64,000 nucleotides of DNA from Verrucomicrobiota bacterium (lineage in GTDB: Bacteria > Verrucomicrobiota > Verrucomicrobiia > Limisphaerales > SIBE01). This document shows, piece after piece, positions 1-64,000 of this stretch. The stretch's first letter is position 1. Each line of letters opens with the position of its first letter. A model generated the notes under the pieces. That model did not search any database, was not told the origin of the DNA, and saw only the letters and a list, made by a program, of their open reading frames with translations. A program made the position numbers and the translations under genes. Location of the stretch: contig VHDE01000002.1 in the NCBI GenBank assembly GCA_016871515.1, forward strand, positions 62,001 through 126,000, read 5' to 3'.

Positions 1-558
1 GCGGCCATCGAAAACCGGATCACGGAATTGGAGCAGTCGTACCAGGAGCAATTGAAAAACATCGAGGACATCGCGCCGTGGTTCAACGCCACGGGTAAAC
101 AGATTTCGATTACGGGCGCGATCGGCGAACTGATCAAGGGCGTTCAGGAATACAAAGCGAAGAAGGACACCCGCATCCTCGATGGCGTCTTCACGGCGTT
201 GGAATTGCAGGTCCTCATGCAGCAAAGCCGGCAGGTGCCTGAGCCGATGTATCGTTTTGGCTGGGTCACGTATATCAATTCCACCAAAGCGTTCCTCTGG
301 GACCAGAGTTTCGAATCAGCGTCTCGGCCGGCTGATCTGGCGAAATTGGACGCGGGTTTCAAAGCGGGGGTGCAGCGGTTCACCGAGGAGCGCGGTGACG
401 TGCTGCCCGACCTGGAACGCGACGGACCGGAAGGCGAATATGAAGAACTCTACAGCCGAGAAGAGAAAACGAAGACGCAAGGACCTCAACCTGGCCCGCG
501 CGACCGATCTGAAACAGTTCTTCCGCAAGCGTCGGTGGAGACGGGCGACGGGATTTAA
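1..558 (+). CDS. Partial protein upstream of a terminase gene, unknown function
   Basis: The frame is open from base 1, so the 5' end lies outside the window; an in-window TTG at 28 is only an internal possibility. The protein is soluble, charged and helix-rich, with no transmembrane segment or motif I recognise. It lies directly before a large-terminase gene, so a phage-module role is likely by context only. The stop at 556-558 falls inside the left arm of a flanking inverted repeat, so the last residues (after about position 460, where the sequence becomes Pro/Gln-rich) may be replaced by repeat-derived or shifted sequence. A second frame beginning at 440 looks equally protein-like over the same stretch. 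Confidence 0.5.
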   Translation, partial: AAIENRITELEQSYQEQLKNIEDIAPWFNATGKQISITGAIGELIKGVQEYKAKKDTRILDGVFTALELQVLMQQSRQVPEPMYRFGWVTYINSTKAFLWDQSFESASRPADLAKLDAGFKAGVQRFTEERGDVLPDLERDGPEGEYEELYSREEKTKTQGPQPGPRDRSETVLPQASVETGDGI

Positions 559-682
559 CCGCAAGGAGCTCAAAGAACTCGAAGTCCCCTCTCCCGTTCC
601 CTCTCCCCGCGCTATTCGCCAGCTCCGCATTCACCCGCGCGGGGAGAGGGTCAAGGGTGAGGGGCGAGTGACCTTTCGATAG
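440..682 (+). CDS. Possible small basic protein, 3' end overwritten by repeat
   Basis: An ATG at 440 opens a frame overlapping the end of the preceding gene. It encodes a Lys/Arg-rich segment (MKNSTAEKRKRRRKDLNLAR and following) for about 38 codons, then enters the repeat that starts at 554. The basic stretch before the terminase could be a small DNA-binding phage protein, but the overlap and missing 3' end leave this weakly supported. Confidence 0.22.
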   Translation: MKNSTAEKRKRRRKDLNLARATDLKQFFRKRRWRRATGFNRKELKELEVPSPVPSPRAIRQLRIHPRGERVKGEGRVTFR

Positions 683-851
683 CATGCCCATAGCCATTCT
701 GAACAAATTCCAGATTCGGAAATTCGTCTGGTCCGAGATAGGTCGGATCAGGAAATAACCGCAGGGAGTTTAACCGCAGAGCGCGCAGAGATCCCAAAGC
801 GGGGACGAGCTGCCACCTCTCTTTGAGTTCTTTGAGCTCTTTGCGGTTAAA
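554..851. repeat. 298-bp element bounded by 27-bp inverted repeats
   Basis: The left arm (554-580, starting TTTAACCGCAAGGAGCTC) and the right arm (825-851) are inverted copies differing at one of 27 positions. Inside is a second inverted pair rich in CCCTCTCCC / GGGAGAGGG (586-612 against 637-664) and an AACCGCAGAGCGCGCAGAGA tract near 771-791 of the type scattered in verrucomicrobial intergenic DNA. The right arm runs into the ATG of the terminase gene at 851, so the element may have replaced its promoter and ribosome binding site. It looks like a nested non-autonomous repeat. No transposase is encoded. Confidence 0.7.
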
Positions 852-2658
852 TGATTCCACCCGTGAACATCCTGATCTCCACCGATCCCCCCAAACACCT
901 TCGCATCACCCAGACCATGTTGGAGAATCTCCTCTGGGACCCGGTCATGGCCGCATGGGTGTTTTTCAAGATCAAACTCGACGCCTTCCAGGCCGTGCGC
1001 CTGCGCATTTACTGGCTCACGCCGGACGTCGAGGATCACAGCGGGTTTACCAGCGGCAAAACCATCGTCGATTGGGTCTGGTGCAATCTCTCCGCCGTCC
1101 TCCTCTACGATTGCCATATCGGGGTAATCTTCCAAACGTTTCAAATCGGGAAGGACAACTTCTGGCAGTACTACAAGGAGTTCAGCACGCCCCTGTTCCG
1201 CGCACAACTCGGGCTGATGGAGGAAGAGGTCCGGGAGAAATCGCAGTTTAAGGAGCCAGGCTGTTGGAAGCAGCATTTCAAAAACCGGAGCATGGTCGCG
1301 ATGCCGGCGCCGGGCTTTTTGCAGGAAGCGCGCAATCTGGCCGGCTGGCGCGTGAACCGGCTGCTCATCGACGAATGGACCAAGATCATGATGTCGGCCG
1401 GGGGCGCCGAAGGCATCCAGAAACAATTGTTGGGGCGGGTCACCCGGCCCTGCTACAACGCCAATCACCCGGTCTGGTGCAACAACGTCGTGCGGTCCGC
1501 GACGGCGGAGCTGGGCAATCATCCCGGATTCCGGGTGCATCGCGAATACGAACGGGAGGTCAAGCGCGGCAACCCGGACTACTGGACCTTCGGCTTTTCC
1601 TACGAGAACTACTCCAACCTGCGCTGTCACACGGGCAAAACGTTCAAGGACCAATATCGCGATGAAAAGCGGCTGCGCACGTTGAAGCTGTCGAACACGC
1701 CGGAGAAATTCCGCGCCGAGGGCCTTGGCCTTTGGCAAAAGCAATCCAAGGGCTGGTACACCTCGGAGATGATCGAGGCTGGCCAGGCGTTGGGGCGACA
1801 ACGGAAATTGGAGCCGATCCTCAGCCGGGCGACCGATCCCCTCGGAAAAGACCCGGAAGTGCGGTACTTCCTGGGCGTGGACCCGGCTCCGAGCCAGGGG
1901 CAACGCAGCGACGAAGGCGCGATCATGGTGTTGCGCGCCCGGCCCGCCCCGTGGAGAACCCCGGCGATTTCGAGGGCGATTGGACCACGGACTTCGTCTA
2001 TGCCCGGAAGATCAAGGGCTTGGATGCGGAAGCCTGGAGCGGGGTGCTGCACGAAAAGCACCAGGACTTCGGGTTTTCGATGATCGTCCTGGACCTCGGC
2101 GGCGGCGGGCAATGGATCGCGCCGGAGCTGCGGAAGAGTAAACAATTGATTCGCGGCATCCAGGTTGAAACCACGCCGATTGTTTTCCGCAGTTCGAGCA
2201 CGATTGAAGGCCACTTGATCCTCTGTTTGTTTTCGCGCGGGGACGAGGACATCAAAAAGCTCTGGCCCGATTTGAAGCATGCGCACGGGGACGACGTGTT
2301 GAAGGACGCCGCGAACACGATGTTTCAGACGGCCCTGAGCAAAGGGATGATCGGCTTGCCAATCCCGCATCACGAGCGCGCCCGCGAGGAAATGATCGGC
2401 TGGGTGGAAGAGAAAGTCTGGGCGTCGAAACTCCTGACGCTTTTCGGTTTGCAGACGCTCAAGGTGCAAGCGGAGACCGACGAGCAAGGCAATTGGAAGC
2501 TTACCAAGAACAACTCGCGGAGATTCTTCTCAACCGACAAGGACGATTTCCACGACGCGGGCAGGAACGCCTACGTCGCATTCCGAATATGGCTGCTGGA
2601 TTGCGACGCGGGTTGGTCAGTGAACGAGCGCGACGCGGCGCTGTGCCGGAGTCGATAA
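851..2658 (+). pseudogene. Phage terminase large subunit, frameshifted
   Basis: Two frames join into one terminase-like protein of about 600 residues. The N-terminal frame (from 851) has an ATPase-like region with a deviant Walker A (GFTSGKT near 1045-1065) and a Walker B-like RLLIDEW near 1360. It also carries the first RNase-H-fold acidic motif, LGVDPAPSQG, near 1873. The second frame, good from about 1950 to 2658, has IVLDLGGGG near 2085 and the final acidic motif KDDFHDAGRNA near 2540. The shift lies between about 1935 and 1955 in a C/G-rich tract, consistent with one missing base. The order ATPase then nuclease is that of the packaging motor. The portal-like gene is 8.5 kb away, which is abnormal. 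Confidence 0.72.
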
Positions 2659-2781
2659 CGTTCGCAGGTGAATTCATTCCACCGAGCGGCGACTGAGCTT
2701 ACGCTGCGGATCTTCTTGTCAGTCTCGTCTCTGTGGCGCACGTTCCAGCAGGCAGAACAGGATGAGGTTGACGAATGGTTG

Positions 2782-2806
2782 ACGTGTCACGTAGTGTATT
2801 CACGTG
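2782..2806. promoter_or_regulatory. Palindromic candidate operator of the RES-Xre module
   Basis: ACGTGTCACGT (2782-2792) is an 11-base palindrome. A second CACGTG palindrome at 2801-2806 contains the GTG start candidate of the antitoxin. Paired palindromes covering the start region are typical of autorepressed toxin-antitoxin operons. That the antitoxin binds here is inference. Confidence 0.4.
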
Positions 2807-3370
2807 CCAATGACATTAGCAAAAACTGCTAAGTCTGGAATCGACACCGACGAACTCCTGGGTTTGCGCGATCTCCTTGTCGAAGAAAAGCAGCGCGTGG
2901 ACCACCTCTTGCGCCGGATCGAAGACGCATTGCGGCGAACCCAGCCCAGACCGCGTGCCCCTAGTAAGCAAGAAAAGGTCGTTCCCGCCGCTCGGCCCAG
3001 CCCGCTCGACAATGTGAAATCCGTCATCGGGGCGACCAAAGACCTTCGGTTGCCGAATGGAAATCTTTCTGCCGAGCGCGTCGCGCGCCTCTACGGACTC
3101 AGCCTGAGCCAGTTGGCGGGTTGGTTGGGACGGACGAAGCAATCATTAAGCAAAACGCCGGATGCGGATTCGCTGCAAAACGCCTTGAGTTATTTCGAGC
3201 GTGTTGCACGTTTGCGAGCGGTAACCGAGAGCGACGCCGAATTCCGTAAATGGCTGCGAATGCCAAACGAGACCTTGGGAGACCGGGCGCCTTTAGACCT
3301 CATGAAGGCCGGACAGTGGCAGGACATGGCCGACAAAGTGGATGATCTGCTCACTGGAATGCCGACCTGA
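2804..3370 (+). CDS. Antitoxin, Xre/MbcA/ParS (DUF2384) family
   Basis: The 188-residue protein has a charged helical N-terminus (ELLGLRDLLVEEKQRVDHLL), a linker rich in Pro and Arg, then a helix-turn-helix-like segment (VARLYGLSLSQLAGWLG, about residues 98-115) and a C-terminal region with FRKWLRMPNETLGDRAP then MKAGQWQDMADKVDDLL. The last part matches the DUF2384 toxin-binding domain. GTG 2804 and ATG 2810 are both possible starts; ATG leaves the upstream CACGTG free as operator. The gene overlaps the RES toxin by one base (TGATG at 3368-3372), as expected for a translationally coupled pair. It should neutralise the toxin and repress the operon. Confidence 0.82.
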   Translation: MPMTLAKTAKSGIDTDELLGLRDLLVEEKQRVDHLLRRIEDALRRTQPRPRAPSKQEKVVPAARPSPLDNVKSVIGATKDLRLPNGNLSAERVARLYGLSLSQLAGWLGRTKQSLSKTPDADSLQNALSYFERVARLRAVTESDAEFRKWLRMPNETLGDRAPLDLMKAGQWQDMADKVDDLLTGMPT

Positions 3371-3942
3371 TGCCCAATTTTCCCAAGCGGTTGTCGAAGG
3401 CGCCTACGAGCCGAGTTGAAGGCACGCTGGTGAGGGCGGTCGCGGCAGCGGCTTTGTTTCCAGGAGGCGAGCCCGCATCGCCAGATTTTCTCTTCACTTC
3501 CGGCAAGCCGAATCGATTCAATCTGTCTGGCGTAGAGTGTCTTTACTTCTCCGAATCGGAAGCGACGGCGTTGGCCGAGTATCGGCGGCAATTTCAAGGT
3601 TTCGAGCGCCGAGGAAAACAACCGGTCACGTTGTTCTTTGCTGAAGTTCGGTTGCAGCACGCGCTTGATTTGGTCGATGCAGAGACGCGCCGAATTCTCG
3701 GCGTGACCCTGGAAGATTTGGCATCGAATTGGGGTTACGGACTCCCGCCCACAACCGCGCAACGACTTGGGGAGGCGGTTGCCGCACAAACAAGAGTCTC
3801 TGCAATTCGTTATCGGTCCGTCGCAGCGATCAAAGCAGGAACGGCCGGTTTCAACGTGGTCATTTTCAAGCCGAACGTGCGTGCGCCCGATTTTGTGCAG
3901 ATTCTTGGCCCGACTAAAAAGCCGCTTCAGAAATTGCGCTGA
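3370..3942 (+). CDS. RES-domain toxin
   Basis: This 190-residue protein follows the Xre/DUF2384 antitoxin with a one-base overlap. The RES features visible are the segment VECLYFSESEATALAEYRRQ (about residues 57-76), the FFAEVRLQHALDLVD stretch, and a C-terminal VIFKPNVRAPDFVQILGP. Characterised family members (MbcT, ParT, Res) act on NAD+ or ADP-ribosylate targets. Activity here is inferred from family. The gene appears full length with no internal stop. Confidence 0.8.
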   Translation: MPNFPKRLSKAPTSRVEGTLVRAVAAAALFPGGEPASPDFLFTSGKPNRFNLSGVECLYFSESEATALAEYRRQFQGFERRGKQPVTLFFAEVRLQHALDLVDAETRRILGVTLEDLASNWGYGLPPTTAQRLGEAVAAQTRVSAIRYRSVAAIKAGTAGFNVVIFKPNVRAPDFVQILGPTKKPLQKLR

Positions 3943-3983
3943 GATGTCTCGCTCTTAACCAATCTTAGGTGACACTACACGCC

Positions 3984-4643
3984 ATGACTGCCGACACGCT
4001 CATTCGCGTTCATAGGAACGGCAAGGACGTCGGTTACTTCACGCCCGATACAGCCCGGCAGAGTTTGCTGAGCGGAGTTCTCCGAGCCGATGACTGGGCA
4101 TTCTATGACGGCCTTCCCGATTGGACCCCGTTAGCAGTGTTGCTTGAGCAGTCCCGCACCTCCCCCACGCTGCCACCGATTGTCACGCCGCCGCCCGTGA
4201 TACGCACACCTCCACCGATTCCGTATCAGCCACTTCCGGCGCGTGCATCGCCAACCAGGACCGGCCGACCGGCTCTGGTCGTTGTGCTGATTGCCGCTGC
4301 TGTCGCTTTTGTGTTCGTGGTTTCGCTTGTTTTTTCGGGCCGCACGGCAATATCAGAGGTGAAGATTCCGGTGAGTGCAGCGGAGTTTGGAGACCGATGG
4401 CCACTTACAGTATCGAGCGGCTACATCATCCGGCGCGAGCGTAAAATCCCAAACGCATCTTTCAAGAGCTATTCGGTCATTTTCGAGTCGCCGGACGGCA
4501 CTCGCTACGGCTTGAATGGTCACGCACTGACGGAGGGCTACCGTAACATTCACGCGATTACGAAATCGCACCTCGTATTCGGAGAGCCGAGATACGAGGA
4601 TGTTTCCGGACTCATCAGCATCGGTCTGAATGGTAAGAGATAG
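3984..4643 (+). CDS. GYF_2-domain membrane protein with DUF2511-like C-terminus
   Basis: From ATG 3984 the protein has 219 residues (an in-frame GTG at 3969 is less likely). Residues 1-55 look like a GYF_2/DUF4339 module (VHRNGKDVGYFTPDTARQSL, then DDWAFYDGLPDWTPL). A Pro-rich linker (about 60-90) and one transmembrane helix (ALVVVLIAAAVAFVFVVSLVF) follow. The C-terminal part, VSAAEFGDRWPLTVSSGYI and YGLNGHAL, resembles DUF2511 (YebY-type). The first half is probably cytoplasmic and the DUF2511 part periplasmic. Function unknown. Confidence 0.7.
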   Translation: MTADTLIRVHRNGKDVGYFTPDTARQSLLSGVLRADDWAFYDGLPDWTPLAVLLEQSRTSPTLPPIVTPPPVIRTPPPIPYQPLPARASPTRTGRPALVVVLIAAAVAFVFVVSLVFSGRTAISEVKIPVSAAEFGDRWPLTVSSGYIIRRERKIPNASFKSYSVIFESPDGTRYGLNGHALTEGYRNIHAITKSHLVFGEPRYEDVSGLISIGLNGKR

Positions 4644-4645
4644 AC

Positions 4646-4951
4646 GTGGAGGAAGGAAACGAGGAAGCCGTGCAACGGAGGCTAAAGTTCATCCGTCCGT
4701 TGCGTTGGCTGCAAGTCACCTCGGAAGTGATGAGATTGACGCGGGCCTTGGTTACAAAGAAGGCTCTCCCTCCAAACGCGGCGGATGACGCGACGCACAT
4801 AGCCTTGGGCGCCGTTTACAGAATGGAGTTTTTGTTGACCTGGAATTTCACGCATATCAACAATCCAGTCACGGAAGAACAGGTCCGCTTCGTCTGCCGA
4901 CAGAACGGATTTGATTGCCCGGTCATTTGCACACCGGACCAACTACTATAA
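4646..4951 (+). pseudogene. PIN-domain (VapC-like) toxin remnant, N-terminus missing
   Basis: The 101 codons match only the second half of a PIN nuclease: ALPPNAADDATHIALGAVYRM (helix plus acidic residues), then LLTWNFTHINNP and the closing VICTPDQLL. The first half, with the first conserved Asp of the metal site, is absent, so nuclease activity is unlikely. It starts 2 bases after the GYF gene and precedes a small gene of the kind that often partners such toxins, supporting a degraded TA pair. Confidence 0.6.
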
Positions 4952-4960
4952 ATTTGAACT

Positions 4961-5188
4961 ATGAAGAATCCGATCATCGCGGAACTATGGCGTCTCCGGG
5001 ATGCTCGCGCCCAGCGTTACAATTTTGATGTCGAGGCGATGGCCCGTGAATTAGCCACGCTTGCACCTTGGATGGAGAGAAAAACCTACACGCTGCGACA
5101 CGGGCGGATGGTCCGAGTCGCGTCCCTTCGAGAAGGGAAGGGACGTCGAACCGCCGTACGGACGCCGACGGCGCCGAGGCGCAAGTGA
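4961..5188 (+). CDS. Small partner protein of PIN toxin, divergent C-terminus
   Basis: The N-terminal half (MKNPIIAELWRLRDARAQRY then NFDVEAMARELA) resembles small proteins (about 60-80 residues) commonly encoded directly after PIN toxins in Verrucomicrobia, Cyanobacteria and Planctomycetes. It begins 9 bases after the PIN remnant. The C-terminal 35 residues (Arg-rich) do not look like the family and may be shifted or replaced sequence. Antitoxin role is inference. Confidence 0.5.
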   Translation: MKNPIIAELWRLRDARAQRYNFDVEAMARELATLAPWMERKTYTLRHGRMVRVASLREGKGRRTAVRTPTAPRRK

Positions 5189-5282
5189 AAGGGAAGAGCG
5201 CGGGCTTACCCAAGATGCACCGGACGCCCTGAGCGACACCAAGGATAACGGAATTCAGACCGCCTCCTGAAAAACTGCGGGT

Positions 5283-5690
5283 TCACGGATTTCGCGCCCG
5301 ATAAAAGCGGTGCGGTGCATTAGCCGCATTCAAATCAAACACTTCGACGCTGGCGTCAGACGATAAAATCTGCCGAGTTTGAATTTCCGACCACACTGTC
5401 AGGTCTGAGGACGCCTCAATGACTACGGTTTGTCCGGGCGCGCCAGAGATAAGAAAACGAAATCCCTTCTGGCGGATCGCGGCTACGCTTTGAATGCCCG
5501 TCGAGAGCCGAACGGATCGGCCTGAAAAGCAGCCCCGACCGTACGGTCCTGCACCGTAACCCCTGGGAGGACAATCATTCGAGGCGCGTGCAGTCAATCC
5601 CCGCAGAAACAATGGGCTGACCAGGGCGGCGACACAGAAGCTCGACTTCAAGAATTCTCTCCGACTTTGGGGTGCTGGCGAGTTCTTCAC
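5283..5690 (-). CDS. Small Tat-exported protein with RFYR-type C-terminal domain
   Basis: The 135-residue product begins with a twin-arginine-like leader (SRREFLKSSFCVAALVSPLF). The second half is the recurrent domain of secreted verrucomicrobial proteins: FRFLISGAPGQTVVIEASSD, then LTVWSEIQT, ending APHRFYRARNP. The same type of ending occurs in the proteins at 17142, 46392 and 57649. The start lies 9 bases after the stop of the beta-helix gene, so they are probably co-transcribed. With little besides the leader and this domain it may be a remnant of a larger secreted protein or an independent small module. Confidence 0.6.
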   Translation of the reverse strand: MKNSPAPQSRREFLKSSFCVAALVSPLFLRGLTARASNDCPPRGYGAGPYGRGCFSGRSVRLSTGIQSVAAIRQKGFRFLISGAPGQTVVIEASSDLTVWSEIQTRQILSSDASVEVFDLNAANAPHRFYRARNP

Positions 5691-5699
5691 GAAGCCCTC

Positions 5700-6953
5700 T
5701 CAACGGATCAGATTGTCCAGGAACTGATAATTCGCACCCTGAATCTCATTGGCCGTGGCGTTACGAGCAAAAACATTGTGCGACACCAGAAAGCTTGATC
5801 CCAGCAATTTGACACCTTGCCCGTTGTCGCTGATCCGGCAGCCGGTGATCACGTATCCGGTAACGTTTGAATTCGGCACCCAGATTCCCTTGCCCAAATT
5901 GTTTCGAATATGCACGCCGCTCAGAACGAACGTTCCCGAATTCACGACGATTCCGTTTCGGCCTGTCATCGGATCGCCGCCATGGACTCCGGCATTGAAA
6001 ATGGTTCCGCCATTGATATTCAGAATGGGATTAGCCAGGTTTGGTTCGACGTGGATATTGTCATGGTCGCACGATGCCGCCCAGCAGCCATTGATAGAAA
6101 CATAGGAATTATCCCGCAACGAAAGTCCGCGCCAACAACTGTCGAGCGTGGCGTGGGTGATGAAAACCTCGCGATTTGATCCCTGCCCAGACACGTTTTC
6201 GATTCGAACACCGTCTTGTAGTCCTATGATGTCGGTGGAAACGATGTGAACCCCACCGTTGTTGCCGGTCAAATGCACTCCAATACTGCCGTCATTGCGA
6301 GTTTCCTCTCCGATTATCCGGCCTCCGTGAATTTCTATCTCAGACCCGTGGCCCACTCGAATTCCGGCCCCTTTAACCTGCCAGAATTGGCAGTCGCGGA
6401 TGGTGGTCGAATCGGACACGCCGACAAACTCAATTCCGGTTCCCAGTTTGAATTTTCCTTCGGACATCAAAAGCAACCCATCAAACAAACTCCGCTCGAC
6501 CCCGCCCTTGCAGGAAATGGCCGCGCTTCCGGGACTTTTCGCCACTGCGGTTGAAGTGATCTTCAGGTTGCTGAAAGAAACTTCTCGGCATGAGATTCCT
6601 GTCGGCCACTGAAAGAGATTGCCGTCGAAAGCCCAAAGCACATTCGAACTTCGGCCATTTCCCAACACTTCGATTGTCCTTTGGGAATCAAATACGAGCG
6701 TGTCCGTGATCAGATAATTTCCCGACGGGAAATAAATGGTTCTCCCTCCAGCGGTCAGAGCAGCCTTGATCGCATCCCGAACAGCGCCGGTGTCATTGCT
6801 CCGACCGTCGCCTTTGGCTCCATAGTCTTTGACATTGATTACCTCAAAAGCCCCCTTGGTCGAGCCGTCCTCGCGGTGAGCAACCCGCAGGAATTGATTG
6901 AGCAGATCACCCCATGAATCGGAATCGGAACCTGGGATCGGGAGTCGCGGCAT
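5700..6953 (-). CDS. Right-handed beta-helix (pectate-lyase-3-like) protein
   Basis: ATG 6953 is chosen because upstream in-frame codons are low-complexity basic sequence and the stop of the preceding gene is one base away (TAA C ATG). The 417-residue protein starts MPRLPIPGSDSDSWGDLLNQ, a short N-terminal module I associate with tail-fibre or surface-attachment proteins. It continues with VINVKDYGAKGDGRSNDTGA, the classical start of a pectate_lyase_3/glycosyl-hydrolase-28-like beta-helix, and then repeated short beta-rungs (for example VHIVSTDIIGLQDGVRIENV). It may be a phage tailspike or an envelope polysaccharide-processing protein. No signal peptide is visible. Confidence 0.7.
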   Translation of the reverse strand: MPRLPIPGSDSDSWGDLLNQFLRVAHREDGSTKGAFEVINVKDYGAKGDGRSNDTGAVRDAIKAALTAGGRTIYFPSGNYLITDTLVFDSQRTIEVLGNGRSSNVLWAFDGNLFQWPTGISCREVSFSNLKITSTAVAKSPGSAAISCKGGVERSLFDGLLLMSEGKFKLGTGIEFVGVSDSTTIRDCQFWQVKGAGIRVGHGSEIEIHGGRIIGEETRNDGSIGVHLTGNNGGVHIVSTDIIGLQDGVRIENVSGQGSNREVFITHATLDSCWRGLSLRDNSYVSINGCWAASCDHDNIHVEPNLANPILNINGGTIFNAGVHGGDPMTGRNGIVVNSGTFVLSGVHIRNNLGKGIWVPNSNVTGYVITGCRISDNGQGVKLLGSSFLVSHNVFARNATANEIQGANYQFLDNLIR

Positions 6954-6954
6954 G

Positions 6955-7596
6955 TTACGAACGAGTGTTGGCGGTCGTTGATTCCGCCCTTGAATGGCCT
7001 CCCGATTCTTGGAGCGCCGCGATTGGAATGGCGGTCCAGTCTTCCTGCAAACCCAAGATCGTCCTGAGCCTCTCTTTCTGTTCGTGCGCGCATGATTGCG
7101 CTTTGGACTGCACAAATTCAACCGTCTGGCCGATCAGACAAAAATCCACGAGGACTTCGTTGAAAATAAGCGCTGAAGGAACCGGAAAGTCGTCTGCGCA
7201 AACGAAGCTCCAGTGATCGCCAGCGCCGCGTTCGATTCTGCCGTGGGGCGTCGCTAAGGACAGACCTCGTAATTGGAGACGGAATTGGTCAGCATCTCCA
7301 TTCAGCCGCTTCGCCCACTCCAATCCAAGACATCGGCTGACGTAGGAATCCCAGTGCTCCTCGCGGGAGCTTTCAACGAATCTGCTAAACGGCATCGAAG
7401 TCAAAAACCATTCGGTGAGCCATCCGCCTCGCCTCCTTGCAGGCACCGGCACAACATGGAAAAAACCGTCGGATGGACCGCCGCAGAATCCACCGCCCTC
7501 GCGGGTGACGATTTCTCTGATCTTCCGCTCTAGTATGAAACTCACAGTTGGTTGTGAACGCGGCGTTCGTTCGTCATGACTGATCTCTGGCGACAA
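6955..7596 (-). CDS. Hypothetical protein upstream of beta-helix gene
   Basis: The 213-residue ORF is separated from the beta-helix gene by one base, which supports a real, translationally coupled gene. It is soluble, with no signal peptide or transmembrane segment. Visible segments include MPFSRFVESSREEHWDSYVS, GRIERGAGDHWSFVCADDFP and a C-terminal KERLRTILGLQEDWTA. I do not recognise the family. The true start may be the internal Met of MPFSRF. Confidence 0.45.
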   Translation of the reverse strand: MSPEISHDERTPRSQPTVSFILERKIREIVTREGGGFCGGPSDGFFHVVPVPARRRGGWLTEWFLTSMPFSRFVESSREEHWDSYVSRCLGLEWAKRLNGDADQFRLQLRGLSLATPHGRIERGAGDHWSFVCADDFPVPSALIFNEVLVDFCLIGQTVEFVQSKAQSCAHEQKERLRTILGLQEDWTAIPIAALQESGGHSRAESTTANTRS

Positions 7597-7635
7597 ACGC
7601 CGTCCAAAGGGTGATTTCCGAAAACGCTCCAGGGG

Positions 7636-7833
7636 TCAGATGATGCGAATCTGGCGTCCGGTCAAATCGAACAATTTGATTCTGCCGTTTTTAAGTGAGA
7701 GGGCGATCCGATTCCCGGAGACGGTCACGCTGGTCCCGCCTGTGCCATTCAGCGTTTTGAACTGAAGCCCATTGGGGTCATAAAGTCTGACAACCGAACC
7801 TACGAGTTTGGCAGCTACAGCTTGTTTACTCAT
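7636..7833 (-). CDS. Small protein with one beta-propeller-like repeat
   Basis: The 65-residue product has the pattern VVRLYDPNGLQFKTL, then VSGNRIALSLKNGRIKLFDL, which is two short WD/PQQ-like beta motifs. It lies 26 bases after the nuclease-like gene on the same strand. It may be a small structural protein or a fragment of a propeller. Function unknown. Confidence 0.4.
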   Translation of the reverse strand: MSKQAVAAKLVGSVVRLYDPNGLQFKTLNGTGGTSVTVSGNRIALSLKNGRIKLFDLTGRQIRII

Positions 7834-7858
7834 ATTTGAAATGTCATGGTTTTTGCTG

Positions 7859-8707
7859 TTATCTGCTACTTATCGGATAATCCACTTTCAGTTTACTTTG
7901 GTCGATTGTGGCGGTCGCCAAGGAAAACCGTGTCTGCTTGTCTTCAACTTCGAGCGCCTGATTAAGTTTCTCGACAATTTCTGCCATCTTCTGCCTGTCG
8001 TCGTCCGTGACCTTCCAATAATATGTCCAATCCTTATTGGGTGCCGCTAAAGTGATTTTGATTCTCTGAAAGTGCTTCTCCGTTACGCCCACGCTCCCTT
8101 CAGGACTCGCCTTCATCTCCGTCAAAAGCGCGGTCCGGCAGCGATGAATTTGGATTGCGTAACAGATTGCTTCAACTAGCGCCATTAGAGGACTGTCCGT
8201 TCCATTACCAGCCTTAAGTTCAAAAATCTCCAGTGAGGGGTTTGGGGAATTAGAATAGCCGACAAGGTCAATCTCAAGTTGTCCTGCCCTCTCGCGGCAC
8301 AGTGGTACTTCATAACTGAGCCAGCGTACGCCGTCAGGCGGCTGAAAATAAAGCCCAACGTTGAGCTCGTCTTCCCTGCACTTGTTTGTGTCATGTTCCG
8401 ACGAATCCCACGCGTGTTTCAATTGCTCTCGCTCCTCGGACAACTGCCTTTTCAACTTGAAATCCTTTGAGCGCGGCTTGAGGAGACAGTTGTTTTTAAG
8501 TGAATTCCTTAGCCAAAGCGCAGCGATTTCCGAGTCTTGCTTTGCCAAAATGTGAAGCCCTTTTTTTCGCCAATGAGCCTTGAAATTCCATCCGCCTTGC
8601 GTCGAATTCATGGCCCTGGAGCATTGGAGAAAACTGAACCAAGTCACCTGGTTTGAGGCAAGATTCAACCCTCCGTCCGGTCTAATCATGTAGAGATCAG
8701 TGCTCAT
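7859..8707 (-). CDS. PD-(D/E)XK-like nuclease-fold protein
   Basis: The 282-residue protein has the arrangement QLEIDLVGYS (acidic residue and Asp), SLEIFELKAGNGTD (Glu-X-Lys), then ALVEAICYAIQIHRCR (helix). That is the E...D...ExK layout of PD-(D/E)XK nucleases and restriction-like proteins, at about residues 143-200. N- and C-terminal parts are unrecognised. No methyltransferase or helicase is adjacent, so a restriction role is unsupported. It could be a defence or mobile-element nuclease or a catalytically inactive sensor. Start at ATG 8707. Confidence 0.55.
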   Translation of the reverse strand: MSTDLYMIRPDGGLNLASNQVTWFSFLQCSRAMNSTQGGWNFKAHWRKKGLHILAKQDSEIAALWLRNSLKNNCLLKPRSKDFKLKRQLSEEREQLKHAWDSSEHDTNKCREDELNVGLYFQPPDGVRWLSYEVPLCRERAGQLEIDLVGYSNSPNPSLEIFELKAGNGTDSPLMALVEAICYAIQIHRCRTALLTEMKASPEGSVGVTEKHFQRIKITLAAPNKDWTYYWKVTDDDRQKMAEIVEKLNQALEVEDKQTRFSLATATIDQSKLKVDYPISSR

Positions 8708-8758
8708 GCAGTTTCGCCGTGGTCAAATCTCGGAAGAATGACGCGCGTATTCAAAGTT

Positions 8759-9049
8759 TTATTCAACAGCCCAGGTTTCCTCGTCCTTGAGCAGACGGGC
8801 ATTGGGGAAGTGCCGTCGAAAGGCTTCCGGGGCAAACGTGTGAATCGGAACAACTTTGTGCGGCTTGATCGCGTTGACGAAACGCAAGATGTCCTGCGCA
8901 AAGATGTGGCCGCTGGTATGGCACGGGATAACCTCCGCGCCCGCTTGTTTGAGCACGGCCACACACTCCTTCCATTCCGGCTTGTCCAGGTATCCGCTCC
9001 AGTAGGAGTACAGGCAGCGCGATCCTTCCGGTATCTGGCCGCTGAATTC
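8759..9049 (-). pseudogene. C-terminal fragment of an MBL-fold hydrolase (RNase J-like)
   Basis: On the minus strand the codons read CLYSYWSGYLDKPEWKECVA, IPCHTSGHIFAQDILRFVNA, then IKPHKVVPIHTFAPEAFRRH. This is the last third of beta-lactamase-fold exonuclease/hydrolase proteins, including the conserved HTSGH and PIHT motifs. The catalytic HxHxDH half is absent: upstream of about 9050 the DNA is already part of an oppositely oriented methyltransferase. Truncated by rearrangement. Confidence 0.65.
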
Positions 9050-9670
9050 AAAAGCTGCAGCCAAGCGGGCCAAGATCGTTTCGTTTATGAACTGCTGATT
9101 AGAACAAAATTGCAGACAGCGGGAACATTTCTGGACATCGGCAGCGGACATCCCAGCAGGAATAATAACACGATCGCACTCGAAAGGTTGGGTTGGAGTG
9201 GACTGCTTGTGGACATGAGCGAGCGCGTTGGTCAAATGGCTCACAACCTACGGAAGAATCCGTTCCTTTGCGCAGATGCCAGCAAGATGAATTGGGAGGA
9301 GCAAAGGAAGCTGTGCAGTCACCTTATTCCCCCAATCGTGGATTACCTATCACTTGACGTTGACGCCGATACGTTGGTCACCCTCCGGACATTACCTTTG
9401 CCGCGCGTTCGCTTTCGGGTGATCACTATCGAACACGATGCGTATCGCCATGGCGATGGCCCGCGCGCGGCGATGCGCGAGATATTGACTACGCATGATT
9501 ACGACTTGGTCTGCAAGGATGTCCGCTTTAATGGTCGGCCCTTTGAGGATTGGTGGGTCGACCCGGCCTTGGTGAACATCGATGTGGCAAATCGCTACAG
9601 GGGCGAGCAACGGGAGTGGGAGCAAATCTTCTCGGAGGCGGAACTCAGAGCCACGCACGCGAGAGCATGA
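9050..9670 (+). pseudogene. FkbM-family methyltransferase fragment, 5' end missing
   Basis: Similarity begins abruptly at SCSQAGQDRFVYELL and continues with GTFLDIGSGHP, NNTIALERLGWSGLLVD, DYLSLDVDADTL and a C-terminal DWWVDPAL. These are the SAM-binding and FkbM core motifs. The open frame runs upstream to 8738, but that part is only the complement of the MBL fragment. No plausible start codon lies at the junction, so the gene has probably lost its N-terminus and promoter. Expression of the remnant is uncertain. Confidence 0.65.
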
Positions 9671-9756
9671 AGAAGACCATGGCGAATCGATTCTTGGCGA
9701 ATCGCGGATCCTTGGGTCCATAGCGCTGGTTCGCCGCATTCATTTAGATCGGGAGT

Positions 9757-10227
9757 TTATCTGGTGACTGCGCGTCGCCACGCCACGCATGCCTCTTCCA
9801 ATCCGGATGTTCCTGTCTTCTTGATTTCATGCGCCACAATCTGACCGCTGTAATTGTACGCGATGAACAAACCCCACTGCTGCACGGTGCCCTCTCTCTT
9901 AGAATTCCATGGGATTCTCGTCTCAGCTCCTGTCGCAGGGTTGTGCTCTATTGAAACAATCTGGAAGGGCACAACACTCGACGTAACCTGCCATGCGTAA
10001 ACCAGCACTTGGGACTCATGCGACTCCAGGAGGGGAGGTCCAAGATTCGCAATGACCTCCTCGCGTGTCGTCCCAGGAGCGTCGAGGAATGCGATCGCCT
10101 CGTCAGTGTACCTATGCCCAGCCGTGATCTCGGATTTGAATGGAACCAACGGAGTTTCAACGCCAATGTACCTACAACCGCACTGTGTTGCCAGGCAGAC
10201 GAAGAAGAAAATCTGTTTCGTTTTCAT
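9757..10227 (-). CDS. BamE/SmpA-like lipoprotein
   Basis: Start ATG 10227 (MKTKQIFFFVCLATQCGCRY) gives a 156-residue protein whose leader ends in a lipobox-like Cys region; the longer upstream frame is not leader-like. The mature part contains AIAFLDAPGTTREEVIANLG then PPLLESHESQVLVYAW, the short BamE/SmpA-like helix-strand pattern seen in many outer-membrane lipoproteins. No BAM genes are nearby, so it is not assigned to that complex. Confidence 0.6.
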   Translation of the reverse strand: MKTKQIFFFVCLATQCGCRYIGVETPLVPFKSEITAGHRYTDEAIAFLDAPGTTREEVIANLGPPLLESHESQVLVYAWQVTSSVVPFQIVSIEHNPATGAETRIPWNSKREGTVQQWGLFIAYNYSGQIVAHEIKKTGTSGLEEACVAWRRAVTR

Positions 10228-10648
10228 TGACAGACCGACCGCCGTAGCGAACGGGGTAAGGCTTTCTTGCCTCATCGTGGTCATAAATCCGGTAGTGTCA
10301 AACCGCGACGCTCGGCGGCGGTTCGTCTCCAGCGATTTGGTCAGTCTCATCCTCAATCTTGCCTCAGTGACAGTCAAGGCCCAGAGTGAAGAACCACCGG
10401 AAGCCCGTGATGCCCACGATCCGTAGTCCTCAAGCGTGAATCCGCCATTAAGCCCGTGGAGATTGAAGCGCGCTCACAGGCAAATATGCAACGCTTCCGG
10501 AAAAGGAAAGGCCGGAAGACTGCCCGTTCGAGTGGGCCGGACGATGCCAAAGGAGCCGCAAGAGATTAATTAATTAATTTTCTCTTGCCGCATCCATCGA
10601 ACTGTGCGTGTCTGGAGTTACCCCTGATCGGGGCGTGAAAAAGGAGGC
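10228..10648. other. Gap between divergent lipoprotein and portal genes
   Basis: No convincing gene. It holds the promoters of both flanking genes and a self-complementary ATTAATTAATTAATT tract at 10565-10579. A strong AAGGAGG ribosome binding site precedes the ATG at 10649. Confidence 0.5.
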
Positions 10649-12076
10649 ATGGCGAAAGCAAAAGACAAAGTGGTGGTGGAATTGAACGTCAATTCCGCGC
10701 CGCCAGTGAAAATCGGCGACGACCGTCGCGGCTTCGTGTTGTCAAAGACACAAGCCGCGCTCTGTGCCATTGATAACTCCGCGATCCTGGAGAGCTACGC
10801 CCGGGCGGACACAACCAGCGATCCGCGAGACAAGCGCGAGGCTTTGGTCCTGGCGCGGGATTGGCACAAGAAAAACCTTTTTGTTCAGGCGGGACTCGGC
10901 CTGAAGGTCGGCTTCTCAAACTACGGTCTGCGCCTGAAGCCAGTCGAGAGAGTTGGCAAGCAATCGCGCCAGCAGCTCAACGGCTGGTGGCAAAAGAACA
11001 AGCAGGCGATCCGCAAGTTCATTCGCGAGACCTGGGAGGATTGGCACATCATGGACAACGCCGTGGCGTTTTGGCGGAAACAGGGCGCGACGGTCATTCC
11101 GCGCATCATCACGCTCAAGCCGGAGGATTGCCTCTATTCGGACGCGATGGGGATTGAAAAGCTCAAGGTCCGCCTGGGCTGGAGCAAGGAGGAATTGACG
11201 ACTTCCGACCAAAACTCTGCTTTCAAGAAGGATGAGTGGCGGCGATACGCTTCCCGCGAGATCGAGTTGAGCGAGGACAAGGGCGAATCTTTCCGGGTGT
11301 TGAAACGCGACCGCGACGGATGGGGCTTTGCCTGGCCGCGCATTCACGCGGTCTTCCGCACGCTCAACCAGCAGGAAAGCATGGAAGTGGCCGATAACCT
11401 CTGGGCGTTTGTCAGCCGGGCGGTCATCCGCCAATTCAAGGTCGGCCATGAAATCCGCAACGGCCCCCGGGCCGGCCAAGGCGTCTGGTTTTGGAACACC
11501 AAACGCGGCGACGCCATCAAAAAGTTCTTCGAGGGGCGCGTGGGCATTCTGGATTTCGACGGCAATTTCGACATCGACATCCAGTATCCGTTTCCCTCGG
11601 CCGAGCGGTTTGACCGGAAAAAGTACGAGAGTGTTTTTCAGCGGTTGTCGCTCTGGCTCGGTCCGGTGGGTTTGATGCTGCTGGCCCGCGACACGAACGA
11701 GTTTCTATTGCGCCTGTTGAAGGCCTCGGTCCTGGACGAACGGGAAGAGGTGGGGGGCTATTGCTCCGAGATCATCAACACGGTCTTCAACCCGCCGGAG
11801 CCGGTGGCCGTGACCTGGAGCAACCATATTTTCGAGGACAGCCGGCTGTTCCACGAGATGCAGAAGTTCCTGTTGACCTCCGGTCCGTTGTCGCAGCGGA
11901 CGATCCTGGGCAACGCCCGCTTCGACGTGGAGGAAGAACGCGAGCACAAAGAAGAGGAAGGGGCGCTTGTGAATGATCCAAAGACGCGGGCACAGGTGTT
12001 GCCGATCTTTGATCCCAACCATGGGAAACAACCGGGTGAATCGGGACGCCCCAAGGGCGTGAAGAATCCGAAGTAG
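10649..12076 (+). CDS. Phage portal-like protein
   Basis: A 475-residue protein with an AAGGAGG site before the ATG. It is soluble with alternating helices and strands and has a portal-like course: an N-terminal helical stem, KPEDCLYSDAMGIEKLKVRL, WPRIHAVFRTLNQQESMEVA, and a C-terminal acidic helix (FDVEEEREHKEEEGAL). It then ends with PIFDPNHGKQPGESGRPKG, a tail common on phage portals. With the terminase at 851 this suggests remains of a tailed-phage head-packaging module. Assignment rests on pattern and context, since portals share little sequence. The 3' end abuts a truncated, convergent LamG gene. Confidence 0.55.
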   Translation: MAKAKDKVVVELNVNSAPPVKIGDDRRGFVLSKTQAALCAIDNSAILESYARADTTSDPRDKREALVLARDWHKKNLFVQAGLGLKVGFSNYGLRLKPVERVGKQSRQQLNGWWQKNKQAIRKFIRETWEDWHIMDNAVAFWRKQGATVIPRIITLKPEDCLYSDAMGIEKLKVRLGWSKEELTTSDQNSAFKKDEWRRYASREIELSEDKGESFRVLKRDRDGWGFAWPRIHAVFRTLNQQESMEVADNLWAFVSRAVIRQFKVGHEIRNGPRAGQGVWFWNTKRGDAIKKFFEGRVGILDFDGNFDIDIQYPFPSAERFDRKKYESVFQRLSLWLGPVGLMLLARDTNEFLLRLLKASVLDEREEVGGYCSEIINTVFNPPEPVAVTWSNHIFEDSRLFHEMQKFLLTSGPLSQRTILGNARFDVEEEREHKEEEGALVNDPKTRAQVLPIFDPNHGKQPGESGRPKGVKNPK

Positions 12077-12181
12077 GTGCTGCCTTTCGTAAATACGCCC
12101 GCGTTTGCTGGGAGCTATTTTGCCCGTGTTCAAGGCGCGAGGCACGAGCATATCCCGTGACGGGCCCTTCGAGTTGACCGG

Positions 12182-13924
12182 CTTCGTGGCCCGGGGTGTA
12201 CAGCGTTTCAAATGTTATCGGCGCAGCACCAAAGCCTCCCACTGCTCCTCCAAACGTCGTGCGATAGACTTCCACTCCGTCCAGATAGAAAACTGCGCCG
12301 TCATCAATCATGCAGGTAAAGCTCAAGCTCACCCCACTCGTCGAATTGCGTGGAAAATTGAAATGACCTCGAACATAGAGCGTCGGATACGCATCGCCAC
12401 TGTCCGTTTTTGTGCTGACAAACGTGCGGATCGGAACTGCTTCAGTACGGTCGCCATTGTCGCCAAGAGGCCCTAAGCCTGTCGGCCATCTGCTATCGTC
12501 GTAATTCACTTCCCTCCATGCCGTCCCCAGATCAATGCCTTCGCGGTTGTAGCTCCACTTCGTATTGTCATTGAATGTAAAGAGCACAATCGTTTCTGGC
12601 GGTGACCCTACGACGATATTCACCGGAGCAGATTCCGTTGCCAAACCGTGGCTATCGATGGCCCGAGCCGTTAGCCTGAAACGTCCTTCTAAAAAACGGG
12701 AGACGTTGAGCGTGAATGGACCACTGGTAACTTCACCGACTTTGAATCCGCTAGCGAAGAACTCCACCTTGGTAATGGTTGCCTCAGCCGCCGCCGTGTG
12801 GCTGTCGCAGTGATTGCCACGCTGGCTCCTGCGGGGAAGCTCGCGCCCTCGCTCGGATTGGTAAGAGCGACCTGTGGCGGCGCTATTGAAGCGGATGCAA
12901 CGTCGAAATGCACTTTGATTCGTTCCGCGCTCCGCGCCTTGTTGTAGAGTGCCACTTCGTCGATCGTTCCATCAAAAGGATCGGCAAAAAAGGTCCCGTC
13001 TCTGTTTCCGTCGTGGTAAGCGGTGCTGGAATGCACCGCGCCTAGACCGGCGGCGCCTGAGTGATTGTAAAGCAGACCGACGCCTACACCTGAACCCGCA
13101 GCCAGATCCTGGACCGGTTGGCCGTTAAGATAGCCACGGATGACGCCCGCATTCAGATCACTGTCATCTCCGTCCATCACCAAAACCGCGTGGTACACTT
13201 TTCCACGTTCCACTTTTGCGACGGCAAAGACGGGTGAACTGGGTCCGCCCCAGCCATCCCCAACGCCGTCAGTTGCCACGGCATCCACGGCATAAAAGTA
13301 AATCTCCGCGCTAACCGGATTCTCACCAGCATCGGTGCCGGAAAGATATAAGGAGAGGCCACGCGCAATGCCGCCTTGTTCCCACAACAACATTTTCTCT
13401 GAGGTTCCTGTGTTTTTGTCGAAAGCCGGCAGGCGATTAGCCCTGAACCAAAGTTCGACCGTTTTTTGTTTGTACGGTCCGCCGACATTGATGGAGGCGT
13501 TATTAGGGAATCGGACGACATTCCCTTGGTCTGCGACGAAGGTGGCCGCGCCGTCGGGAGCGGTTGAAACAAGCCGTTCGACGTTTAGGAGGGGAGGTTT
13601 ACCCCCAGAATTACTGGCGTAAGTTCCGACAAATCCAGGCTCGATGAGATTTGCGGCGACAGCTACAGTACGGTCGCCTAGGGGCCAATAGGCGACCGGG
13701 CCATCCGCCATCACTACTTCCCGATAATACGCTTTCTCCTCAACGGGTCCCGCGCCGCTTGCCACACGTGCGCTTAAGAGAAAGGACAGAATCACCGCTG
13801 CGGTTGGCATGTTGGCAAGTCGGCGATACCGCGGGACGCGAGCGCATCCGCAACCAAAAGAAGGGATGAGCTTGAGCAGTAGGAGCAGCATCCACGGCAA
13901 CAAGTTTGAATCTGGATTTTTCAT
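12182..13924 (-). pseudogene. Secreted LamG/Ig-like protein, frameshifted and 3'-truncated
   Basis: The first frame (from ATG 13924, or ATG 13810 with leader MPTAAVILSFLLSARVASGA) encodes a LamG/concanavalin-like domain (VAYWPLG, VVRFPNNASINVGG, PFDGTIDEVALYNKARS), then the start of an Ig-like domain (PSEGASFPAGASVAITATAT). Near 12800 the frame shifts and the Ig domain continues as ITKVEFFASGFKVGEV, followed by a module with MIDDGAVFYLDGVEVYRT. Protein-like sequence stops at LYTPGHEA (about 12182), close to the portal-like gene on the other strand. Probably an extracellular carbohydrate-binding protein, now inactive. Confidence 0.68.
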
Positions 13925-14038
13925 GGATAAGATCGCTTCTGTTCCACAAAGAGGAAAATTTGGAAAAAGGTAACGCGGGGATGTTCCGTCTCGGTTAGCC
14001 CCCGGGACAGAACACAGGAAACAGCTGCGGTCGCCTGA

Positions 14039-14632
14039 TTACGACTTTGTCCTTAACCAACGTTTCACCTTGGCGAGCATTCGCTCCAGTTTATCCAGTG
14101 CCTCTGGTTCACCTTTGAGTTCGAGGAGCGGACTCAGTTCGACGCGCACGACCTTCCAGTCCAATTTTCCGTGCTGGCGAATCAGCACCCGTTCGATGTC
14201 GGCCCAGTCTTGATCGCGCCCGGCGAAGGCTTTGTGAACGATCAAATCCTCCGCTGAACAGTTGATCAAACTCTGGGCTTCAGACCAGGTCCACTCCGAA
14301 GCGCGTTGGACACTTCGCTCCTCGAACGGAAAGGCGCCCAGGGCCACGTCCACGCCTACGTTTTCGCGTGTTTGAATCAGCAGGACGCGTCGGCTCAAAG
14401 CGAAGGCCCGCGCGTCCGCGCGGCGCGGAACAAAAGCTTTCAGACGCAAATCCACGAATGCTTCCTCGCTACCGAATCTGGCTAGCAACGTAAGGTCCAC
14501 ATACTGAGTCAGCCGTGGTTCACCCCAACGCTGTACGGCCACACCCCCAATGAAGCAGAAGTGCCAGCTCTGTTGTCGGCAGAAATGTTGCACCTCGCCC
14601 GCCGCCGCGAGGACGCGCGGGAGATGAATCAT
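14039..14632 (-). CDS. Nucleotidyltransferase-fold protein with altered active site
   Basis: The 197-residue protein carries FCFIGGVAVQRWGEPRLTQY then VDLTLLARFG, the core of minimal/AbiEii-like nucleotidyltransferases. Relatives normally have a D-x-D pair in this motif. Here the first Asp position is Tyr44 (QYVD, Asp46 retained), which should impair metal binding. Later motifs such as SAEDLIVHKAFAGRDQDWAD (helical, typical of the family) are intact. The ATG at 14632 overlaps the preceding stop as ATGA, so the two are coupled. It probably belonged to a two-gene toxin-antitoxin-like module. Confidence 0.68.
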   Translation of the reverse strand: MIHLPRVLAAAGEVQHFCRQQSWHFCFIGGVAVQRWGEPRLTQYVDLTLLARFGSEEAFVDLRLKAFVPRRADARAFALSRRVLLIQTRENVGVDVALGAFPFEERSVQRASEWTWSEAQSLINCSAEDLIVHKAFAGRDQDWADIERVLIRQHGKLDWKVVRVELSPLLELKGEPEALDKLERMLAKVKRWLRTKS

Positions 14633-15306
14633 GCGCCTCGTCCTTTGCGAAAAATGGCTTGCTGTTCAACCAGCCCGGGCCAATCCGGGCGTGCGCGCCA
14701 GCCGTCGGCCCATCCCAGCGACTCGATGATTTGCCGCGCACGTTCTTCGGTCATGCAACCCTTCAATTGTTCGAAGAACTCCGCTTTGCCCGCGAGGCCG
14801 AACTCCTCGCGCAACCGCGTCATCGCGCCTTCGAGCAGCGTCAATGCCCAGCGTCGCTCAAAGATTCTGTCGGGCGTTAAGTCATCGCGTGGTCCCAGGA
14901 GATAACGCGATTCCGCGGATTGAGCGGCGAGCGGAATGAGGGCTTTGCCTTCGGCACGTTTTTGCGCGCGGTCGTGGTCGCGTTGATCGGAGAGAAAATG
15001 TTTGATCGAGGCGAGCAGGAACGACCGGAACTTGCCCTTCCGTTGGTCCACATCGCGGAGATACTTCCTTTCGAGCAACCGCTCGAAAAAGGCTTGAGTC
15101 AAATCTTGCGCATCGCTTGGACTGTATCCTTGCCGCCGCACAAAAGCATAAAGGGGATGCCAGTAGGCTTCGCACAGTCGCGCGAGGGCTTCGTCTGCTT
15201 TAGAAGATGAACTTTGGCCCGCGACGAGCACGACACTCCAATGCGTCGTCACGAAGGCCGGTCCAGCGACGGCGGTCGAGTTCGGGTTTGGATCGGCGGG
15301 TGACAT
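14629..15306 (-). CDS. Truncated ECF-like sigma factor fused to nucleotidyltransferase partner
   Basis: From ATG 15306 the first 180 residues match the ECF-like sigma factors common in Verrucomicrobia and Planctomycetes: FVTTHWSVVLVAG, YWHPLYAFVRRQGYSPSDAQ, DLTQAFFERLLERKYL, KGKFRSFLLASIKHFLSDQ. Region 4, the -35-binding helix-turn-helix, is missing. After FFEQLKGC the sequence becomes MTEERARQIIESLGWADGW and WPGLVEQQAIFRKGRGA, which looks like the complete small partner protein normally encoded before such nucleotidyltransferases. So a deletion has joined the 5' half of a sigma gene to a small TA-like gene. It is unlikely to work as a sigma factor. Confidence 0.65.
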   Translation of the reverse strand: MSPADPNPNSTAVAGPAFVTTHWSVVLVAGQSSSSKADEALARLCEAYWHPLYAFVRRQGYSPSDAQDLTQAFFERLLERKYLRDVDQRKGKFRSFLLASIKHFLSDQRDHDRAQKRAEGKALIPLAAQSAESRYLLGPRDDLTPDRIFERRWALTLLEGAMTRLREEFGLAGKAEFFEQLKGCMTEERARQIIESLGWADGWRARPDWPGLVEQQAIFRKGRGA

Positions 15307-15433
15307 AACCAAAGCGACAACGCTTGGGAAACATTTACTCCTCCCGGTCGCAGAAACCAACTTGAAATCCCCGCTGTCCCAGGCTGTAAATGGGTTGTGG
15401 TTGGGTGCAGAGCGCCAGCCGCAGTCCGCAATT

Positions 15434-16852
15434 TCACTTTGGCGGCTGAGGCGCCGTCGCGCGCGGAGGACCGGTGCGTTGGATAACTTCTTCCGCTTTC
15501 AATTGTTTGTCGCCAGCGGCCGGAAATCTGACCGGCGGTTGCGCGTTGGCCCATTCTTGTTCTGATGCTTTTCGAGTTTCGTGCACGAAGACGAACGTTC
15601 CTTTCTTGTTCCCAATGATGAGGTCGGGACGCGTGTCGCCATTGACATCGGCAATTCCAATCTGGCGACCGACGCCGGAGTCGTTGTCGATCAGATGCGG
15701 AATCCAATCGATTCGTTCCTCTGAACCGCGCACCAGGCGGAACCAATAAAGCACGGCTGGCGCGCCGGGATCGGGATCACCAGTCGGTCCGTGCGCCCAA
15801 AAACATTTGCCGGTGACGATGTCCTTCAAGCCATCGCCATCCATGTCCACGAGCTCGACCGCATGGAGCTGCGAGAAGGCGATGCCGTAGCGATTCTCGG
15901 ACGGTTCCTTGTTCATGAACACATGCGCTTTGAACTGCGGATGACCGCCGGCGTCTTTCTCGCGCAATTGTTCGTACCAACCCAAGCCGTAACCGTGAGC
16001 CGCGATGCTTGTGATGACGTCCTGCAGTCCATCGCCATTCACGTCGTAAGCAAACATCTGCGCGCCGCCTCCAGGACTAAACGCGGTCGGATGCCGGACC
16101 CAGGTCAACTGGGTGCTGTTCGGCGGACGCCCGGCTTGCGGTTGTTCCCGCCAGCCGCCTCGTTCGAGGATGTCCAGGCGTCCGTCGCCGTTCACGTCGC
16201 CGACGCCTAGACCGTGATTGAAGTGGCCCCACGGTCCCTTCGCTGTCACCGAGGTAAACGGCCATTTTGCCGTGACGTTGTTCCAGTCTGGCGATGCGTA
16301 ACCAAAGGTCCCGCCAGAATTACAAATGATCTCCGGACGTCCATCGCCGGTCAGATCCGCGAAGGTCGGCGATTCGTTGTCCACGGCGTCGAAGACTTGA
16401 TGCCGTTGCCAGTGCTGCGCCTTGCCGGCGGGGTTGAGGTAGAGGAAGGCGGGAGTGCCTGGCAGACCGCAGGTCAGCACGTCGTTCCAGCGATCGCCGT
16501 TAAAGTCGTAAACGAAGGAAAAAAAGTTATCGGTTGAGTATGCGTTCTTCCTGCCAAAAACGCCTTCAAAGCCCGGAAGCTTTTCTTCGGACCCGTCGCT
16601 CTTCTTTAGCGTGAAAGTTGTCACCGGCGGATAAATCTCATGGCGCTGCGTGAATTCCGGGCCTTCCCACCAGAATGGACCGGAGACTGCGTCCACTCGG
16701 CCATCTTGATTGAGATCGCCAAAATTCGCGCCCTCACTCCAGTAGCACTTTTCGAGATGCAGTTTCTTAAACGAGTGAAGCGTGCGTTCGGCCGCAGATG
16801 AGACTGCCGCCAAGGAGGAAAGTATCGACAAGATCAAGGCGAGGGATTTCAT
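15434..16852 (-). CDS. Secreted FG-GAP/VCBS-repeat beta-propeller protein
   Basis: A 472-residue protein with signal peptide MKSLALILSILSSLAAVSSA. It carries at least five Ca-binding-loop repeats of the form DxNxDGxxD: DLNQDGRVDAV, DFNGDRWNDVL, DLTGDGRPEII, DVNGDGRLDIL, DVNGDGLQDVI, DMDGDGLKDIV and DVNGDTRPDLI. This predicts a seven-bladed FG-GAP propeller. The repeat loops are regular and the gene looks intact. Close homologues are abundant secreted proteins of Verrucomicrobia and Planctomycetes. Ligand unknown. Confidence 0.82.
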   Translation of the reverse strand: MKSLALILSILSSLAAVSSAAERTLHSFKKLHLEKCYWSEGANFGDLNQDGRVDAVSGPFWWEGPEFTQRHEIYPPVTTFTLKKSDGSEEKLPGFEGVFGRKNAYSTDNFFSFVYDFNGDRWNDVLTCGLPGTPAFLYLNPAGKAQHWQRHQVFDAVDNESPTFADLTGDGRPEIICNSGGTFGYASPDWNNVTAKWPFTSVTAKGPWGHFNHGLGVGDVNGDGRLDILERGGWREQPQAGRPPNSTQLTWVRHPTAFSPGGGAQMFAYDVNGDGLQDVITSIAAHGYGLGWYEQLREKDAGGHPQFKAHVFMNKEPSENRYGIAFSQLHAVELVDMDGDGLKDIVTGKCFWAHGPTGDPDPGAPAVLYWFRLVRGSEERIDWIPHLIDNDSGVGRQIGIADVNGDTRPDLIIGNKKGTFVFVHETRKASEQEWANAQPPVRFPAAGDKQLKAEEVIQRTGPPRATAPQPPK

Positions 16853-17141
16853 TGGGCTGTTGTCGCAAGGCTAGGCGCAGCAGTCAACCCCGCACCGCAA
16901 TGGTGAAAACTGTTCGCACCTGCAAAGAAGTTTGGCGGTGAAAATCCGAAATCCGAAGCTCGAAATCCGAAACAAATCCAAAATTCAAATTGGGCAGAGT
17001 GAAGCCCTCCTCACATTTCGCTGGTGGTTCTGGCAATGCAGGAACGAAGTATGCTAAGAGAATCTCGTGAAATGTGTAAGTTGTTCCGGACTTCGCGCTT
17101 ACCGAAGGAACCGTCTTATTGAATTAATCTCGGGTAACAAA
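16853..17141. other. Divergent intergenic region with AATCCGAA repeats
   Basis: Between the divergent FG-GAP and CotH genes. It contains a short direct-repeat tract built from AAATCCGAA / AATCCAAA units (about 16939-16990), a pattern found dispersed in related genomes. No gene is supported. Confidence 0.45.
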
Positions 17142-20100
17142 ATGCGCTATTTGATCCATACATTGAGTTGTTGTTTGATTCCATACATTCTGACAGCACA
17201 AGAGGCCACTTATTGCCCGCAGCCCAATACGACCACGGCAGCGGACGCAGTTGTGGTTTTCAACGAGGTCATGTTTCATCCGCTGGGAGATGATCCTGCG
17301 CTTGAGTGGATTGAATTGCACAACCAGATGTCGCTGGATGTCGATTTATCGTCGTGGCGCGTCGAAGGAGGGATCGATTTCGAATTCCCAACAAACGCTG
17401 TCATCAATGCGAATGGTTATGTCGTGATCGCGTCCGATCCGGCGCGTCTGAAGAGCGCCAGTGGCGCGGTGAATGTCTTTGGTCCGTTTACAAAACGCCT
17501 CTCGAACGGAGGGGAAACACTTCGTCTCCGAAACCATAACAATCGGTTGATGGATGAATTGGCCTACGGCGATTCCGAGCCATGGCCGATGGGGGCGGAC
17601 TTTCCCGGCAGTTCATTGGCGAAGAAAGATCGCTTCTACGCGAGCAGCCCCGCCGCCAACTGGCGCGCCAGTGCGCAGATCGGAGGGACGCCGGGAGCAA
17701 TTAATTTTCTCGATCAACAGGCCAACACTCCCCGAACCGATTCACTCATTCATCGGACTGCGGTGAGCCGCTGGTTGGTGCCAACAGGCGCGACGTTAGG
17801 CAACAGCTGGACGGGAACCAGCTTTGATGATTCAGGCTGGAACTCGGGCTCATCCGGGATTGGATACGACGTTAGCACTCCGACAAATTCTCCGATCATC
17901 GCCGATCGAGCTTATTCATTCGACGATACTCTGCTTGATGTTTCCGGCCACAATGCCAATGCGGAGGGCCCAAGAACTACCTTTTCACATGAGGTCCCGC
18001 CAGCTATCGGAACGGGCAAATCATTGGCCTTCGACGGCGTTTCGGCTCAAGCGGAGATTCTCGATCCAGTGAACCCGACGGCCTACACGATTTCGTCTTG
18101 GGTCCTCGTGAATTCTGTCCGGTCATGCAGCCTGATCGTCCGGACTTCCGCAAGCGGGCCCAAGACTTCCTGGTCGCACCAATTGCGAATCAATCCCTCG
18201 GGCCGTTTCGAACATTACCTTTTTGATGGCGCAGGCAAGAGCGTGGCGGCCACAAACCAGGTCATCGCTGGCGTCTGGTACCATGTCGCCGCGACCGCGG
18301 TCAACAATGGGCGAATGGCCATTTACGTGAATGGCGTGGCCAGCGGCACAGGCCCAACCATCGGCACAATGTGGATCGGGGGCGATCGATGGCAATTGGG
18401 CGCCGATTCCGGGGGGGTGACGTATTTCTTGCGAGGACGCTTGGATGAAGTCGGCATTTGGCACAGTGTGCTCGACGGCGCAACGATTGGCCGTCTCGCG
18501 AGCGGTGTTACCCCGGCAGCGCTTTCCGGTTACCGCGCCCTTTTCCAGACCGACGTGCAATCGAGTCTGTACCAAAAGGAGAGTTCTCTCTTCGCGCGCT
18601 TTCCTTTCTACGTGCCCTCCGCCGGAGCTTACGATGGGCTCGCTTTGACCGTCCGGTACGCGGATGGCTTTGCCGCCTATCTAAATGGGACCGAAGTCTT
18701 ACGCAGAAATATTCCTCAAACGGCTTCGTGGAATTCGAAGGCCAATAGCGAGAGAGTCCTTGCCGACGTCGTCCGTCCCGAGACTGTCGATCTGACACCA
18801 TGGACCAGCCATTTGCTCCCGGGAAAGAACGTTTTGGCCTTTCAGGTTTTGAGCAGCAGCGCGGATGATTCCGCTCTGCTCTTGAACGCGGAACTTTCTG
18901 GGCGACGCTCTCAGATGGGCAACGACCCAGCCATCGGCTTCAACGAAGTGGCTGGCGGCGATGACTTGCCCTTTTTCGTTGAACTGATCAATCGCGCCGA
19001 GTCACCGGCAGCGCTGGCGAACTGCCGCATTGTCTCGAGTGCCGGCGGCGCATTCACTTTTGCCGCCACAACGCTCGCACCTGACACGCTGCTCACGTTA
19101 GGAGCGAACCAGCTTGGATTTTCGGTAGAGGTTGGAGACCGCTTATTTCTAACGGCGGCAAATGGGAACGTGCTCGACGCGCTCACCGTAAAAGCAGAAC
19201 CACGAGCAAGAATGGCCGACAGCTCCGAATGGTTTTCTCCGTCAAACGTCACGCCCGGTTCCGCGAATCGTTTCGACTTGCATGACGAAATCGTCATCAA
19301 CGAAATCATGTACCATCATCCGCCTCGTTATCGAACGAGTTCGAATGCTTTCACCCAAATCGAGGAACAATGGGTGGAGCTTTATAATCGATCTCAAAGA
19401 ACGGTTGATCTTGGAGGCTGGGAATTGGCGGGTGGCATCGAATTCACCTTCCCGCCTGGCACGGAACTCCGGCCTGATTCCTATCTCGTGGTGGCAAACG
19501 ACCAAGCCGCCTTGCAGGCGAAATATCCGGGCGCTCAGGTCATCGGAAATTTTGGGAAGCGACTTTCCCACCATGCCGATCATGTCATCCTTCGCGACGC
19601 CCGGGAGAATCTTGTTGATGAGATCTCCTATTTTAATTCACATCCTTGGCCATCCTATCCTAACGGAGGCGGATCCAGCTTGGAATTAAAGGATCCTCGC
19701 TCGGAAAATGCGTTGCCCGAATCGTGGGCGCCCAGCCTCGAAGGGAAACGAAGTCAATGGAAGCGTTATGCGTATCGAGCCAAGGCTGCCTCGCCGCTTT
19801 ATACGCCCGCCATCTTCAATTTTCACGAATTCCGTCTTGGCCTTTTGTCGGCGGGCGAAGTGTTGATCGATAATATCACAGTGACCGAATTGCCGACCAA
19901 CGGACCGCCTCGGCAGTTGCTGCAAAACACCAACTTTTCAGGGGGCACTTCCAAATGGCGACTGCTCGGGACGCATTCTCATTCGTTTGTCGAGCCTCAC
20001 CCGGAAAACTCCGGCGATTCTGTTCTTCACATGGTTGCCACTGGCGCGATGAGTTACATGGACAACCGCCTCGAGACCACGCTGCGCGTGGGAACGACAA

Positions 20101-22697
20101 ACGTCCCGGTTGTCAACGGACGCGAGTACGAAATCTCGTTTGACGCAAAATGGCTCGCGGGTTCACCGCAAGTCCGCACAGAGCTTTATTACAACAAAGT
20201 CGCGGCCACGACGATTATCGCCATGCCGGAGAATTACGGCACGCCCGGACGCCGCAATTCGACTTTCGTAACGAATGCTGGGCCAGTCTATCGGCAACTC
20301 AGTCACTTTCCCGTTTTGCCGCGAGCCACCAATAGCATCGAGGTTTCTGTCCGGGCGCACGATCCGGATGGCGTAGCCGGCATGACCTTGCGTTACGTCG
20401 TTGGAACTGGGGCTTGGCAGAGCCGCTCGATGGCGTTCAAACCCACGGATCCCTCCTTTTACACCGCGACGATCCCTGCACAGCCAAACGGTTCGGTCAT
20501 CCAGTTTTACGTGGAAGGCGTGGATCATCTGGGTGCTGCATCGACTTATCCCGCTAAGGGGAGAGCTTCCCGGGCTTTGATTAAAGTGGATGGGCCGCGA
20601 GTGTTCGCCAACAAACAAACCTTCCGAACGATCATGACACAAGCGGATTCAAGCTTGATGCACGCCACAACGAACTTGATGAGCGACGATCTTCTGGGCT
20701 GTACGGTAGTGCACAATGAACGTGAGGCTTTTTATGACGCCCGCATCCGCCTGCACGGAAGCATGTTCAGCCGCCCTGACGCAACCACTACCGGGATGAC
20801 CATCAAGTTTCCGGCGGACCATTTGTTCAGAGGTTCACGCGAATCGGTGATCGTGCGCCGGCGCGGCATGGTCGAGAACTTTGCCAAACATATCCTCGTC
20901 CAGGCGGGTGGAACGCCTGCGAACTACGATGACATCATCTATTTTGTTTCGCATCGCAACGACAATATCGGCAACGCCCGGCTGAATCTCGCGAACTATG
21001 ACGACACGTTCATTGACTCTCAATTCGAAGGAGACAATGACGGGACAGTGTTCAAGCTCGAAGGAATTCGCGAGTTCCAAGCGACGCACAACAACTCCGC
21101 GGAAGGTTACAAGCTGCCCCAGCCGGTGGGTTGGATCGTCAATTACGACATCGCCAATCAAGGCGACGATCCCGAGAAGTATCGCTGGGGCATCATGATT
21201 CAAAATCAACGTGCCCGAGACGATTACTCACGCATCGTGGAAATGGCGAAGAGCTTTAGCTTGAGCGGAACGGCGTTGCAGGAAGCGGTCGCGAAAACGA
21301 TCGATGTCGATAAATGGGCGCGTTTGTTCGCGGTCCAGATGTTGTGTGGCATTGCGGATGTCTATGGCGTCGAGAACCCGCACAACTTTGCCATGTACGT
21401 TCGGCCGAGCGATCAGCGCGTGGTTGGACTGCAGAATGACTGGGAATTTGCGTTCCAACAGGGAAACGGATCGATCTATGGCAACAAGAATGTCTTCAGG
21501 ATTTTGAGGTTGCCGCCCTACACCCGAATTTACCAAGGCCATCTGCTCGATGTAATGACCAACGTCTGCACGCCAGCCTATCTCTCGAGATGGGCTCAGC
21601 ACCTTTCCAGCGTAACGGGTGAAAACTACAACGGCCACGTCTCCTATATGAACAGCCGCGTCGCTGCCTTCCGGCGCCTGCTCGCGGCTCAAGTCCCGTT
21701 CGAAATCACTTCCAATGCCGGCTTGGATTTCAACGTGGCCACACCGGTCGTGACCTTCGAAGGACGAGGCTGGATTGACGTTTGCAAAATTCGGTTGGCC
21801 AGCGCAAACACAGCTCTTCCTGTAACTTGGCTAGACGCGACAAGGTGGCAAGTCCGGCTTCCCTTGGAATCTGCGACGAACCGGATTGAACTTCAGGCTG
21901 TGAATCATCGCGGCACTGTTGTGGGGACGGACGCAATCAATGTGGCAACAACCTTCTCTGAATCTCTCCAGAAAGATTATTTGCGCATTGCCGAGATCAT
22001 GTATCACCCAGCGGACGTTACCGGCGCCGAAAGGACCGCCGGCATTTCGGATGAGGACGAGTTTGAATTCATCGAACTGCTCAACACAGGACCCATTTCA
22101 ATTCCGCTGTCGGGGGTGAAATTTACGGCTGGCATTACTTTCGATTTCACGACCGCGGCGATCACCCATCTCGCGCCTTCGGAGAGAGTCCTGCTCGTTA
22201 AGAATGCCACGGCCTTTGCTCTGCGTTACGGAGCGAACCCACGCCTCGCTGGTGTATATTCCGGCTCGCTCGACAACAGCGGAGAACTGATCCGATACGA
22301 GGACGCTTTCGGCCGTGTGATTCAGGAATTCGCCTATTCGGATTCCGGCCAATGGCCGGCCGCAGCAGATGGAAGTGGCAGTTCGTTGGAGGCAGCCAAT
22401 CTGGCTGTTGATTTCGGGAATCCCACAACGTGGCAAGCCAGCTTGATCAAAGGCGGAACTCCGGGACGTTCTTCAACAGCACCTTTTTTCACGTCAGCCA
22501 CATTCAATGGCACAGAGGTAGTGCTTCGTTTTGAAGCGTTGCCACAACGCGCTTACAGCGTTTATCGCCAAGATAATCTCGGCTCTGGCGCGTGGGAAGT
22601 GCTCGTCACCATTCCGGCGAAAGACATTCAGCGGACGGAGCAAATCATCGAGAAACTCTCGACGCGGCAGCGCTTTTATCGTTTGACAACGCCCTGA
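17142..22697 (+). CDS. Giant secreted lamin-tail / CotH-kinase-like protein
   Basis: From ATG 17142 (leader MRYLIHTLSCCLIPYILTAQ) the protein has 1851 residues. Approximate domains: lamin-tail domain 1, 38-145 (VFNEVMFHP...EWIELHN); LamG-like, 250-455 (DEVGIWHSVLDGATIGRLAS); lamin-tail 2, 715-850 (INEIMYHHPP); a carbohydrate-binding-like beta domain, about 920-1010; an Ig/Fn3-like domain, 1048-1140; a CotH-like region, 1150-1515 (IRLHGSMFSR, MVENFAKHILV, VDKWARLFAVQMLCG, LQNDWEFAFQ); lamin-tail 3, 1612-1766 (IAEIMYHPAD); and the C-terminal module ending RQRFYRLTTP. CotH domains are atypical protein kinases in spore coats; here a surface or extracellular role is likely. The upstream ATG at 17067 gives a non-leader N-terminus. 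Confidence 0.85.
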   Translation: MRYLIHTLSCCLIPYILTAQEATYCPQPNTTTAADAVVVFNEVMFHPLGDDPALEWIELHNQMSLDVDLSSWRVEGGIDFEFPTNAVINANGYVVIASDPARLKSASGAVNVFGPFTKRLSNGGETLRLRNHNNRLMDELAYGDSEPWPMGADFPGSSLAKKDRFYASSPAANWRASAQIGGTPGAINFLDQQANTPRTDSLIHRTAVSRWLVPTGATLGNSWTGTSFDDSGWNSGSSGIGYDVSTPTNSPIIADRAYSFDDTLLDVSGHNANAEGPRTTFSHEVPPAIGTGKSLAFDGVSAQAEILDPVNPTAYTISSWVLVNSVRSCSLIVRTSASGPKTSWSHQLRINPSGRFEHYLFDGAGKSVAATNQVIAGVWYHVAATAVNNGRMAIYVNGVASGTGPTIGTMWIGGDRWQLGADSGGVTYFLRGRLDEVGIWHSVLDGATIGRLASGVTPAALSGYRALFQTDVQSSLYQKESSLFARFPFYVPSAGAYDGLALTVRYADGFAAYLNGTEVLRRNIPQTASWNSKANSERVLADVVRPETVDLTPWTSHLLPGKNVLAFQVLSSSADDSALLLNAELSGRRSQMGNDPAIGFNEVAGGDDLPFFVELINRAESPAALANCRIVSSAGGAFTFAATTLAPDTLLTLGANQLGFSVEVGDRLFLTAANGNVLDALTVKAEPRARMADSSEWFSPSNVTPGSANRFDLHDEIVINEIMYHHPPRYRTSSNAFTQIEEQWVELYNRSQRTVDLGGWELAGGIEFTFPPGTELRPDSYLVVANDQAALQAKYPGAQVIGNFGKRLSHHADHVILRDARENLVDEISYFNSHPWPSYPNGGGSSLELKDPRSENALPESWAPSLEGKRSQWKRYAYRAKAASPLYTPAIFNFHEFRLGLLSAGEVLIDNITVTELPTNGPPRQLLQNTNFSGGTSKWRLLGTHSHSFVEPHPENSGDSVLHMVATGAMSYMDNRLETTLRVGTTNVPVVNGREYEISFDAKWLAGSPQVRTELYYNKVAATTIIAMPENYGTPGRRNSTFVTNAGPVYRQLSHFPVLPRATNSIEVSVRAHDPDGVAGMTLRYVVGTGAWQSRSMAFKPTDPSFYTATIPAQPNGSVIQFYVEGVDHLGAASTYPAKGRASRALIKVDGPRVFANKQTFRTIMTQADSSLMHATTNLMSDDLLGCTVVHNEREAFYDARIRLHGSMFSRPDATTTGMTIKFPADHLFRGSRESVIVRRRGMVENFAKHILVQAGGTPANYDDIIYFVSHRNDNIGNARLNLANYDDTFIDSQFEGDNDGTVFKLEGIREFQATHNNSAEGYKLPQPVGWIVNYDIANQGDDPEKYRWGIMIQNQRARDDYSRIVEMAKSFSLSGTALQEAVAKTIDVDKWARLFAVQMLCGIADVYGVENPHNFAMYVRPSDQRVVGLQNDWEFAFQQGNGSIYGNKNVFRILRLPPYTRIYQGHLLDVMTNVCTPAYLSRWAQHLSSVTGENYNGHVSYMNSRVAAFRRLLAAQVPFEITSNAGLDFNVATPVVTFEGRGWIDVCKIRLASANTALPVTWLDATRWQVRLPLESATNRIELQAVNHRGTVVGTDAINVATTFSESLQKDYLRIAEIMYHPADVTGAERTAGISDEDEFEFIELLNTGPISIPLSGVKFTAGITFDFTTAAITHLAPSERVLLVKNATAFALRYGANPRLAGVYSGSLDNSGELIRYEDAFGRVIQEFAYSDSGQWPAAADGSGSSLEAANLAVDFGNPTTWQASLIKGGTPGRSSTAPFFTSATFNGTEVVLRFEALPQRAYSVYRQDNLGSGAWEVLVTIPAKDIQRTEQIIEKLSTRQRFYRLTTP

Positions 22698-22730
22698 TCG
22701 AGTAGCTCCGCTATGAAGAATACCGAATTA

Positions 22731-22922
22731 TTAAGACAGCGCTTCGGGCGCCATTATGACAATTCGTTCGCCGCGCGCCGGACGTTTTCGGCCACGCTTC
22801 AAGCGCTCCAGACGGATCGCGCTGTAAAGCTCGCCGTCCGTCAGGATTCTTCGCCCCATCACAACATAAGTAACGTCCAGCGCCTCATCGACCACGATAT
22901 TTTCAACATTTTCCAGTTTCAT
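22731..22922 (-). CDS. Small conserved-looking protein
   Basis: The 63-codon minus frame reads MKLENVENIVVDEALDVTYV, RRILTDGELYSAIRLERLKR and RKRPARGERIVI. The pattern (acidic N-term, LTDGELYSAIR, RKRPARGE) resembles short conserved proteins I associate with Verrucomicrobia. The competing plus-strand frame (22713-23018) is less protein-like. A degenerate partial copy of the start of this gene lies at about 23080-23135 (CATAAGTAACGTC shared). Function unknown. Confidence 0.38.
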   Translation of the reverse strand: MKLENVENIVVDEALDVTYVVMGRRILTDGELYSAIRLERLKRGRKRPARGERIVIMAPEALS

Positions 22923-23128
22923 ATTGTTTCAATTTTTCAAGTTGTTCGCCGAAACAGAATTCTCCGCCGCGGCAAAGGCCCTCCAGCATCCACGGTGCTG
23001 ATTCAAATCACGAGATAATTCTTCAGGAAAACAGTGCTTGAAGTGCTTGAAGGATGCTGAAGATACTGCTGCGTTTCTCCGACATAAGTAACGTCGAACA
23101 CCTCATGGACTGGGATGCTTTCAATTCA

Positions 23129-23260
23129 ACATTTCGGAGAGGGCGCGTCTTTTCAGTTGTAGCGGCGTCTCGTAAGAGCGCCGCATTCTTCCCGTGAACG
23201 TTAGCGGCGCTCTTACGAGACGCCGCTACAGCCAGAAAAGGCGCGCCCTAACATTTCGGA
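23129..23260. mobile_element. MITE-like inverted repeat with 10-bp flanking direct repeats
   Basis: Arms 23141-23184 and 23204-23248 are near-perfect inverted copies containing TGTAGCGGCGTCTCGTAAGA and GCGCCGC. The loop is about 19 bases. The element is flanked by identical 10-base copies of ACATTTCGGA at 23129-23138 and 23251-23260, which look like a target-site duplication. It has no coding capacity. It sits upstream of rpsU. Confidence 0.75.
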
Positions 23261-23386
23261 CATTTCGGCAGTTTTATCCTTCCCATTTGACGCTTTGCTG
23301 TTAGTATGTGTTGTCTTTTCGACTGCTGTCGCAATAAGGCTCCGTGGCCTTTCTTGCTCCTTCCGCACAAGAGGAGGGAATTCACT

Positions 23387-23584
23387 ATGCTACAAATCAA
23401 TCTTAGAAAAGGGGAACCGGTTGAGAAAGCCTTGCGGCGACTCAAGAAGGTAATGACCCGCGAGGGCGTGTTGCAGGAGGTCCGAAACCATCGCTATTAC
23501 AAAAAGCCGAGTCTTAAGAATCGTGAAAAAATGAAAGCGGCCCGCTTCACAGCAATGCTGAGAGAACGGTATGCCGATCTTTGA
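23387..23584 (+). CDS. rpsU: Ribosomal protein bS21
   Basis: A 65-residue basic protein: MLQINLRKGEPVEKALRRLK, then RYYKKPSLKNREKMKAARF. This is bS21 of the 30S subunit, which helps mRNA recruitment. The start is fixed by GAGGAGGG at 23371-23378, 8 bases before the ATG. The in-frame extension upstream to 23306 has no ribosome binding site and is not bS21-like. It is monocistronic, and appears intact. Confidence 0.93.
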   Translation: MLQINLRKGEPVEKALRRLKKVMTREGVLQEVRNHRYYKKPSLKNREKMKAARFTAMLRERYADL

Positions 23585-23693
23585 CCGGGCAAAGCACGTT
23601 TGTTTGGATTCTGGCCGGTGCGGGACACTCGAATTAAATCACTTGCCTTGTCCCAGATAAGTGCTTGAGCGCCGAGCGACGATGGTGGCTCTT

Positions 23694-23849
23694 ATGGACA
23701 AACCTTGGTATCAGCGCTTCTTTCCCGTCATTGCTCGGAAACCACATCCCATCTCCACCGCAATCAGGGCTGAGGCGGGAGAGGCCGATGCCCAGTTCAG
23801 CGTCGGACTCAAGTACGCGGGCGGAGAGGAATTGGCCGAATGGAACTGA
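23694..23849 (+). pseudogene. Sel1-repeat protein N-terminal remnant
   Basis: A 51-codon frame (MDKPWYQRFFPVIARKPHPI) ends with one recognisable Sel1 helix: AEAGEADAQFSVGLKYAGGE. It then stops, whereas Sel1 proteins normally have several further repeats. It is probably a truncated copy. Confidence 0.4.
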
Positions 23850-24149
23850 GTTATCAATCGATTGCGCGCTCATCAATCCCAACGAAATTTTAGCAGTCGG
23901 CCACTGGAGTGCTTGTTATCCGGGCTAAAGCGACAATTAACGCACCCCCCCGCAATGGTCGAAGGATGTCATTAGGGATGCTAGGAATGCGCGTCAAATA
24001 AAGCGTCTCGCGATAAGCGAATCCCGGCGGAAGCGGCCCCGCGCCTCGCTATTGCAAACGCAGGTCGAATTTCAACTCTGGGCCACACGCGGTTTGCAAT
24101 GGCAATTCACTCAGTTCGCGCGCGATCACTAACTGGGACGCCGGTCGAA
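23850..24149. other. Non-coding gap between Sel1 remnant and lysR
   Basis: I see no gene, RNA or clear repeat here. The 3' end of the convergent LysR gene lies at 24150. Confidence 0.4.
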
Positions 24150-25085
24150 CTACAGCGAGGCTGACTTCGCCGAACTTTCGTTGCTCAACTCCGCCGTTGC
24201 GGATCGGCACAAACCAACAAACGTTTCTTCAGCGAGGCTGAGCCGTTTGCCACGCCAATGCACAATGCCCCAGGTTCGCTTAAGTTTGCGGCGCCCGAGC
24301 GGCATGGTGACGAGCGAGCCCTCTTCCAACTCTTTCTTCGCAATCCACGGAGCGACAATGCTGATTCCCAGGCCAAGCTTAACAAGCTCCTTGATTGCCT
24401 CCATGCTGCCCAATTCGATGAATGTGTTGAGGACGATCTCTTCCTGGCGGAAATAATCTTCGACCATTCGGAACGTATGGCTGGATTTGCTGTAGAGAAT
24501 GTAATTCTGACGGGCAATCTCCGTTTGAATCACCCGCTGCGCCTTCGACCACGGATGAAGCGGACTGAGCAAGAAGAGCATCTCGTCACCAAACAGTGGT
24601 GTGAAAGTGAGTTGATCCTCCCGTTTCGGCTCCAAAACCAAAGCAAGGTCAATCCGATGGTTTCGCAAAAGTTCCACAGCATCGTTCGAATCGCCTGGCT
24701 CAATCGTGATGATCGTTTGCGGAAAGCTCTCTTTGAATTCGCGAAGCACGGCCGGCAAGATGTGCTGGCATGCGGTGGTGCTAGCTCCGAGCCGCAATCG
24801 TCCGCGGCCCCATTTGCCCAACTCTTGTAATGATGAGCGGGCCGCTGACATCTGTTCCAAAATCTTATCGGCGTGCCGCAAGAACTGCTCTCCCGCCTGC
24901 GTTAAGGCAACCTTTTTGCCCACTCTGTCCAAAAGGCGACAGCCCACATCGTGTTCCAGAGCCTTCATGGAATGGCTGACGGCTGACTGAGAGAGGTACA
25001 GCTCTTTGGCGGCGAGCGTAAAACTGCCCGTCCGAGCGATGATTGCGAAGGCTCGAAGCTGTCGGCTGTCAAGCGGGAGATTCAT
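24150..25085 (-). CDS. LysR-family transcriptional regulator
   Basis: The 311-residue protein has the N-terminal winged helix-turn-helix (LRAFAIIARTGSFTLAAKEL then YLSQSAVSHSMKALEHDVGC, residues 9-50), linker helix, and a C-terminal LysR substrate-binding domain (RGRLRLGASTTACQHILPAV; LGLGISIVAPWIA). It is divergent from the nitrate/sulfonate-type ABC locus and is the natural candidate regulator of that operon. CysB/Cbl-like or nitrate-responsive LTTRs are in this family, but the effector is not clear. A perfect T-N11-A palindrome sits just before the start. The gene looks intact. Confidence 0.85.
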   Translation of the reverse strand: MNLPLDSRQLRAFAIIARTGSFTLAAKELYLSQSAVSHSMKALEHDVGCRLLDRVGKKVALTQAGEQFLRHADKILEQMSAARSSLQELGKWGRGRLRLGASTTACQHILPAVLREFKESFPQTIITIEPGDSNDAVELLRNHRIDLALVLEPKREDQLTFTPLFGDEMLFLLSPLHPWSKAQRVIQTEIARQNYILYSKSSHTFRMVEDYFRQEEIVLNTFIELGSMEAIKELVKLGLGISIVAPWIAKKELEEGSLVTMPLGRRKLKRTWGIVHWRGKRLSLAEETFVGLCRSATAELSNESSAKSASL

Positions 25086-25087
25086 TT

Positions 25088-25102
25088 ATGAAAGACTTTC
25101 AT
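25088..25102. promoter_or_regulatory. LysR-type T-N11-A operator candidate
   Basis: ATGAAAGACTTTCAT is a perfect 15-base palindrome with an odd centre. T at 25089 and A at 25101 fit the T-N11-A LysR box. It lies 3-17 bases upstream of the lysR start and about 85 bases upstream of the divergent operon. It is well placed for autorepression and activation of the transporter genes. Confidence 0.55.
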
Positions 25103-25184
25103 TTGCACCATTAAAAACATGGGAAGCATCCAGTGGGCCAGCCAGGCGAGATGGCACATGGGCCGCTAAGCACCCTGTCAACAA

Positions 25185-26276
25185 ATGCTGTCACGATTGT
25201 ACACATCATCGCCCATCGAGACTCGGAAGCAGATCCGTATTGGCTTCCTTCCCCAACTCGATGCAGCACCGCTCGTCGCCGCTCATAAGCTCGGACTCTT
25301 CCGAAAATTCGGCATCGAGGTGGAGCTTCGCCTTGAGATTGGCTCGGCCACCATCCGGGACAAAATAATTCATGGGGAACTTGAGGCTGGCCAGGCCGAC
25401 GCCGCCATGCCGCTCACACTCAACGCCGGTGCCGGCAACATCGCTTGCGAATGCTTGACCGGAATCGTCCTGAGTTCGCAAAGCAGCGCCGTCATTGTGT
25501 CCAAGCGTCTTTGGGACCGAGGAGTCCGCGACGGGAAATCATTCAGGGACGAGATCATGCGGTCGCGCACAACCAAGGTTCACACCTTCGGGGTCGCGTT
25601 CCAGTTTGCGTCGGCTAACTTTTTGTTGCGTCACTGGCTCCAGAGTGCCGGTCTGGAAATCGATCGCCACGTCCGGATTGCCACCGTGCCGCTTTCCCAA
25701 ACGCTGCAACATCTCAAAAGCGGACACCTGGAGGGTTTTGCCGGTGGTGAACCTTGGACGTCTAACGCACTCGAGGATGAAGTCGGCTGTTGTATTGCCA
25801 CGATGGCTGATGTGTTTCCTCAAGTGCCGGAAACAGCTCTAGTGGTTCGTTCCGAGTTCGCCGACGCGCAGCGCGAGCAACATTTGAAACTGATCGCCGC
25901 CTTGATCGAAGCCTGCAGCTTCTGCGAGTCGCCACAGAATCATTCAGTCATGGTGGATACGCTCTCCAAACACCTTGGGGCTCCGCGCGATGCTTTGAAG
26001 GGGAATTTTTCAGCTGTCGGCCCCACGCGCACTGGACCACAGGCTGTCGGTTTGATCTTTGATCGAGGCGGCTCCTGTGAACCGTCGGGCGATAAAGCCG
26101 CTTGGATCCTCCGCCAATTAGCCGCGGTGGGTGCTCTCAACGAATCCCTGGTTACGCACGGAGAATTGATTCGCCGCGCTTTTCGTCCAGACCTTTTTCA
26201 ACAAGCAAAACAATTGATAAGTCATCCAACCACCCATGAAAACGAATTCAATACCGCATGCTGCTCAACGCTCTGA
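25185..26276 (+). CDS. NasS/CmpA-like ABC-type nitrate sensor or binding protein
   Basis: The 363-residue protein has the NrtA/CmpA/NasF binding-protein fold: IRIGFLPQLDAAPLVAAHKL, VELRLEIGSATIRDKIIHGE, QADAAMPL, then HLEGFAGGEPWTSNALED. It has no signal peptide, so it is probably cytoplasmic. NasS, the nitrate-sensing partner of the ANTAR antiterminator NasT, is a cytoplasmic protein of this family. No nasT is visible nearby. It is the only intact gene of the transporter operon. Its 3' end overlaps the start of the exported binding-protein gene. Confidence 0.72.
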   Translation: MLSRLYTSSPIETRKQIRIGFLPQLDAAPLVAAHKLGLFRKFGIEVELRLEIGSATIRDKIIHGELEAGQADAAMPLTLNAGAGNIACECLTGIVLSSQSSAVIVSKRLWDRGVRDGKSFRDEIMRSRTTKVHTFGVAFQFASANFLLRHWLQSAGLEIDRHVRIATVPLSQTLQHLKSGHLEGFAGGEPWTSNALEDEVGCCIATMADVFPQVPETALVVRSEFADAQREQHLKLIAALIEACSFCESPQNHSVMVDTLSKHLGAPRDALKGNFSAVGPTRTGPQAVGLIFDRGGSCEPSGDKAAWILRQLAAVGALNESLVTHGELIRRAFRPDLFQQAKQLISHPTTHENEFNTACCSTL

Positions 26277-27732
26277 GTCTGTCGGTGAATCTTCAGGTAG
26301 GACAGTGCGTCTCGCCTGTCCGAGCGTTGAGGTGCACCATGAAAGGCGGGACGCGCGGTCCTGCGAAGCTCCTAAGTCAACAGGCCTCTGTGATTCAGAA
26401 GGAATTAAGCCTGCGCCACCGCGCAGCCCTGGCGTTCAATGGATCACTGGCCGGGAATGGGCTTTAGCAGCCGCCCAATCGAACTTCAGTCGCCGACAAT
26501 TCCTTCGCGCTGGCGCTACGCTCGGCGCGACTGCTTTGCTCGGCGCGCTGCCTCGTGGCTGGGTCGGCAGCGTCTATGCCGATGACTCGCCTGAGACCAA
26601 AACGATGAAGTTCGGGATAATCGCCCTGACGGATTGTTCCCCGATTGTCATCGCGCATGAGAAAGGCCTGTTCAAAAAGTACGGCATCAATTCGGTTGTC
26701 GCCAAAGGGGCGAAGTGGGCGGCCATCCGCGATTCACTTTCAACCGGAGACAATCAGGAGACGCATATGTTGATCGGGATGCCGATCGCTTCGACGATGG
26801 GTCTGCTCGGCTCACCGAAGAAACCGATGATCGTCCCGTGGCTGCTCAATCGGAATGGCCAGGCGATCTGCTTGAAGGCCGAATGGAAGGGCAAAGTCCA
26901 GGACGACCCGAAGGCGCTCAAGCCGTTCGTCGATAAAGCCAAACAACTTGGCGAACCGCTTACCTTTGCGATGACGTTTCCGCCTGGCACGCACGCGATG
27001 TGAATGCGGTATTACCTCGGCGCCGGCGGCATCAAACCCGACAAAGACATCTCACTCATCACCATTCCGCCTCCACAAACGGTCGCGAACATGAAGGTGG
27101 GGAAGATGGATGGCTATTGTGTGGGCGATCCCTGGCACGCACGCGCGATTGCGGACAAGGTCGGTTTCACTTCGATTCTTACGGAGGATATTGGGACCAA
27201 TCATCCTGAAAAAGTGTGCGCGTTCACCGCCGAATTCGTGGACAAAAACCCGAAAAGCGTCAAACCCTGCCTGAAAGCGCTTCATGAAGCCAGCGTCTGT
27301 TTGGACAAATTGGAAAATCGTCCTGAACAATGCGAGATCGTCAGCAAGCCGACCTACATCAATTGCGAGAGAGAAGCTATTCTGGGACGGCTTCTGGGCA
27401 AAGTGGATTATGGCGACGGCCGCACCAAGGACAACAAAAACTACATGATCTTTAGCGAACGCAACTGCTATTACCCGCAGCCAGCTTACGCGAAATGGTG
27501 GCTGACCCAGTTTCGTCGCTGGGGAATGGTGCAAGGCGCACCCGATTACGAAAGCATCCCCAAACAGGTCATGCGCCCGGATATTTACGAAGAGGCGATG
27601 AAAGAGATCGGCTGCTCACACGGCGGCCAGGACGACAGCTCCTGGACAATGTTAGACGGCGTAAAGTTTGATCCGAAAGGCGATCTCGAAGCTTACGCAA
27701 AAGGCTTTGCGGTGAACAATGTGAAGGGGTGA
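26236..27732 (+). pseudogene. NrtA-like nitrate ABC substrate-binding protein, stop interrupted
   Basis: The reading frame is continuous from 26236 to 27732 except for TGA at 27001-27003. There the family usually has Trp (PPGTHAM-stop-MRYYLGAGGIKPDKD). Upstream is a Tat-type leader (SRRQFLRAGATLGATALLGA) and KFGIIALTDCSPIVIAHEKG, VAKGAKWAAIRDSLSTGDNQ; downstream ITIPPPQTVANMKVGKMDGY. The protein should be the periplasmic nitrate/bicarbonate-type binding component. The N-terminus is also odd: 26296-26364 is a dispersed palindromic repeat inserted in the leader-proximal region. TGG to TGA (a G-to-A transition) is the simplest explanation of the stop. Confidence 0.78.
26296..26364. repeat. Palindromic repeat of the GGACAGGCGAGACGC family inside nrtA
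   Basis: TAGGACAGTGCGTCTCGCCT near the start and GGCGGGACGCGCGGTCCTGC near the end form imperfect inverted arms. The same family occurs at 42781, 52882 and 53733. Here the element is within the coding frame of the pseudogene and is translated in frame. Confidence 0.6.
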
Positions 27733-27744
27733 CCAAACGGAGAC

Positions 27745-28017
27745 ATGGCTAAAATTGCGGTGCTCTTTGTGGTTGCGAGCATGTGGTCAGGCCGCGGTCT
27801 GGCGCCGCGCCGCCATTGCCGGGTTGCCTGCCGGCATCTTGCAAGCCGTCATCAATCAAGCCGATGTTTGGCTCCGTCACGAGCAGACCTTGGGCACCAT
27901 CGCAAAAACTATTGTCTCGCCGCTTGTGACTTTCTCAGTGGCCTTGATCTCTGCCGCCGGCGTCTGGGCCGAGCAACAAAGGGAATCACGAAACAGACAA
28001 ACCCTGAACGCATATGA
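27745..28017 (+). pseudogene. Small protein between nrtA and nrtB, frameshifted
   Basis: The annotated start (MAKIAVLFVVAS) soon becomes Cys/Arg-rich nonsense, but another frame in the same stretch reads AIAGLPAGILQAVINQADVW, then VSPLVTFSVALISAAGVWAE. That is a short, two-helix membrane-like protein. A frame change near 27790-27810 would join them. The gene may be a small membrane component of this transporter type in related bacteria. This is weakly supported. Confidence 0.35.
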
Positions 28018-28799
28018 ACAAACTGAAAATCGACTGGCTCATTCTTCCGCTGATGGGCTTCGGTGCGGCCGTTGTGCTGTGGCATTTGGTGAGCAAAACG
28101 GTCTCGAAAGAACTGCCGTCACCCATAAGAACCTGGACCGAAAGCAAAGAGTATGTCTTAAAACCATTCGAGAAGCGCGGCGAGATGGATCAAGGCATCC
28201 TGCGGTTCACTTGATATTCACTCGTGCTGGTTGCCAAGGGCTATGCGATTGCCCTCTTGGTAGGCACGCCCATCGGCTTCATGCTCGGACTATCGAAAAC
28301 CTTCACAAAGACCGTTGACCCGATTATCCAGGTGCTGCGGCCAGTCTCGCCGCTCGCATGGCTGCCGTTGGGTTTGGTCTTATTTCTGGGCGCGGGAAAA
28401 CAGGCTTCGGAATTGGGGGCACTTTTTACGATCGCCGTCTGCGCGATGTGGCCCACCGTGCTGAATACGGCGGTAGGCGTGCGGTCGATCCCGACCGACT
28501 ATTTGAACGTCGCCAAGGTTCTGAAGCTTTCGCGCACGAAAACTCTCGTCAAGGTGCTCATTCCGGCAACGCTGCCGTATATATTCACGGGCTTTCGTCT
28601 GAGTCTGGGAATTGCCTGGCTCGTCATCGTGGCGGCCGAAATGTTAACGGGCCGTCCGGGGGTAGGCGGGTTCCTCTGGCAGGAATACAATGCTCTGAAC
28701 TATTCGCGCATCATTCTTTGTATCCTAACGATCGGGTTCGTCGGCTTCGTGCTCGATCGGTTGATGAGCCTGGTCGAACGGAGATTCAAGACGGCGTGA
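28014..28799 (+). pseudogene. NrtB-like nitrate ABC permease, stop interrupted
   Basis: One frame from ATG 28014 to 28799 except for TGA at 28212-28214 (GILRFT-stop-YSLVLVAKGYA). It has about six hydrophobic helices and the permease EAA-like loop (AAEMLTGRPGVGGFLWQEYN). It also has LRPVSPLAWLPLGLVLFLGA. Homologues have an aromatic residue near the stop, so TGG to TGA is plausible. It should form the membrane channel with NrtA and the ATPases. Followed by about 190 bases of repeat-rich DNA. Confidence 0.75.
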
Positions 28800-28985
28800 A
28801 GCGATGCCTAATTCGAGACGCGTGATGCGTGAATACGCAGGCAGCCGTGACGCAGCACTAATCTCTATGACACCACGCCACTTATAACACAGACTTCATT
28901 AACCCGCCGCAACTCCTGCACAGCTTGTGAAAACCGGCATTGAACTCCTCCGCACGCCTCACGCATCACTCGTCACCTAAACACC
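28800..28985. repeat. GCGTGATGCGTGAA-type repeat between nrtB and ATPase gene
   Basis: The gap contains GCGTGATGCGTGAA near 28820 and its inverted CACGCATCAC near 28960. The same kind of unit recurs tandemly at 37650-37690 upstream of the glutaredoxin gene. It separates nrtB from the ATPase gene more than usual for this operon. Confidence 0.45.
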
Positions 28986-29882
28986 ATGGCTTTCCTCGAA
29001 CTCAAAAACGTCCACAAAAGCTGCGGCTCGCGTGGGACCCGCACCGAAGTCCTTCGAGACATCGATCTCCAAATCGAACGCAGTGAATTCGTCGCGATCG
29101 TCGGTTGCTCCGGCGCCGGCAAAACGACTTTGATTTCCATGATCGCTGGCTTAGCCAGACCGGATTCAGGGGTGATCACACTGAACGATCTCGAGATTGC
29201 AAAACCCGGACCCGACCGCGGCATCGTGTTCCAGAATTACTCGTTGCTCCCATGGATGAGCGTTTACGAGAACATTCATCTAGCCGTGGACCAGGTTTTT
29301 CCCAATTAGTCTCCGGCTAAAAAGCAGCAACATACTGAAAAACATATTTCTCTCGTCAATCTGACGCCCGCACGAGAAAAGAAGCCCCACGAACTTTCCG
29401 GCGGAATGAAACAGCGCGTTTCAGTAGCGCGTGCCCTCGCGATGGAACCCCAACTTTTGCTTCTTGACGAACCACTCAGCGCTCTCGATGCGCTGACCCG
29501 CGCAACGCTTCAGGACGAAATCAGCCGCATTTGGGACCAGGACAAAAAAACCGTTGTCATGATCACTAACGATGTGGATGAGGGTATTCTTCTGGCGGAC
29601 CGGATTGTGCCGTTGAGCGCTGGACCCGGTGCGACGTTGGGCCCAGCGGTGGACATTGACATTCCTCGGCCGCGCGATCGCAAGGCGATCAATCATATCC
29701 CTCGCTATAAAGAAATCCGGCGCGAAGTGATCGAATATCTGCTGGGCGTTGGCGCGAAGCAACGGACGACGGTGCCCCGGAAGCTTTACTTGCCCAACAT
29801 CGAGCCGGGAAGATTTGAGCGTTCCACGCAATGCCTTTTCAGCGCGCCGCCAGCCCATTCGCCGCGGCGAACTCAAGAATGA
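28986..29882 (+). pseudogene. NrtD-like ABC ATPase, stop interrupted
   Basis: A single frame with TAG at 29307-29309. Motifs: Walker [25 protein letters not shown] signature, Walker [14 protein letters not shown]-loop, and TNDVDEG at the H-loop position (Asn in place of the common His; possibly natural in this subfamily). Of the four transporter stops, this is one where the replaced residue cannot be judged. Downstream sequence remains ABC-like to 29760. Confidence 0.76.
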
Positions 29883-29901
29883 GACCATCGAGATATAGCC
29901 G

Positions 29902-30372
29902 ATGAGTCACTACCTGATCTTATCGAAGCTCACCCAAATTTATCCGACTTCCAACGGGCCGGCCGTCATTGTCAGGGACTTTGATCTGGCCATCGAAAAA
30001 GGGGAGTTCGTTTGCCTGATCGGCCATTCGGGTTGCGGCAAATCGACTGTGCTCTCGATGATTGCCGGACTGAACGACATCACCGAAGGCGGCATTATCC
30101 TGGCGGGAAAAGAACTGGTCGGCCCCGGACCTGACCGCGGCATCGTCTTTCAATCGCCATGCCTGCTGCCTTGGATGACGGCGTTCGAAAATGTCATGCT
30201 GGGGGTTAATCAAGTATTCTTCACCGCGAACCGCGATGAACGGCGCCAAATCGCCGAGTACTACCTCAGCGTCACGGGACTCGGCGATGCGATGCAGAAG
30301 CGACCGGCGGAGTTGTCGCAAGGGATGCGATAGCGCGTCGGAATTGCGCGCGCTTTCGCACTCTCGCCGGTT
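29902..30372 (+). pseudogene. Second NrtC/D-like ABC ATPase, stop and truncation
   Basis: Walker A GHSGCGKST and the segment PDRGIVFQSPCLLPWMT are intact. In ELSQGMR-stop-RVGIARAFALS, the TAG at 30331-30333 replaces the usual Gln of the signature (CAG to TAG, a C-to-T transition). The nucleotide-binding half after RVGIARA is missing: at about 30372 the frame leaves the ABC family and enters repeat DNA (30393-30424). The ATPase therefore lacks Walker B, D-loop and H-loop and cannot work. Confidence 0.75.
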
Positions 30373-30650
30373 CGAACGCACGTCGTTCATTGCCAGTTGC
30401 TGCGGACAGGGATGTCCGCGCTCCGTTTTGGTTGCGGCTGTGTCCGCGTTGCCCTGGATCGCAGAGTTTCAATCTACAACGCTGCCGCGCGATCCCACGC
30501 GCTGGACAAGATTGAACACGCTGCCGACTGCAAGTCGGCGATACGACCAAGGCATCCCAGTCAAAAGCGGTCACCTGCGCCACGAAGAGTTTTCGTCTCG
30601 CCGAGTGGGCCGCGATTGGAACATTTCCCGATGATGCAACGGTTCAATTA
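30373..30650. repeat. Repeat copy replacing the ATPase 3' end
   Basis: 30393-30424 (CCAGTTGCTGCGGACAGG and on) matches the reverse complement of 52236-52267 at 31 of 32 positions, with weaker similarity outside. The rest carries GTCCGCG and CTGCCGACTGCAAGTCGG hairpin-like units and no supported gene. Confidence 0.6.
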
Positions 30651-31500
30651 ATGAGCAGCGCAGTTGATCCAATTTCAGCGTTCATTGAAGCCTCAGTTTG
30701 GCACGGGTCCATCGACAGTGCGCAAACGATTCTAGAGGCTCATCCGGAAAGCGCGAGCAGCAGCATCTGCGCGCATATAGGCCGCAGCTATCCTCGGTGA
30801 CGATGTCGCGGTGGCGTATCACGCACCCGAAGGTTACGACAATAGCGCGCTGAAAGTTTTGGTTGATACCGGCAAACTCAATGACGATACGCTTGCGACT
30901 ATGCTTGTTCGCAAAGCAGATTGGCACGACGACGACGGCATCAAATTGCTCCTTCAAAACGCCGCTGATCCCAATCGAATTTCCGGCTGGGGCTTTACCG
31001 CGCTCCACCACGCCGCGCGCCGGGATAATGCTCTCGGCATTTTTGAGCTCTTGCTCAACCACGGTGGCGATCCAACGATTCCCAGCCAGGCATCGGCCTC
31101 GATCGACGCTGCTGAGAAGTCAACGGTTTTCATCGCGGCACGCCGCGGTCGCGGTGACCTGCTCGATCTCGGCGTCAATATTGAGGAACTGTTCGCGGAA
31201 GGTGATGGCTATTGGAGTGTCGCCAAGAATAGCAGGGCGTTGCACGTCGCTGCTTGGCGCGGACGGCATACCACGGTCAAATTCCTGCTGGAACGGGGCG
31301 CACAAGTGAATGTGACGGACGGTGAAGGGCGCACTCCGCTGGCACTGGCCGTGAAAGCTTGCGTCGATTCCTTCTGGACAGAGAGACGTTCCCCGGAGTC
31401 GGTTGCGGCGTTGCTCCGGGCGGGCGCTTCGCCGAATAACGCTCCGTTTCCATCTGGTTATGCCGAGGTCGATGATTTACTCAAGGCGCACGGAAAATGA
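30651..31500 (+). pseudogene. Ankyrin-repeat protein, frameshifted
   Basis: ATG 30651 opens MSSAVDPISAFIEASVWHGS, the start of a family of ankyrin-repeat proteins. Near 30775 the frame changes by +1 to one reading AAAILGDDVAVAYHAPEG. Ankyrin repeats follow: WGFTALHHAARRDNALGIFE, SRALHVAAWRGRHTTVKFLL, GRTPLALAVKACVD. A segment after AVAYHAPEG seems shorter than in relatives, suggesting a small deletion too. It is probably a protein-binding cytoplasmic protein, now degraded. Confidence 0.6.
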
Positions 31501-31743
31501 CTTCTTACGATGACTCAACTCGATGAGAAAATGGTCGAATTGCTTTTAAAACCGGTCCGGGCAGCGCAGTTTTGCGCTCCAGAAACCTTCGGAAGCGGCA
31601 AAAGCGTGTGAATCTCCGGGCGAATGGACTCGGGTAGGTGTAAAACTCTAATGCGCCCTATTAGTGGGATAGGTGAATCCCCTAAATTGCCGCAGCTAGC
31701 CTGTGAGTAAAATGGGTGGATTCTTCGTGAATAACCTTAACCT

Positions 31744-32007
31744 TCATCTGCGCCATTGCTTGGCCCACTCCAGGAGCTCGGCATAAAGCTCAGCCTCCTC
31801 CTGTTCAGTCAAGGCAATGACCTCGAGAGTCTCTTGCCAGACCTGTCCGAAGCATTCCTCGACGGAAAAACTCCGTTTGATGCAGGACTTAAGCGAACGC
31901 TGAAACCGTTCTCGGAAGCGGGTTTTCGCGGCGTCAAGGCAACTGGCGTCGGATCGGTTGGGACGCTTCATCGAATTCATGGTTGAGTTGAAGAGAAGAT
32001 CACTCAC
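31744..32007 (-). CDS. Small hypothetical protein
   Basis: An 87-residue, charged, all-helical product; the C-terminus EEAELYAELLEWAKQWRR is acidic/amphipathic. A Met at the start of MNSMKRPNRS is an alternative start. I do not recognise the family. The frame is well isolated and not the shadow of a known gene. Confidence 0.35.
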   Translation of the reverse strand: MSDLLFNSTMNSMKRPNRSDASCLDAAKTRFRERFQRSLKSCIKRSFSVEECFGQVWQETLEVIALTEQEEAELYAELLEWAKQWRR

Positions 32008-32743
32008 GCGCGAACGAAGGTGAACTTCCTTGAAAATAATTCAAGCAAACGAGCAAAAATGTTATCCACTTCAGCGCACATCTTATTCACAAGAGCACTG
32101 TCCAATTATCACGCCGGTTCGAGGGCCGTTTGCATATATTCCTTCTCTATGTCCGGTCGGAAGCGGCCCAAAACAGCCATCCGGACAGCCCCAAAACAAA
32201 CAGATGCGAGAATGGCACGCACTTTGCCAATCGTAGATTTGCAAGTGCCAGCAATGCCGCCGAACATGACACCGTCCATGGCCAACCCAACCGAGCGCAA
32301 ACCAGTTTCAGGCCAACCAAACGTCCTCAAACTCGGCCTTGCCGTTACCGCAATCCATGTGCTTTTTCTTCTGCTGCTCTTAGGAAAAGCTTTTTGAGTG
32401 GCTAGATCGGAATCTCACTAAATCAAAGCACCCAACATTGGCACAGTCCGCGGTCCGCAGGGCGAACCTGCCGGTGAGCCGACAGAAGCATTTCGCGATT
32501 ACTGTTTGTCGGCTCACCAGCAGGTTCGCCCTGCCTTGAAACTGTTTTGTTCAATCCAAAGGCGGAATCTACCAATGTCGTAAGTCTCGATTTAGCGCGT
32601 TGAACGTTTGCTGTTGAACGTCCGTCGGTTCGGTTCTTGCGTCCAGGGTCCCTAATCATGCAGTCGAGCAAATCCTTGACGCCGTTCCTCACCGCCGTAT
32701 GAGTGGGGCATGGTTGAACTTCCGCTTGTCTGGAGATTACTTC
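32008..32743. other. Long gap with inverted repeat and a doubtful ORF
   Basis: A plus frame at 32020-32397 (125 codons) ends in a hydrophobic stretch but lacks a ribosome site and family resemblance, so I do not call it. The rest is non-coding apart from the palindrome at 32457-32534. Confidence 0.35.
32457..32534. repeat. 27-bp inverted repeat
   Basis: Arm 32457-32483 (GCAGGGCGAACCTGCCGGTG...) and arm 32508-32534 are inverted copies matching at 26 of 27 positions, with a 24-base loop. MITE- or REP-like. Confidence 0.7.
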
Positions 32744-33897
32744 TATGAATACCACACGCACACGACGAGAGTTTTTAGCCGATGTCGGCCGAGGAATGCT
32801 CGTAGCCACCGTTGGCTATGAAGTGGCCACAGAGCTCGGATTATCTTCGGCCTTAGCCGAGGAAACAGCGGGGCGTTTGTCGTTCGGCTCGCTCGAACCA
32901 CTCGGCCGACGATGCGTTTACTGACCTGTTGCTGGCTGTGCAGGACAACACCGAAGTTCATCGTGTCGTGCTGCCTTATCGCGCGTGGGATTTGGCGGGT
33001 CTGATTGGAAAGGAACAGGCGCACACGCTGCTCCGGCAATCGGTCCGCTATTGCGTCAAGGCGGAGGCGGGGACACGAAGCGCCACATGGGACAAACCGC
33101 GGACGTTGCTGCCCAAGATGCTCGAAGAGCACAAGCTGCTAGGACGCGGACCTGGCGATCGGAAAGCCGACGACGGTTGGGTGGAACGAATGAGCCCAAC
33201 GATTTTTACTTCTACGGCCGAACAAGCTGCCGAGGCTGTGGCTGCCGCGCTCGCCGAAGGAATGTCGCCAGCCGATGTCGGCGAAACGATCACTCTTGCA
33301 GCCAATCAATTGGTGTTGCGCGATTCAGGCCGGACACCACGCGAAGAGTCGCCCGGCAAGCCGGTCGGCAGTGTGCATGGCGATTCCATTGGCGTGCATG
33401 CCTGCGATTCGGCGAATGCGTGGCGCAATATGGCGCGCGTGAGCAATTTCCGGAACTGTTTTGCCAGCTTGATTTTAGGCGCGTATCAAGTCGCACTGGA
33501 CCGCGTCGCGCGCGGTGGCGACTTCTTGAATTGGCAGCCGCTGCCTGTTGCCTGGCATCTGCGAGAGATTAAAGCCACTGAACCGGAAGCCTTGCTTCGA
33601 GAGGCCGATGAGGCGATCCGCGCCAATCTGCAAGCCAAAGCTGGCGCGATTATTCATCGTTACGGCGAGCTCGGTCATACGCCTCGGCCGGTGTTCGACC
33701 TCTTGCTACGTTACCCGGTCAGCGAAGACGGCGCCTTGCACGCGGAAAAGTTTTACCGCACGGTTCCGGAAGAATTTGCAGCCACACGTTCGCCGTTCCG
33801 TTGGCGCCATCTCGTGGCTCTTGCTCGCGTCACAGCCAGTGAGTTTGGCTGGCCGGCGCCCGGCATAGCTGAGGCGCGCGCGTTGTTGAAGGTTTAA
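32744..33897 (+). pseudogene. Tat-leader protein with internal deletion and frameshift
   Basis: ATG 32744 gives a Tat leader (NTTRTRREFLADVGRGMLVA) and a short start (SSALAEETAGRLSFGSLEPL) that matches secreted proteins of about 470 residues known from Verrucomicrobia/Planctomycetes. At about 32905 it jumps frame to DAFTDLLLAVQDNTEVHRVV. The C-terminal two-thirds then follow (YRAWDLAGLIGKEQAHTLLR, LILGAYQVALDRVARGGDFL). The region between the two normally contains well over 100 more residues, so a deletion plus frameshift is likely. Function unknown. Confidence 0.6.
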
Positions 33898-34029
33898 TTT
33901 AATAGCGCGGTTCATTGCGTTGGATTGCCCAGATTTTCCGGTCTTGCAGATTCCGGCGGTGTTTGCATCGCCCGTGCGCGGAAGTCGAAAGTTTCCGCAA
34001 ACCCGCAGAAACGAACCTCCGCTCTGCGA

Positions 34030-34422
34030 TCAACTATTCAAGACCTTAAGAGCTTTGAGCGGATTGGAGGCGCGCAAGATGAGAAGTCCTTTTTGGGCAT
34101 GCGGACTTGTGGCTGAATAGACGTATTCAATGTTGATCTTCGCGCCGGCAAGTTTATGAGCAATACTCGCCAGCGAGCCAGGTTTGTTCGATCCATCTAT
34201 CATCAATACATCGGTCTCGACCACGAGCGATCCGTGTTCCTCGAATATGTGCAGCGCTTTTTTCGGATCGCTCACTACCATCCGGACCACGATATGATCG
34301 ACCGTATCACTCGTCGAAATGGCGTAAATGTTGATCTGGGCCGCGCTTAACACCTCGCAAATCCGAGCGAGCATTCCCGGCCGATTCGCTACGAAAAGGG
34401 CAAGTTGTTTTGTGATTTGCAT
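34030..34422 (-). CDS. Tandem ACT-domain protein
   Basis: From ATG 34422 the protein has 130 residues with two ACT domains: QLALFVANRPGMLARICEVL / INIYAISTSDTVDHIVVRMV and a second starting VLMIDGSNKPGSLASIAHKL / INIEYVYSATS. This small form without a catalytic domain suggests an amino-acid-binding regulatory protein. The 15 upstream in-frame codons (to 34467) are Arg-rich and unlikely to be part of it. Confidence 0.82.
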   Translation of the reverse strand: MQITKQLALFVANRPGMLARICEVLSAAQINIYAISTSDTVDHIVVRMVVSDPKKALHIFEEHGSLVVETDVLMIDGSNKPGSLASIAHKLAGAKINIEYVYSATSPHAQKGLLILRASNPLKALKVLNS

Positions 34423-34909
34423 ATCTCGACGGCGGCGTTTGCATCCCGAGTTTCGTCGAGGAGACATTAGCCGCGGCGTCGCCCAAAGACAAGCTGCAGA
34501 TCGCCCAGCCAGCCCAGCAATTCAGCAATGCGCGAAATTTTTTTCGGAGAGTCTCCTCATGAACCTCCCGGCATGTAGTCCCGCCTTTAGGCGGCAGCGT
34601 TTGCTGACAGCGAAACAGTTTTTGCGGATGGCAATCGCCCCGGCTAAAGCCGGGACTACATGCCGCAACGTCAGGTTCATGGGCGCAATGCGCGAAGATG
34701 TGTTTCGGAGAAGGCTTTCCAGGAACCGAAGCAACCGAAGACCGCCAGGTTTTGGAGGGCGGTGACGTATGCTCCAGCCGGTCATGGTCCCAATGCAGGT
34801 CAGGAAGACATGGAGGCTGTCCATGAACCTGACCGGCCAGGCAGCGTTGCGGCGTTGCTGTCAAAAACCTATGGATAATCATTATGAAAACCTGTAGGAT
34901 GCAACGCGC
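34423..34909. repeat. Repeat-rich gap before the DUF1501 gene
   Basis: Arms 34570-34594 (GGCATGTAGTCCCGCCTTTA) and 34640-34664 form an inverted repeat with a 45-base loop. Downstream, CCAGGTTTTGGAGGGCGGTG near 34746 resembles another scattered unit. DUF1501 genes usually follow a DUF1549/1553 gene; none is present here. Confidence 0.6.
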
Positions 34910-36370
34910 ATGAGCCGATCACTCTTGAGTCGCCGCGCTTGGTTCGAGCGCATGGCAGGCGGTCTTTATGGAACGGCTTTGGCCCAATTGTTGGGTCCAC
35001 AGCTCTGGAACACCCGGGGCGCTTCCATTCCATCCGAAAGCGCAGCTCGCCGTTCTTCGCCGTTAGAACCAAGGCCGCCGCACTTTCCGGCCAAAGCGAA
35101 AGCTGTCATTCAGCTCTTCATGAACGGCGGTCCGAGCCAGATGGATTTGTTCGATCCGAAACCGATGCTCGACAAACATCACGGCCAATCGTACTTCGAA
35201 AAGATCGCGGGTGAAATCGAGAGTCCAACCGCAGCGGGCGCGATCCTCCGCAGTTCCTTCAAGTTTGCCCAGCATGCAAAATCCGGCGTCTGGATGAGCG
35301 AATTGTTGCCCCATCTCGCACGGCAAGCCGACGACCTCGCCGTGATCCGTTCGATGTTCACGACAAATCTCACGCATGAGCCGGCACTCTACTTGATCCA
35401 CACGGGACACATGCCAACCGGCTTCCCGGCGATGGGATCGTGGGTTGTTTACGGGTTGGGCAGCGAAAACCAAAACCTCCCCGCCTACGTTGTCCTCGAT
35501 GATCCGGGAGGCTTGCCCGTGAACGGCGTCGAAAGTTGGAGCGCCGGTTTCTTGCCCCCCGTTTACCAAGGCACGCGATTCCGTTCGAAAGGCCCGCCGA
35601 TCCTCAACCTCCGTCCCGAACGCGAAGATTCACCGCGCGCTTCCGCTCGGGCCCGCGATTTCCTCGGACGATTGGACCGAATGCATCTGGAGGCTCGCCC
35701 GAATCAGCCGCAGCTCGAAGCGCGCATCGCCAGCTACGAGTTAGCGGCGCGAATGCAACTTGCCGCCGGCGAAGCGCTCGATCTCGCCAAGGAAAAGTCG
35801 TCCACACTCGAACTGTATGGAGTCGGCCGCGAGCCAACGGACTCTTACGCGCGACGTTGTTTGATTGCGCGCCGATTGGTCGAGCGCGGTGTGCGTTACG
35901 TCCAGATTTTTATCAACGGCCAGATTTGGGATCACCACAACGGAATCGTTTCAGGACTTAAGTCAGCTTGTCAGAGGACGGACCAACCCATCGCGGCGTT
36001 ATTGCAGGACTTGAAGGAGCGCGGTTTGTTCGAAAGCACGCTGGTCATTTGGGGTGGCGAGTTCGGACGCCTGCCCATCGCGCAATTGGCGGACGATAAA
36101 AGCGAACAAAACGCTGGCCGCGATCATAACAAGAATGCGTTCACAACCTGGATGGCCGGCGCCGGGGTGAAAGGCGGAACAGTTTTTGGTGCGACCGACG
36201 AACTCGGCTTTGCAGCCGTGGAAGACAAAGTCAGCGTCGCCGATTGGCACGCCACCATTCTGCACCTTTTGGGTCTGAATTACGAAGACCTGTTTTACGA
36301 CCGGAACGGGTTTAAGGAACGGCTTACTGGCGTTGCGGAAGCGCGAATTGTGAAAGAAATTCTGGCCTGA
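34910..36370 (+). CDS. DUF1501 (sulfatase-like) secreted protein
   Basis: A 486-residue protein with a short leader (SRRAWFERMAGGLYGTALAQ). It has the DUF1501 hallmark FMNGGPSQMDLFDPKP, then MFTTNLTHEPALYLIHTGHM, GGEFGRLP, NAGRDHNKNAFTTWMAGAGV and VSVADWHATILHLLGL. The fold is that of alkaline phosphatase/sulfatase. In Verrucomicrobia and Planctomycetes it usually pairs with a cytochrome-like DUF1549/DUF1553 protein. Here that partner is absent and the preceding gap is repeat-filled. It looks intact. Confidence 0.85.
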   Translation: MSRSLLSRRAWFERMAGGLYGTALAQLLGPQLWNTRGASIPSESAARRSSPLEPRPPHFPAKAKAVIQLFMNGGPSQMDLFDPKPMLDKHHGQSYFEKIAGEIESPTAAGAILRSSFKFAQHAKSGVWMSELLPHLARQADDLAVIRSMFTTNLTHEPALYLIHTGHMPTGFPAMGSWVVYGLGSENQNLPAYVVLDDPGGLPVNGVESWSAGFLPPVYQGTRFRSKGPPILNLRPEREDSPRASARARDFLGRLDRMHLEARPNQPQLEARIASYELAARMQLAAGEALDLAKEKSSTLELYGVGREPTDSYARRCLIARRLVERGVRYVQIFINGQIWDHHNGIVSGLKSACQRTDQPIAALLQDLKERGLFESTLVIWGGEFGRLPIAQLADDKSEQNAGRDHNKNAFTTWMAGAGVKGGTVFGATDELGFAAVEDKVSVADWHATILHLLGLNYEDLFYDRNGFKERLTGVAEARIVKEILA

Positions 36371-36480
36371 AAATCATAGCTTGAGAAGTTCGCCCTCCGC
36401 GGCAGGCTTTTTGTCTGCGTTAAGCTCGACACGAATGTTCCGTACGGGACAAAACTTTTGCAGCAGATCTTTGCCTTGAC
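36371..36480. other. Convergent gap with a residual open frame
   Basis: Between DUF1501 (+) and glxK (-). The minus strand reads GKDLLQKFCPVRNIRVELNA then DKKPAAEGELLKL-stop, which is oddly protein-like for a gap. It may be a remnant of a lost gene's 3' end. Confidence 0.25.
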
Positions 36481-37620
36481 CTATTTGCCGTTGCGCTCAG
36501 TCCATTCGGTGGCGGCCTCAGCTGCCAAACGCGGAAGCCAATAGGATGGATTTTGCTTGGCCTCCGCGGCGCTAGTCAGTTCCGGAGCGATGCCTCGGAC
36601 AAAATGAAACTTATCGTTGGCGAGTCGTTGCTCTTCAGAAAGGAGCGCGGCGCCGGCGATTCCAACGCAAGGGACGCCGCGATTCCTACACAGGGAGGCG
36701 ACCTCGCCGACGCCCTTGCCCATCAAGGTGGAGACATCGATGGCGCCTTCCCCGGTAATCACCAACTGCGCCGCTCGAATCCGCTCCTCCAGACAGGCGT
36801 ATTGGGCGAATAACTTGAATCCTGACTCGAGGCGCGCGTTCAGGAAAGTTCGGAGTCCGAAGCCAAGTCCACCCGCCGCTCCAGCGCCCGGTTCCAAGGC
36901 AGTCATTATTCCCAGGTCCTGTTGAACAACATCGGCCAATCGTCCTAAACAGGCTTCCGCATGCGGCATGTCTTCGGAGCGAAGTCCCTTTTGGGGGCCA
37001 TAAATCCGGCTCGCTCCCACCTCACCGAGAAGCGGATTTTGGACGTCCACAGCGACGGTAATTTCGGTCCTCGCGAGAGATTGGGGCGGTGGAATAATCC
37101 GTTTCAAAGAGTCGAGCTCCGTCCATTTCTCGATAGGTTTTTGATGTTGATCGACGAACGCCCAGTTCAAGGACTTGGCGAGGCCAAAGCCGCCGTCATT
37201 GGTGGCGCTGCCGCCGATTCCAATCAGAAGACGTTTCGCGCCTGAATCGAGAGCGGCTTGGATAACAGCGTTTAACCCGGCTGTATCGAGATCAAATGGA
37301 TGATATTGTTTGGGCGGCAGCAACGCCAATCCGATGACGCGCGCTGATTCGATGAGAGCCATCTGACGGTTCGGTTCCCACCACCAGGCGGCATTGATCG
37401 GCCGGTGCGCGGCATCAATCGTCGGGGTAGATTTCAGGTTCGCCGAGAGCAACCGGCTCAGCACTTCGCCGAAACCATCGCCACCATCGGTCATGGGAAG
37501 CAATTCAACCGAGTCCTCCGCACGAATTTGTCTCCAGCCCTGAGCGATCAACTCCGCCGCAGCTTGGGCGGTCAAGGTGCCCTTGAACTTATCCGGAACG
37601 ATCAACACTTTGAGTGGCAT
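36481..37620 (-). CDS. glxK: Glycerate kinase (GlxK/GarK family)
   Basis: From ATG 37620 the 379-residue protein begins MPLKVLIVPDKFKGTLTAQA and continues PMTDGGDGFG, LLIGIGGSATNDGGFG, AALEPGAGAAGGLGFGLRTF-like and LVITGEGAIDVSTLMGKGVG. These are the typical motifs of the GlxK/GarK glycerate kinase family, which makes phosphoglycerate from D-glycerate. The 30 codons upstream (to 37710) are not conserved. Symbol by family; garK is an equally valid name. Confidence 0.88.
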   Translation of the reverse strand: MPLKVLIVPDKFKGTLTAQAAAELIAQGWRQIRAEDSVELLPMTDGGDGFGEVLSRLLSANLKSTPTIDAAHRPINAAWWWEPNRQMALIESARVIGLALLPPKQYHPFDLDTAGLNAVIQAALDSGAKRLLIGIGGSATNDGGFGLAKSLNWAFVDQHQKPIEKWTELDSLKRIIPPPQSLARTEITVAVDVQNPLLGEVGASRIYGPQKGLRSEDMPHAEACLGRLADVVQQDLGIMTALEPGAGAAGGLGFGLRTFLNARLESGFKLFAQYACLEERIRAAQLVITGEGAIDVSTLMGKGVGEVASLCRNRGVPCVGIAGAALLSEEQRLANDKFHFVRGIAPELTSAAEAKQNPSYWLPRLAAEAATEWTERNGK

Positions 37621-37802
37621 TGGGCGCAGAATAGCAAATCCAGGGACGCTATGCGAGTGATGCGTGAAACGTGATGCGTGAAACGTGATATATGACACCG
37701 CATCGAACACAGGTGGTCACGCAATTCGCTTCACGCGTCACGCAAAGGAAAGTATTGCCAAACTGCTTCGATGTGGCACTGTGATCACGGATTTTTTACG
37801 CT
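37621..37802. repeat. Tandem GTGATGCGTGAAAC repeats
   Basis: Units of GTGATGCGTGAAAC recur tandemly near 37658-37690, with related TCACGCGTCACGC near 37730-37745. They are similar to the unit at 28815-28980. The region also holds promoters of the divergent glxK and glutaredoxin genes. Confidence 0.5.
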
Positions 37803-38147
37803 ATGAACAAACCTAAGATAGTTGCATACCTAAAACCGTCGTGCGGTTGGAGCCAGGGTGTCCGCGCCGTAATGCGGAAGTACGACCTTTCTTTTGAAGA
37901 TCGGGATATCATTAACGATCCGCCCCAACGCCAGGAGATGATCGAAAGAAGCGGCCAAATGCTCAGCCCTTGCGTGGTTGTCAATGATCACATGCTAGCG
38001 GATGTCAGCGGCGATGAAGTCGAGGCTTATCTGCTGGCAAATAACCTGGTGACGGCGACGGAGCGCGCGGCCGATGCGCCGACCAACGCCCCGTGTGCCC
38101 ACGAAAATCCCGGCGCAGCGCCGATGCAATTCCAGTTCCGCCGATAA
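37803..38147 (+). CDS. Glutaredoxin-family protein with CGWS site
   Basis: A 114-residue protein beginning MNKPKIVAYLKPSCGWSQGV. The active site is CGWS (Cys14, Ser17), so it is monothiol-like rather than CPYC. It has the later cis-Pro loop LSPCVVVND and a C-terminal extension (about residues 85-114, Pro/Ala-rich) not part of the thioredoxin fold. Likely redox or Fe-S related. A hairpin with T run follows the stop. Confidence 0.75.
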   Translation: MNKPKIVAYLKPSCGWSQGVRAVMRKYDLSFEDRDIINDPPQRQEMIERSGQMLSPCVVVNDHMLADVSGDEVEAYLLANNLVTATERAADAPTNAPCAHENPGAAPMQFQFRR

Positions 38148-38163
38148 ACGAATTCTTTTCATC

Positions 38164-38200
38164 ACAGGCCGTGTAGATGTCCTCTTCACGGCCTGTTTTG
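38164..38200 (+). terminator. Rho-independent-type terminator
   Basis: Perfect 10-bp stem ACAGGCCGTG (38164-38173) / CACGGCCTGT (38187-38196) with a 13-base loop, followed by a T-rich tract. It ends the glutaredoxin transcript and lies only 13 bases before panC, so panC may have its start close to the hairpin. Confidence 0.6.
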
Positions 38201-38209
38201 TTTCTGTTT

Positions 38210-39076
38210 ATGCGTATCGTGACTTCTATTCCCCAAATGCAGCGGTTGGCGAAACGCTGGCAGCGGGAAGGCGTTTCGGTCGGTTTTGTCCCGACCATGG
38301 GCTATTTGCACCGAGGCCACATCAGCTTGGTCGAGCGAGCCCGGAAGATCGCCGGATCCAAGGGAAAGGTAGTGGTGAGCATCTACGTGAACCCGGCTCA
38401 ATTCGGCCCAAACGAGGATTTCTCGAAATACCCACGCGACCTCGAACGCGACAAGAAACTGTGTCGAACCGCGAAGGTCGATCTCCTGTTTGTTCCGTCG
38501 AACGACGAAATGTATCCGACTTCACCGGAGCAACCGTTTAGCACTTTTGTTGTTGAAGAAACACTCTCGAAAACAATGGAAGGAGAATCTCGACCAACGC
38601 ATTTTCGGGGCGTCACCACCGTGGTGGCCAAGCTGCTTAATATTGTCGGGCCGAACGTCGCCGTCTTTGGCGCGAAGGATTTTCAGCAAGCAACCATTAT
38701 CCGGCGGATGGTACGCGACCTCAACATCCCTGTGCGAGTTGTCGTTGCGCCAACCAAACGAGAACCAGATGGATTGGCCCTCAGTTCACGAAACAAATAT
38801 TTGTCTCCTGATGAAAGGCGCGAAGCGAACATCCTCTGGAAGTCCGTTCAAATGGCCCGCCAGATGACCCATTTATCGCCAAACGGAACATCCGCCGCGA
38901 AAATGGAAACGCGAGTCCGGCGGCTGATCGAGGCGCAGCCGGCCTCTCGGGTGGATTACGTGGCTTTCTTTGATCCGGAAAGTATCCATCCGGTTCGCGT
39001 CGTAAAACGTGGAACGCAAATGGCTCTGGCCGTTTTCATTGGGCGCACGCGCCTCATTGACAACGCTGCGCTGTGA
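38210..39076 (+). CDS. panC: Pantothenate synthetase
   Basis: From ATG 38210, 288 residues. Motifs: VGFVPTMGYLHRGHISLVER (ATP-binding HxGH-type), SIYVNPAQFGPNEDFSKYPR, GVTTVVAKLLNIVGPNVAVF, GAKDFQQATIIRRMVRDLN, and LSSRNKYLSP. It condenses pantoate and beta-alanine using ATP in coenzyme A synthesis. The 11 upstream codons (from 38177) overlap the terminator and are not conserved. Intact. Partner panB is not in the window. Confidence 0.93.
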   Translation: MRIVTSIPQMQRLAKRWQREGVSVGFVPTMGYLHRGHISLVERARKIAGSKGKVVVSIYVNPAQFGPNEDFSKYPRDLERDKKLCRTAKVDLLFVPSNDEMYPTSPEQPFSTFVVEETLSKTMEGESRPTHFRGVTTVVAKLLNIVGPNVAVFGAKDFQQATIIRRMVRDLNIPVRVVVAPTKREPDGLALSSRNKYLSPDERREANILWKSVQMARQMTHLSPNGTSAAKMETRVRRLIEAQPASRVDYVAFFDPESIHPVRVVKRGTQMALAVFIGRTRLIDNAAL

Positions 39077-39430
39077 TTCGGAGCGCCGCCGCCTATCCGC
39101 AACAACGACAGCGAATGATCCGATGATTTTGTCCGCCTAGCGGCTCCCCGCAATGGCTTCCGCTCATTCTTTTCTGAAAGCCCGCGATCAGAACGACGTG
39201 ACAAAATCATGGAGGACAAAATCATGACCCTCTGAAGGTTATCGCGTGGACCGTGGGATTCCCTTGACCCCTTCTTGCGGCAGAGTATATGCAAGGGGCG
39301 GATCACATTGACGCGGCCCCAGGGCAGCAGGGATTTTTCCGTTTCAGCTACTCAAGTCCGGGTGGCCTTGTAGTTGCTGCTCCTGGCGATTCAAGTCGCA
39401 GCGACGAACGACAACGAAGCTCTTTCCATC
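39077..39430. repeat. Gap with GACAAAATCATG repeats
   Basis: GACAAAATCATG occurs as direct copies at 39200-39211 and 39215-39226, and inverted as TGATTTTGTC at 39124-39133. This unit is frequent in intergenic DNA of related bacteria. The remaining sequence has no gene I can support. Confidence 0.55.
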
Positions 39431-42400
39431 ATGGCCTCGCCTTTCGCTTGGTTCTCCCAGTCGTACTTGTCGCTCTCGATCCTCGTGGTTCTCATCTTGG
39501 GCCTCAGTAACGAGACGGCGTGCGCTCAATCTCCCACGAATCAATTGCCAGCACTAACGCGCACGGAACAGGTTCGAAAGCTTTCGTCAGAGGATGTGAA
39601 GAAGGGATACCCAGTTCGGATCGAAGGCGTCGTCACCCACAGCGATCCGGATAATCTGCTAATTGGCTTCCTGCTCGTGCATGACGCAAAACAGGCGGCA
39701 TCGGCGTGGTTCCACGAAATACCCAGTCCTTTCCGAAACCAGGACAACGGGTCAGAGTCGAAGGAACCGCCGAACCAGGCTATTATTACTCGCCATGCAT
39801 TAATCGCGCCGTGTTGGAAGTCCTGGGAGACGCGCCCCTTCCCCGGCCTTCGCGAAAAACCTTCGCAGAACTCATCTCGGAAGGCGGCGATACGGAATGG
39901 GTCGAATCGACCGGAACGGTCCGCTCGGTCGCCGCACATAAGAGCCGCGTCGAAATGCAGATCGTGTCCGATCAGCAACGAATCACTCTCTGGGCACGGC
40001 AGTTTTCCGGTGACGAACGTTCGTTGTCGCGGTTTCTCGACGCCAAGGTTCGCATTACCGGAGTTTCCGTCGCGGAGATAGGGATCGATAAGAACATCAA
40101 AGGGATGGCACTCCTGGTTTCAAACCTTGAAGACGTAGCAATCGAACAGGCCGCTGCTCAGGAACCATTCAGTTTGCCGCTCATGCCGATTTCCAACGTG
40201 ACGAATCTGACCGAAAGCTCCAGCCAGCGCATCCGGATACAAGGGACATTATCAGAATTCTCACCCGATGGCAGTCTGGCCATCGAGGATAACACGGGCC
40301 TAATTCGATTTCGAACTAGGCTCTCAGAAGACATTCGAGTTGGAGACCGTGTGGACGCAGCCGGATTCCCCGTTGTCGAGCGCGGGGTGGTGTTGCGGGA
40401 TGACGCGTATCTTCAGACAATTGCCCAACCCCTCAGTGCGAGGGTTGAAACAGCTTTACCTTCCGCCCCCTACCTTCGACTTTTGACATCGGCTCACGCA
40501 ATTAGAGCCATGGCGCCACGTGAGTTGGGGCGAGGTTACCCCGTGCGTCTGCGCGGAGTGGTTGCTTATTACAATCCCGAGCAAGCGAGTTTGTATATCC
40601 AAGACACACCGGCAGGGATATGCGTCGATACGCTGAACCGCGAAAGATTCCACCTCAAGCACGGCCAATTGGTTGAGGTGGAAGGGTTCAGTCAGCCGGG
40701 GCATTTCGCAGCGATGATTGTCAATGCCCGCATCAAAATCCTTGGCGAAGTTCCCTCACCGACGGCGACGAAGGTTTCACTCGATATGCTCGCGGATGGA
40801 AACTTTGACAGCCAGTGGATCGAAACCTACGGGATCGTCCGATCCGCCACAAATATGTCAGGGGGAATTGTTCTAGATGTGAGGCATGCGGGCGTGAAGA
40901 CAAAGGTCTGGGCAAGCGGTTCCGACTGGAATCGGCCAATTACGAACTTGGTTGACGCAGGCATCCGTTTTAAGGCGATCAGCTGCATGCATTATGACGC
41001 CGTGTCACAATTAACTGAATCTCGCCTTTTCGTTCGAAGTGCAGCACAGATCAAACTAGAGAGGCTGCCCGCGTCCGATCCTTTCGACCAGCCCGCGCGC
41101 CCAATCGCTGAATTGTTCCGAGCAGCCACTCCTCTGGAGAGCGGACATCGGATCAAGGCGTCAGGCACAGTTACGCTGCAGCGGCTCGGACGTTCGTTGT
41201 TCGTCACAGATGAGACGGGTTCGCTCTATGTTCGGACGACCCAGACCAACCATTTCCAGAGCGGTGACCGAATTGAGGTCGTGGGATTTCCAGTTCGCGG
41301 CGATTATGCTGCCCATCTGGAGGAGAGCATCGTTCGCCGAATGGGTTCGAGTGATCCACCAAACCCAGTCGTGATCAATAAAGCGAAGCAAATTGACCGC
41401 GGGCATCAGTTCCAGTTGATTCGAACCGAAGGTCGTTTGGTCGATCACACCGTGCGTCCTGATGAGCGGGTGCTGGTTGTGCAAAGTGGCGACGTCACCT
41501 TTCCAGCCATTATCGATGCTGACCGGAGTCGCGACAGCTTGAATCAGTTGCGGGTGGGCAGCCTTCTGCAATTGACCGGAGTTTGTTTCCTGGAATTCGA
41601 CTCTTACCCGGGCACGCAACGTCTGCGCCTTCTCCTTCGTGGGCCGGAGGATGTGGTTGTCCTCAAGAGTGCGAATTGGTGGAAGGCAGCGCATACGCTT
41701 TGGGTCCTGGGCGGAATGGGCGCGGGCACGGCGGCCGTTCTGCGTTGGGCCGCGTTGCTCCGGCGGCGGGTTCAAGAACAAACAGCGGTAATCCGCGAAC
41801 AGTTGGCGCATCGCGCGACGTTGGAAGAGCGTTATCGAGAACTGTTCGAGGATGCCAGCGATTTGGTGTACACCCATGACTTGGAAGGGAATTACACCTC
41901 GGTGAACAAAGCCTGCGAATGTATCCTGGCATACTCGCGAGAGGAGTTTCTGGCCTTGAACGGATTTCGAGTCGTCGCCCCTGAATCACGTGAGTTATCG
42001 CGAGCGATGTTTGCCCACAAGTTATCGAGTGGCGGACAAACGACTTGCGAACTGGATTATGTCGCGAAGGACGGACACCGAGTAAACATGGAGGTGAGTA
42101 CCCGTCTCATTCTAGAAAATGGCCGAGCCGCCGGTGTGCACGGGGTCGCGCGGGATATTACAGAACGGCCCAAGGCCGAACGCCGCAGCGCTCTGCTCTC
42201 AAATCTAGGTTGCCAATTGAGCGCAGCCAGGACACCCCGAGGCGCGGCCGATGTTATCATTGAATTGGCTCGAAACCTCCTGGGCTGGGATGCGTGTTAT
42301 CTTCACCTCTTCACACCCGATCCAATGACCGTTATTCCGGTCGTCGATTTCGACACCATCGAAGGAAAGCGTGTCACGGTGCCGAACGACCACTATAGAA

Positions 42401-42768
42401 ACGCGCCGTCAAGCGCAATGGACCTCCGAGTCATCCAGTCGCTGCAAAACTACGGTTACCGCGTTTGGGAAGCCGCGATAGGAGCAGAAGCCGTTGGAGT
42501 TTGGCGCACCAACGCCGAACATATTGATCTGCTCCTGACTGACATTACAATGCCCGGAGGAATGTCCGGCTTCGAACTGGCGAAAGTGTTGGTGGCGGAA
42601 AAACCGGGATTGAAGGTAATCTTTACGAGTGGCTACAGCCAGCAACCGGATCATCCGCCGTTTACGCTCCGCGAAGGAATTAATTACTTGCCCAAACCGT
42701 ACCCGCTCTCAAAGCTGGCAAAGATGCTGCGGGATTGTTTCGATGGAGTTGAGACAATATCAATTTAG
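39431..42768 (+). pseudogene. Hybrid sensor protein with frameshift and deleted kinase core
   Basis: ATG 39431 starts a signal peptide (SQSYLSLSILVVLILGLSNE) and periplasmic OB-fold-like domains. Near 39690 a one-base loss shifts to the frame used to 42768. Repeated modules of about 150 residues (RELGRGYPVRLRGVVAYYNP, SLYIQDTPAGICVDTL, QLVEVEGFSQPGHFA) precede a TM helix (about 41695-41760). A PAS domain (ELFEDASDLVYTHDLEGNYT) and the first part of a GAF domain (RNLLGWDACYLHLFTPDP) follow. The frame then jumps to the back two-thirds of a receiver domain (LQNYGYRVWEAAIGAEAVGV, LLLTDITMPGGMSGFELAKV). HisKA, HATPase and the receiver's acidic pocket are absent, so it cannot signal normally. Confidence 0.7.
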
Positions 42769-42780
42769 ACGTTCGCACCC

Positions 42781-42862
42781 AGTAGGACAGCCGTCTCGCC
42801 TGTCTCACGGTGAGCGCACGCACAGCGATCTAGCGGGAGACAGGCGAGACGCCTGTCCTACT
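42781..42862. repeat. Inverted repeat of the GGACAGGCGAGACGC family
   Basis: AGTAGGACAGCCGTCTCGCC (42781-42800) and its complementary end (GAGACGCCTGTCCTACT) at 42846-42862 form the arms. It lies between the sensor pseudogene and nadB, 7 bases before the nadB ATG, so it forms the nadB leader. Confidence 0.65.
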
Positions 42863-42869
42863 TAAGATT

Positions 42870-44486
42870 ATGCCCGACGCAACCAAGCAATTTGATTTTC
42901 TTGTTCTAGGGAGCGGAATTGCCGGGTTGACCTTCGCCCTCAAGGTCGCTGAGCGCGGCCGAGTCGCGATCATTACCAAGAAACATCGCGCCGAATCGAA
43001 TACCAACTATGCGCAAGGCGGGATCGCCGCCGTCACCTCGAAGGAAGATTCGTTCGAGATGCATGTGCGCGACACGCTCGAAGCCGGCGCAGGCCTCTGC
43101 AATCCGGAGGTCGTCCGTACGATTGTTCAGGAAGGGCCGGCCCGCATTGCGGAATTGATCGAGCTAGGCATGCGTTTCTCGGAACGCGAAATCCCTCGGG
43201 CGAACGGCGCCCGAGAATTGGACCTTGGCAAAGAAGGCGGACATTCCAAGCGTCGCATTCTTCACGCCAAAGATGTCACCGGCCGGGAAATCGAGCGCGC
43301 CCTCCTCGCGGCCGTCGCGGCCAGAACCAATATCGAGATTTTTGAGAATCATTTCGCCATCGACCTCATCACAAGCCAAAAGCTAGGCCACGAAGGACAC
43401 AATCGTTGCCTCGGAGTTTACGTGTTGCGGAAGGATCCTCAACGTGTGGAGACCTTCTCGGCTCCCATTGTCTTATTAGCGACGGGCGGCTGCGGCAAAG
43501 TCTATCTCTACACAACCAACCCGGATATTGCCACGGGCGACGGCGTCGCGATGGCTCACCGCGCTGGCGCGGCGGTCGCGAATATGGAATTCATTCAATT
43601 CCATCCCACCTGCCTTTATCACCCGAAAGCCAAATCGTTTTTGATTAGCGAAGCCGTGCGCGGCGAAGGTGGCATTCTCAAATCACTCGAAGGCGTCGAA
43701 TTCACGGATCGCTATCATCCGCTGAAATCGCTGGCGCCGCGGGACATTGTGGCTCGCGCCATCGATAGCGAAATGAAACGGAGCGGCGCGGACCATGTGC
43801 TGCTGGATATCACGCATAAACCGGCGCGATTCATTATTGAACGGTTCCCGAATATCTACAGCACCTGTCTGCAGTTTGGCGTCGACATTACCAAAGAGCC
43901 GATCCCGGTCGTGCCGGCCGCGCATTATCAATGCGGCGGCGTGTTGACCAATGTTGATGGCGAGACGGAGATTGCGGGCTTGTACGCCGTTGGCGAAGTT
44001 GCTTGCACCGGCCTCCACGGGGCGAATCGCCTGGCCAGCAATTCTCTCTTGGAAGCATTGGTCTGCGCGCATCGGGCTGCGCAGAAAATCGCTTCTCAAA
44101 CCATGCCGCCCGTTGCTTCTAAGATTCCGGAATGGCAATCTGGCAATGCCAGCAATGCTGATGAATTAGTTGTCGTCTCGCATAACTGGGATGAAATTCG
44201 GCGCTTGATGTGGGATTACGTCGGAATCGTGCGCACGAACAAACGGCTCCAGCGGGCGCTGACGCGAATTACCAACTTGCAGGATGAAATTCAGGAGTAC
44301 TATTGGGATTCTATCGTCACGAGCGATTTGCTGGAACTGCGCAACATTGCGACCGTCGCAGAGTTGATCGTTCGTTCCGCCCTCCAGCGCCCTGAAAGCC
44401 GCGGCCTCAACTACAACTTGGACCATCCGGATGCCAATCCCGAATGGGCGCAACGCGACACGATTATTCGGAAACCACTCATTTAG
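42870..44486 (+). CDS. nadB: L-aspartate oxidase
   Basis: 538 residues. N-terminal FAD-binding motif [20 protein letters not shown], then [60 protein letters not shown], the catalytic-domain [20 protein letters not shown], and [20 protein letters not shown]. It oxidises L-aspartate to iminoaspartate in de novo NAD synthesis. The gene is intact; nadA and nadC are not in the window. Confidence 0.93.
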
Positions 44487-44495
44487 TTTGTTTCT

Positions 44496-44584
44496 CGAAA
44501 TAGATTTCAAAAAGGTTGGGAAACGCCGCCGCGCCTGCAGCAAACCCGCAGGTTTGCTCCACCTTTGTTTGCAAATCTATTTCG
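44496..44584. repeat. Nested inverted repeat between convergent nadB and glnB
   Basis: Outer arms CGAAATAGATTT (44496-44507) and AAATCTATTTCG (44573-44584) are perfect inverted copies; AAGGT/ACCTT extends them. The inner hairpin is AGCAAACC CGCA GGTTTGCT (44539-44558). It probably acts as a bidirectional terminator. Confidence 0.6.
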
Positions 44585-44607
44585 ACAAAACGCCAAGCGC
44601 CCGCGGA

Positions 44608-46371
<1,764 letters not shown>

Positions 46372-46391
46372 GGGCGAGCGATTTAGAACAG

Positions 46392-48719
46392 ATGCGCGTT
46401 GGCGTGTCAACTGGGTCAACTGGTTATGATTCGGTTTTGCAGTTGATAACCGCCTCGGAAATAGGAAAGCTCTCGAGATTGCGCAGAATTCCGACGATCC
46501 TCGAACAAGCTTACCGGGCTGGTCCAAGGGCTTTACAACTTCTTCCCCCGCTCTCAATCAGCATCGTTGCCGCGGTCCAATTGGCGTCATTGTTAACTCT
46601 CCTTGCGGCGCCTCCAGTATTTCAGACCATTGAAATCGAGGACGGCGGGTCCCGGCCGATTTTCGAGATCGTGGAGGAAACGTCGGATAAATTCGGCGCC
46701 ATCAACACAAAGAACGGCCAGCTTCAAGGCGTGATCGCACCAGGTTTGAAGGTGTCAAATGGAGCAACAAAGCCAGTTCTGTACGAAGTCGGCAAACCAC
46801 GAAGTGCATCGACGCGCCGTTTGCTCACTCCGAAAGTTCTCGTTCACGCTGCGCCGGACGCTAACTGGGCGCTGGCCCGTTCCTCTTCGGAACTGAAATC
46901 GATCAAAGCACTGGCGTATGCGCCGGGTTACTTTATCTGCGAAGCAACCGATGCAGCGGGAACGCTTAGACTGGCTTCAGATTTGCGCCGCGCGCCCGCT
47001 GTCCTCGCCGCCGAACCGATCCTAGGCAAACGGCAATGGAAAAAATCTCTTCCGAGTGATCCCTTGCTGGCCAATCAATGGTACCTGCTCAACTCACCCG
47101 ACACTGCGAAAGTCGGTATTAACATCACCAACGTTTGGACGAGGTTTCGCGGCCGTGGAATTACCGTGGCCGTCGTCGATGACGGCTTAAATCTCACACA
47201 TCCCGATCTCACCTCGAACGTCTTGACGAATAGCGATTACGATTTTCGAGATAACGATGACGATTCGAGTCCCGGCGGCAATGAAGATTACCACGGAACG
47301 GCCGTTGCGGGCATTATCGCCGCGCGCGGCAATAACTCCATCGGCGTTGCTGGTGTCGCTTACGAGGCATCGCTTCTTGGAGTCAGGCTCATTGGCGGCG
47401 ACGAACAAACGGACGACCAAAATGCGGCCGCTGTTCTTCACCAACACCCCATCGTTCACGTCAATAATAGCAGTTGGGGACCGCAGGATGACGGCCAAAC
47501 TCTCGAAGCGCCCGGCAAATTGCTGAATCTTGCGCTTGAGAAAGCCGTCCGTGATGGACGCGGCGGCAAAGGGACGGTTTTCGTTTGGCCTGCCGGAAAC
47601 GGACGCGCCAGACAGGACGATGCCAATTATGACGGCTATGCGAATTCCATTTATACGATTGCCGTCGGGTCCATCGACCACAATGGAAAACAGGGCGCTT
47701 ATAGCGAGCCAGGCGCTTGCGTCATTGTGTCTGCGCCGTCGCACGGGGAAATTGTGGCCGACGAGAATCGCATTGTCACCACCGACCTTGCCGGGGAACT
47801 TGGCCTCAACAAAAGCTCAATTCCAGGTGACTTGCCGGACGTGGATTATACACAAACCTTCGGCGGCAGCTCAGCGGCGACGGCCCTCGTTTCCGGCGTC
47901 GCAGCCCTAATCGTTGAAGCGAATCCAGCGCTGGGCTGGCGAGATGTTCAGGAGATACTTATCAGGTCGGCCGCGAAAACCGATCCAACAGAATCGGACT
48001 GGATGACCAACAGCGTCGGTTTATGCTTCAACCACAAATACGGCGCGGGATTGCTCAATGCCGATGCCGCCGTCCGAATGGCAACCGAATGGACGAATCT
48101 CGGTCCCCAAACGAACCTATTTCTGATTCAGACAAACCTGTTGGAATCGATTCCCGACAATGCCCCCGCCGGCGTGACAAAGACCCTTGACTTTTCCAAA
48201 GCCCGATCGCTGCGCGTCGAACATGTCACCGTAACCGTCAGCATCGCGCATTCGAGGCGAGGCGACTTAGCGATCACGCTGGTTTCGCCTCATGGCACGC
48301 GCAGTCGTTTGGCCGAGCGGCATCTCGATAGCAACCCGGATTACAACAATTGGAAATTCATGTCGGTCTTCAATTGGGGTGAACCTTCACAAGGTCAATG
48401 GCAGGTTCACGTTTCGGACCTGCGATCAAACCACACTGGAACCCTTGATTCAATCCGTGTGCATCTCTATGGCATGGATGCTCCGCTGCTAGCCAAACCG
48501 GCATTGACAGCGGCCGGGCTCGAAAACGGCCGATTGAGAATGCTGCTGTCCGGTGTTCCGGGAACTCGTTACGAAGTTCAATCTTCGAGCGACTTAGCCG
48601 CGTGGACAAATACTGGGCAGTCCGCGGTTTTGCCGGCAAGTGGTGAGGAAACGATTGAAATCATGCTCGGTGGTGGAAACGCCCGGTTTTTCCGAGTGCG
48701 CAACGCATCGCCTCCGTAG
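46392..48719 (+). CDS. Subtilisin-like protease with P-domain and RFFR C-terminus
   Basis: Catalytic triad in the frame numbered from 46338: Asp281 (VAVVDDGLNLTHPDL), His319 (DYHGTAVAGIIAARGN) and Ser512 (FGGSSAATALVSGVAAL), with oxyanion Asn in WPAGNG. A proprotein-convertase P-domain follows (VTVTVSIAHSRRGDLAITLV, WQVHVSDLRSNHTGTLDSIR), then the C-terminal module ending ARFFRVRNASPP. A hydrophobic segment (LLPPLSISIVAAVQLASLLT) sits about 67 residues in. The start is unclear: ATG 46338 overlaps the divergent amt leader, so 46392 is preferred. Probably exported. Confidence 0.8.
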   Translation: MRVGVSTGSTGYDSVLQLITASEIGKLSRLRRIPTILEQAYRAGPRALQLLPPLSISIVAAVQLASLLTLLAAPPVFQTIEIEDGGSRPIFEIVEETSDKFGAINTKNGQLQGVIAPGLKVSNGATKPVLYEVGKPRSASTRRLLTPKVLVHAAPDANWALARSSSELKSIKALAYAPGYFICEATDAAGTLRLASDLRRAPAVLAAEPILGKRQWKKSLPSDPLLANQWYLLNSPDTAKVGINITNVWTRFRGRGITVAVVDDGLNLTHPDLTSNVLTNSDYDFRDNDDDSSPGGNEDYHGTAVAGIIAARGNNSIGVAGVAYEASLLGVRLIGGDEQTDDQNAAAVLHQHPIVHVNNSSWGPQDDGQTLEAPGKLLNLALEKAVRDGRGGKGTVFVWPAGNGRARQDDANYDGYANSIYTIAVGSIDHNGKQGAYSEPGACVIVSAPSHGEIVADENRIVTTDLAGELGLNKSSIPGDLPDVDYTQTFGGSSAATALVSGVAALIVEANPALGWRDVQEILIRSAAKTDPTESDWMTNSVGLCFNHKYGAGLLNADAAVRMATEWTNLGPQTNLFLIQTNLLESIPDNAPAGVTKTLDFSKARSLRVEHVTVTVSIAHSRRGDLAITLVSPHGTRSRLAERHLDSNPDYNNWKFMSVFNWGEPSQGQWQVHVSDLRSNHTGTLDSIRVHLYGMDAPLLAKPALTAAGLENGRLRMLLSGVPGTRYEVQSSSDLAAWTNTGQSAVLPASGEETIEIMLGGGNARFFRVRNASPP

Positions 48720-48944
48720 TCAAACGACGTTGTGAACGAATCGCGTTTCTTTGCTGTCAAGTGTTTCGGTGGCGCCGCGAAGGACGCGCCTGCGTTGGGA
48801 CTGCGTCCGGCTTGCCAGCGCTTTCGCATGCGCCCCGCGCTCGAAAAGCTCAAGCAAGCTCCGCGCACTCCAAACGCTTCGCGTTAAAACGACCGATGCG
48901 CGCTTCGACTTGCCGCGACGCCACAACCGTAGTTCACTGGCCCC
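48720..48944. other. Gap with a coding-like residue
   Basis: Upstream of uxaE. A plus frame reads like repeat-derived protein (GGAAKDAPALGLRPACQRF then MRPALEKLKQ). I do not call it a gene; it is likely a scattered repeat unit. Confidence 0.3.
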
Positions 48945-50216
48945 ATGATCAAACAACTGACGTTGGCAAAATACTCCATCGGCATGGGCGACCGTTTTGC
49001 TCATCAAGCCAAGGCACAATTGCAAGCTTGCCTCAAGGCCGCCGCGAATGGCGCCGAGGTCATCCCGGTCTGGAACAAATCAAATCGCGAACACACCATT
49101 ATTGGGTCCGAACCTTCCAGCACTCGCGCGGCGGCCGATGCGGCGGTCAAGGAATTGGGCTGGCAGCGCCCTTATCATCTCGACGCCGATCATATCCGGC
49201 TCGAAACGGTGGATCGTTTCATCCCGCACTGCGATTTCTACACGATTGATGTCGCCGATTCGATTGGCAAACCGGCTGATCCCCAAGCCGTGCATGCCTT
49301 CGTCGAGCGTCATTCCGAACTGATTGGTGAGATTCTCATCCCGAACATCGACCGGCCATTAGCAATTTCGTGCGGCGATATTCAACGCATCGCGGCCAAG
49401 TATTTGCTGGCCGTTCAAGATGCCGGAAAAATCTGCCGGCATATCGCCAAGGCGAAGGGCGAAGGTAATTTCATCACGGAGGTGTCGATGGACGAAACCG
49501 ACAGCCCGCAAACGCCGCCCGAGTTGCTGGTGATTCTGGCCGCGCTGGCTGATGAAAAAATCCCGTTGCAAACGATCGCTCCGAAATTCACGGGACGATT
49601 CAATAAAGGAGTAGATTATGTCGGCGACCTGGGACAGTTCGAAAAGGAATTCAGGGAGGACCTCGCCGTGATTGCTTGCGCGACGAAGCGTTATGGCTTG
49701 CCGGCGAATCTCAAATTGAGCGTCCACTCCGGGAGCGACAAGTTTTCCATTTACGCCCCGATCCGCCGTGGGCTCGCGCGTTTCAATGCCGGATTGCACC
49801 TCAAGACAGCCGGCACGACCTGGCTCGAGGAAGTGATCGGTCTAGCGGAAGCAGGTGGAGACGGTCTCGCCTTGGCGAAAGAGATTTACTCGACCGCGCT
49901 TGATCACATCGATGAATTGTGCGCGCCGTACGCTACTGTGATTGATATTGATCGGGGCAAATTGCCGTCCAAGGAAACGGTGAATGGTTGGACATCGACC
50001 CAGTTTGTCTCCGCGCTGCGTCACGATCCGAAGAACACCGCGTTCAACATGAATTTGCGGCAGTTGCTGCACGTCGGTTTTAAGATCGCGGCCAAGAAGG
50101 GCGAGCGCTATCTCGAGGCGCTGAAGAAACACGAAGCAGTCATCGCGAAGAACGTCACCGAGAATCTATACGAGCGCCATCTGAAACCGCTGTTTACGCC
50201 GATTCCCGGCCCTTGA
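48945..50216 (+). CDS. uxaE: Tagaturonate epimerase family protein
   Basis: 423 residues: KYSIGMGDRFAHQAKAQLQA, HLDADHIRLETVDRFIPHCD, FITEVSMDETDSPQTPPELL, IAPKFTGRFNKGVDYVGDLG, LSVHSGSDKFSIYAPIRRGL. This matches the UxaE family, which interconverts D-tagaturonate and D-fructuronate in galacturonate catabolism. Metal-binding His/Asp/Glu residues seem preserved. The gene is complete. Other uronate genes are not adjacent. Confidence 0.85.
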   Translation: MIKQLTLAKYSIGMGDRFAHQAKAQLQACLKAAANGAEVIPVWNKSNREHTIIGSEPSSTRAAADAAVKELGWQRPYHLDADHIRLETVDRFIPHCDFYTIDVADSIGKPADPQAVHAFVERHSELIGEILIPNIDRPLAISCGDIQRIAAKYLLAVQDAGKICRHIAKAKGEGNFITEVSMDETDSPQTPPELLVILAALADEKIPLQTIAPKFTGRFNKGVDYVGDLGQFEKEFREDLAVIACATKRYGLPANLKLSVHSGSDKFSIYAPIRRGLARFNAGLHLKTAGTTWLEEVIGLAEAGGDGLALAKEIYSTALDHIDELCAPYATVIDIDRGKLPSKETVNGWTSTQFVSALRHDPKNTAFNMNLRQLLHVGFKIAAKKGERYLEALKKHEAVIAKNVTENLYERHLKPLFTPIPGP

Positions 50217-50364
50217 TCCCGTTGATTAACTCCGCCTTTACTTTTTCGGCAGTGGCCTCATAACGCCGAAGAAACTCCGACGCCCTCAAATGATCGCCCG
50301 CCTGTAGCGGCAAAACCTTCGTTTTTCTACCAGGCGCGAACGGCGGGATAATAGTCGGCTGCAC
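50194..50364 (-). pseudogene. Uma2-family endonuclease N-terminal fragment
   Basis: From GTG 50364 the minus strand reads VLPLQAGDHLRASEFLRRYE then ATAEKVKAELINGIKG. This is the N-terminus of Uma2/DUF820 proteins (A-G-D-H-L-..-F-..-RRYE-..-KAELI-G). It then runs antisense to the 3' end of uxaE and stops; the catalytic part is absent. Confidence 0.45.
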
Positions 50365-50455
50365 GACGGAACTATACCTTCTCTCCGACGGCTCGCAATA
50401 CTCGATCCTTATCTAAAAGACTACACTGCAGTGTGAACTTCTCCCTCTCTCATTC

Positions 50456-52132
50456 TCATTCCTCAGCACGAGACTTCACCGCTGAATCGGCCGCGCTATT
50501 CAAGAGCGTTCTCGCGCTCCGAATGCTAGCCGCGTAGCGCCTCAAAGCCGCGGCGCTATTTTGAATCTCGTCGCTCGCTTCGGTCCATTTTCGTTCCTCG
50601 ATTGCCTCTCGCACGCCCGGAAGCGTTTTGACGCCATAACCCGTGTAGAAGCCCGGCGCATAGATTTGATGGCGATACCAGGGCTGGCGTGGAAGGCCCT
50701 TCGGATTCAAGAGCGTGCGTTCCGACTGGAACAGAGTCTTGTTCAAGGAACGAAGATTACTTTCGTTCAACTGCTGGCTGCGTCCAGCATATGCCCGAAG
50801 CATCTCATGGTATGAATCGGCCTCGACTTTCAATTCCTGAGCCGCGTTCTGAAGCGGCGCGAAGTTCAGGTAAGGAACAGGCTCCTTCGGTCCCGGCGAA
50901 ACGAATGGCAACGCGGGATCAGCAGCCAGCTTCAAGTGACCTTCCGAAATGAGCTGGTTGGTTTGCTCGGTTTCTCGCCGTAAATCATCGGCCAGTTTTG
51001 TCACTTCACCCACGTAGCGCGCATAGGTCTGACTGGCCCCGCGAAAGTCGAACGGAAGAATTTCGGCGTCGGCCAGGCGCAAGACCAAACGTCCGCACAC
51101 CTTGGCCAAGGCCAGTGTGTATTCGAAACGAGGATCGATAAAGCGCGTGAAGTGATCGAATGTGTCGAAACAGGTGTGGTACTCACCGCCCTGCCCTTCG
51201 CCACGAAAGCGAGCATCAAACGACGCAATCCCCAGGTGCTGCAGGAACGGTGTGTAATCTGACCCCGAGCCAAGAGCCGCCAGATATCAGTTGCGGCGCG
51301 CCCTGATCAATTGTTTCTCGTCGGCCGATCCACCAACGAGGCGCCACGCGCGCAGACGGTCAGAGATACTAACGCCCGTTTGCGGATCGATGACTTCGCG
51401 CGCTGCTTCCGCGGCGAACGTTTCCAAAGCGTGCGAACCGCTCAGGCCGAGCAAGCCGCGTGCATTCGTATCCGTATTGACATACGCGACCGCCTTTTCT
51501 CGAAGTTCCGCAGCGTGATGCTCGCACCACTCCGTCGATCCGAGCAGGCCTGGTTCCTCCGCATCCCAAACGCAAAATAGGACCGTCCGTTTTGGCCGCC
51601 AACCGGTCTTCTCGCGCAATTGGGCAAAGGCTCTGGCTTGTTCGAGCAATGGAACGAGACCACTCATCGGATCGCGCGCGCCGATCACCCACGCGTCATG
51701 ATGATTGCCGCGCAAGACCCATTCATCAGGATAATCGCTCCCAACCACACGGGCGATCACGTTGTAAGCCGGCGCCAAATCCCAATTGAAAGCCAGCTTG
51801 AGGCGGGCCACCGCGCTGCTGCTTCCCCCGAAGCGATACGTCAACGGCAATGCGCCTTTCCATTGATCGGGGACGACTGGGCCTTCGAGCACTCTGAAGA
51901 GTTTCTCCGCATCGACGGACGAAATGGGTAACACTGGGATTTTCATGATCGTCTCGGCTCGCTCGCGCGAGAGACGTTCGGCATCCCGAGTTGCGCCGCG
52001 CAAAGGAGTAAGCGGATCACCGGCGCGCATCGGCAGATCAAGGACCGACGGAATTCGGTCGCTCAGCGGTTCCGCAGCGCTGCTGGCCAGGAGGAGAAAA
52101 CAGGCCAGAACAATAAAAGACTTTGTGATCAT
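50456..52132 (-). pseudogene. M28B glutamate-carboxypeptidase-II-like peptidase, one stop
   Basis: One frame from ATG 52132 (leader ITKSFIVLACFLLLASSAAE) to 50456, interrupted only by TGA at 51287-51289 (ARRN-stop-YLAALGSGSDYT). The metal-site motifs are visible: LRGNHHDAWVIGARDPMSGL, CVWDAEEPGLLGSTEW, and HTCFDTFDHFTRFIDP. A C-terminal dimerisation domain (YHEMLRAYAGRSQQLNESNL) follows. It would be a secreted zinc aminopeptidase. A TGG-to-TGA change is plausible but other parents are possible. If readthrough occurs the protein is complete. Confidence 0.75.
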
Positions 52133-52527
52133 ATTGTGATTTGATGCACTTGCGCTGATTGTGGCTGCAAGTTTGGCCGCGACGAAAGAAAGGATCAACG
52201 GTGAAGTTAAGCGCATAAAGCTTCGGTAACCAAATGGAGCGCGGACATTCCTGTCCGCAGCAACTGGCATAGAACGATGGGATGCGAGCTTTCGAACACG
52301 ACAAGAAGCTTGATTATTGCTGCGGACACGAATGTCAGCGCTCCGGCAAAACCATCGCGGACCGTCGCGGGAATCTCGGAGCTTTCGCAAATTGACAATG
52401 GTGAGAACGGGCCGTTGATGCGAACTGGCAAATCTCACTATGGGAGCGCGGACCGCCGAGTCCGCGCGTTTTCCGTTTCGATAGTCCCAAAGTGAGATTT
52501 GCTGGATGCGGACTGAATTCGGCTTTC
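52133..52527. repeat. Repeat-rich gap with GCGGACA palindromes
   Basis: Arms near 52236-52262 (GGAGCGCGGACATTCCTGTC) and 52318-52344 form an inverted repeat. 52236-52267 is the reverse complement of 30393-30424. GGGAGCGCGGACCGCCGAGT at 52441 is a further related unit. Confidence 0.6.
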
Positions 52528-52934
52528 TTAATCCGGATCGGCATCCCCGTCCATGTTCGTATTGAGCACGGTATGGCCGAAGCCCAGAGCGAGCAGGAAG
52601 GGCTTTTGTCCACGCGTTTGAGCCGGTAAGTGCCATTGCCAGGCCAAACCGGCATGCGCTTGTCAGAAAGGAAAGGAAGAATGTCGGGCTGCGTCGGCAC
52701 TGCTGATCCGGCTTTGTGGTTTTCGAGAGCCCAGACGTTTTTCGCGCCTTCCAGTGTTTTCAGATTTGAGACGCACGCCTTGACGCGAGCACTGGTTCGC
52801 GCTTTGCCGAAATTGGGAAGGGCCATGGCCAGCAGCAATCCGATGATCGCCACGACAATCATGATTTCCAGAAGCGTACACCCAGCATTTACGTGCACCA
52901 AACGCAGGACAGGCGAGACGCGCTGTCCTACCAA
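52528..52934 (-). pseudogene. Type IV prepilin-like protein, repeat-derived N-terminus and frameshift
   Basis: The N-terminal helix is a good prepilin segment: GCTLLEIMIVVAIIGLLLAM, then ALPNFGKARTSARVKACVSN. It continues with LKTLEGAKNVWALENHKAGS. Near 52600 a one-base loss separates YRLKRVD from the true ending KPFLLALGFGHTVLNTNMDG, which stops at 52528. The residues before GCTLLE (GQRVSPVLRLVHVNAG) come from the 52882-52932 repeat. So the native leader and start were overwritten, leaving the Gly of the cleavage site but Cys where Phe is usual. The TTG start is weak. Confidence 0.62.
52882..52932. repeat. Repeat family copy at the prepilin start
   Basis: This 51-base unit (CCAGCATTTACGTGCACCAA...) matches 53755-53805 at most positions and includes GCAGGACAGGCGAGACGCGC. 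It forms the N-terminal codons of the prepilin on the minus strand. Confidence 0.7.
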
Positions 52935-53034
52935 GGTTCATATCCCGGCGCGTGCGCTAGCGAATGGAGTGCGCCGTCTGAATGTTGAGCGTTGAAAGCT
53001 CGGCGTTGAACGTTGGCTCAGAGCGCGAGGTTCG

Positions 53035-53703
53035 CTACCAAAACTGCCAAGCGCCCTTCCACACGACCCAAAGTCCGAGAAGAAGATTCGTCGTCGCATG
53101 GGCTAACATTGCGTCGCCCAGTCTTTTCTTCCAGACGACCAGACCTTGGTAAGCAAGCGCGCAGAGCAATGCGGCGGGCCACTGCGCAAAATGGGCGAGG
53201 GCGAAAATGCCGGACGTAACAAGCAACGGTTTCCAAGCGAAATGCCCGAGAGGAACTTTTTGAAAATCCGGGTCCGCCACATACCGATAGACTAAGGAGC
53301 GATAAAACACTTCCTCGATTGGCGGCACGACCAGCGTCGAACCAACAATCCTCGTCACGACGTAAAACCAAGCAAGGGCGGAACCGGCCCCGTAATCAAG
53401 AAACGGATTCCACGGTTTGCCAGACTGTCCAGTTTTGGGATACCAATCTTCCAAACCGACCCAAATGCCGAACACTGCAATCCCTACGACGATTCCCTCC
53501 CAACTGAATTTCCAGCGCATCTCGCTGATGCATGAACGGACCGTCCAGATCACCCACGCGCCAACCACTGTTTTTGCGAGGTACAGCCAGTAACGCGAAT
53601 CATCACCCAGCTTTCCCTGCAAAGCCGTCAATGCCGCGAAGGTGAGGAATGGAGCGCTCCGAACCAGCAGGGGTGAGGCCCGTAATTTTTCCAGCAACGT
53701 CAT
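53035..53703 (-). CDS. CPBP/CAAX-type membrane protease (exosortase-associated type)
   Basis: 222 residues, about six membrane helices. Catalytic motifs: PPIEEVFYRSLVYRYV (EExxxR), FALAHFAQWPAAL (His) and AMLAHATTNLLLGLWVV. It resembles the CAAX-protease-related proteins often found with exosortase/PEP-CTERM systems (TIGR03008-like), though no exosortase is in the window. It lies downstream of the GspB-like gene on the same strand, with the repeat 53733-53805 between. Intact. Confidence 0.78.
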   Translation of the reverse strand: MTLLEKLRASPLLVRSAPFLTFAALTALQGKLGDDSRYWLYLAKTVVGAWVIWTVRSCISEMRWKFSWEGIVVGIAVFGIWVGLEDWYPKTGQSGKPWNPFLDYGAGSALAWFYVVTRIVGSTLVVPPIEEVFYRSLVYRYVADPDFQKVPLGHFAWKPLLVTSGIFALAHFAQWPAALLCALAYQGLVVWKKRLGDAMLAHATTNLLLGLWVVWKGAWQFW

Positions 53704-53732
53704 GCCCTCTTCCTAGCCCGATTGCCGTGGTT

Positions 53733-53805
53733 GTAGGACAGGCGTCTCGCCTGTCCAGCATTAGCGCACACCAAAAGCAGGACAGGCGAGACGCGCTGTC
53801 CTGCC
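53733..53805. repeat. Palindromic repeat of the GGACAGGCGAGACGC family
   Basis: GTAGGACAGGCGTCTCGCCTGTCC-type left arm at 53733-53756 and GGACAGGCGAGACGC-type right arm to 53805. Same family as 26296, 42781 and 52882. Confidence 0.7.
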
Positions 53806-53820
53806 GCGGCCATTCTTATT

Positions 53821-54524
53821 TCAGCCATAATTCGTTTGTCCGTCCGCCTTTTCGACTTTGACGCTGTGCCGGTCAATCGCCGCGATTCTGACCCCTCGAT
53901 CTGGTCATTGAGATGGAGTGTCTTATTATTGATAAGCACAGAAGGTTTCGAAAGCCCGTAATAGATCCCCTGCAATCTCAACGCCGGGAAATTGATATTT
54001 TTGAGGCCCGTGGCAATCGCTGTCAGATTCGTGCCCACGTCAAGCCCGGCCGCATGCGTGCTTGCGCTTTGTGGTTGCTCGGCAGGTGAATTGGCCGCAA
54101 CGACAGGCGTTGGTTCGGTGGCTTTGTTCGTTTCAGTTGTGGAGGCCGAGACAACAGCAGCGGGTTTGGTGGGCTCGGGCGCGTTGGTTGCCACAGCATT
54201 GGTTTCGGATCTCGACTGCTGGACGAGCGCCGCCACATTCGTCGCGGTCCGAACGGCTGCGACTAGGCGATTTGTCGTTGTGGCGCGTGGCGCTGACGCG
54301 ACTTGCGTGGTCGGGCGGGTGCTATTCCCCCATTGCCACAAAAACCAGTCGGCCAGGCCGAGCACCGCCACACACAATGGAACGATTACGACTGACGCGC
54401 GGCGAGGAGCGGGAGGCGATTGCTTGAGTTCGACCGGTTGAAGCGGAGCCTCCGAGTCCGTGGGCGCTGCCGGTTTCTTGTGCAGTTGCCTGGCCCGTTT
54501 GAGGGCGTCGTTAATTAGACTCAT
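53821..54524 (-). pseudogene. GspB-like general secretion assembly protein, frameshifted near C-terminus
   Basis: ATG 54524 overlaps the ATPase stop as ATGA. The start MSLINDALKRARQLHKKPAA is the typical GspB N-terminus. A TM helix (VVIVPLCVAVLGLADWFLWQ), a Ala/Thr/Asn-rich periplasmic linker and the C-terminal domain (FPALRLQGIYYGLSKPSVLI then NNKTLHLNDQIEG) follow. In a C4 run at 53892-53895 (plus strand) one base seems lost. Correcting it gives VRIAAIDRHSVKVEK and a stop at 53821. As it stands translation runs through the following repeat to 53700. Confidence 0.66.
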
Positions 54525-55338
54525 ACGTAAATCTTTCCTTCCAACTCGCGAATGGCGAGTCCGACAGTGCGGTAGTCGATGCGGTCGCGCTGTTGCACAA
54601 ACCCTGCCAACAAACATTTGTCGCAAACGGCGTTGACCAATCGCGGTATCCCCTGGCTGTAGCGATAAATCCGCCAGAGTGCTGTCGTCGAAAAAATACG
54701 GCGCGCCCTTCGCGCCCGACACGCGCAAGCGATGATGAACATACTGGCCCAACTCGGAGCGCGTCAAAGGACGCAGATGATAGCGGACGGTGATGCGTTG
54801 GCGCAATTGGCGGAGCCGAAAATCATTCAAACGATCGCGGAGTTCGGGCTGGCCCATCAGAACGATTTGCAACAATTTCCGGTCGGCCGTCTCCAGGTTC
54901 GAGAGCAAGCGAACTTGTTCCAGCAGGTCGTTGGTCAAATCCTGTGCTTCGTCGATGATCAGGACGGCGTCCTTTTGTTGTTCGACTTGTTGCAACAAGA
55001 ACGCATTGATGGCCGCCACGGTTTCCAATCGGTCTAGTCCGTTGACGTCCAGGCCAAACTCCATCGCGATCGCTTTCATCAATTGATCCGCGTCGAGCAC
55101 GGGATTGAAAATCAGAGCCGTCGCGAAACCTTCGCCCAATTGTTCGAGCATGGCCCGGCAGAGTGTGGTCTTGCCCGCGCCCACTTCACCGGTCAATTGC
55201 ACGGACCCTTTTCGTTCGCGTATGCCATAAAACAAATGGTTGAACGCTTCTCGATGCTTCGCGCTGAAAAAAAAGAAACCACGGGTTCGGCGTCAGGTCA
55301 AAAGGCGGCTCGGTCAAGCCGTAATAGTCCAAATACAC
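54521..55338 (-). pseudogene. ExeA/GspA-like AAA ATPase with two A/T-run frameshifts
   Basis: GTG 55338 starts VYLDYYGLTEPPFDLTPNPW. At a run of eight T (minus; A8 at 55267-55274) the frame changes: seven T would give WFLFFSAKHREAFNHLFYG. Then come Walker A LTGEVGAGKTTLCRAML, Walker B VLIIDEAQDLTNDLLEQV and sensor LLQIVLMGQPELRD. A second run of six T (A6 at 54691-54696) is again one too many: five would join GAPYFSTTALWRIYRYSQGI. The end, GLAIRELEGKIYV, overlaps the GspB-like start by ATGA. Paired with GspB it would drive secretin/peptidoglycan assembly of a type II-like system. Confidence 0.7.
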
Positions 55339-55995
55339 AGCATTTCTTTAGCCCAAAACATACCAACAGAAAAGCAAAAGGTTCGACGCTAGGGACGCGA
55401 TGGCGCACGGCCAAGAAGCAAAAATCAAACAGAAGGACGCAAAGGTCGCGAAGAGGTTGAATGTCAACTCAATGTCAGTGTCAGCCAGATCCGGCTGCTT
55501 TGCAATGCAATAGGTGAAAGTCCTGCATTTTTAAGAAGATTTTTTGGCTTGTGGTTTGAACAGAAGATCGCAAAGGACCCGAAGATCTGAGCATTCCCCA
55601 ATCAAATTTCTTTGCGGGCTTCGCGATCTTTGTGTTAGCCGGGTTTTCAAGATGGGTTTGGTTGCGGCTTCGCCGCGCTGTGGACTTTGCGATCTTTGTG
55701 TTCGCAATTCTGCGTGAGCTGCACTGCTGGTGTTGCAACCGGCGTAGTCGCGTTCCAATAGATGAGAAACTATCCGGTTCGCTCGCGATGAGAATCTGAG
55801 TTCGGCAGTCTCGATCTATGGAGCCTGATCAACTTGGACGAGTCGTGACATTCTCAACGCGGCGCGCTGCAGCTTGCACTTTGCACAACGTTCTTTCTGC
55901 ATGGCCGCGGGCCCGGAGTGCCGCGCCCAGCGCTAGACAATCGTTGCACAACCGCAGCGCTTGAAACGCGTTTGGAACTCTGGCATATCGGAGCG
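55339..55995. repeat. Gap with GCGATCTTTGTGTT / GCAAAG repeats
   Basis: Several related units: GGACGCAAAGGTCGCGAAGA near 55435, GAAGATCGCAAAGGACCCGA near 55564, CGCGATCTTTGTGTT near 55621 and GACTTTGCGATCTTTGTGTT near 55684. These are the direct/inverted AACCGCAAAGG-type repeats common between genes in Verrucomicrobia. No gene is supported. Confidence 0.5.
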
Positions 55996-56229
55996 ATGAA
56001 CGCAGACGAACTGAAGCAGTTGCTTCGAACCTCAGTCTTCCGGCCATTCACTCTCCATTCTCCGGATAAAGCATTTCTGATCTCACACCCAGAATCTGCT
56101 GCGCTTTCACCGGGAGGAGATACCTTAATCATCTTCCACAAGGATGATGGCGGGTTCGAGATTCTGGACGTGCCCCTGATCTCGCGCGTCGAAGTGCATG
56201 GGATGTCGCCACCGCGTTCCGGAAGTTAG
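55996..56229 (+). CDS. Small conserved hypothetical protein
   Basis: From ATG 55996, 77 residues: MNADELKQLLRTSVFRPFTL, HPESAALSPGGDTLIIFHKD, ILDVPLISRVEV. The pattern (RPFTLH, HPE) matches small proteins common in Planctomycetes and Verrucomicrobia (fewer than 100 residues, RPFxxH...HPE). Function unknown. Convergent with the DGQHR gene. Confidence 0.55.
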   Translation: MNADELKQLLRTSVFRPFTLHSPDKAFLISHPESAALSPGGDTLIIFHKDDGGFEILDVPLISRVEVHGMSPPRSGS

Positions 56230-56259
56230 TGGTCTTGGGCCTCCGTGCCGGGGCGAAGT

Positions 56260-57411
56260 TTATTCCTCTTCTCTCTTTCGCGTTGTTCCGCGTTTGGCGG
56301 CGCGACTCTGAATTCCGGCCGCGTGCGCCAAGTCCCGATGAATCCTCGCGACCCGTTCAACTTGGCCCTTTGCCGGAAAGCGTTCGTAGAAACCTTCGCT
56401 GCGGAAGGAACGGGCTTGTTCGTCCCAGGGCGCAAGCCGTTCGCGCCAGCGTTCGACGCGATTTTCCTCCGGTTCAGCGTCCTCCGCGGCGAGATCGGCG
56501 CAGACGCGGATCATCGCCTTGATTGTCACCGGGCGCGTGACCATGTAATTCGCGTTGTCCCACGCATCGGCCCAAACAGGAGAGGCCGCCTTGAAGAAGT
56601 CACGCATGATGTGGTAGTAACGTTGCGCACCTCGTTTGTCGTCACTTTCGCCTTCGATCTTCGACCAGTCCTGCTTCACCCATCGATGGATTTCGTTGAA
56701 TAGCTCGGCTTGGAGAATCCATTTCTCTTGTTTGCTGCGACCGCCCAGGCGATTGATCCGGTAACGCAATGGACTGTCCGGCTCGCTGTAAAGCATTTCC
56801 ACCACGCGCGCCGCAAATCGCCGATCGGGAGCGGCCCACGAAACGCGTTCGTATAAGTCCACGAGGTGGCTCTTGTTGATGCGCGTCGGCGTCGAATTGA
56901 TGATAACAAACATTTCGGTCGCAAAATCCTCGCTGCGGCCGTCAAAGATGATACACGGCACATGAATCGACTTGGCGTCGTCAGGATGCGAGCGATCGTA
57001 AAACTGCAGCGCGGCCAGGCGATGCTGGCCATCAATGATCAGATATTTTTCGTCGGGCTCTTGCAAGTTCCCGACGGAGTCGAATTGGCCTAGGGATTCA
57101 AAGCGCAGTTTCTGCGGCGTGAACAAGAGAACGGTTCCCGGAATGGGCGGCTGGCTGATGGCTGTCTCGTAGAAATTGCGAATCGCGGCCACCTTGGCGC
57201 GCGACAATTCGCGTTGAAAAGCCTTTTCGCTGCGCTCGATCCGCGCAATGAACTGCGCGACGTCATCTTCGGGCGGAACGTCCTCCGGTTTGATCGATTC
57301 GCCTTCGCCGTAGAATCGGCTAATGAATCGCGCTTTGGTGAGCAGATCTTCCGATGGATACGCGGCAAAGTAAAAGACAGCATCCTTCTGTCGAATTTGA
57401 GTGGCAATCAT
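56260..57411 (-). CDS. DGQHR-domain protein (DndB-like)
   Basis: From ATG 57411, 383 residues. The hallmark is KYLIIDGQHRLAALQFYDRS (DGQHR at 127-131) followed by VPCIIFDGRSEDFATEMFVI and TRINKSHLVDLYERVSW. This is the DGQHR superfamily, which includes DndB of phosphorothioate modification. The C-terminal half (EIHRWVKQDWSKIEGESDDK and on) is helical. No dndCDE or related genes are nearby, so a solo role in nucleic-acid or mobile-element biology is inferred only. The gene is intact. Confidence 0.72.
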   Translation of the reverse strand: MIATQIRQKDAVFYFAAYPSEDLLTKARFISRFYGEGESIKPEDVPPEDDVAQFIARIERSEKAFQRELSRAKVAAIRNFYETAISQPPIPGTVLLFTPQKLRFESLGQFDSVGNLQEPDEKYLIIDGQHRLAALQFYDRSHPDDAKSIHVPCIIFDGRSEDFATEMFVIINSTPTRINKSHLVDLYERVSWAAPDRRFAARVVEMLYSEPDSPLRYRINRLGGRSKQEKWILQAELFNEIHRWVKQDWSKIEGESDDKRGAQRYYHIMRDFFKAASPVWADAWDNANYMVTRPVTIKAMIRVCADLAAEDAEPEENRVERWRERLAPWDEQARSFRSEGFYERFPAKGQVERVARIHRDLAHAAGIQSRAAKRGTTRKREEE

Positions 57412-57648
57412 GTCAGCACCTTTCGTTGATAATCTCGCGCCCAATCAAACTTCTCCCCTATAACAGTGGACCCTGAGGTCGCGAATGACAAGCTTGGCGA
57501 ATTCCCCACGGGATGAGCGATTCCAGCGCCGGTGCGGCGAAACACCATCCAGTACCGCAGCGTTTACGCTGCGCTCCGATCGCCTTAGTCGAAGTGCTTC
57601 TCCGGTTTCGTCTGGCGTTTGTCTTCGGCAATGCTATCACTGTTTGCC

Positions 57649-60600
57649 ATGACTAACCCGCACAACCTTGCCGTGTTCTTTTCTCAGGGGCTCCTTCGGC
57701 TGCTTCAAGTCTCGATCTTGCTGTTGCTGACAACGACTGCCTCGACGGGGCGCGCCGCGACTGATGAACCGGCCCCGCCCGACAGCGTGCAACGGAAATT
57801 TCGACTGTCGAACGTCCCGGGCGACACGGTGGCGCCCACGGTTCTCGAGACCGTCCCGGCCGCCGGTTCGACTGCGACCGAACTGCTGCACCTAGAGGTC
57901 ATTTTCAGTGAAAATGTCATTGGCGTGGACCCGGCGGACCTGCTGGTGAACGGGGTTCCGGCGACAAACATCGTTGTGGTTTCGCCGCGCGATTACATTT
58001 TCTATTTTCCGCAGCCGCCCAACGGGCCGGTAAAATTCTCGTGGGCCACCAATCATCGCATTACCGACCTTGGAACGCCGGCCAATGCGTTCACAGGCCA
58101 GGATTGGACCTGCACGCTGCACCCGACGCGTCCCCGGTCTCAAGTAATTATTTCCGAATTTCTCGCCGACAATACGTCCGGCTTAAGAGATGATGACGCC
58201 GCCCGTTCGGACTGGATCGAGTTGCTGAACTTGGGAACGGAAGCCCTGGACCTCGGTGGTTGGCACTTGACCGATGAAGCGACCAACCTGGCGAAATGGC
58301 GTTTTCCCGCGGTTACTCTCGCTCCGAATGCGTACCTGCTTGTCTGGGCTTCCGAAAAGGATCGGACAAATTCAGCGACTGGTTTGCACGCAAACTTCCG
58401 GCTGGCGACCGAAGGCGAGTATCTTGCGCTGGTCGATCCGACGACCAATGTCATTTCCTCTTTCGCGCCGAACTACCCGCCCCAAAAAGCGAATATCTCT
58501 TACGGACGCGATCGGGTCGATCCTGCGCTGGCGGGCTACCTTCTGATGCCGACGCCAGGCACGACGAACGCAGTCAGCGGCCCCGGCTTTGCGCCGGATC
58601 CCATCTTCTCGATTAATGGCGGCGTTTTCAATGACGAGAGTCTTCGGGTCGCAATCTCCGCTCCATCCGGTCAAATTCGCTACACGCTCGATGGGGCCGC
58701 GCCGACCAACAGCTCGCCCGTGTACACGCAGCCGTTTGTGCTCAGTTCAAACACTGTCATCAATGCTCGCGTTTACAAAGAGGGACTTCTGCCAAGTCAG
58801 ATCGTCATTCAAACTTATTCGTTTCTCTCCGCGAGCATGACCAATTTCAGCTCAAATTTGCCGCTGCTCATTATCAACACTGCCGGCAAGAGCATCCCGC
58901 AAGACCGCCGCATCCGGGCGCACATCTCCAGTTTTGACGTCAAGGATGGCCGCGCGCGGCTGTTGAGTCAGCCAGACTTCGAAAGCGCGGCACAGATCGA
59001 AGTTCGCGGCCAGACTTCGGCCGGTTTTCCAAAACTGCCCTACAACATTGAGATCAACGATCCGTCTGGAAACGACGTCGAAGCGCCGCTGCTGGGCTTG
59101 CCTTCGGAATCCGATTGGGTCCTGCACAATCCTTACACGGACAAGTGCCTGATGAATAACGTGCTCACTTTTGAGCTGAACCGGCAGATGGGCCATTACT
59201 CGCCACGCACGGTGTTCGTCGAAGTTTTCCTGAAGAGCACTCCAGGGCGTCTCAACTATCCGGTCGATTACCGAGGCGTGTATGTGCTGATGGAGAAAAT
59301 CAAGATCGACAAGAATCGTGTGGACCTGCGGCGCCTGGCCCATCTTGATGCCAGCGAACCCGACATTAGCGGCGGCTACATCATCAAGAAAGATAAGGAC
59401 AGTCCAGGCGACCGGAATCTTTCGACCCTCGGAGGCGGTGGGTTTGGCGGCCAGGCGTTAAAGTATCATGAACCGAAGCCCCGCGAGATTTCGCGCGATC
59501 AGCAAACTTGGATTCGCAATTATTTGGTTCAGTTCGAACGTTGTTTGTACGCCACAAACTGGCTGACGCGCGTTGGCACCAACCATTACGCCCACTACAT
59601 CGATCGAGATTCGTTCGTGGATTACCACTGGATTGTTGAGTTCACGAAACAGATCGATGGCTATCGCTTGAGCAACTACATGAGCAAAGATCGAGGCGAT
59701 AAACTGAGAATGGAACCGATTTGGGACTGGAACCTGGCTTGGGGCAACGCCGATTACCTCGAAGGCGAACGGACGAACGGTTGGTACTATAGCTTGATCT
59801 CGGATTCGGACCATATTTGGCTTCGGCGCCTGATCAGTGGAACGGCCGCACCCAATGGACGCACGGGCGACGCCGACTTCAATCAGAAGATTGCCGACCG
59901 CTGGAGTGTGCTTCGGACGAATATCATGAAAGGAACAAATGTCGCCGCACGCATCGATGAAATTGCGTCGTACCTGAGCGAAGCCGCCGCCCGCGAATTC
60001 GTTCGCTGGCCGCGCCTCGGCACCTACGTCTGGCCGAACCCGCGCATCTATTCCCAGCCACGGACATACGTGGGAATCATCACTAACATGAAAGCGTGGA
60101 CGCTCGGGCGCTACGAATGGATTGACAATCAGTTCCTGCGGGTTCCAGAACTCAGCCACCCCGGAGGCCGCATCGAGGAGGGCACAACGGTCAGCATGTC
60201 TGCGCGCACCGGCGCTATCTATTACACGATGGATGGCACTGACCCCCGTCTTCCCGGCGGCGCGATCAGCCCCGCTGCCAAGGCGTTTGATGGACGACCG
60301 CTGGCGTTGCGGTCCAACGCTCGTTTGGTGGCCCGAGCCTTCGATGGCGCCAATAAGTGGAGTGGGCCGGCCGCCTCCACATTTGCCGTCCAAACACCGC
60401 CGCTCGCGATTACGGAGATTATGTACAATGCCGCTCCGCCAACTGCACGGAGCACAAATGCGACGGAGGATTTCTCCTTCATTGAATTGCGGAATGTTGG
60501 CAACGCTCCGTTAAGTCTGACCGGTTTTCGTTTCACGCGTGGCATTGAATATGCGTTTACCTTGGCCAGCGGCGTCACCACACTGGCTCCAGGCGCTTAC

Positions 60601-62280
60601 ACGGTCTTGGTAAAAAATCGAACGTCGTTTTCCTCGCGTTATCCGAACGTCACTTCCGTGGCCGGAGAGTATTCGGGAAGCCTCGATAACAATGGCGAAC
60701 GATTAACCTTGGAAGGGCCAGTTCAAGAGACGGTGGCTGACTTCGCGTATGATCCGGCTTGGCATCCAAGCACCGATGGCCATGGCCGGTCTCTCGTTCT
60801 TCGTGCTGTTAATATGATTTTGCCCGCCGACCTCTCGGCCCGCTGGGCTTGGCGGCCGAGCACTCAATCAGGAGGTTCACCGGGACAGGCCGATCCGCCA
60901 GAAGTCATTTTCCCCACTGTCCTCATTAATGAGATCATGACCGATCCAACGCCTCCACGTGTCGATGCTGTAGAATTGTTCAATTCCGAAAGCACTTCTG
61001 CGAATATCAGCGGGTGGTTCATATCTGACGACTTGCGCGAGCCGAAGAAGTATCGAATTCCCGATCGCACGGTGATTCCGGCCGGCGGATACCTGTTGCT
61101 GGACGAGCGCCAATTCAACGCTGCTGGGGCCGGGAGATTTTCGTTTAACAGATTTGGCGAACAGGCTTATCTGTTCTCCGGCAATGGCGTCGATCTCACC
61201 GGATACGCGCATGGATTCTCATTCGGCGGCGCGGCGGAGAATGTCAGCTTTGGACGATACGTTACCACCAGCGGTGAAGCGCATTTCGTCGCGCAGCGGC
61301 AAGCCACGCTCGGTGCTGCGAATTCCGGGCCGTTGACTGGACCTGTTGTTTTGAGCGAAGTCATGTATCAACCTCGGGCGATCGGCTCTACCAACAACAC
61401 CGTGGATGAGTTTATCGAGATTCAAAACATCACAGGCCAATCGGTTTCGTTGTATGATCCAGCAGCGTCCACGAACAGATGGCGTCTGCGCGGCGGACCC
61501 GATTTCAACTTCCCGATGAATAGCACCTTGCCGCCGAACGGGCTGGCGCTCGTTGTGAATTTTAATCCGGCCACCGAGCCGAACACGCTGGCCGGGTTTC
61601 GCGCGCGCTATGGACTGGATCCAAGCGTGACGATCTATGGTCCATACCAAGGCAACCTCAGCAACGAGGGGGAACGAATCGAGCTTCAGCGGCCCGGGCA
61701 GGTCGCCGCGGGCGATGCGGCGGCGACAGCGCCCTATATTCTGGTGGACGCGGTTGCATACGAAGATGTCGCGCCGTGGCCAACCGACGCTGCTGGCCGG
61801 GGTTCCTCGCTCCAACGCCGCGCAATCGACCAATACGGCGATGATCCAATCAATTGGCAGGCTGCTCTGCCTACGCCGGGCCGCTCTGCGATCGGCGTAG
61901 GCGGTGACAGCGATAGCGACGGGCTGCCTGACGAATGGGAACTGGCGCAACTCGGAAACTTGTCGGGCGGACCCGTCGATGATCCAGACAGCGATGGTGT
62001 GTCCAACTTGAACGAGTTCATTGCCGGAACAGGGCCACGCGACGCGTCGAGCTATTTGAAAGTTGAATCGATGCAAGCCGTTGGAACCATTATTCGAATC
62101 ACTTTCAAAGCGGTTGCAGGGAAGAGCTACAGCGTTCTGTTTCGCGATGGGATTCTTAGTGGCCCCTGGACAAAACTGACCGATGTGCCCGCCGGGGCTT
62201 CGACGCGTGATGTGCGAGTAACGGATACAACGGGTCGCCCGACGCGGTTCTATCGTCTAGTGACACCTCAAGCGCCCTGA
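57649..62280 (+). CDS. Giant secreted Ig / lamin-tail / CotH protein
   Basis: From ATG 57649, 1543 residues with leader ending STGRAA. Approximate domains: SbsA/Big_5-like Ig, 57-160 (PTVLETVPAAGSTATELLHL); lamin-tail 1, 163-270 (IISEFLADNTS); a chitobiase-C-like beta domain, 322-393 (IRYTLDGAAPTNSSPVYTQP); CotH-like region, 402-780 (IEVRGQTSAGFPKLPYNIEI, YRGVYVLMEKIKIDKNRVDL, EPIWDWNLAWGNADY); a second chitobiase-C-like domain, 837-912 (IYYTMDGTDPRLPGG); lamin-tail 2, 3 and 4 at about 917, 1087 and 1230; a Ca-loop segment (DSDSDGLPDEWELAQL, DPDSDGVSNLNEFIAG); and C-terminal PTRFYRLVTPQAP. Intact. Start chosen for the leader. Confidence 0.85.
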   Translation: MTNPHNLAVFFSQGLLRLLQVSILLLLTTTASTGRAATDEPAPPDSVQRKFRLSNVPGDTVAPTVLETVPAAGSTATELLHLEVIFSENVIGVDPADLLVNGVPATNIVVVSPRDYIFYFPQPPNGPVKFSWATNHRITDLGTPANAFTGQDWTCTLHPTRPRSQVIISEFLADNTSGLRDDDAARSDWIELLNLGTEALDLGGWHLTDEATNLAKWRFPAVTLAPNAYLLVWASEKDRTNSATGLHANFRLATEGEYLALVDPTTNVISSFAPNYPPQKANISYGRDRVDPALAGYLLMPTPGTTNAVSGPGFAPDPIFSINGGVFNDESLRVAISAPSGQIRYTLDGAAPTNSSPVYTQPFVLSSNTVINARVYKEGLLPSQIVIQTYSFLSASMTNFSSNLPLLIINTAGKSIPQDRRIRAHISSFDVKDGRARLLSQPDFESAAQIEVRGQTSAGFPKLPYNIEINDPSGNDVEAPLLGLPSESDWVLHNPYTDKCLMNNVLTFELNRQMGHYSPRTVFVEVFLKSTPGRLNYPVDYRGVYVLMEKIKIDKNRVDLRRLAHLDASEPDISGGYIIKKDKDSPGDRNLSTLGGGGFGGQALKYHEPKPREISRDQQTWIRNYLVQFERCLYATNWLTRVGTNHYAHYIDRDSFVDYHWIVEFTKQIDGYRLSNYMSKDRGDKLRMEPIWDWNLAWGNADYLEGERTNGWYYSLISDSDHIWLRRLISGTAAPNGRTGDADFNQKIADRWSVLRTNIMKGTNVAARIDEIASYLSEAAAREFVRWPRLGTYVWPNPRIYSQPRTYVGIITNMKAWTLGRYEWIDNQFLRVPELSHPGGRIEEGTTVSMSARTGAIYYTMDGTDPRLPGGAISPAAKAFDGRPLALRSNARLVARAFDGANKWSGPAASTFAVQTPPLAITEIMYNAAPPTARSTNATEDFSFIELRNVGNAPLSLTGFRFTRGIEYAFTLASGVTTLAPGAYTVLVKNRTSFSSRYPNVTSVAGEYSGSLDNNGERLTLEGPVQETVADFAYDPAWHPSTDGHGRSLVLRAVNMILPADLSARWAWRPSTQSGGSPGQADPPEVIFPTVLINEIMTDPTPPRVDAVELFNSESTSANISGWFISDDLREPKKYRIPDRTVIPAGGYLLLDERQFNAAGAGRFSFNRFGEQAYLFSGNGVDLTGYAHGFSFGGAAENVSFGRYVTTSGEAHFVAQRQATLGAANSGPLTGPVVLSEVMYQPRAIGSTNNTVDEFIEIQNITGQSVSLYDPAASTNRWRLRGGPDFNFPMNSTLPPNGLALVVNFNPATEPNTLAGFRARYGLDPSVTIYGPYQGNLSNEGERIELQRPGQVAAGDAAATAPYILVDAVAYEDVAPWPTDAAGRGSSLQRRAIDQYGDDPINWQAALPTPGRSAIGVGGDSDSDGLPDEWELAQLGNLSGGPVDDPDSDGVSNLNEFIAGTGPRDASSYLKVESMQAVGTIIRITFKAVAGKSYSVLFRDGILSGPWTKLTDVPAGASTRDVRVTDTTGRPTRFYRLVTPQAP

Positions 62281-62563
62281 AGGAAACCAACACACGGAAG
62301 CAGCGGTTCGCATTTTGCGGCTACGCTTATCTCGAAAACCGTCTCCTTCATCCCGGCAGTTGCGGACGACTCCCTGTCTCTTTCACGCGAAAGCGGGATT
62401 ACGCAGACTCCATCGCCGCACTCCAAGACCTTTCGGCGTTCGGACGCTGCGGTTCATGGGGAGGCGAAAACCGGCTATTGCGCCACGATTGCTTAGCCAA
62501 AGACATCCAGGAAAAGTTCGCTACTGGCACAGATCATGCAACCAATTTCCCGTTCATCCGTTT

Positions 62564-62791
62564 ATGTCGCGCACATGCAATCACTCTACGGGACGATCTG
62601 TTGCGGTAGCGGAAAGCCACGCATTCACGCTCGTTGAACTTCTTGTCGTCATCGCCAATAGCGCCATCCTGTACGACGTTAGAGCGTGGTTCGAGTTCCA
62701 AAACCATAAGACCAGCGCCAACATCGCGTTCACCCACGGCCACGGGGAGTTTGTCAATGCCAAGCGCCTTAACCCCAGTGAAAAGCTGTGA
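62564..62791 (+). pseudogene. Prepilin remnant with internal deletion
   Basis: ATG 62564 leads into HAFTLVELLVVIANSAILYD, a prepilin N-methylation segment, but the typical central region (100 or more residues) is missing. The frame jumps to NHKTSANIAFTHGHGEFVNA, the C-terminal end of pilin-like or DUF1559 proteins (H-x-x-x-ANxAFxDGHxE). So the gene retains only its two ends. Confidence 0.58.
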
Positions 62792-62831
62792 GTTAACACG
62801 TATAACGGCTGGCGTCATACTTTAACTCTAG

Positions 62832-63114
62832 ATGATACGCAGCTTTGCCTGCCGCGAAACTGAATCTTTATTCAACGATGAATCCTCCAGGCGGTTGCCG
62901 CAGCAAAATTCATCGAGCCGCACGTCGGAAACTGCTGCTCTTGCACCAGGCGAGGAGCCTGACTGATTTGCGCGTGCCGTTCGGCAACCATTTGGAAGCC
63001 CTGAAAGATGACCGCAAGGGGCAGCACCGTATCCGCGTGAATGAGCAATGGCGGCTTTGCTTCCGCTGGCAAGGCGAAGATGCGTTCGACGTGGAAATCG
63101 TGGACTATCATTGA
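62832..63114 (+). pseudogene. HigB (RelE-family) toxin, frameshifted
   Basis: ATG 62832 gives MIRSFACRETESLFNDESSR and RLPQ, then the frame is lost near 62906. A +1 shift gives KIHRAARRKLLLLHQARSL, LRVPFGNHLEALKDDRKGQH and RIRVNEQWRLCFRWQGEDAF, the core HigB sequence with the RNase-active C-terminal region. The shift looks like one extra base at CAG-C-AAA. As a result the toxin would stop early. HigA follows 5 bases later. Confidence 0.68.
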
Positions 63115-63119
63115 ACACC

Positions 63120-63437
63120 ATGAAAACGAACAAAGTTCCTCCGATCCATCCCGGCGAAATTCTCCGTGAAGAATTCATAAAACCGCGAGGCCTGTCACAA
63201 AACGCTCTGGCGCGGGCGTTGCATGTCCCGCCGCGGCGCATCAACGAAATCGTTCTGGAGAAACGCGGCATCTCGGCTGACACCGCGCTCAGGCTGGCTC
63301 GCTTCTTCGGCACCAGCGCGGAAATGTGGACGGGTTTGCAGGCCGATTACGATCTCCGGTTGGCTCGATATGAGAAGGCGCGAACGATTGAACGCGAAGT
63401 CGAACCGATGGCCACGTTGCAGCCCGTCGCAGCGTGA
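63120..63437 (+). CDS. higA: HigA antitoxin (Xre family)
   Basis: From ATG 63120, 105 residues: IHPGEILREEFIKPRGLSQN, ALARALHVPPRRINEIVLEK, SADTALRLARFFGTSAEMW. This is the HigA/VapI helix-turn-helix. The gene is intact and 5 bases after the toxin remnant, so it is probably an orphan antitoxin. Confidence 0.85.
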   Translation: MKTNKVPPIHPGEILREEFIKPRGLSQNALARALHVPPRRINEIVLEKRGISADTALRLARFFGTSAEMWTGLQADYDLRLARYEKARTIEREVEPMATLQPVAA

Positions 63438-63512
63438 AGAATGGACCTGGACGAGGATTGAAGAAACGTTAGTCCCCACAGTAATGCGGGCCTTTTGCTT
63501 TTCCGGGGCGAA

Positions 63513-64000
63513 CTAAAATGCAATGTCGTCCTCAGAGTCATAGGCGGCCGGCTGCGCTTTGGTCGCAGGTTTCGGTGTTGGTTCTTTTGGCTTGAATGCG
63601 AGGGAGAAGAACTTGCCTGTCTGCCCTTCTTTGATCCAAGCGCTGATCCAGTACGATCGGCCATCGATCACGCATTGACCTGTGTATTCGGGATGGGTGT
63701 CTTTGGCGCGTCTTTCATTGCGAAAGTAGGCCGGGTCCTTTTCGAGCAAGATTCGGTTGTCGGAGAGCCGCGCCGGAATAAACGTTACGCTTTTCGGCTC
63801 GGAGTCGGCGCCGAACGGTTCACGCAGTTCGGCGGCGCTGTCCGCCCAATGGAGTTCGTCCAGAACTCGGACAAACCATCGAAGCACCCCGGACCGTTCC
63901 TGAATCGCAAGCCCTGTATCGGGATCGATCCACCAGTCTATAAATCTTCGAAGCCGCGTAGCCACGAATTCCCGGCATTGACCGGCATCGAGACAGAAGG
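63513..64000 (-). CDS. Partial protein, 5' end outside the window
   Basis: The minus frame is open to the window end, so it is partial; a GTG at 63965 is only an internal possibility. The visible part includes RFIDWWIDPDTGLAIQERSG, FIPARLSDNRILLEKDPAYF and a C-terminal CVIDGRSYWISAWIKEGQTG then KFFSLAFKPKE, followed by an acidic tail (YDSEDDIAF). The KFFSLAFKPKE ending resembles small DUF736-like or plasmid-associated proteins. Function unknown. Confidence 0.45.
   Translation of the reverse strand, partial: FCLDAGQCREFVATRLRRFIDWWIDPDTGLAIQERSGVLRWFVRVLDELHWADSAAELREPFGADSEPKSVTFIPARLSDNRILLEKDPAYFRNERRAKDTHPEYTGQCVIDGRSYWISAWIKEGQTGKFFSLAFKPKEPTPKPATKAQPAAYDSEDDIAF

Follow-up and report, generated by a model that had tools for sequence, protein, structure and literature searches.

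The open reading frame (ORF) at positions 39706 to 42768 of the window, by which we mean the whole stretch of 64,000 nucleotides analyzed here, is very probably a pseudogene, recently formed from the gene for a large membrane-bound hybrid sensor histidine kinase, a protein type that is already known. The window belongs to contig 2 of a 246-contig draft assembly that is 92.46% complete. In order, the main ORF encodes periplasmic OB-fold arrays, a transmembrane segment, a PAS domain, one half of a GAF domain, and a receiver that lacks its first strand. That the gene is dead is the likeliest interpretation because the signal peptide lies out of frame, the GAF domain is halved, the kinase is gone, and the receiver has lost its acidic pair. 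The truncated gene thus probably yields no functional product. The features of the locus are as follows.

38177 to 39076, plus strand: panC-like upstream neighbor (ORF and cross-genome matches).
39431 to 39685, plus strand: N-terminal fragment with a signal-peptide-like start and the opening part of the first OB module, out of frame with the remainder of the gene (three-frame reading against the relative L049, by eye).
39685 to 39700, plus strand: frame change (ORFs and alignment with the uninterrupted L049).
39706 to 42768, plus strand: truncated sensor gene, an open frame of 1020 codons (ORF; the frame is open from 39685).
40450 to 41670, plus strand: second periplasmic array (residues 249 to 655), four strand-rich OB-type modules (alignment of 29 sequences, structural model, and fold matches).
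41686 to 41760, plus strand: transmembrane segment (by eye; the segment is matched in kin).
41824 to 42186, plus strand: PAS domain, residues 707 to 827 (TIGR00229, E = 3.4e-22; Pfam PAS families).
42238 to 42435, plus strand: about the N-terminal half of a GAF domain (alignment to L049 and the relative L050 up to residues 910 and 909; the GAF extent is taken from a relative).
42424 to 42444, plus strand: joint at which 487 to 488 residues of the intact kin have no counterpart (alignments with L049 and L050).
42436 to 42744, plus strand: receiver domain lacking beta-1 and its acidic pair (Pfam Response_reg, profile positions 15 to 110 of 111; alignments).
42870 to 44486, plus strand: nadB-like downstream neighbor (ORF and cross-genome matches).

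Matches to the sensor were found in 56 of the 58 genomes searched, the window's own included. The best two, L049 (G007:C195, protein P0001) and L050 (G005:C88), come from the same family, outside the genus. Both are uninterrupted, L049 over 1597 amino acids with PAS, GAF, PAS, HisKA, HATPase, and complete receiver domains recognized by Pfam, and L050 over an open frame of 1328 codons. They share with the ORF the OB arrays, the transmembrane segment, the PAS domain, the first half of the GAF domain, and the receiver but, unlike it, extend without a break in frame through the remainder of the GAF domain, a second PAS domain, HisKA, and HATPase into a full receiver. Residues 1 to 910 of the ORF align with residues 94 to 1004 of L049 at 45% identity and residues 913 to 1013 with residues 1492 to 1592 at 55% identity, whereas the 487 residues of L049 in between (1005 to 1491) are absent from the ORF. 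Against L050 the alignment jumps from residue 728 to 1217, leaving out 488 residues. The missing segment consists of the C-terminal half of the GAF domain, the second PAS domain, HisKA, HATPase, and the receiver's beta-1, and the gap closes inside the receiver's first helix. A scan of genome contigs for relatives confirmed 1 of 16 candidate stretches, which matched query residues 704 to 750 only.

The two full-length relatives therefore locate both ends of the gap, as the original prediction from the sequence had suggested they might, and they bear out its central claim of a GAF domain joined in frame to a receiver with the kinase core gone. The joint lies at ORF residues 907 to 913, slightly downstream of the predicted 42400 to 42430. 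Consistent with the predicted loss of HisKA and HATPase, Pfam detected neither domain at an E value of ≤1 in the 1020-residue ORF, while both are present in L049. The GAF domain gave no Pfam match at this threshold either, its remaining half being visible only through comparison with kin. The PAS sensor part is present by Pfam, TIGR00229, and alignment. The receiver is more complete than the predicted "latter two-thirds," since about 86% of the profile is kept, but the acidic pair is indeed gone: the loss amounts to about 14 of 111 profile positions and includes beta-1 along with that pair. What remains is not a complete receiver with an acidic pocket, although it keeps the phospho-acceptor Asp as well as the Thr/Ser and Lys motifs that follow it.

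Short direct repeats at the gap ends, which the prediction had proposed to look for, do not exceed chance on either relative. At the presumed register there is a 4-base run on L050 (chance, 0.085) and a match of 2 bases on L049 (0.75), these values applying to one in-frame pair within 21 bases. Nor does the assembly contain a detached copy of the missing segment, the best matches to it (50% and 60%) being separate sensor genes. Both were considered as a displaced kinase core and rejected: the match on C11 is a separate gene with 50% identity over residues 76 to 484 of the relative's segment, and that on C20 is a separate gene with 60% identity over residues 202 to 480, contiguous with a PAS half of its own.

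Upstream, the signal-peptide frame begins with an ATG at 39431 inside an ORF at 39374 to 40081 and ends at a stop at 40081. Followed by eye, likeness to the relatives passes from this ORF to the frame of the main one at about 39685 to 39700, in agreement with the frameshift predicted for the N-terminal part. L049 can be read in one frame throughout, so a programmed frameshift, considered as an explanation, is not a family trait.

The intact protein would have sensed its signal in the periplasm through two OB-fold arrays and passed it through the transmembrane helix and a PAS-GAF-PAS series to HisKA and HATPase, where autophosphorylation would have been followed by relay of the phosphate to the protein's own C-terminal receiver. 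Here the stretch from the middle of the GAF domain to the start of the receiver is missing, with the ends joined in frame, and a separate frame change severs the signal peptide together with the first part of the first OB module.

Several OB-fold-like modules had been predicted for the periplasmic half, and structure modeling corroborates them. The model of residues 249 to 655, built with 28 relatives (an alignment of 29), has a mean pLDDT of 89.4 and consists of four strand-rich modules. Foldseek ranks OB proteins highest, among them HIN-200, RPA, and CST, although the TM-scores over the whole array are low (0.15 to 0.28 by query). VIA-align gave Z values of up to 13.3 (rmsd 2.2, 92 aligned residues) to the OB domains of Asn/Asp-tRNA synthetases and also matched RPA and CST, mainly with the modules at model residues 106 to 208 and 305 to 407. 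The other two modules are barely covered by VIA-align, and their OB assignment comes from the strand pattern and the array-level Foldseek matches. The array of the ORF is accordingly one of tandem OB folds. In alignments the N-terminal 245 residues of the ORF match the same kind of array, which indicates that the intact protein has two arrays. This input half is widespread, with a long match at 28 loci from 25 genomes, while none of the 10 matches in the window's own genome is a second OB-array gene. A literature search by title, which is no proof of absence, found no description of periplasmic OB-array sensors.

How the gap arose is less clear than its extent. The in-frame joint, with its ends placed by intact kin, fits the "one clean deletion" of the original prediction. 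That it was a single deletion in a single gene is unproven, since the receiver tail departs from the intact kin much more than the other parts of the ORF do. We give a deletion within one gene about an even chance. In the receiver, identity of the ORF to L049 is 55% and to L050 53%, although these two are 82% identical to each other. The corresponding values are 60% and 56%, against 66% between the relatives, in the PAS-GAF part and 42% and 39%, against 53%, in the OB array. The ORF keeps all 10 conserved columns of the PAS-GAF part and 22 of 25 in the OB part, where 5 of 27 relatives depart from the conserved columns as often as the ORF or more so. With 18 of its 19 conserved columns kept, the receiver tail is not simply decaying.

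A mosaic, which would be compatible with a pseudogene, is therefore a serious possibility, though one we put somewhat short of even: the ORF may combine an OB-PAS-GAF sensor with the receiver end of another hybrid kinase, exchanged before the loss or in the same event, for example by a deletion spanning two tandem sensor genes. Tandem sensor genes are known among the kin (L051, L052, and L121). In a first receiver tree (30 rows) the tail pairs with the receiver of L076, another OB sensor (95/85), and it does so again in a second (33 rows; 95/80). The second tree excluded L094, L101, L030, L032, L109, and L110 (long rows or loci with the same genes) as well as duplicates and matches under about 90 residues; it kept L015 and L016, copies of two excluded genes, of which L015 is a long row. 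Against a mosaic, the first tree unites the tail with L049 and L050 in a group of eight rows that also holds L076 (91/84), a larger group not recovered in the second tree, and an AU test did not reject the grouping of the tail with L049 and L050 (p-AU 0.245). Furthermore, the trees draw on just 102 columns, no candidate donor exceeds 58% identity across the full length of the tail, and both gap ends are placed as expected from a simple internal deletion. In a PAS-GAF tree the ORF falls among L020 (L049), L021 (L050), L022, and L026 (90/84).

A second damaged gene of the same subfamily bears on this point. The sister-species copy of L049 in G003 (72.5% identity over residues 1 to 142) has its own internal loss, jumping from about residue 178 to 1296, and two frame changes.

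562 to 2019 of G003:C165:4500-11500 (L127), minus strand: sister-species copy of L049 with an internal loss and two frame changes.

This copy resembles our ORF in its large internal loss and its frame changes but differs in that the stretch missing from it extends from the first OB array to a point between HisKA and HATPase, so that HATPase is retained, and in that its receiver is of the L121 type. Its HATPase is 86% identical to L049 and 64% to L121, while its receiver is 91% identical to L121 and 63% to L049. Judged by its sequence, the G003 copy is a mosaic; its gap ends share a 4-base run (chance, 0.092). This receiver exchange led us to raise the standing of a mosaic at the locus described here from that of an unlikely alternative to the serious one just given.

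Three further irregular kinase genes, all read by eye, were noted in the window's own genome. L104 (G000:C20:30500-36500, 2866 to 4589) has a transmembrane segment and half a PAS domain joined to HisKA-HATPase, followed in another frame by a second HATPase tail. In L107 (G000:C17:500-5500, 1405 to 3440), HisKA is present but most of HATPase is missing, and a receiver with an internal gap lies in another frame. L105 (G000:C81:18500-24000, 2808 to 3221) is a lone receiver in a 138-codon frame with an altered start, 58% identical to the receiver of L049.

An assembly or sequencing artefact is unlikely. In its favor, the assembly is a draft of 246 contigs with several damaged kinase genes. The joint, however, lies inside a contig of 130,086 bases; when 21 bases are compared at the presumed register, the two ends in kin agree over no more than 4 consecutive bases, too few to mislead an assembler; and no detached copy of the missing segment exists; moreover, a different gap is present in the sister genome, itself also a draft.

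The 1020 codons contain no stop, and neutral change of 3% per site would leave none with a probability of 0.047. A stop-free frame in which conserved residues are largely kept implies that inactivation was recent or that the product is still used. The latter, a functional kinase-less sensor that, for instance, titrates a partner, draws on just these two features and is nevertheless very unlikely, given a signal peptide that lies in the wrong frame, a halved GAF domain, a receiver without beta-1 and the acidic pair, and a joint seen in no second genome among the matches listed. This last point comes from a search with residues 853 to 1017, which gave matches in 221 of 245 genomes of the order (its own included); among the matches listed, the same GAF-receiver joint occurs in no other genome. 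Apart from the query, the listed matches start within the receiver or a few residues from the joint, except in G018, G132, G152, and G197. Two of these four show complete receivers together with their linker. For the other two, the alignment contracted to the receiver; in G197, a long distance within a single protein separates GAF from receiver. In 15 kin loci whose domain order was determined, the GAF half never adjoins a receiver. A short arrangement conserved across species, named in the original prediction as the observation that would count against it, is thus not found among the matches listed from the 245 genomes. OB folds are best known from nucleic-acid binding, and it is most improbable that the gene still makes a membrane protein, a chimera with OB arrays and PAS wired to a pocket-less receiver as a noncatalytic sensor or decoy, and that extracellular nucleic acid, or some similar polymer, is the signal detected by the family's periplasmic arrays.

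We return to the probable pseudogene and its surroundings. The sensor stop and the nadB start are 101 bases apart. The flanking genes, putatively panC-like and nadB-like, are adjacent in all five family genomes of other genera (G003 to G007), with 13 to 405 bases between the matches. In the same-genus genomes G001 and G002 they lie on different contigs. A 733-codon frame follows panC in both, and no sensor match was present in the 7.5 to 7.7 kb examined there; in G002 a 628-codon frame without a sensor match precedes nadB, and in G001 about 310 bases of contig remain upstream of nadB. In G012, which lies outside the family, about 1.4 kb separates the two genes and no sensor match occurs, and the G009 stretch has no panC match. 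Because the neighbors are adjacent in kin and no sensor match stands beside either gene in the G001 and G002 stretches examined, the sensor gene is an accessory insertion between them. Right behind it, at 42781 to 42862, lies a palindromic repeat with arms of 29 nucleotides (93% complementary) and a 24-nucleotide spacer, which is also found at 53733 to 53755. Its 19-base core has 35 exact copies in the genome (17 forward and 18 reverse) against 0 for the reversed control, so the repeat looks like a dispersed REP-like element.

We read the locus as a snapshot of how long modular sensors die, as stretches are lost internally, receivers are exchanged, and reading frames change. Such decay recurs, as the sister species has lost a different internal stretch and carries a receiver typical of another kinase, and decaying sensors leave long open frames that automatic annotation would call protein. 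For two-component genes of myxobacteria, one study (PMC4603909) describes domain loss, with small indels that alter domain architecture and frameshifts that give rise to pseudogenes as a minor route; that work deals with other bacteria and compares orthologs within a genus, whereas the intact kin used here come from other genera.
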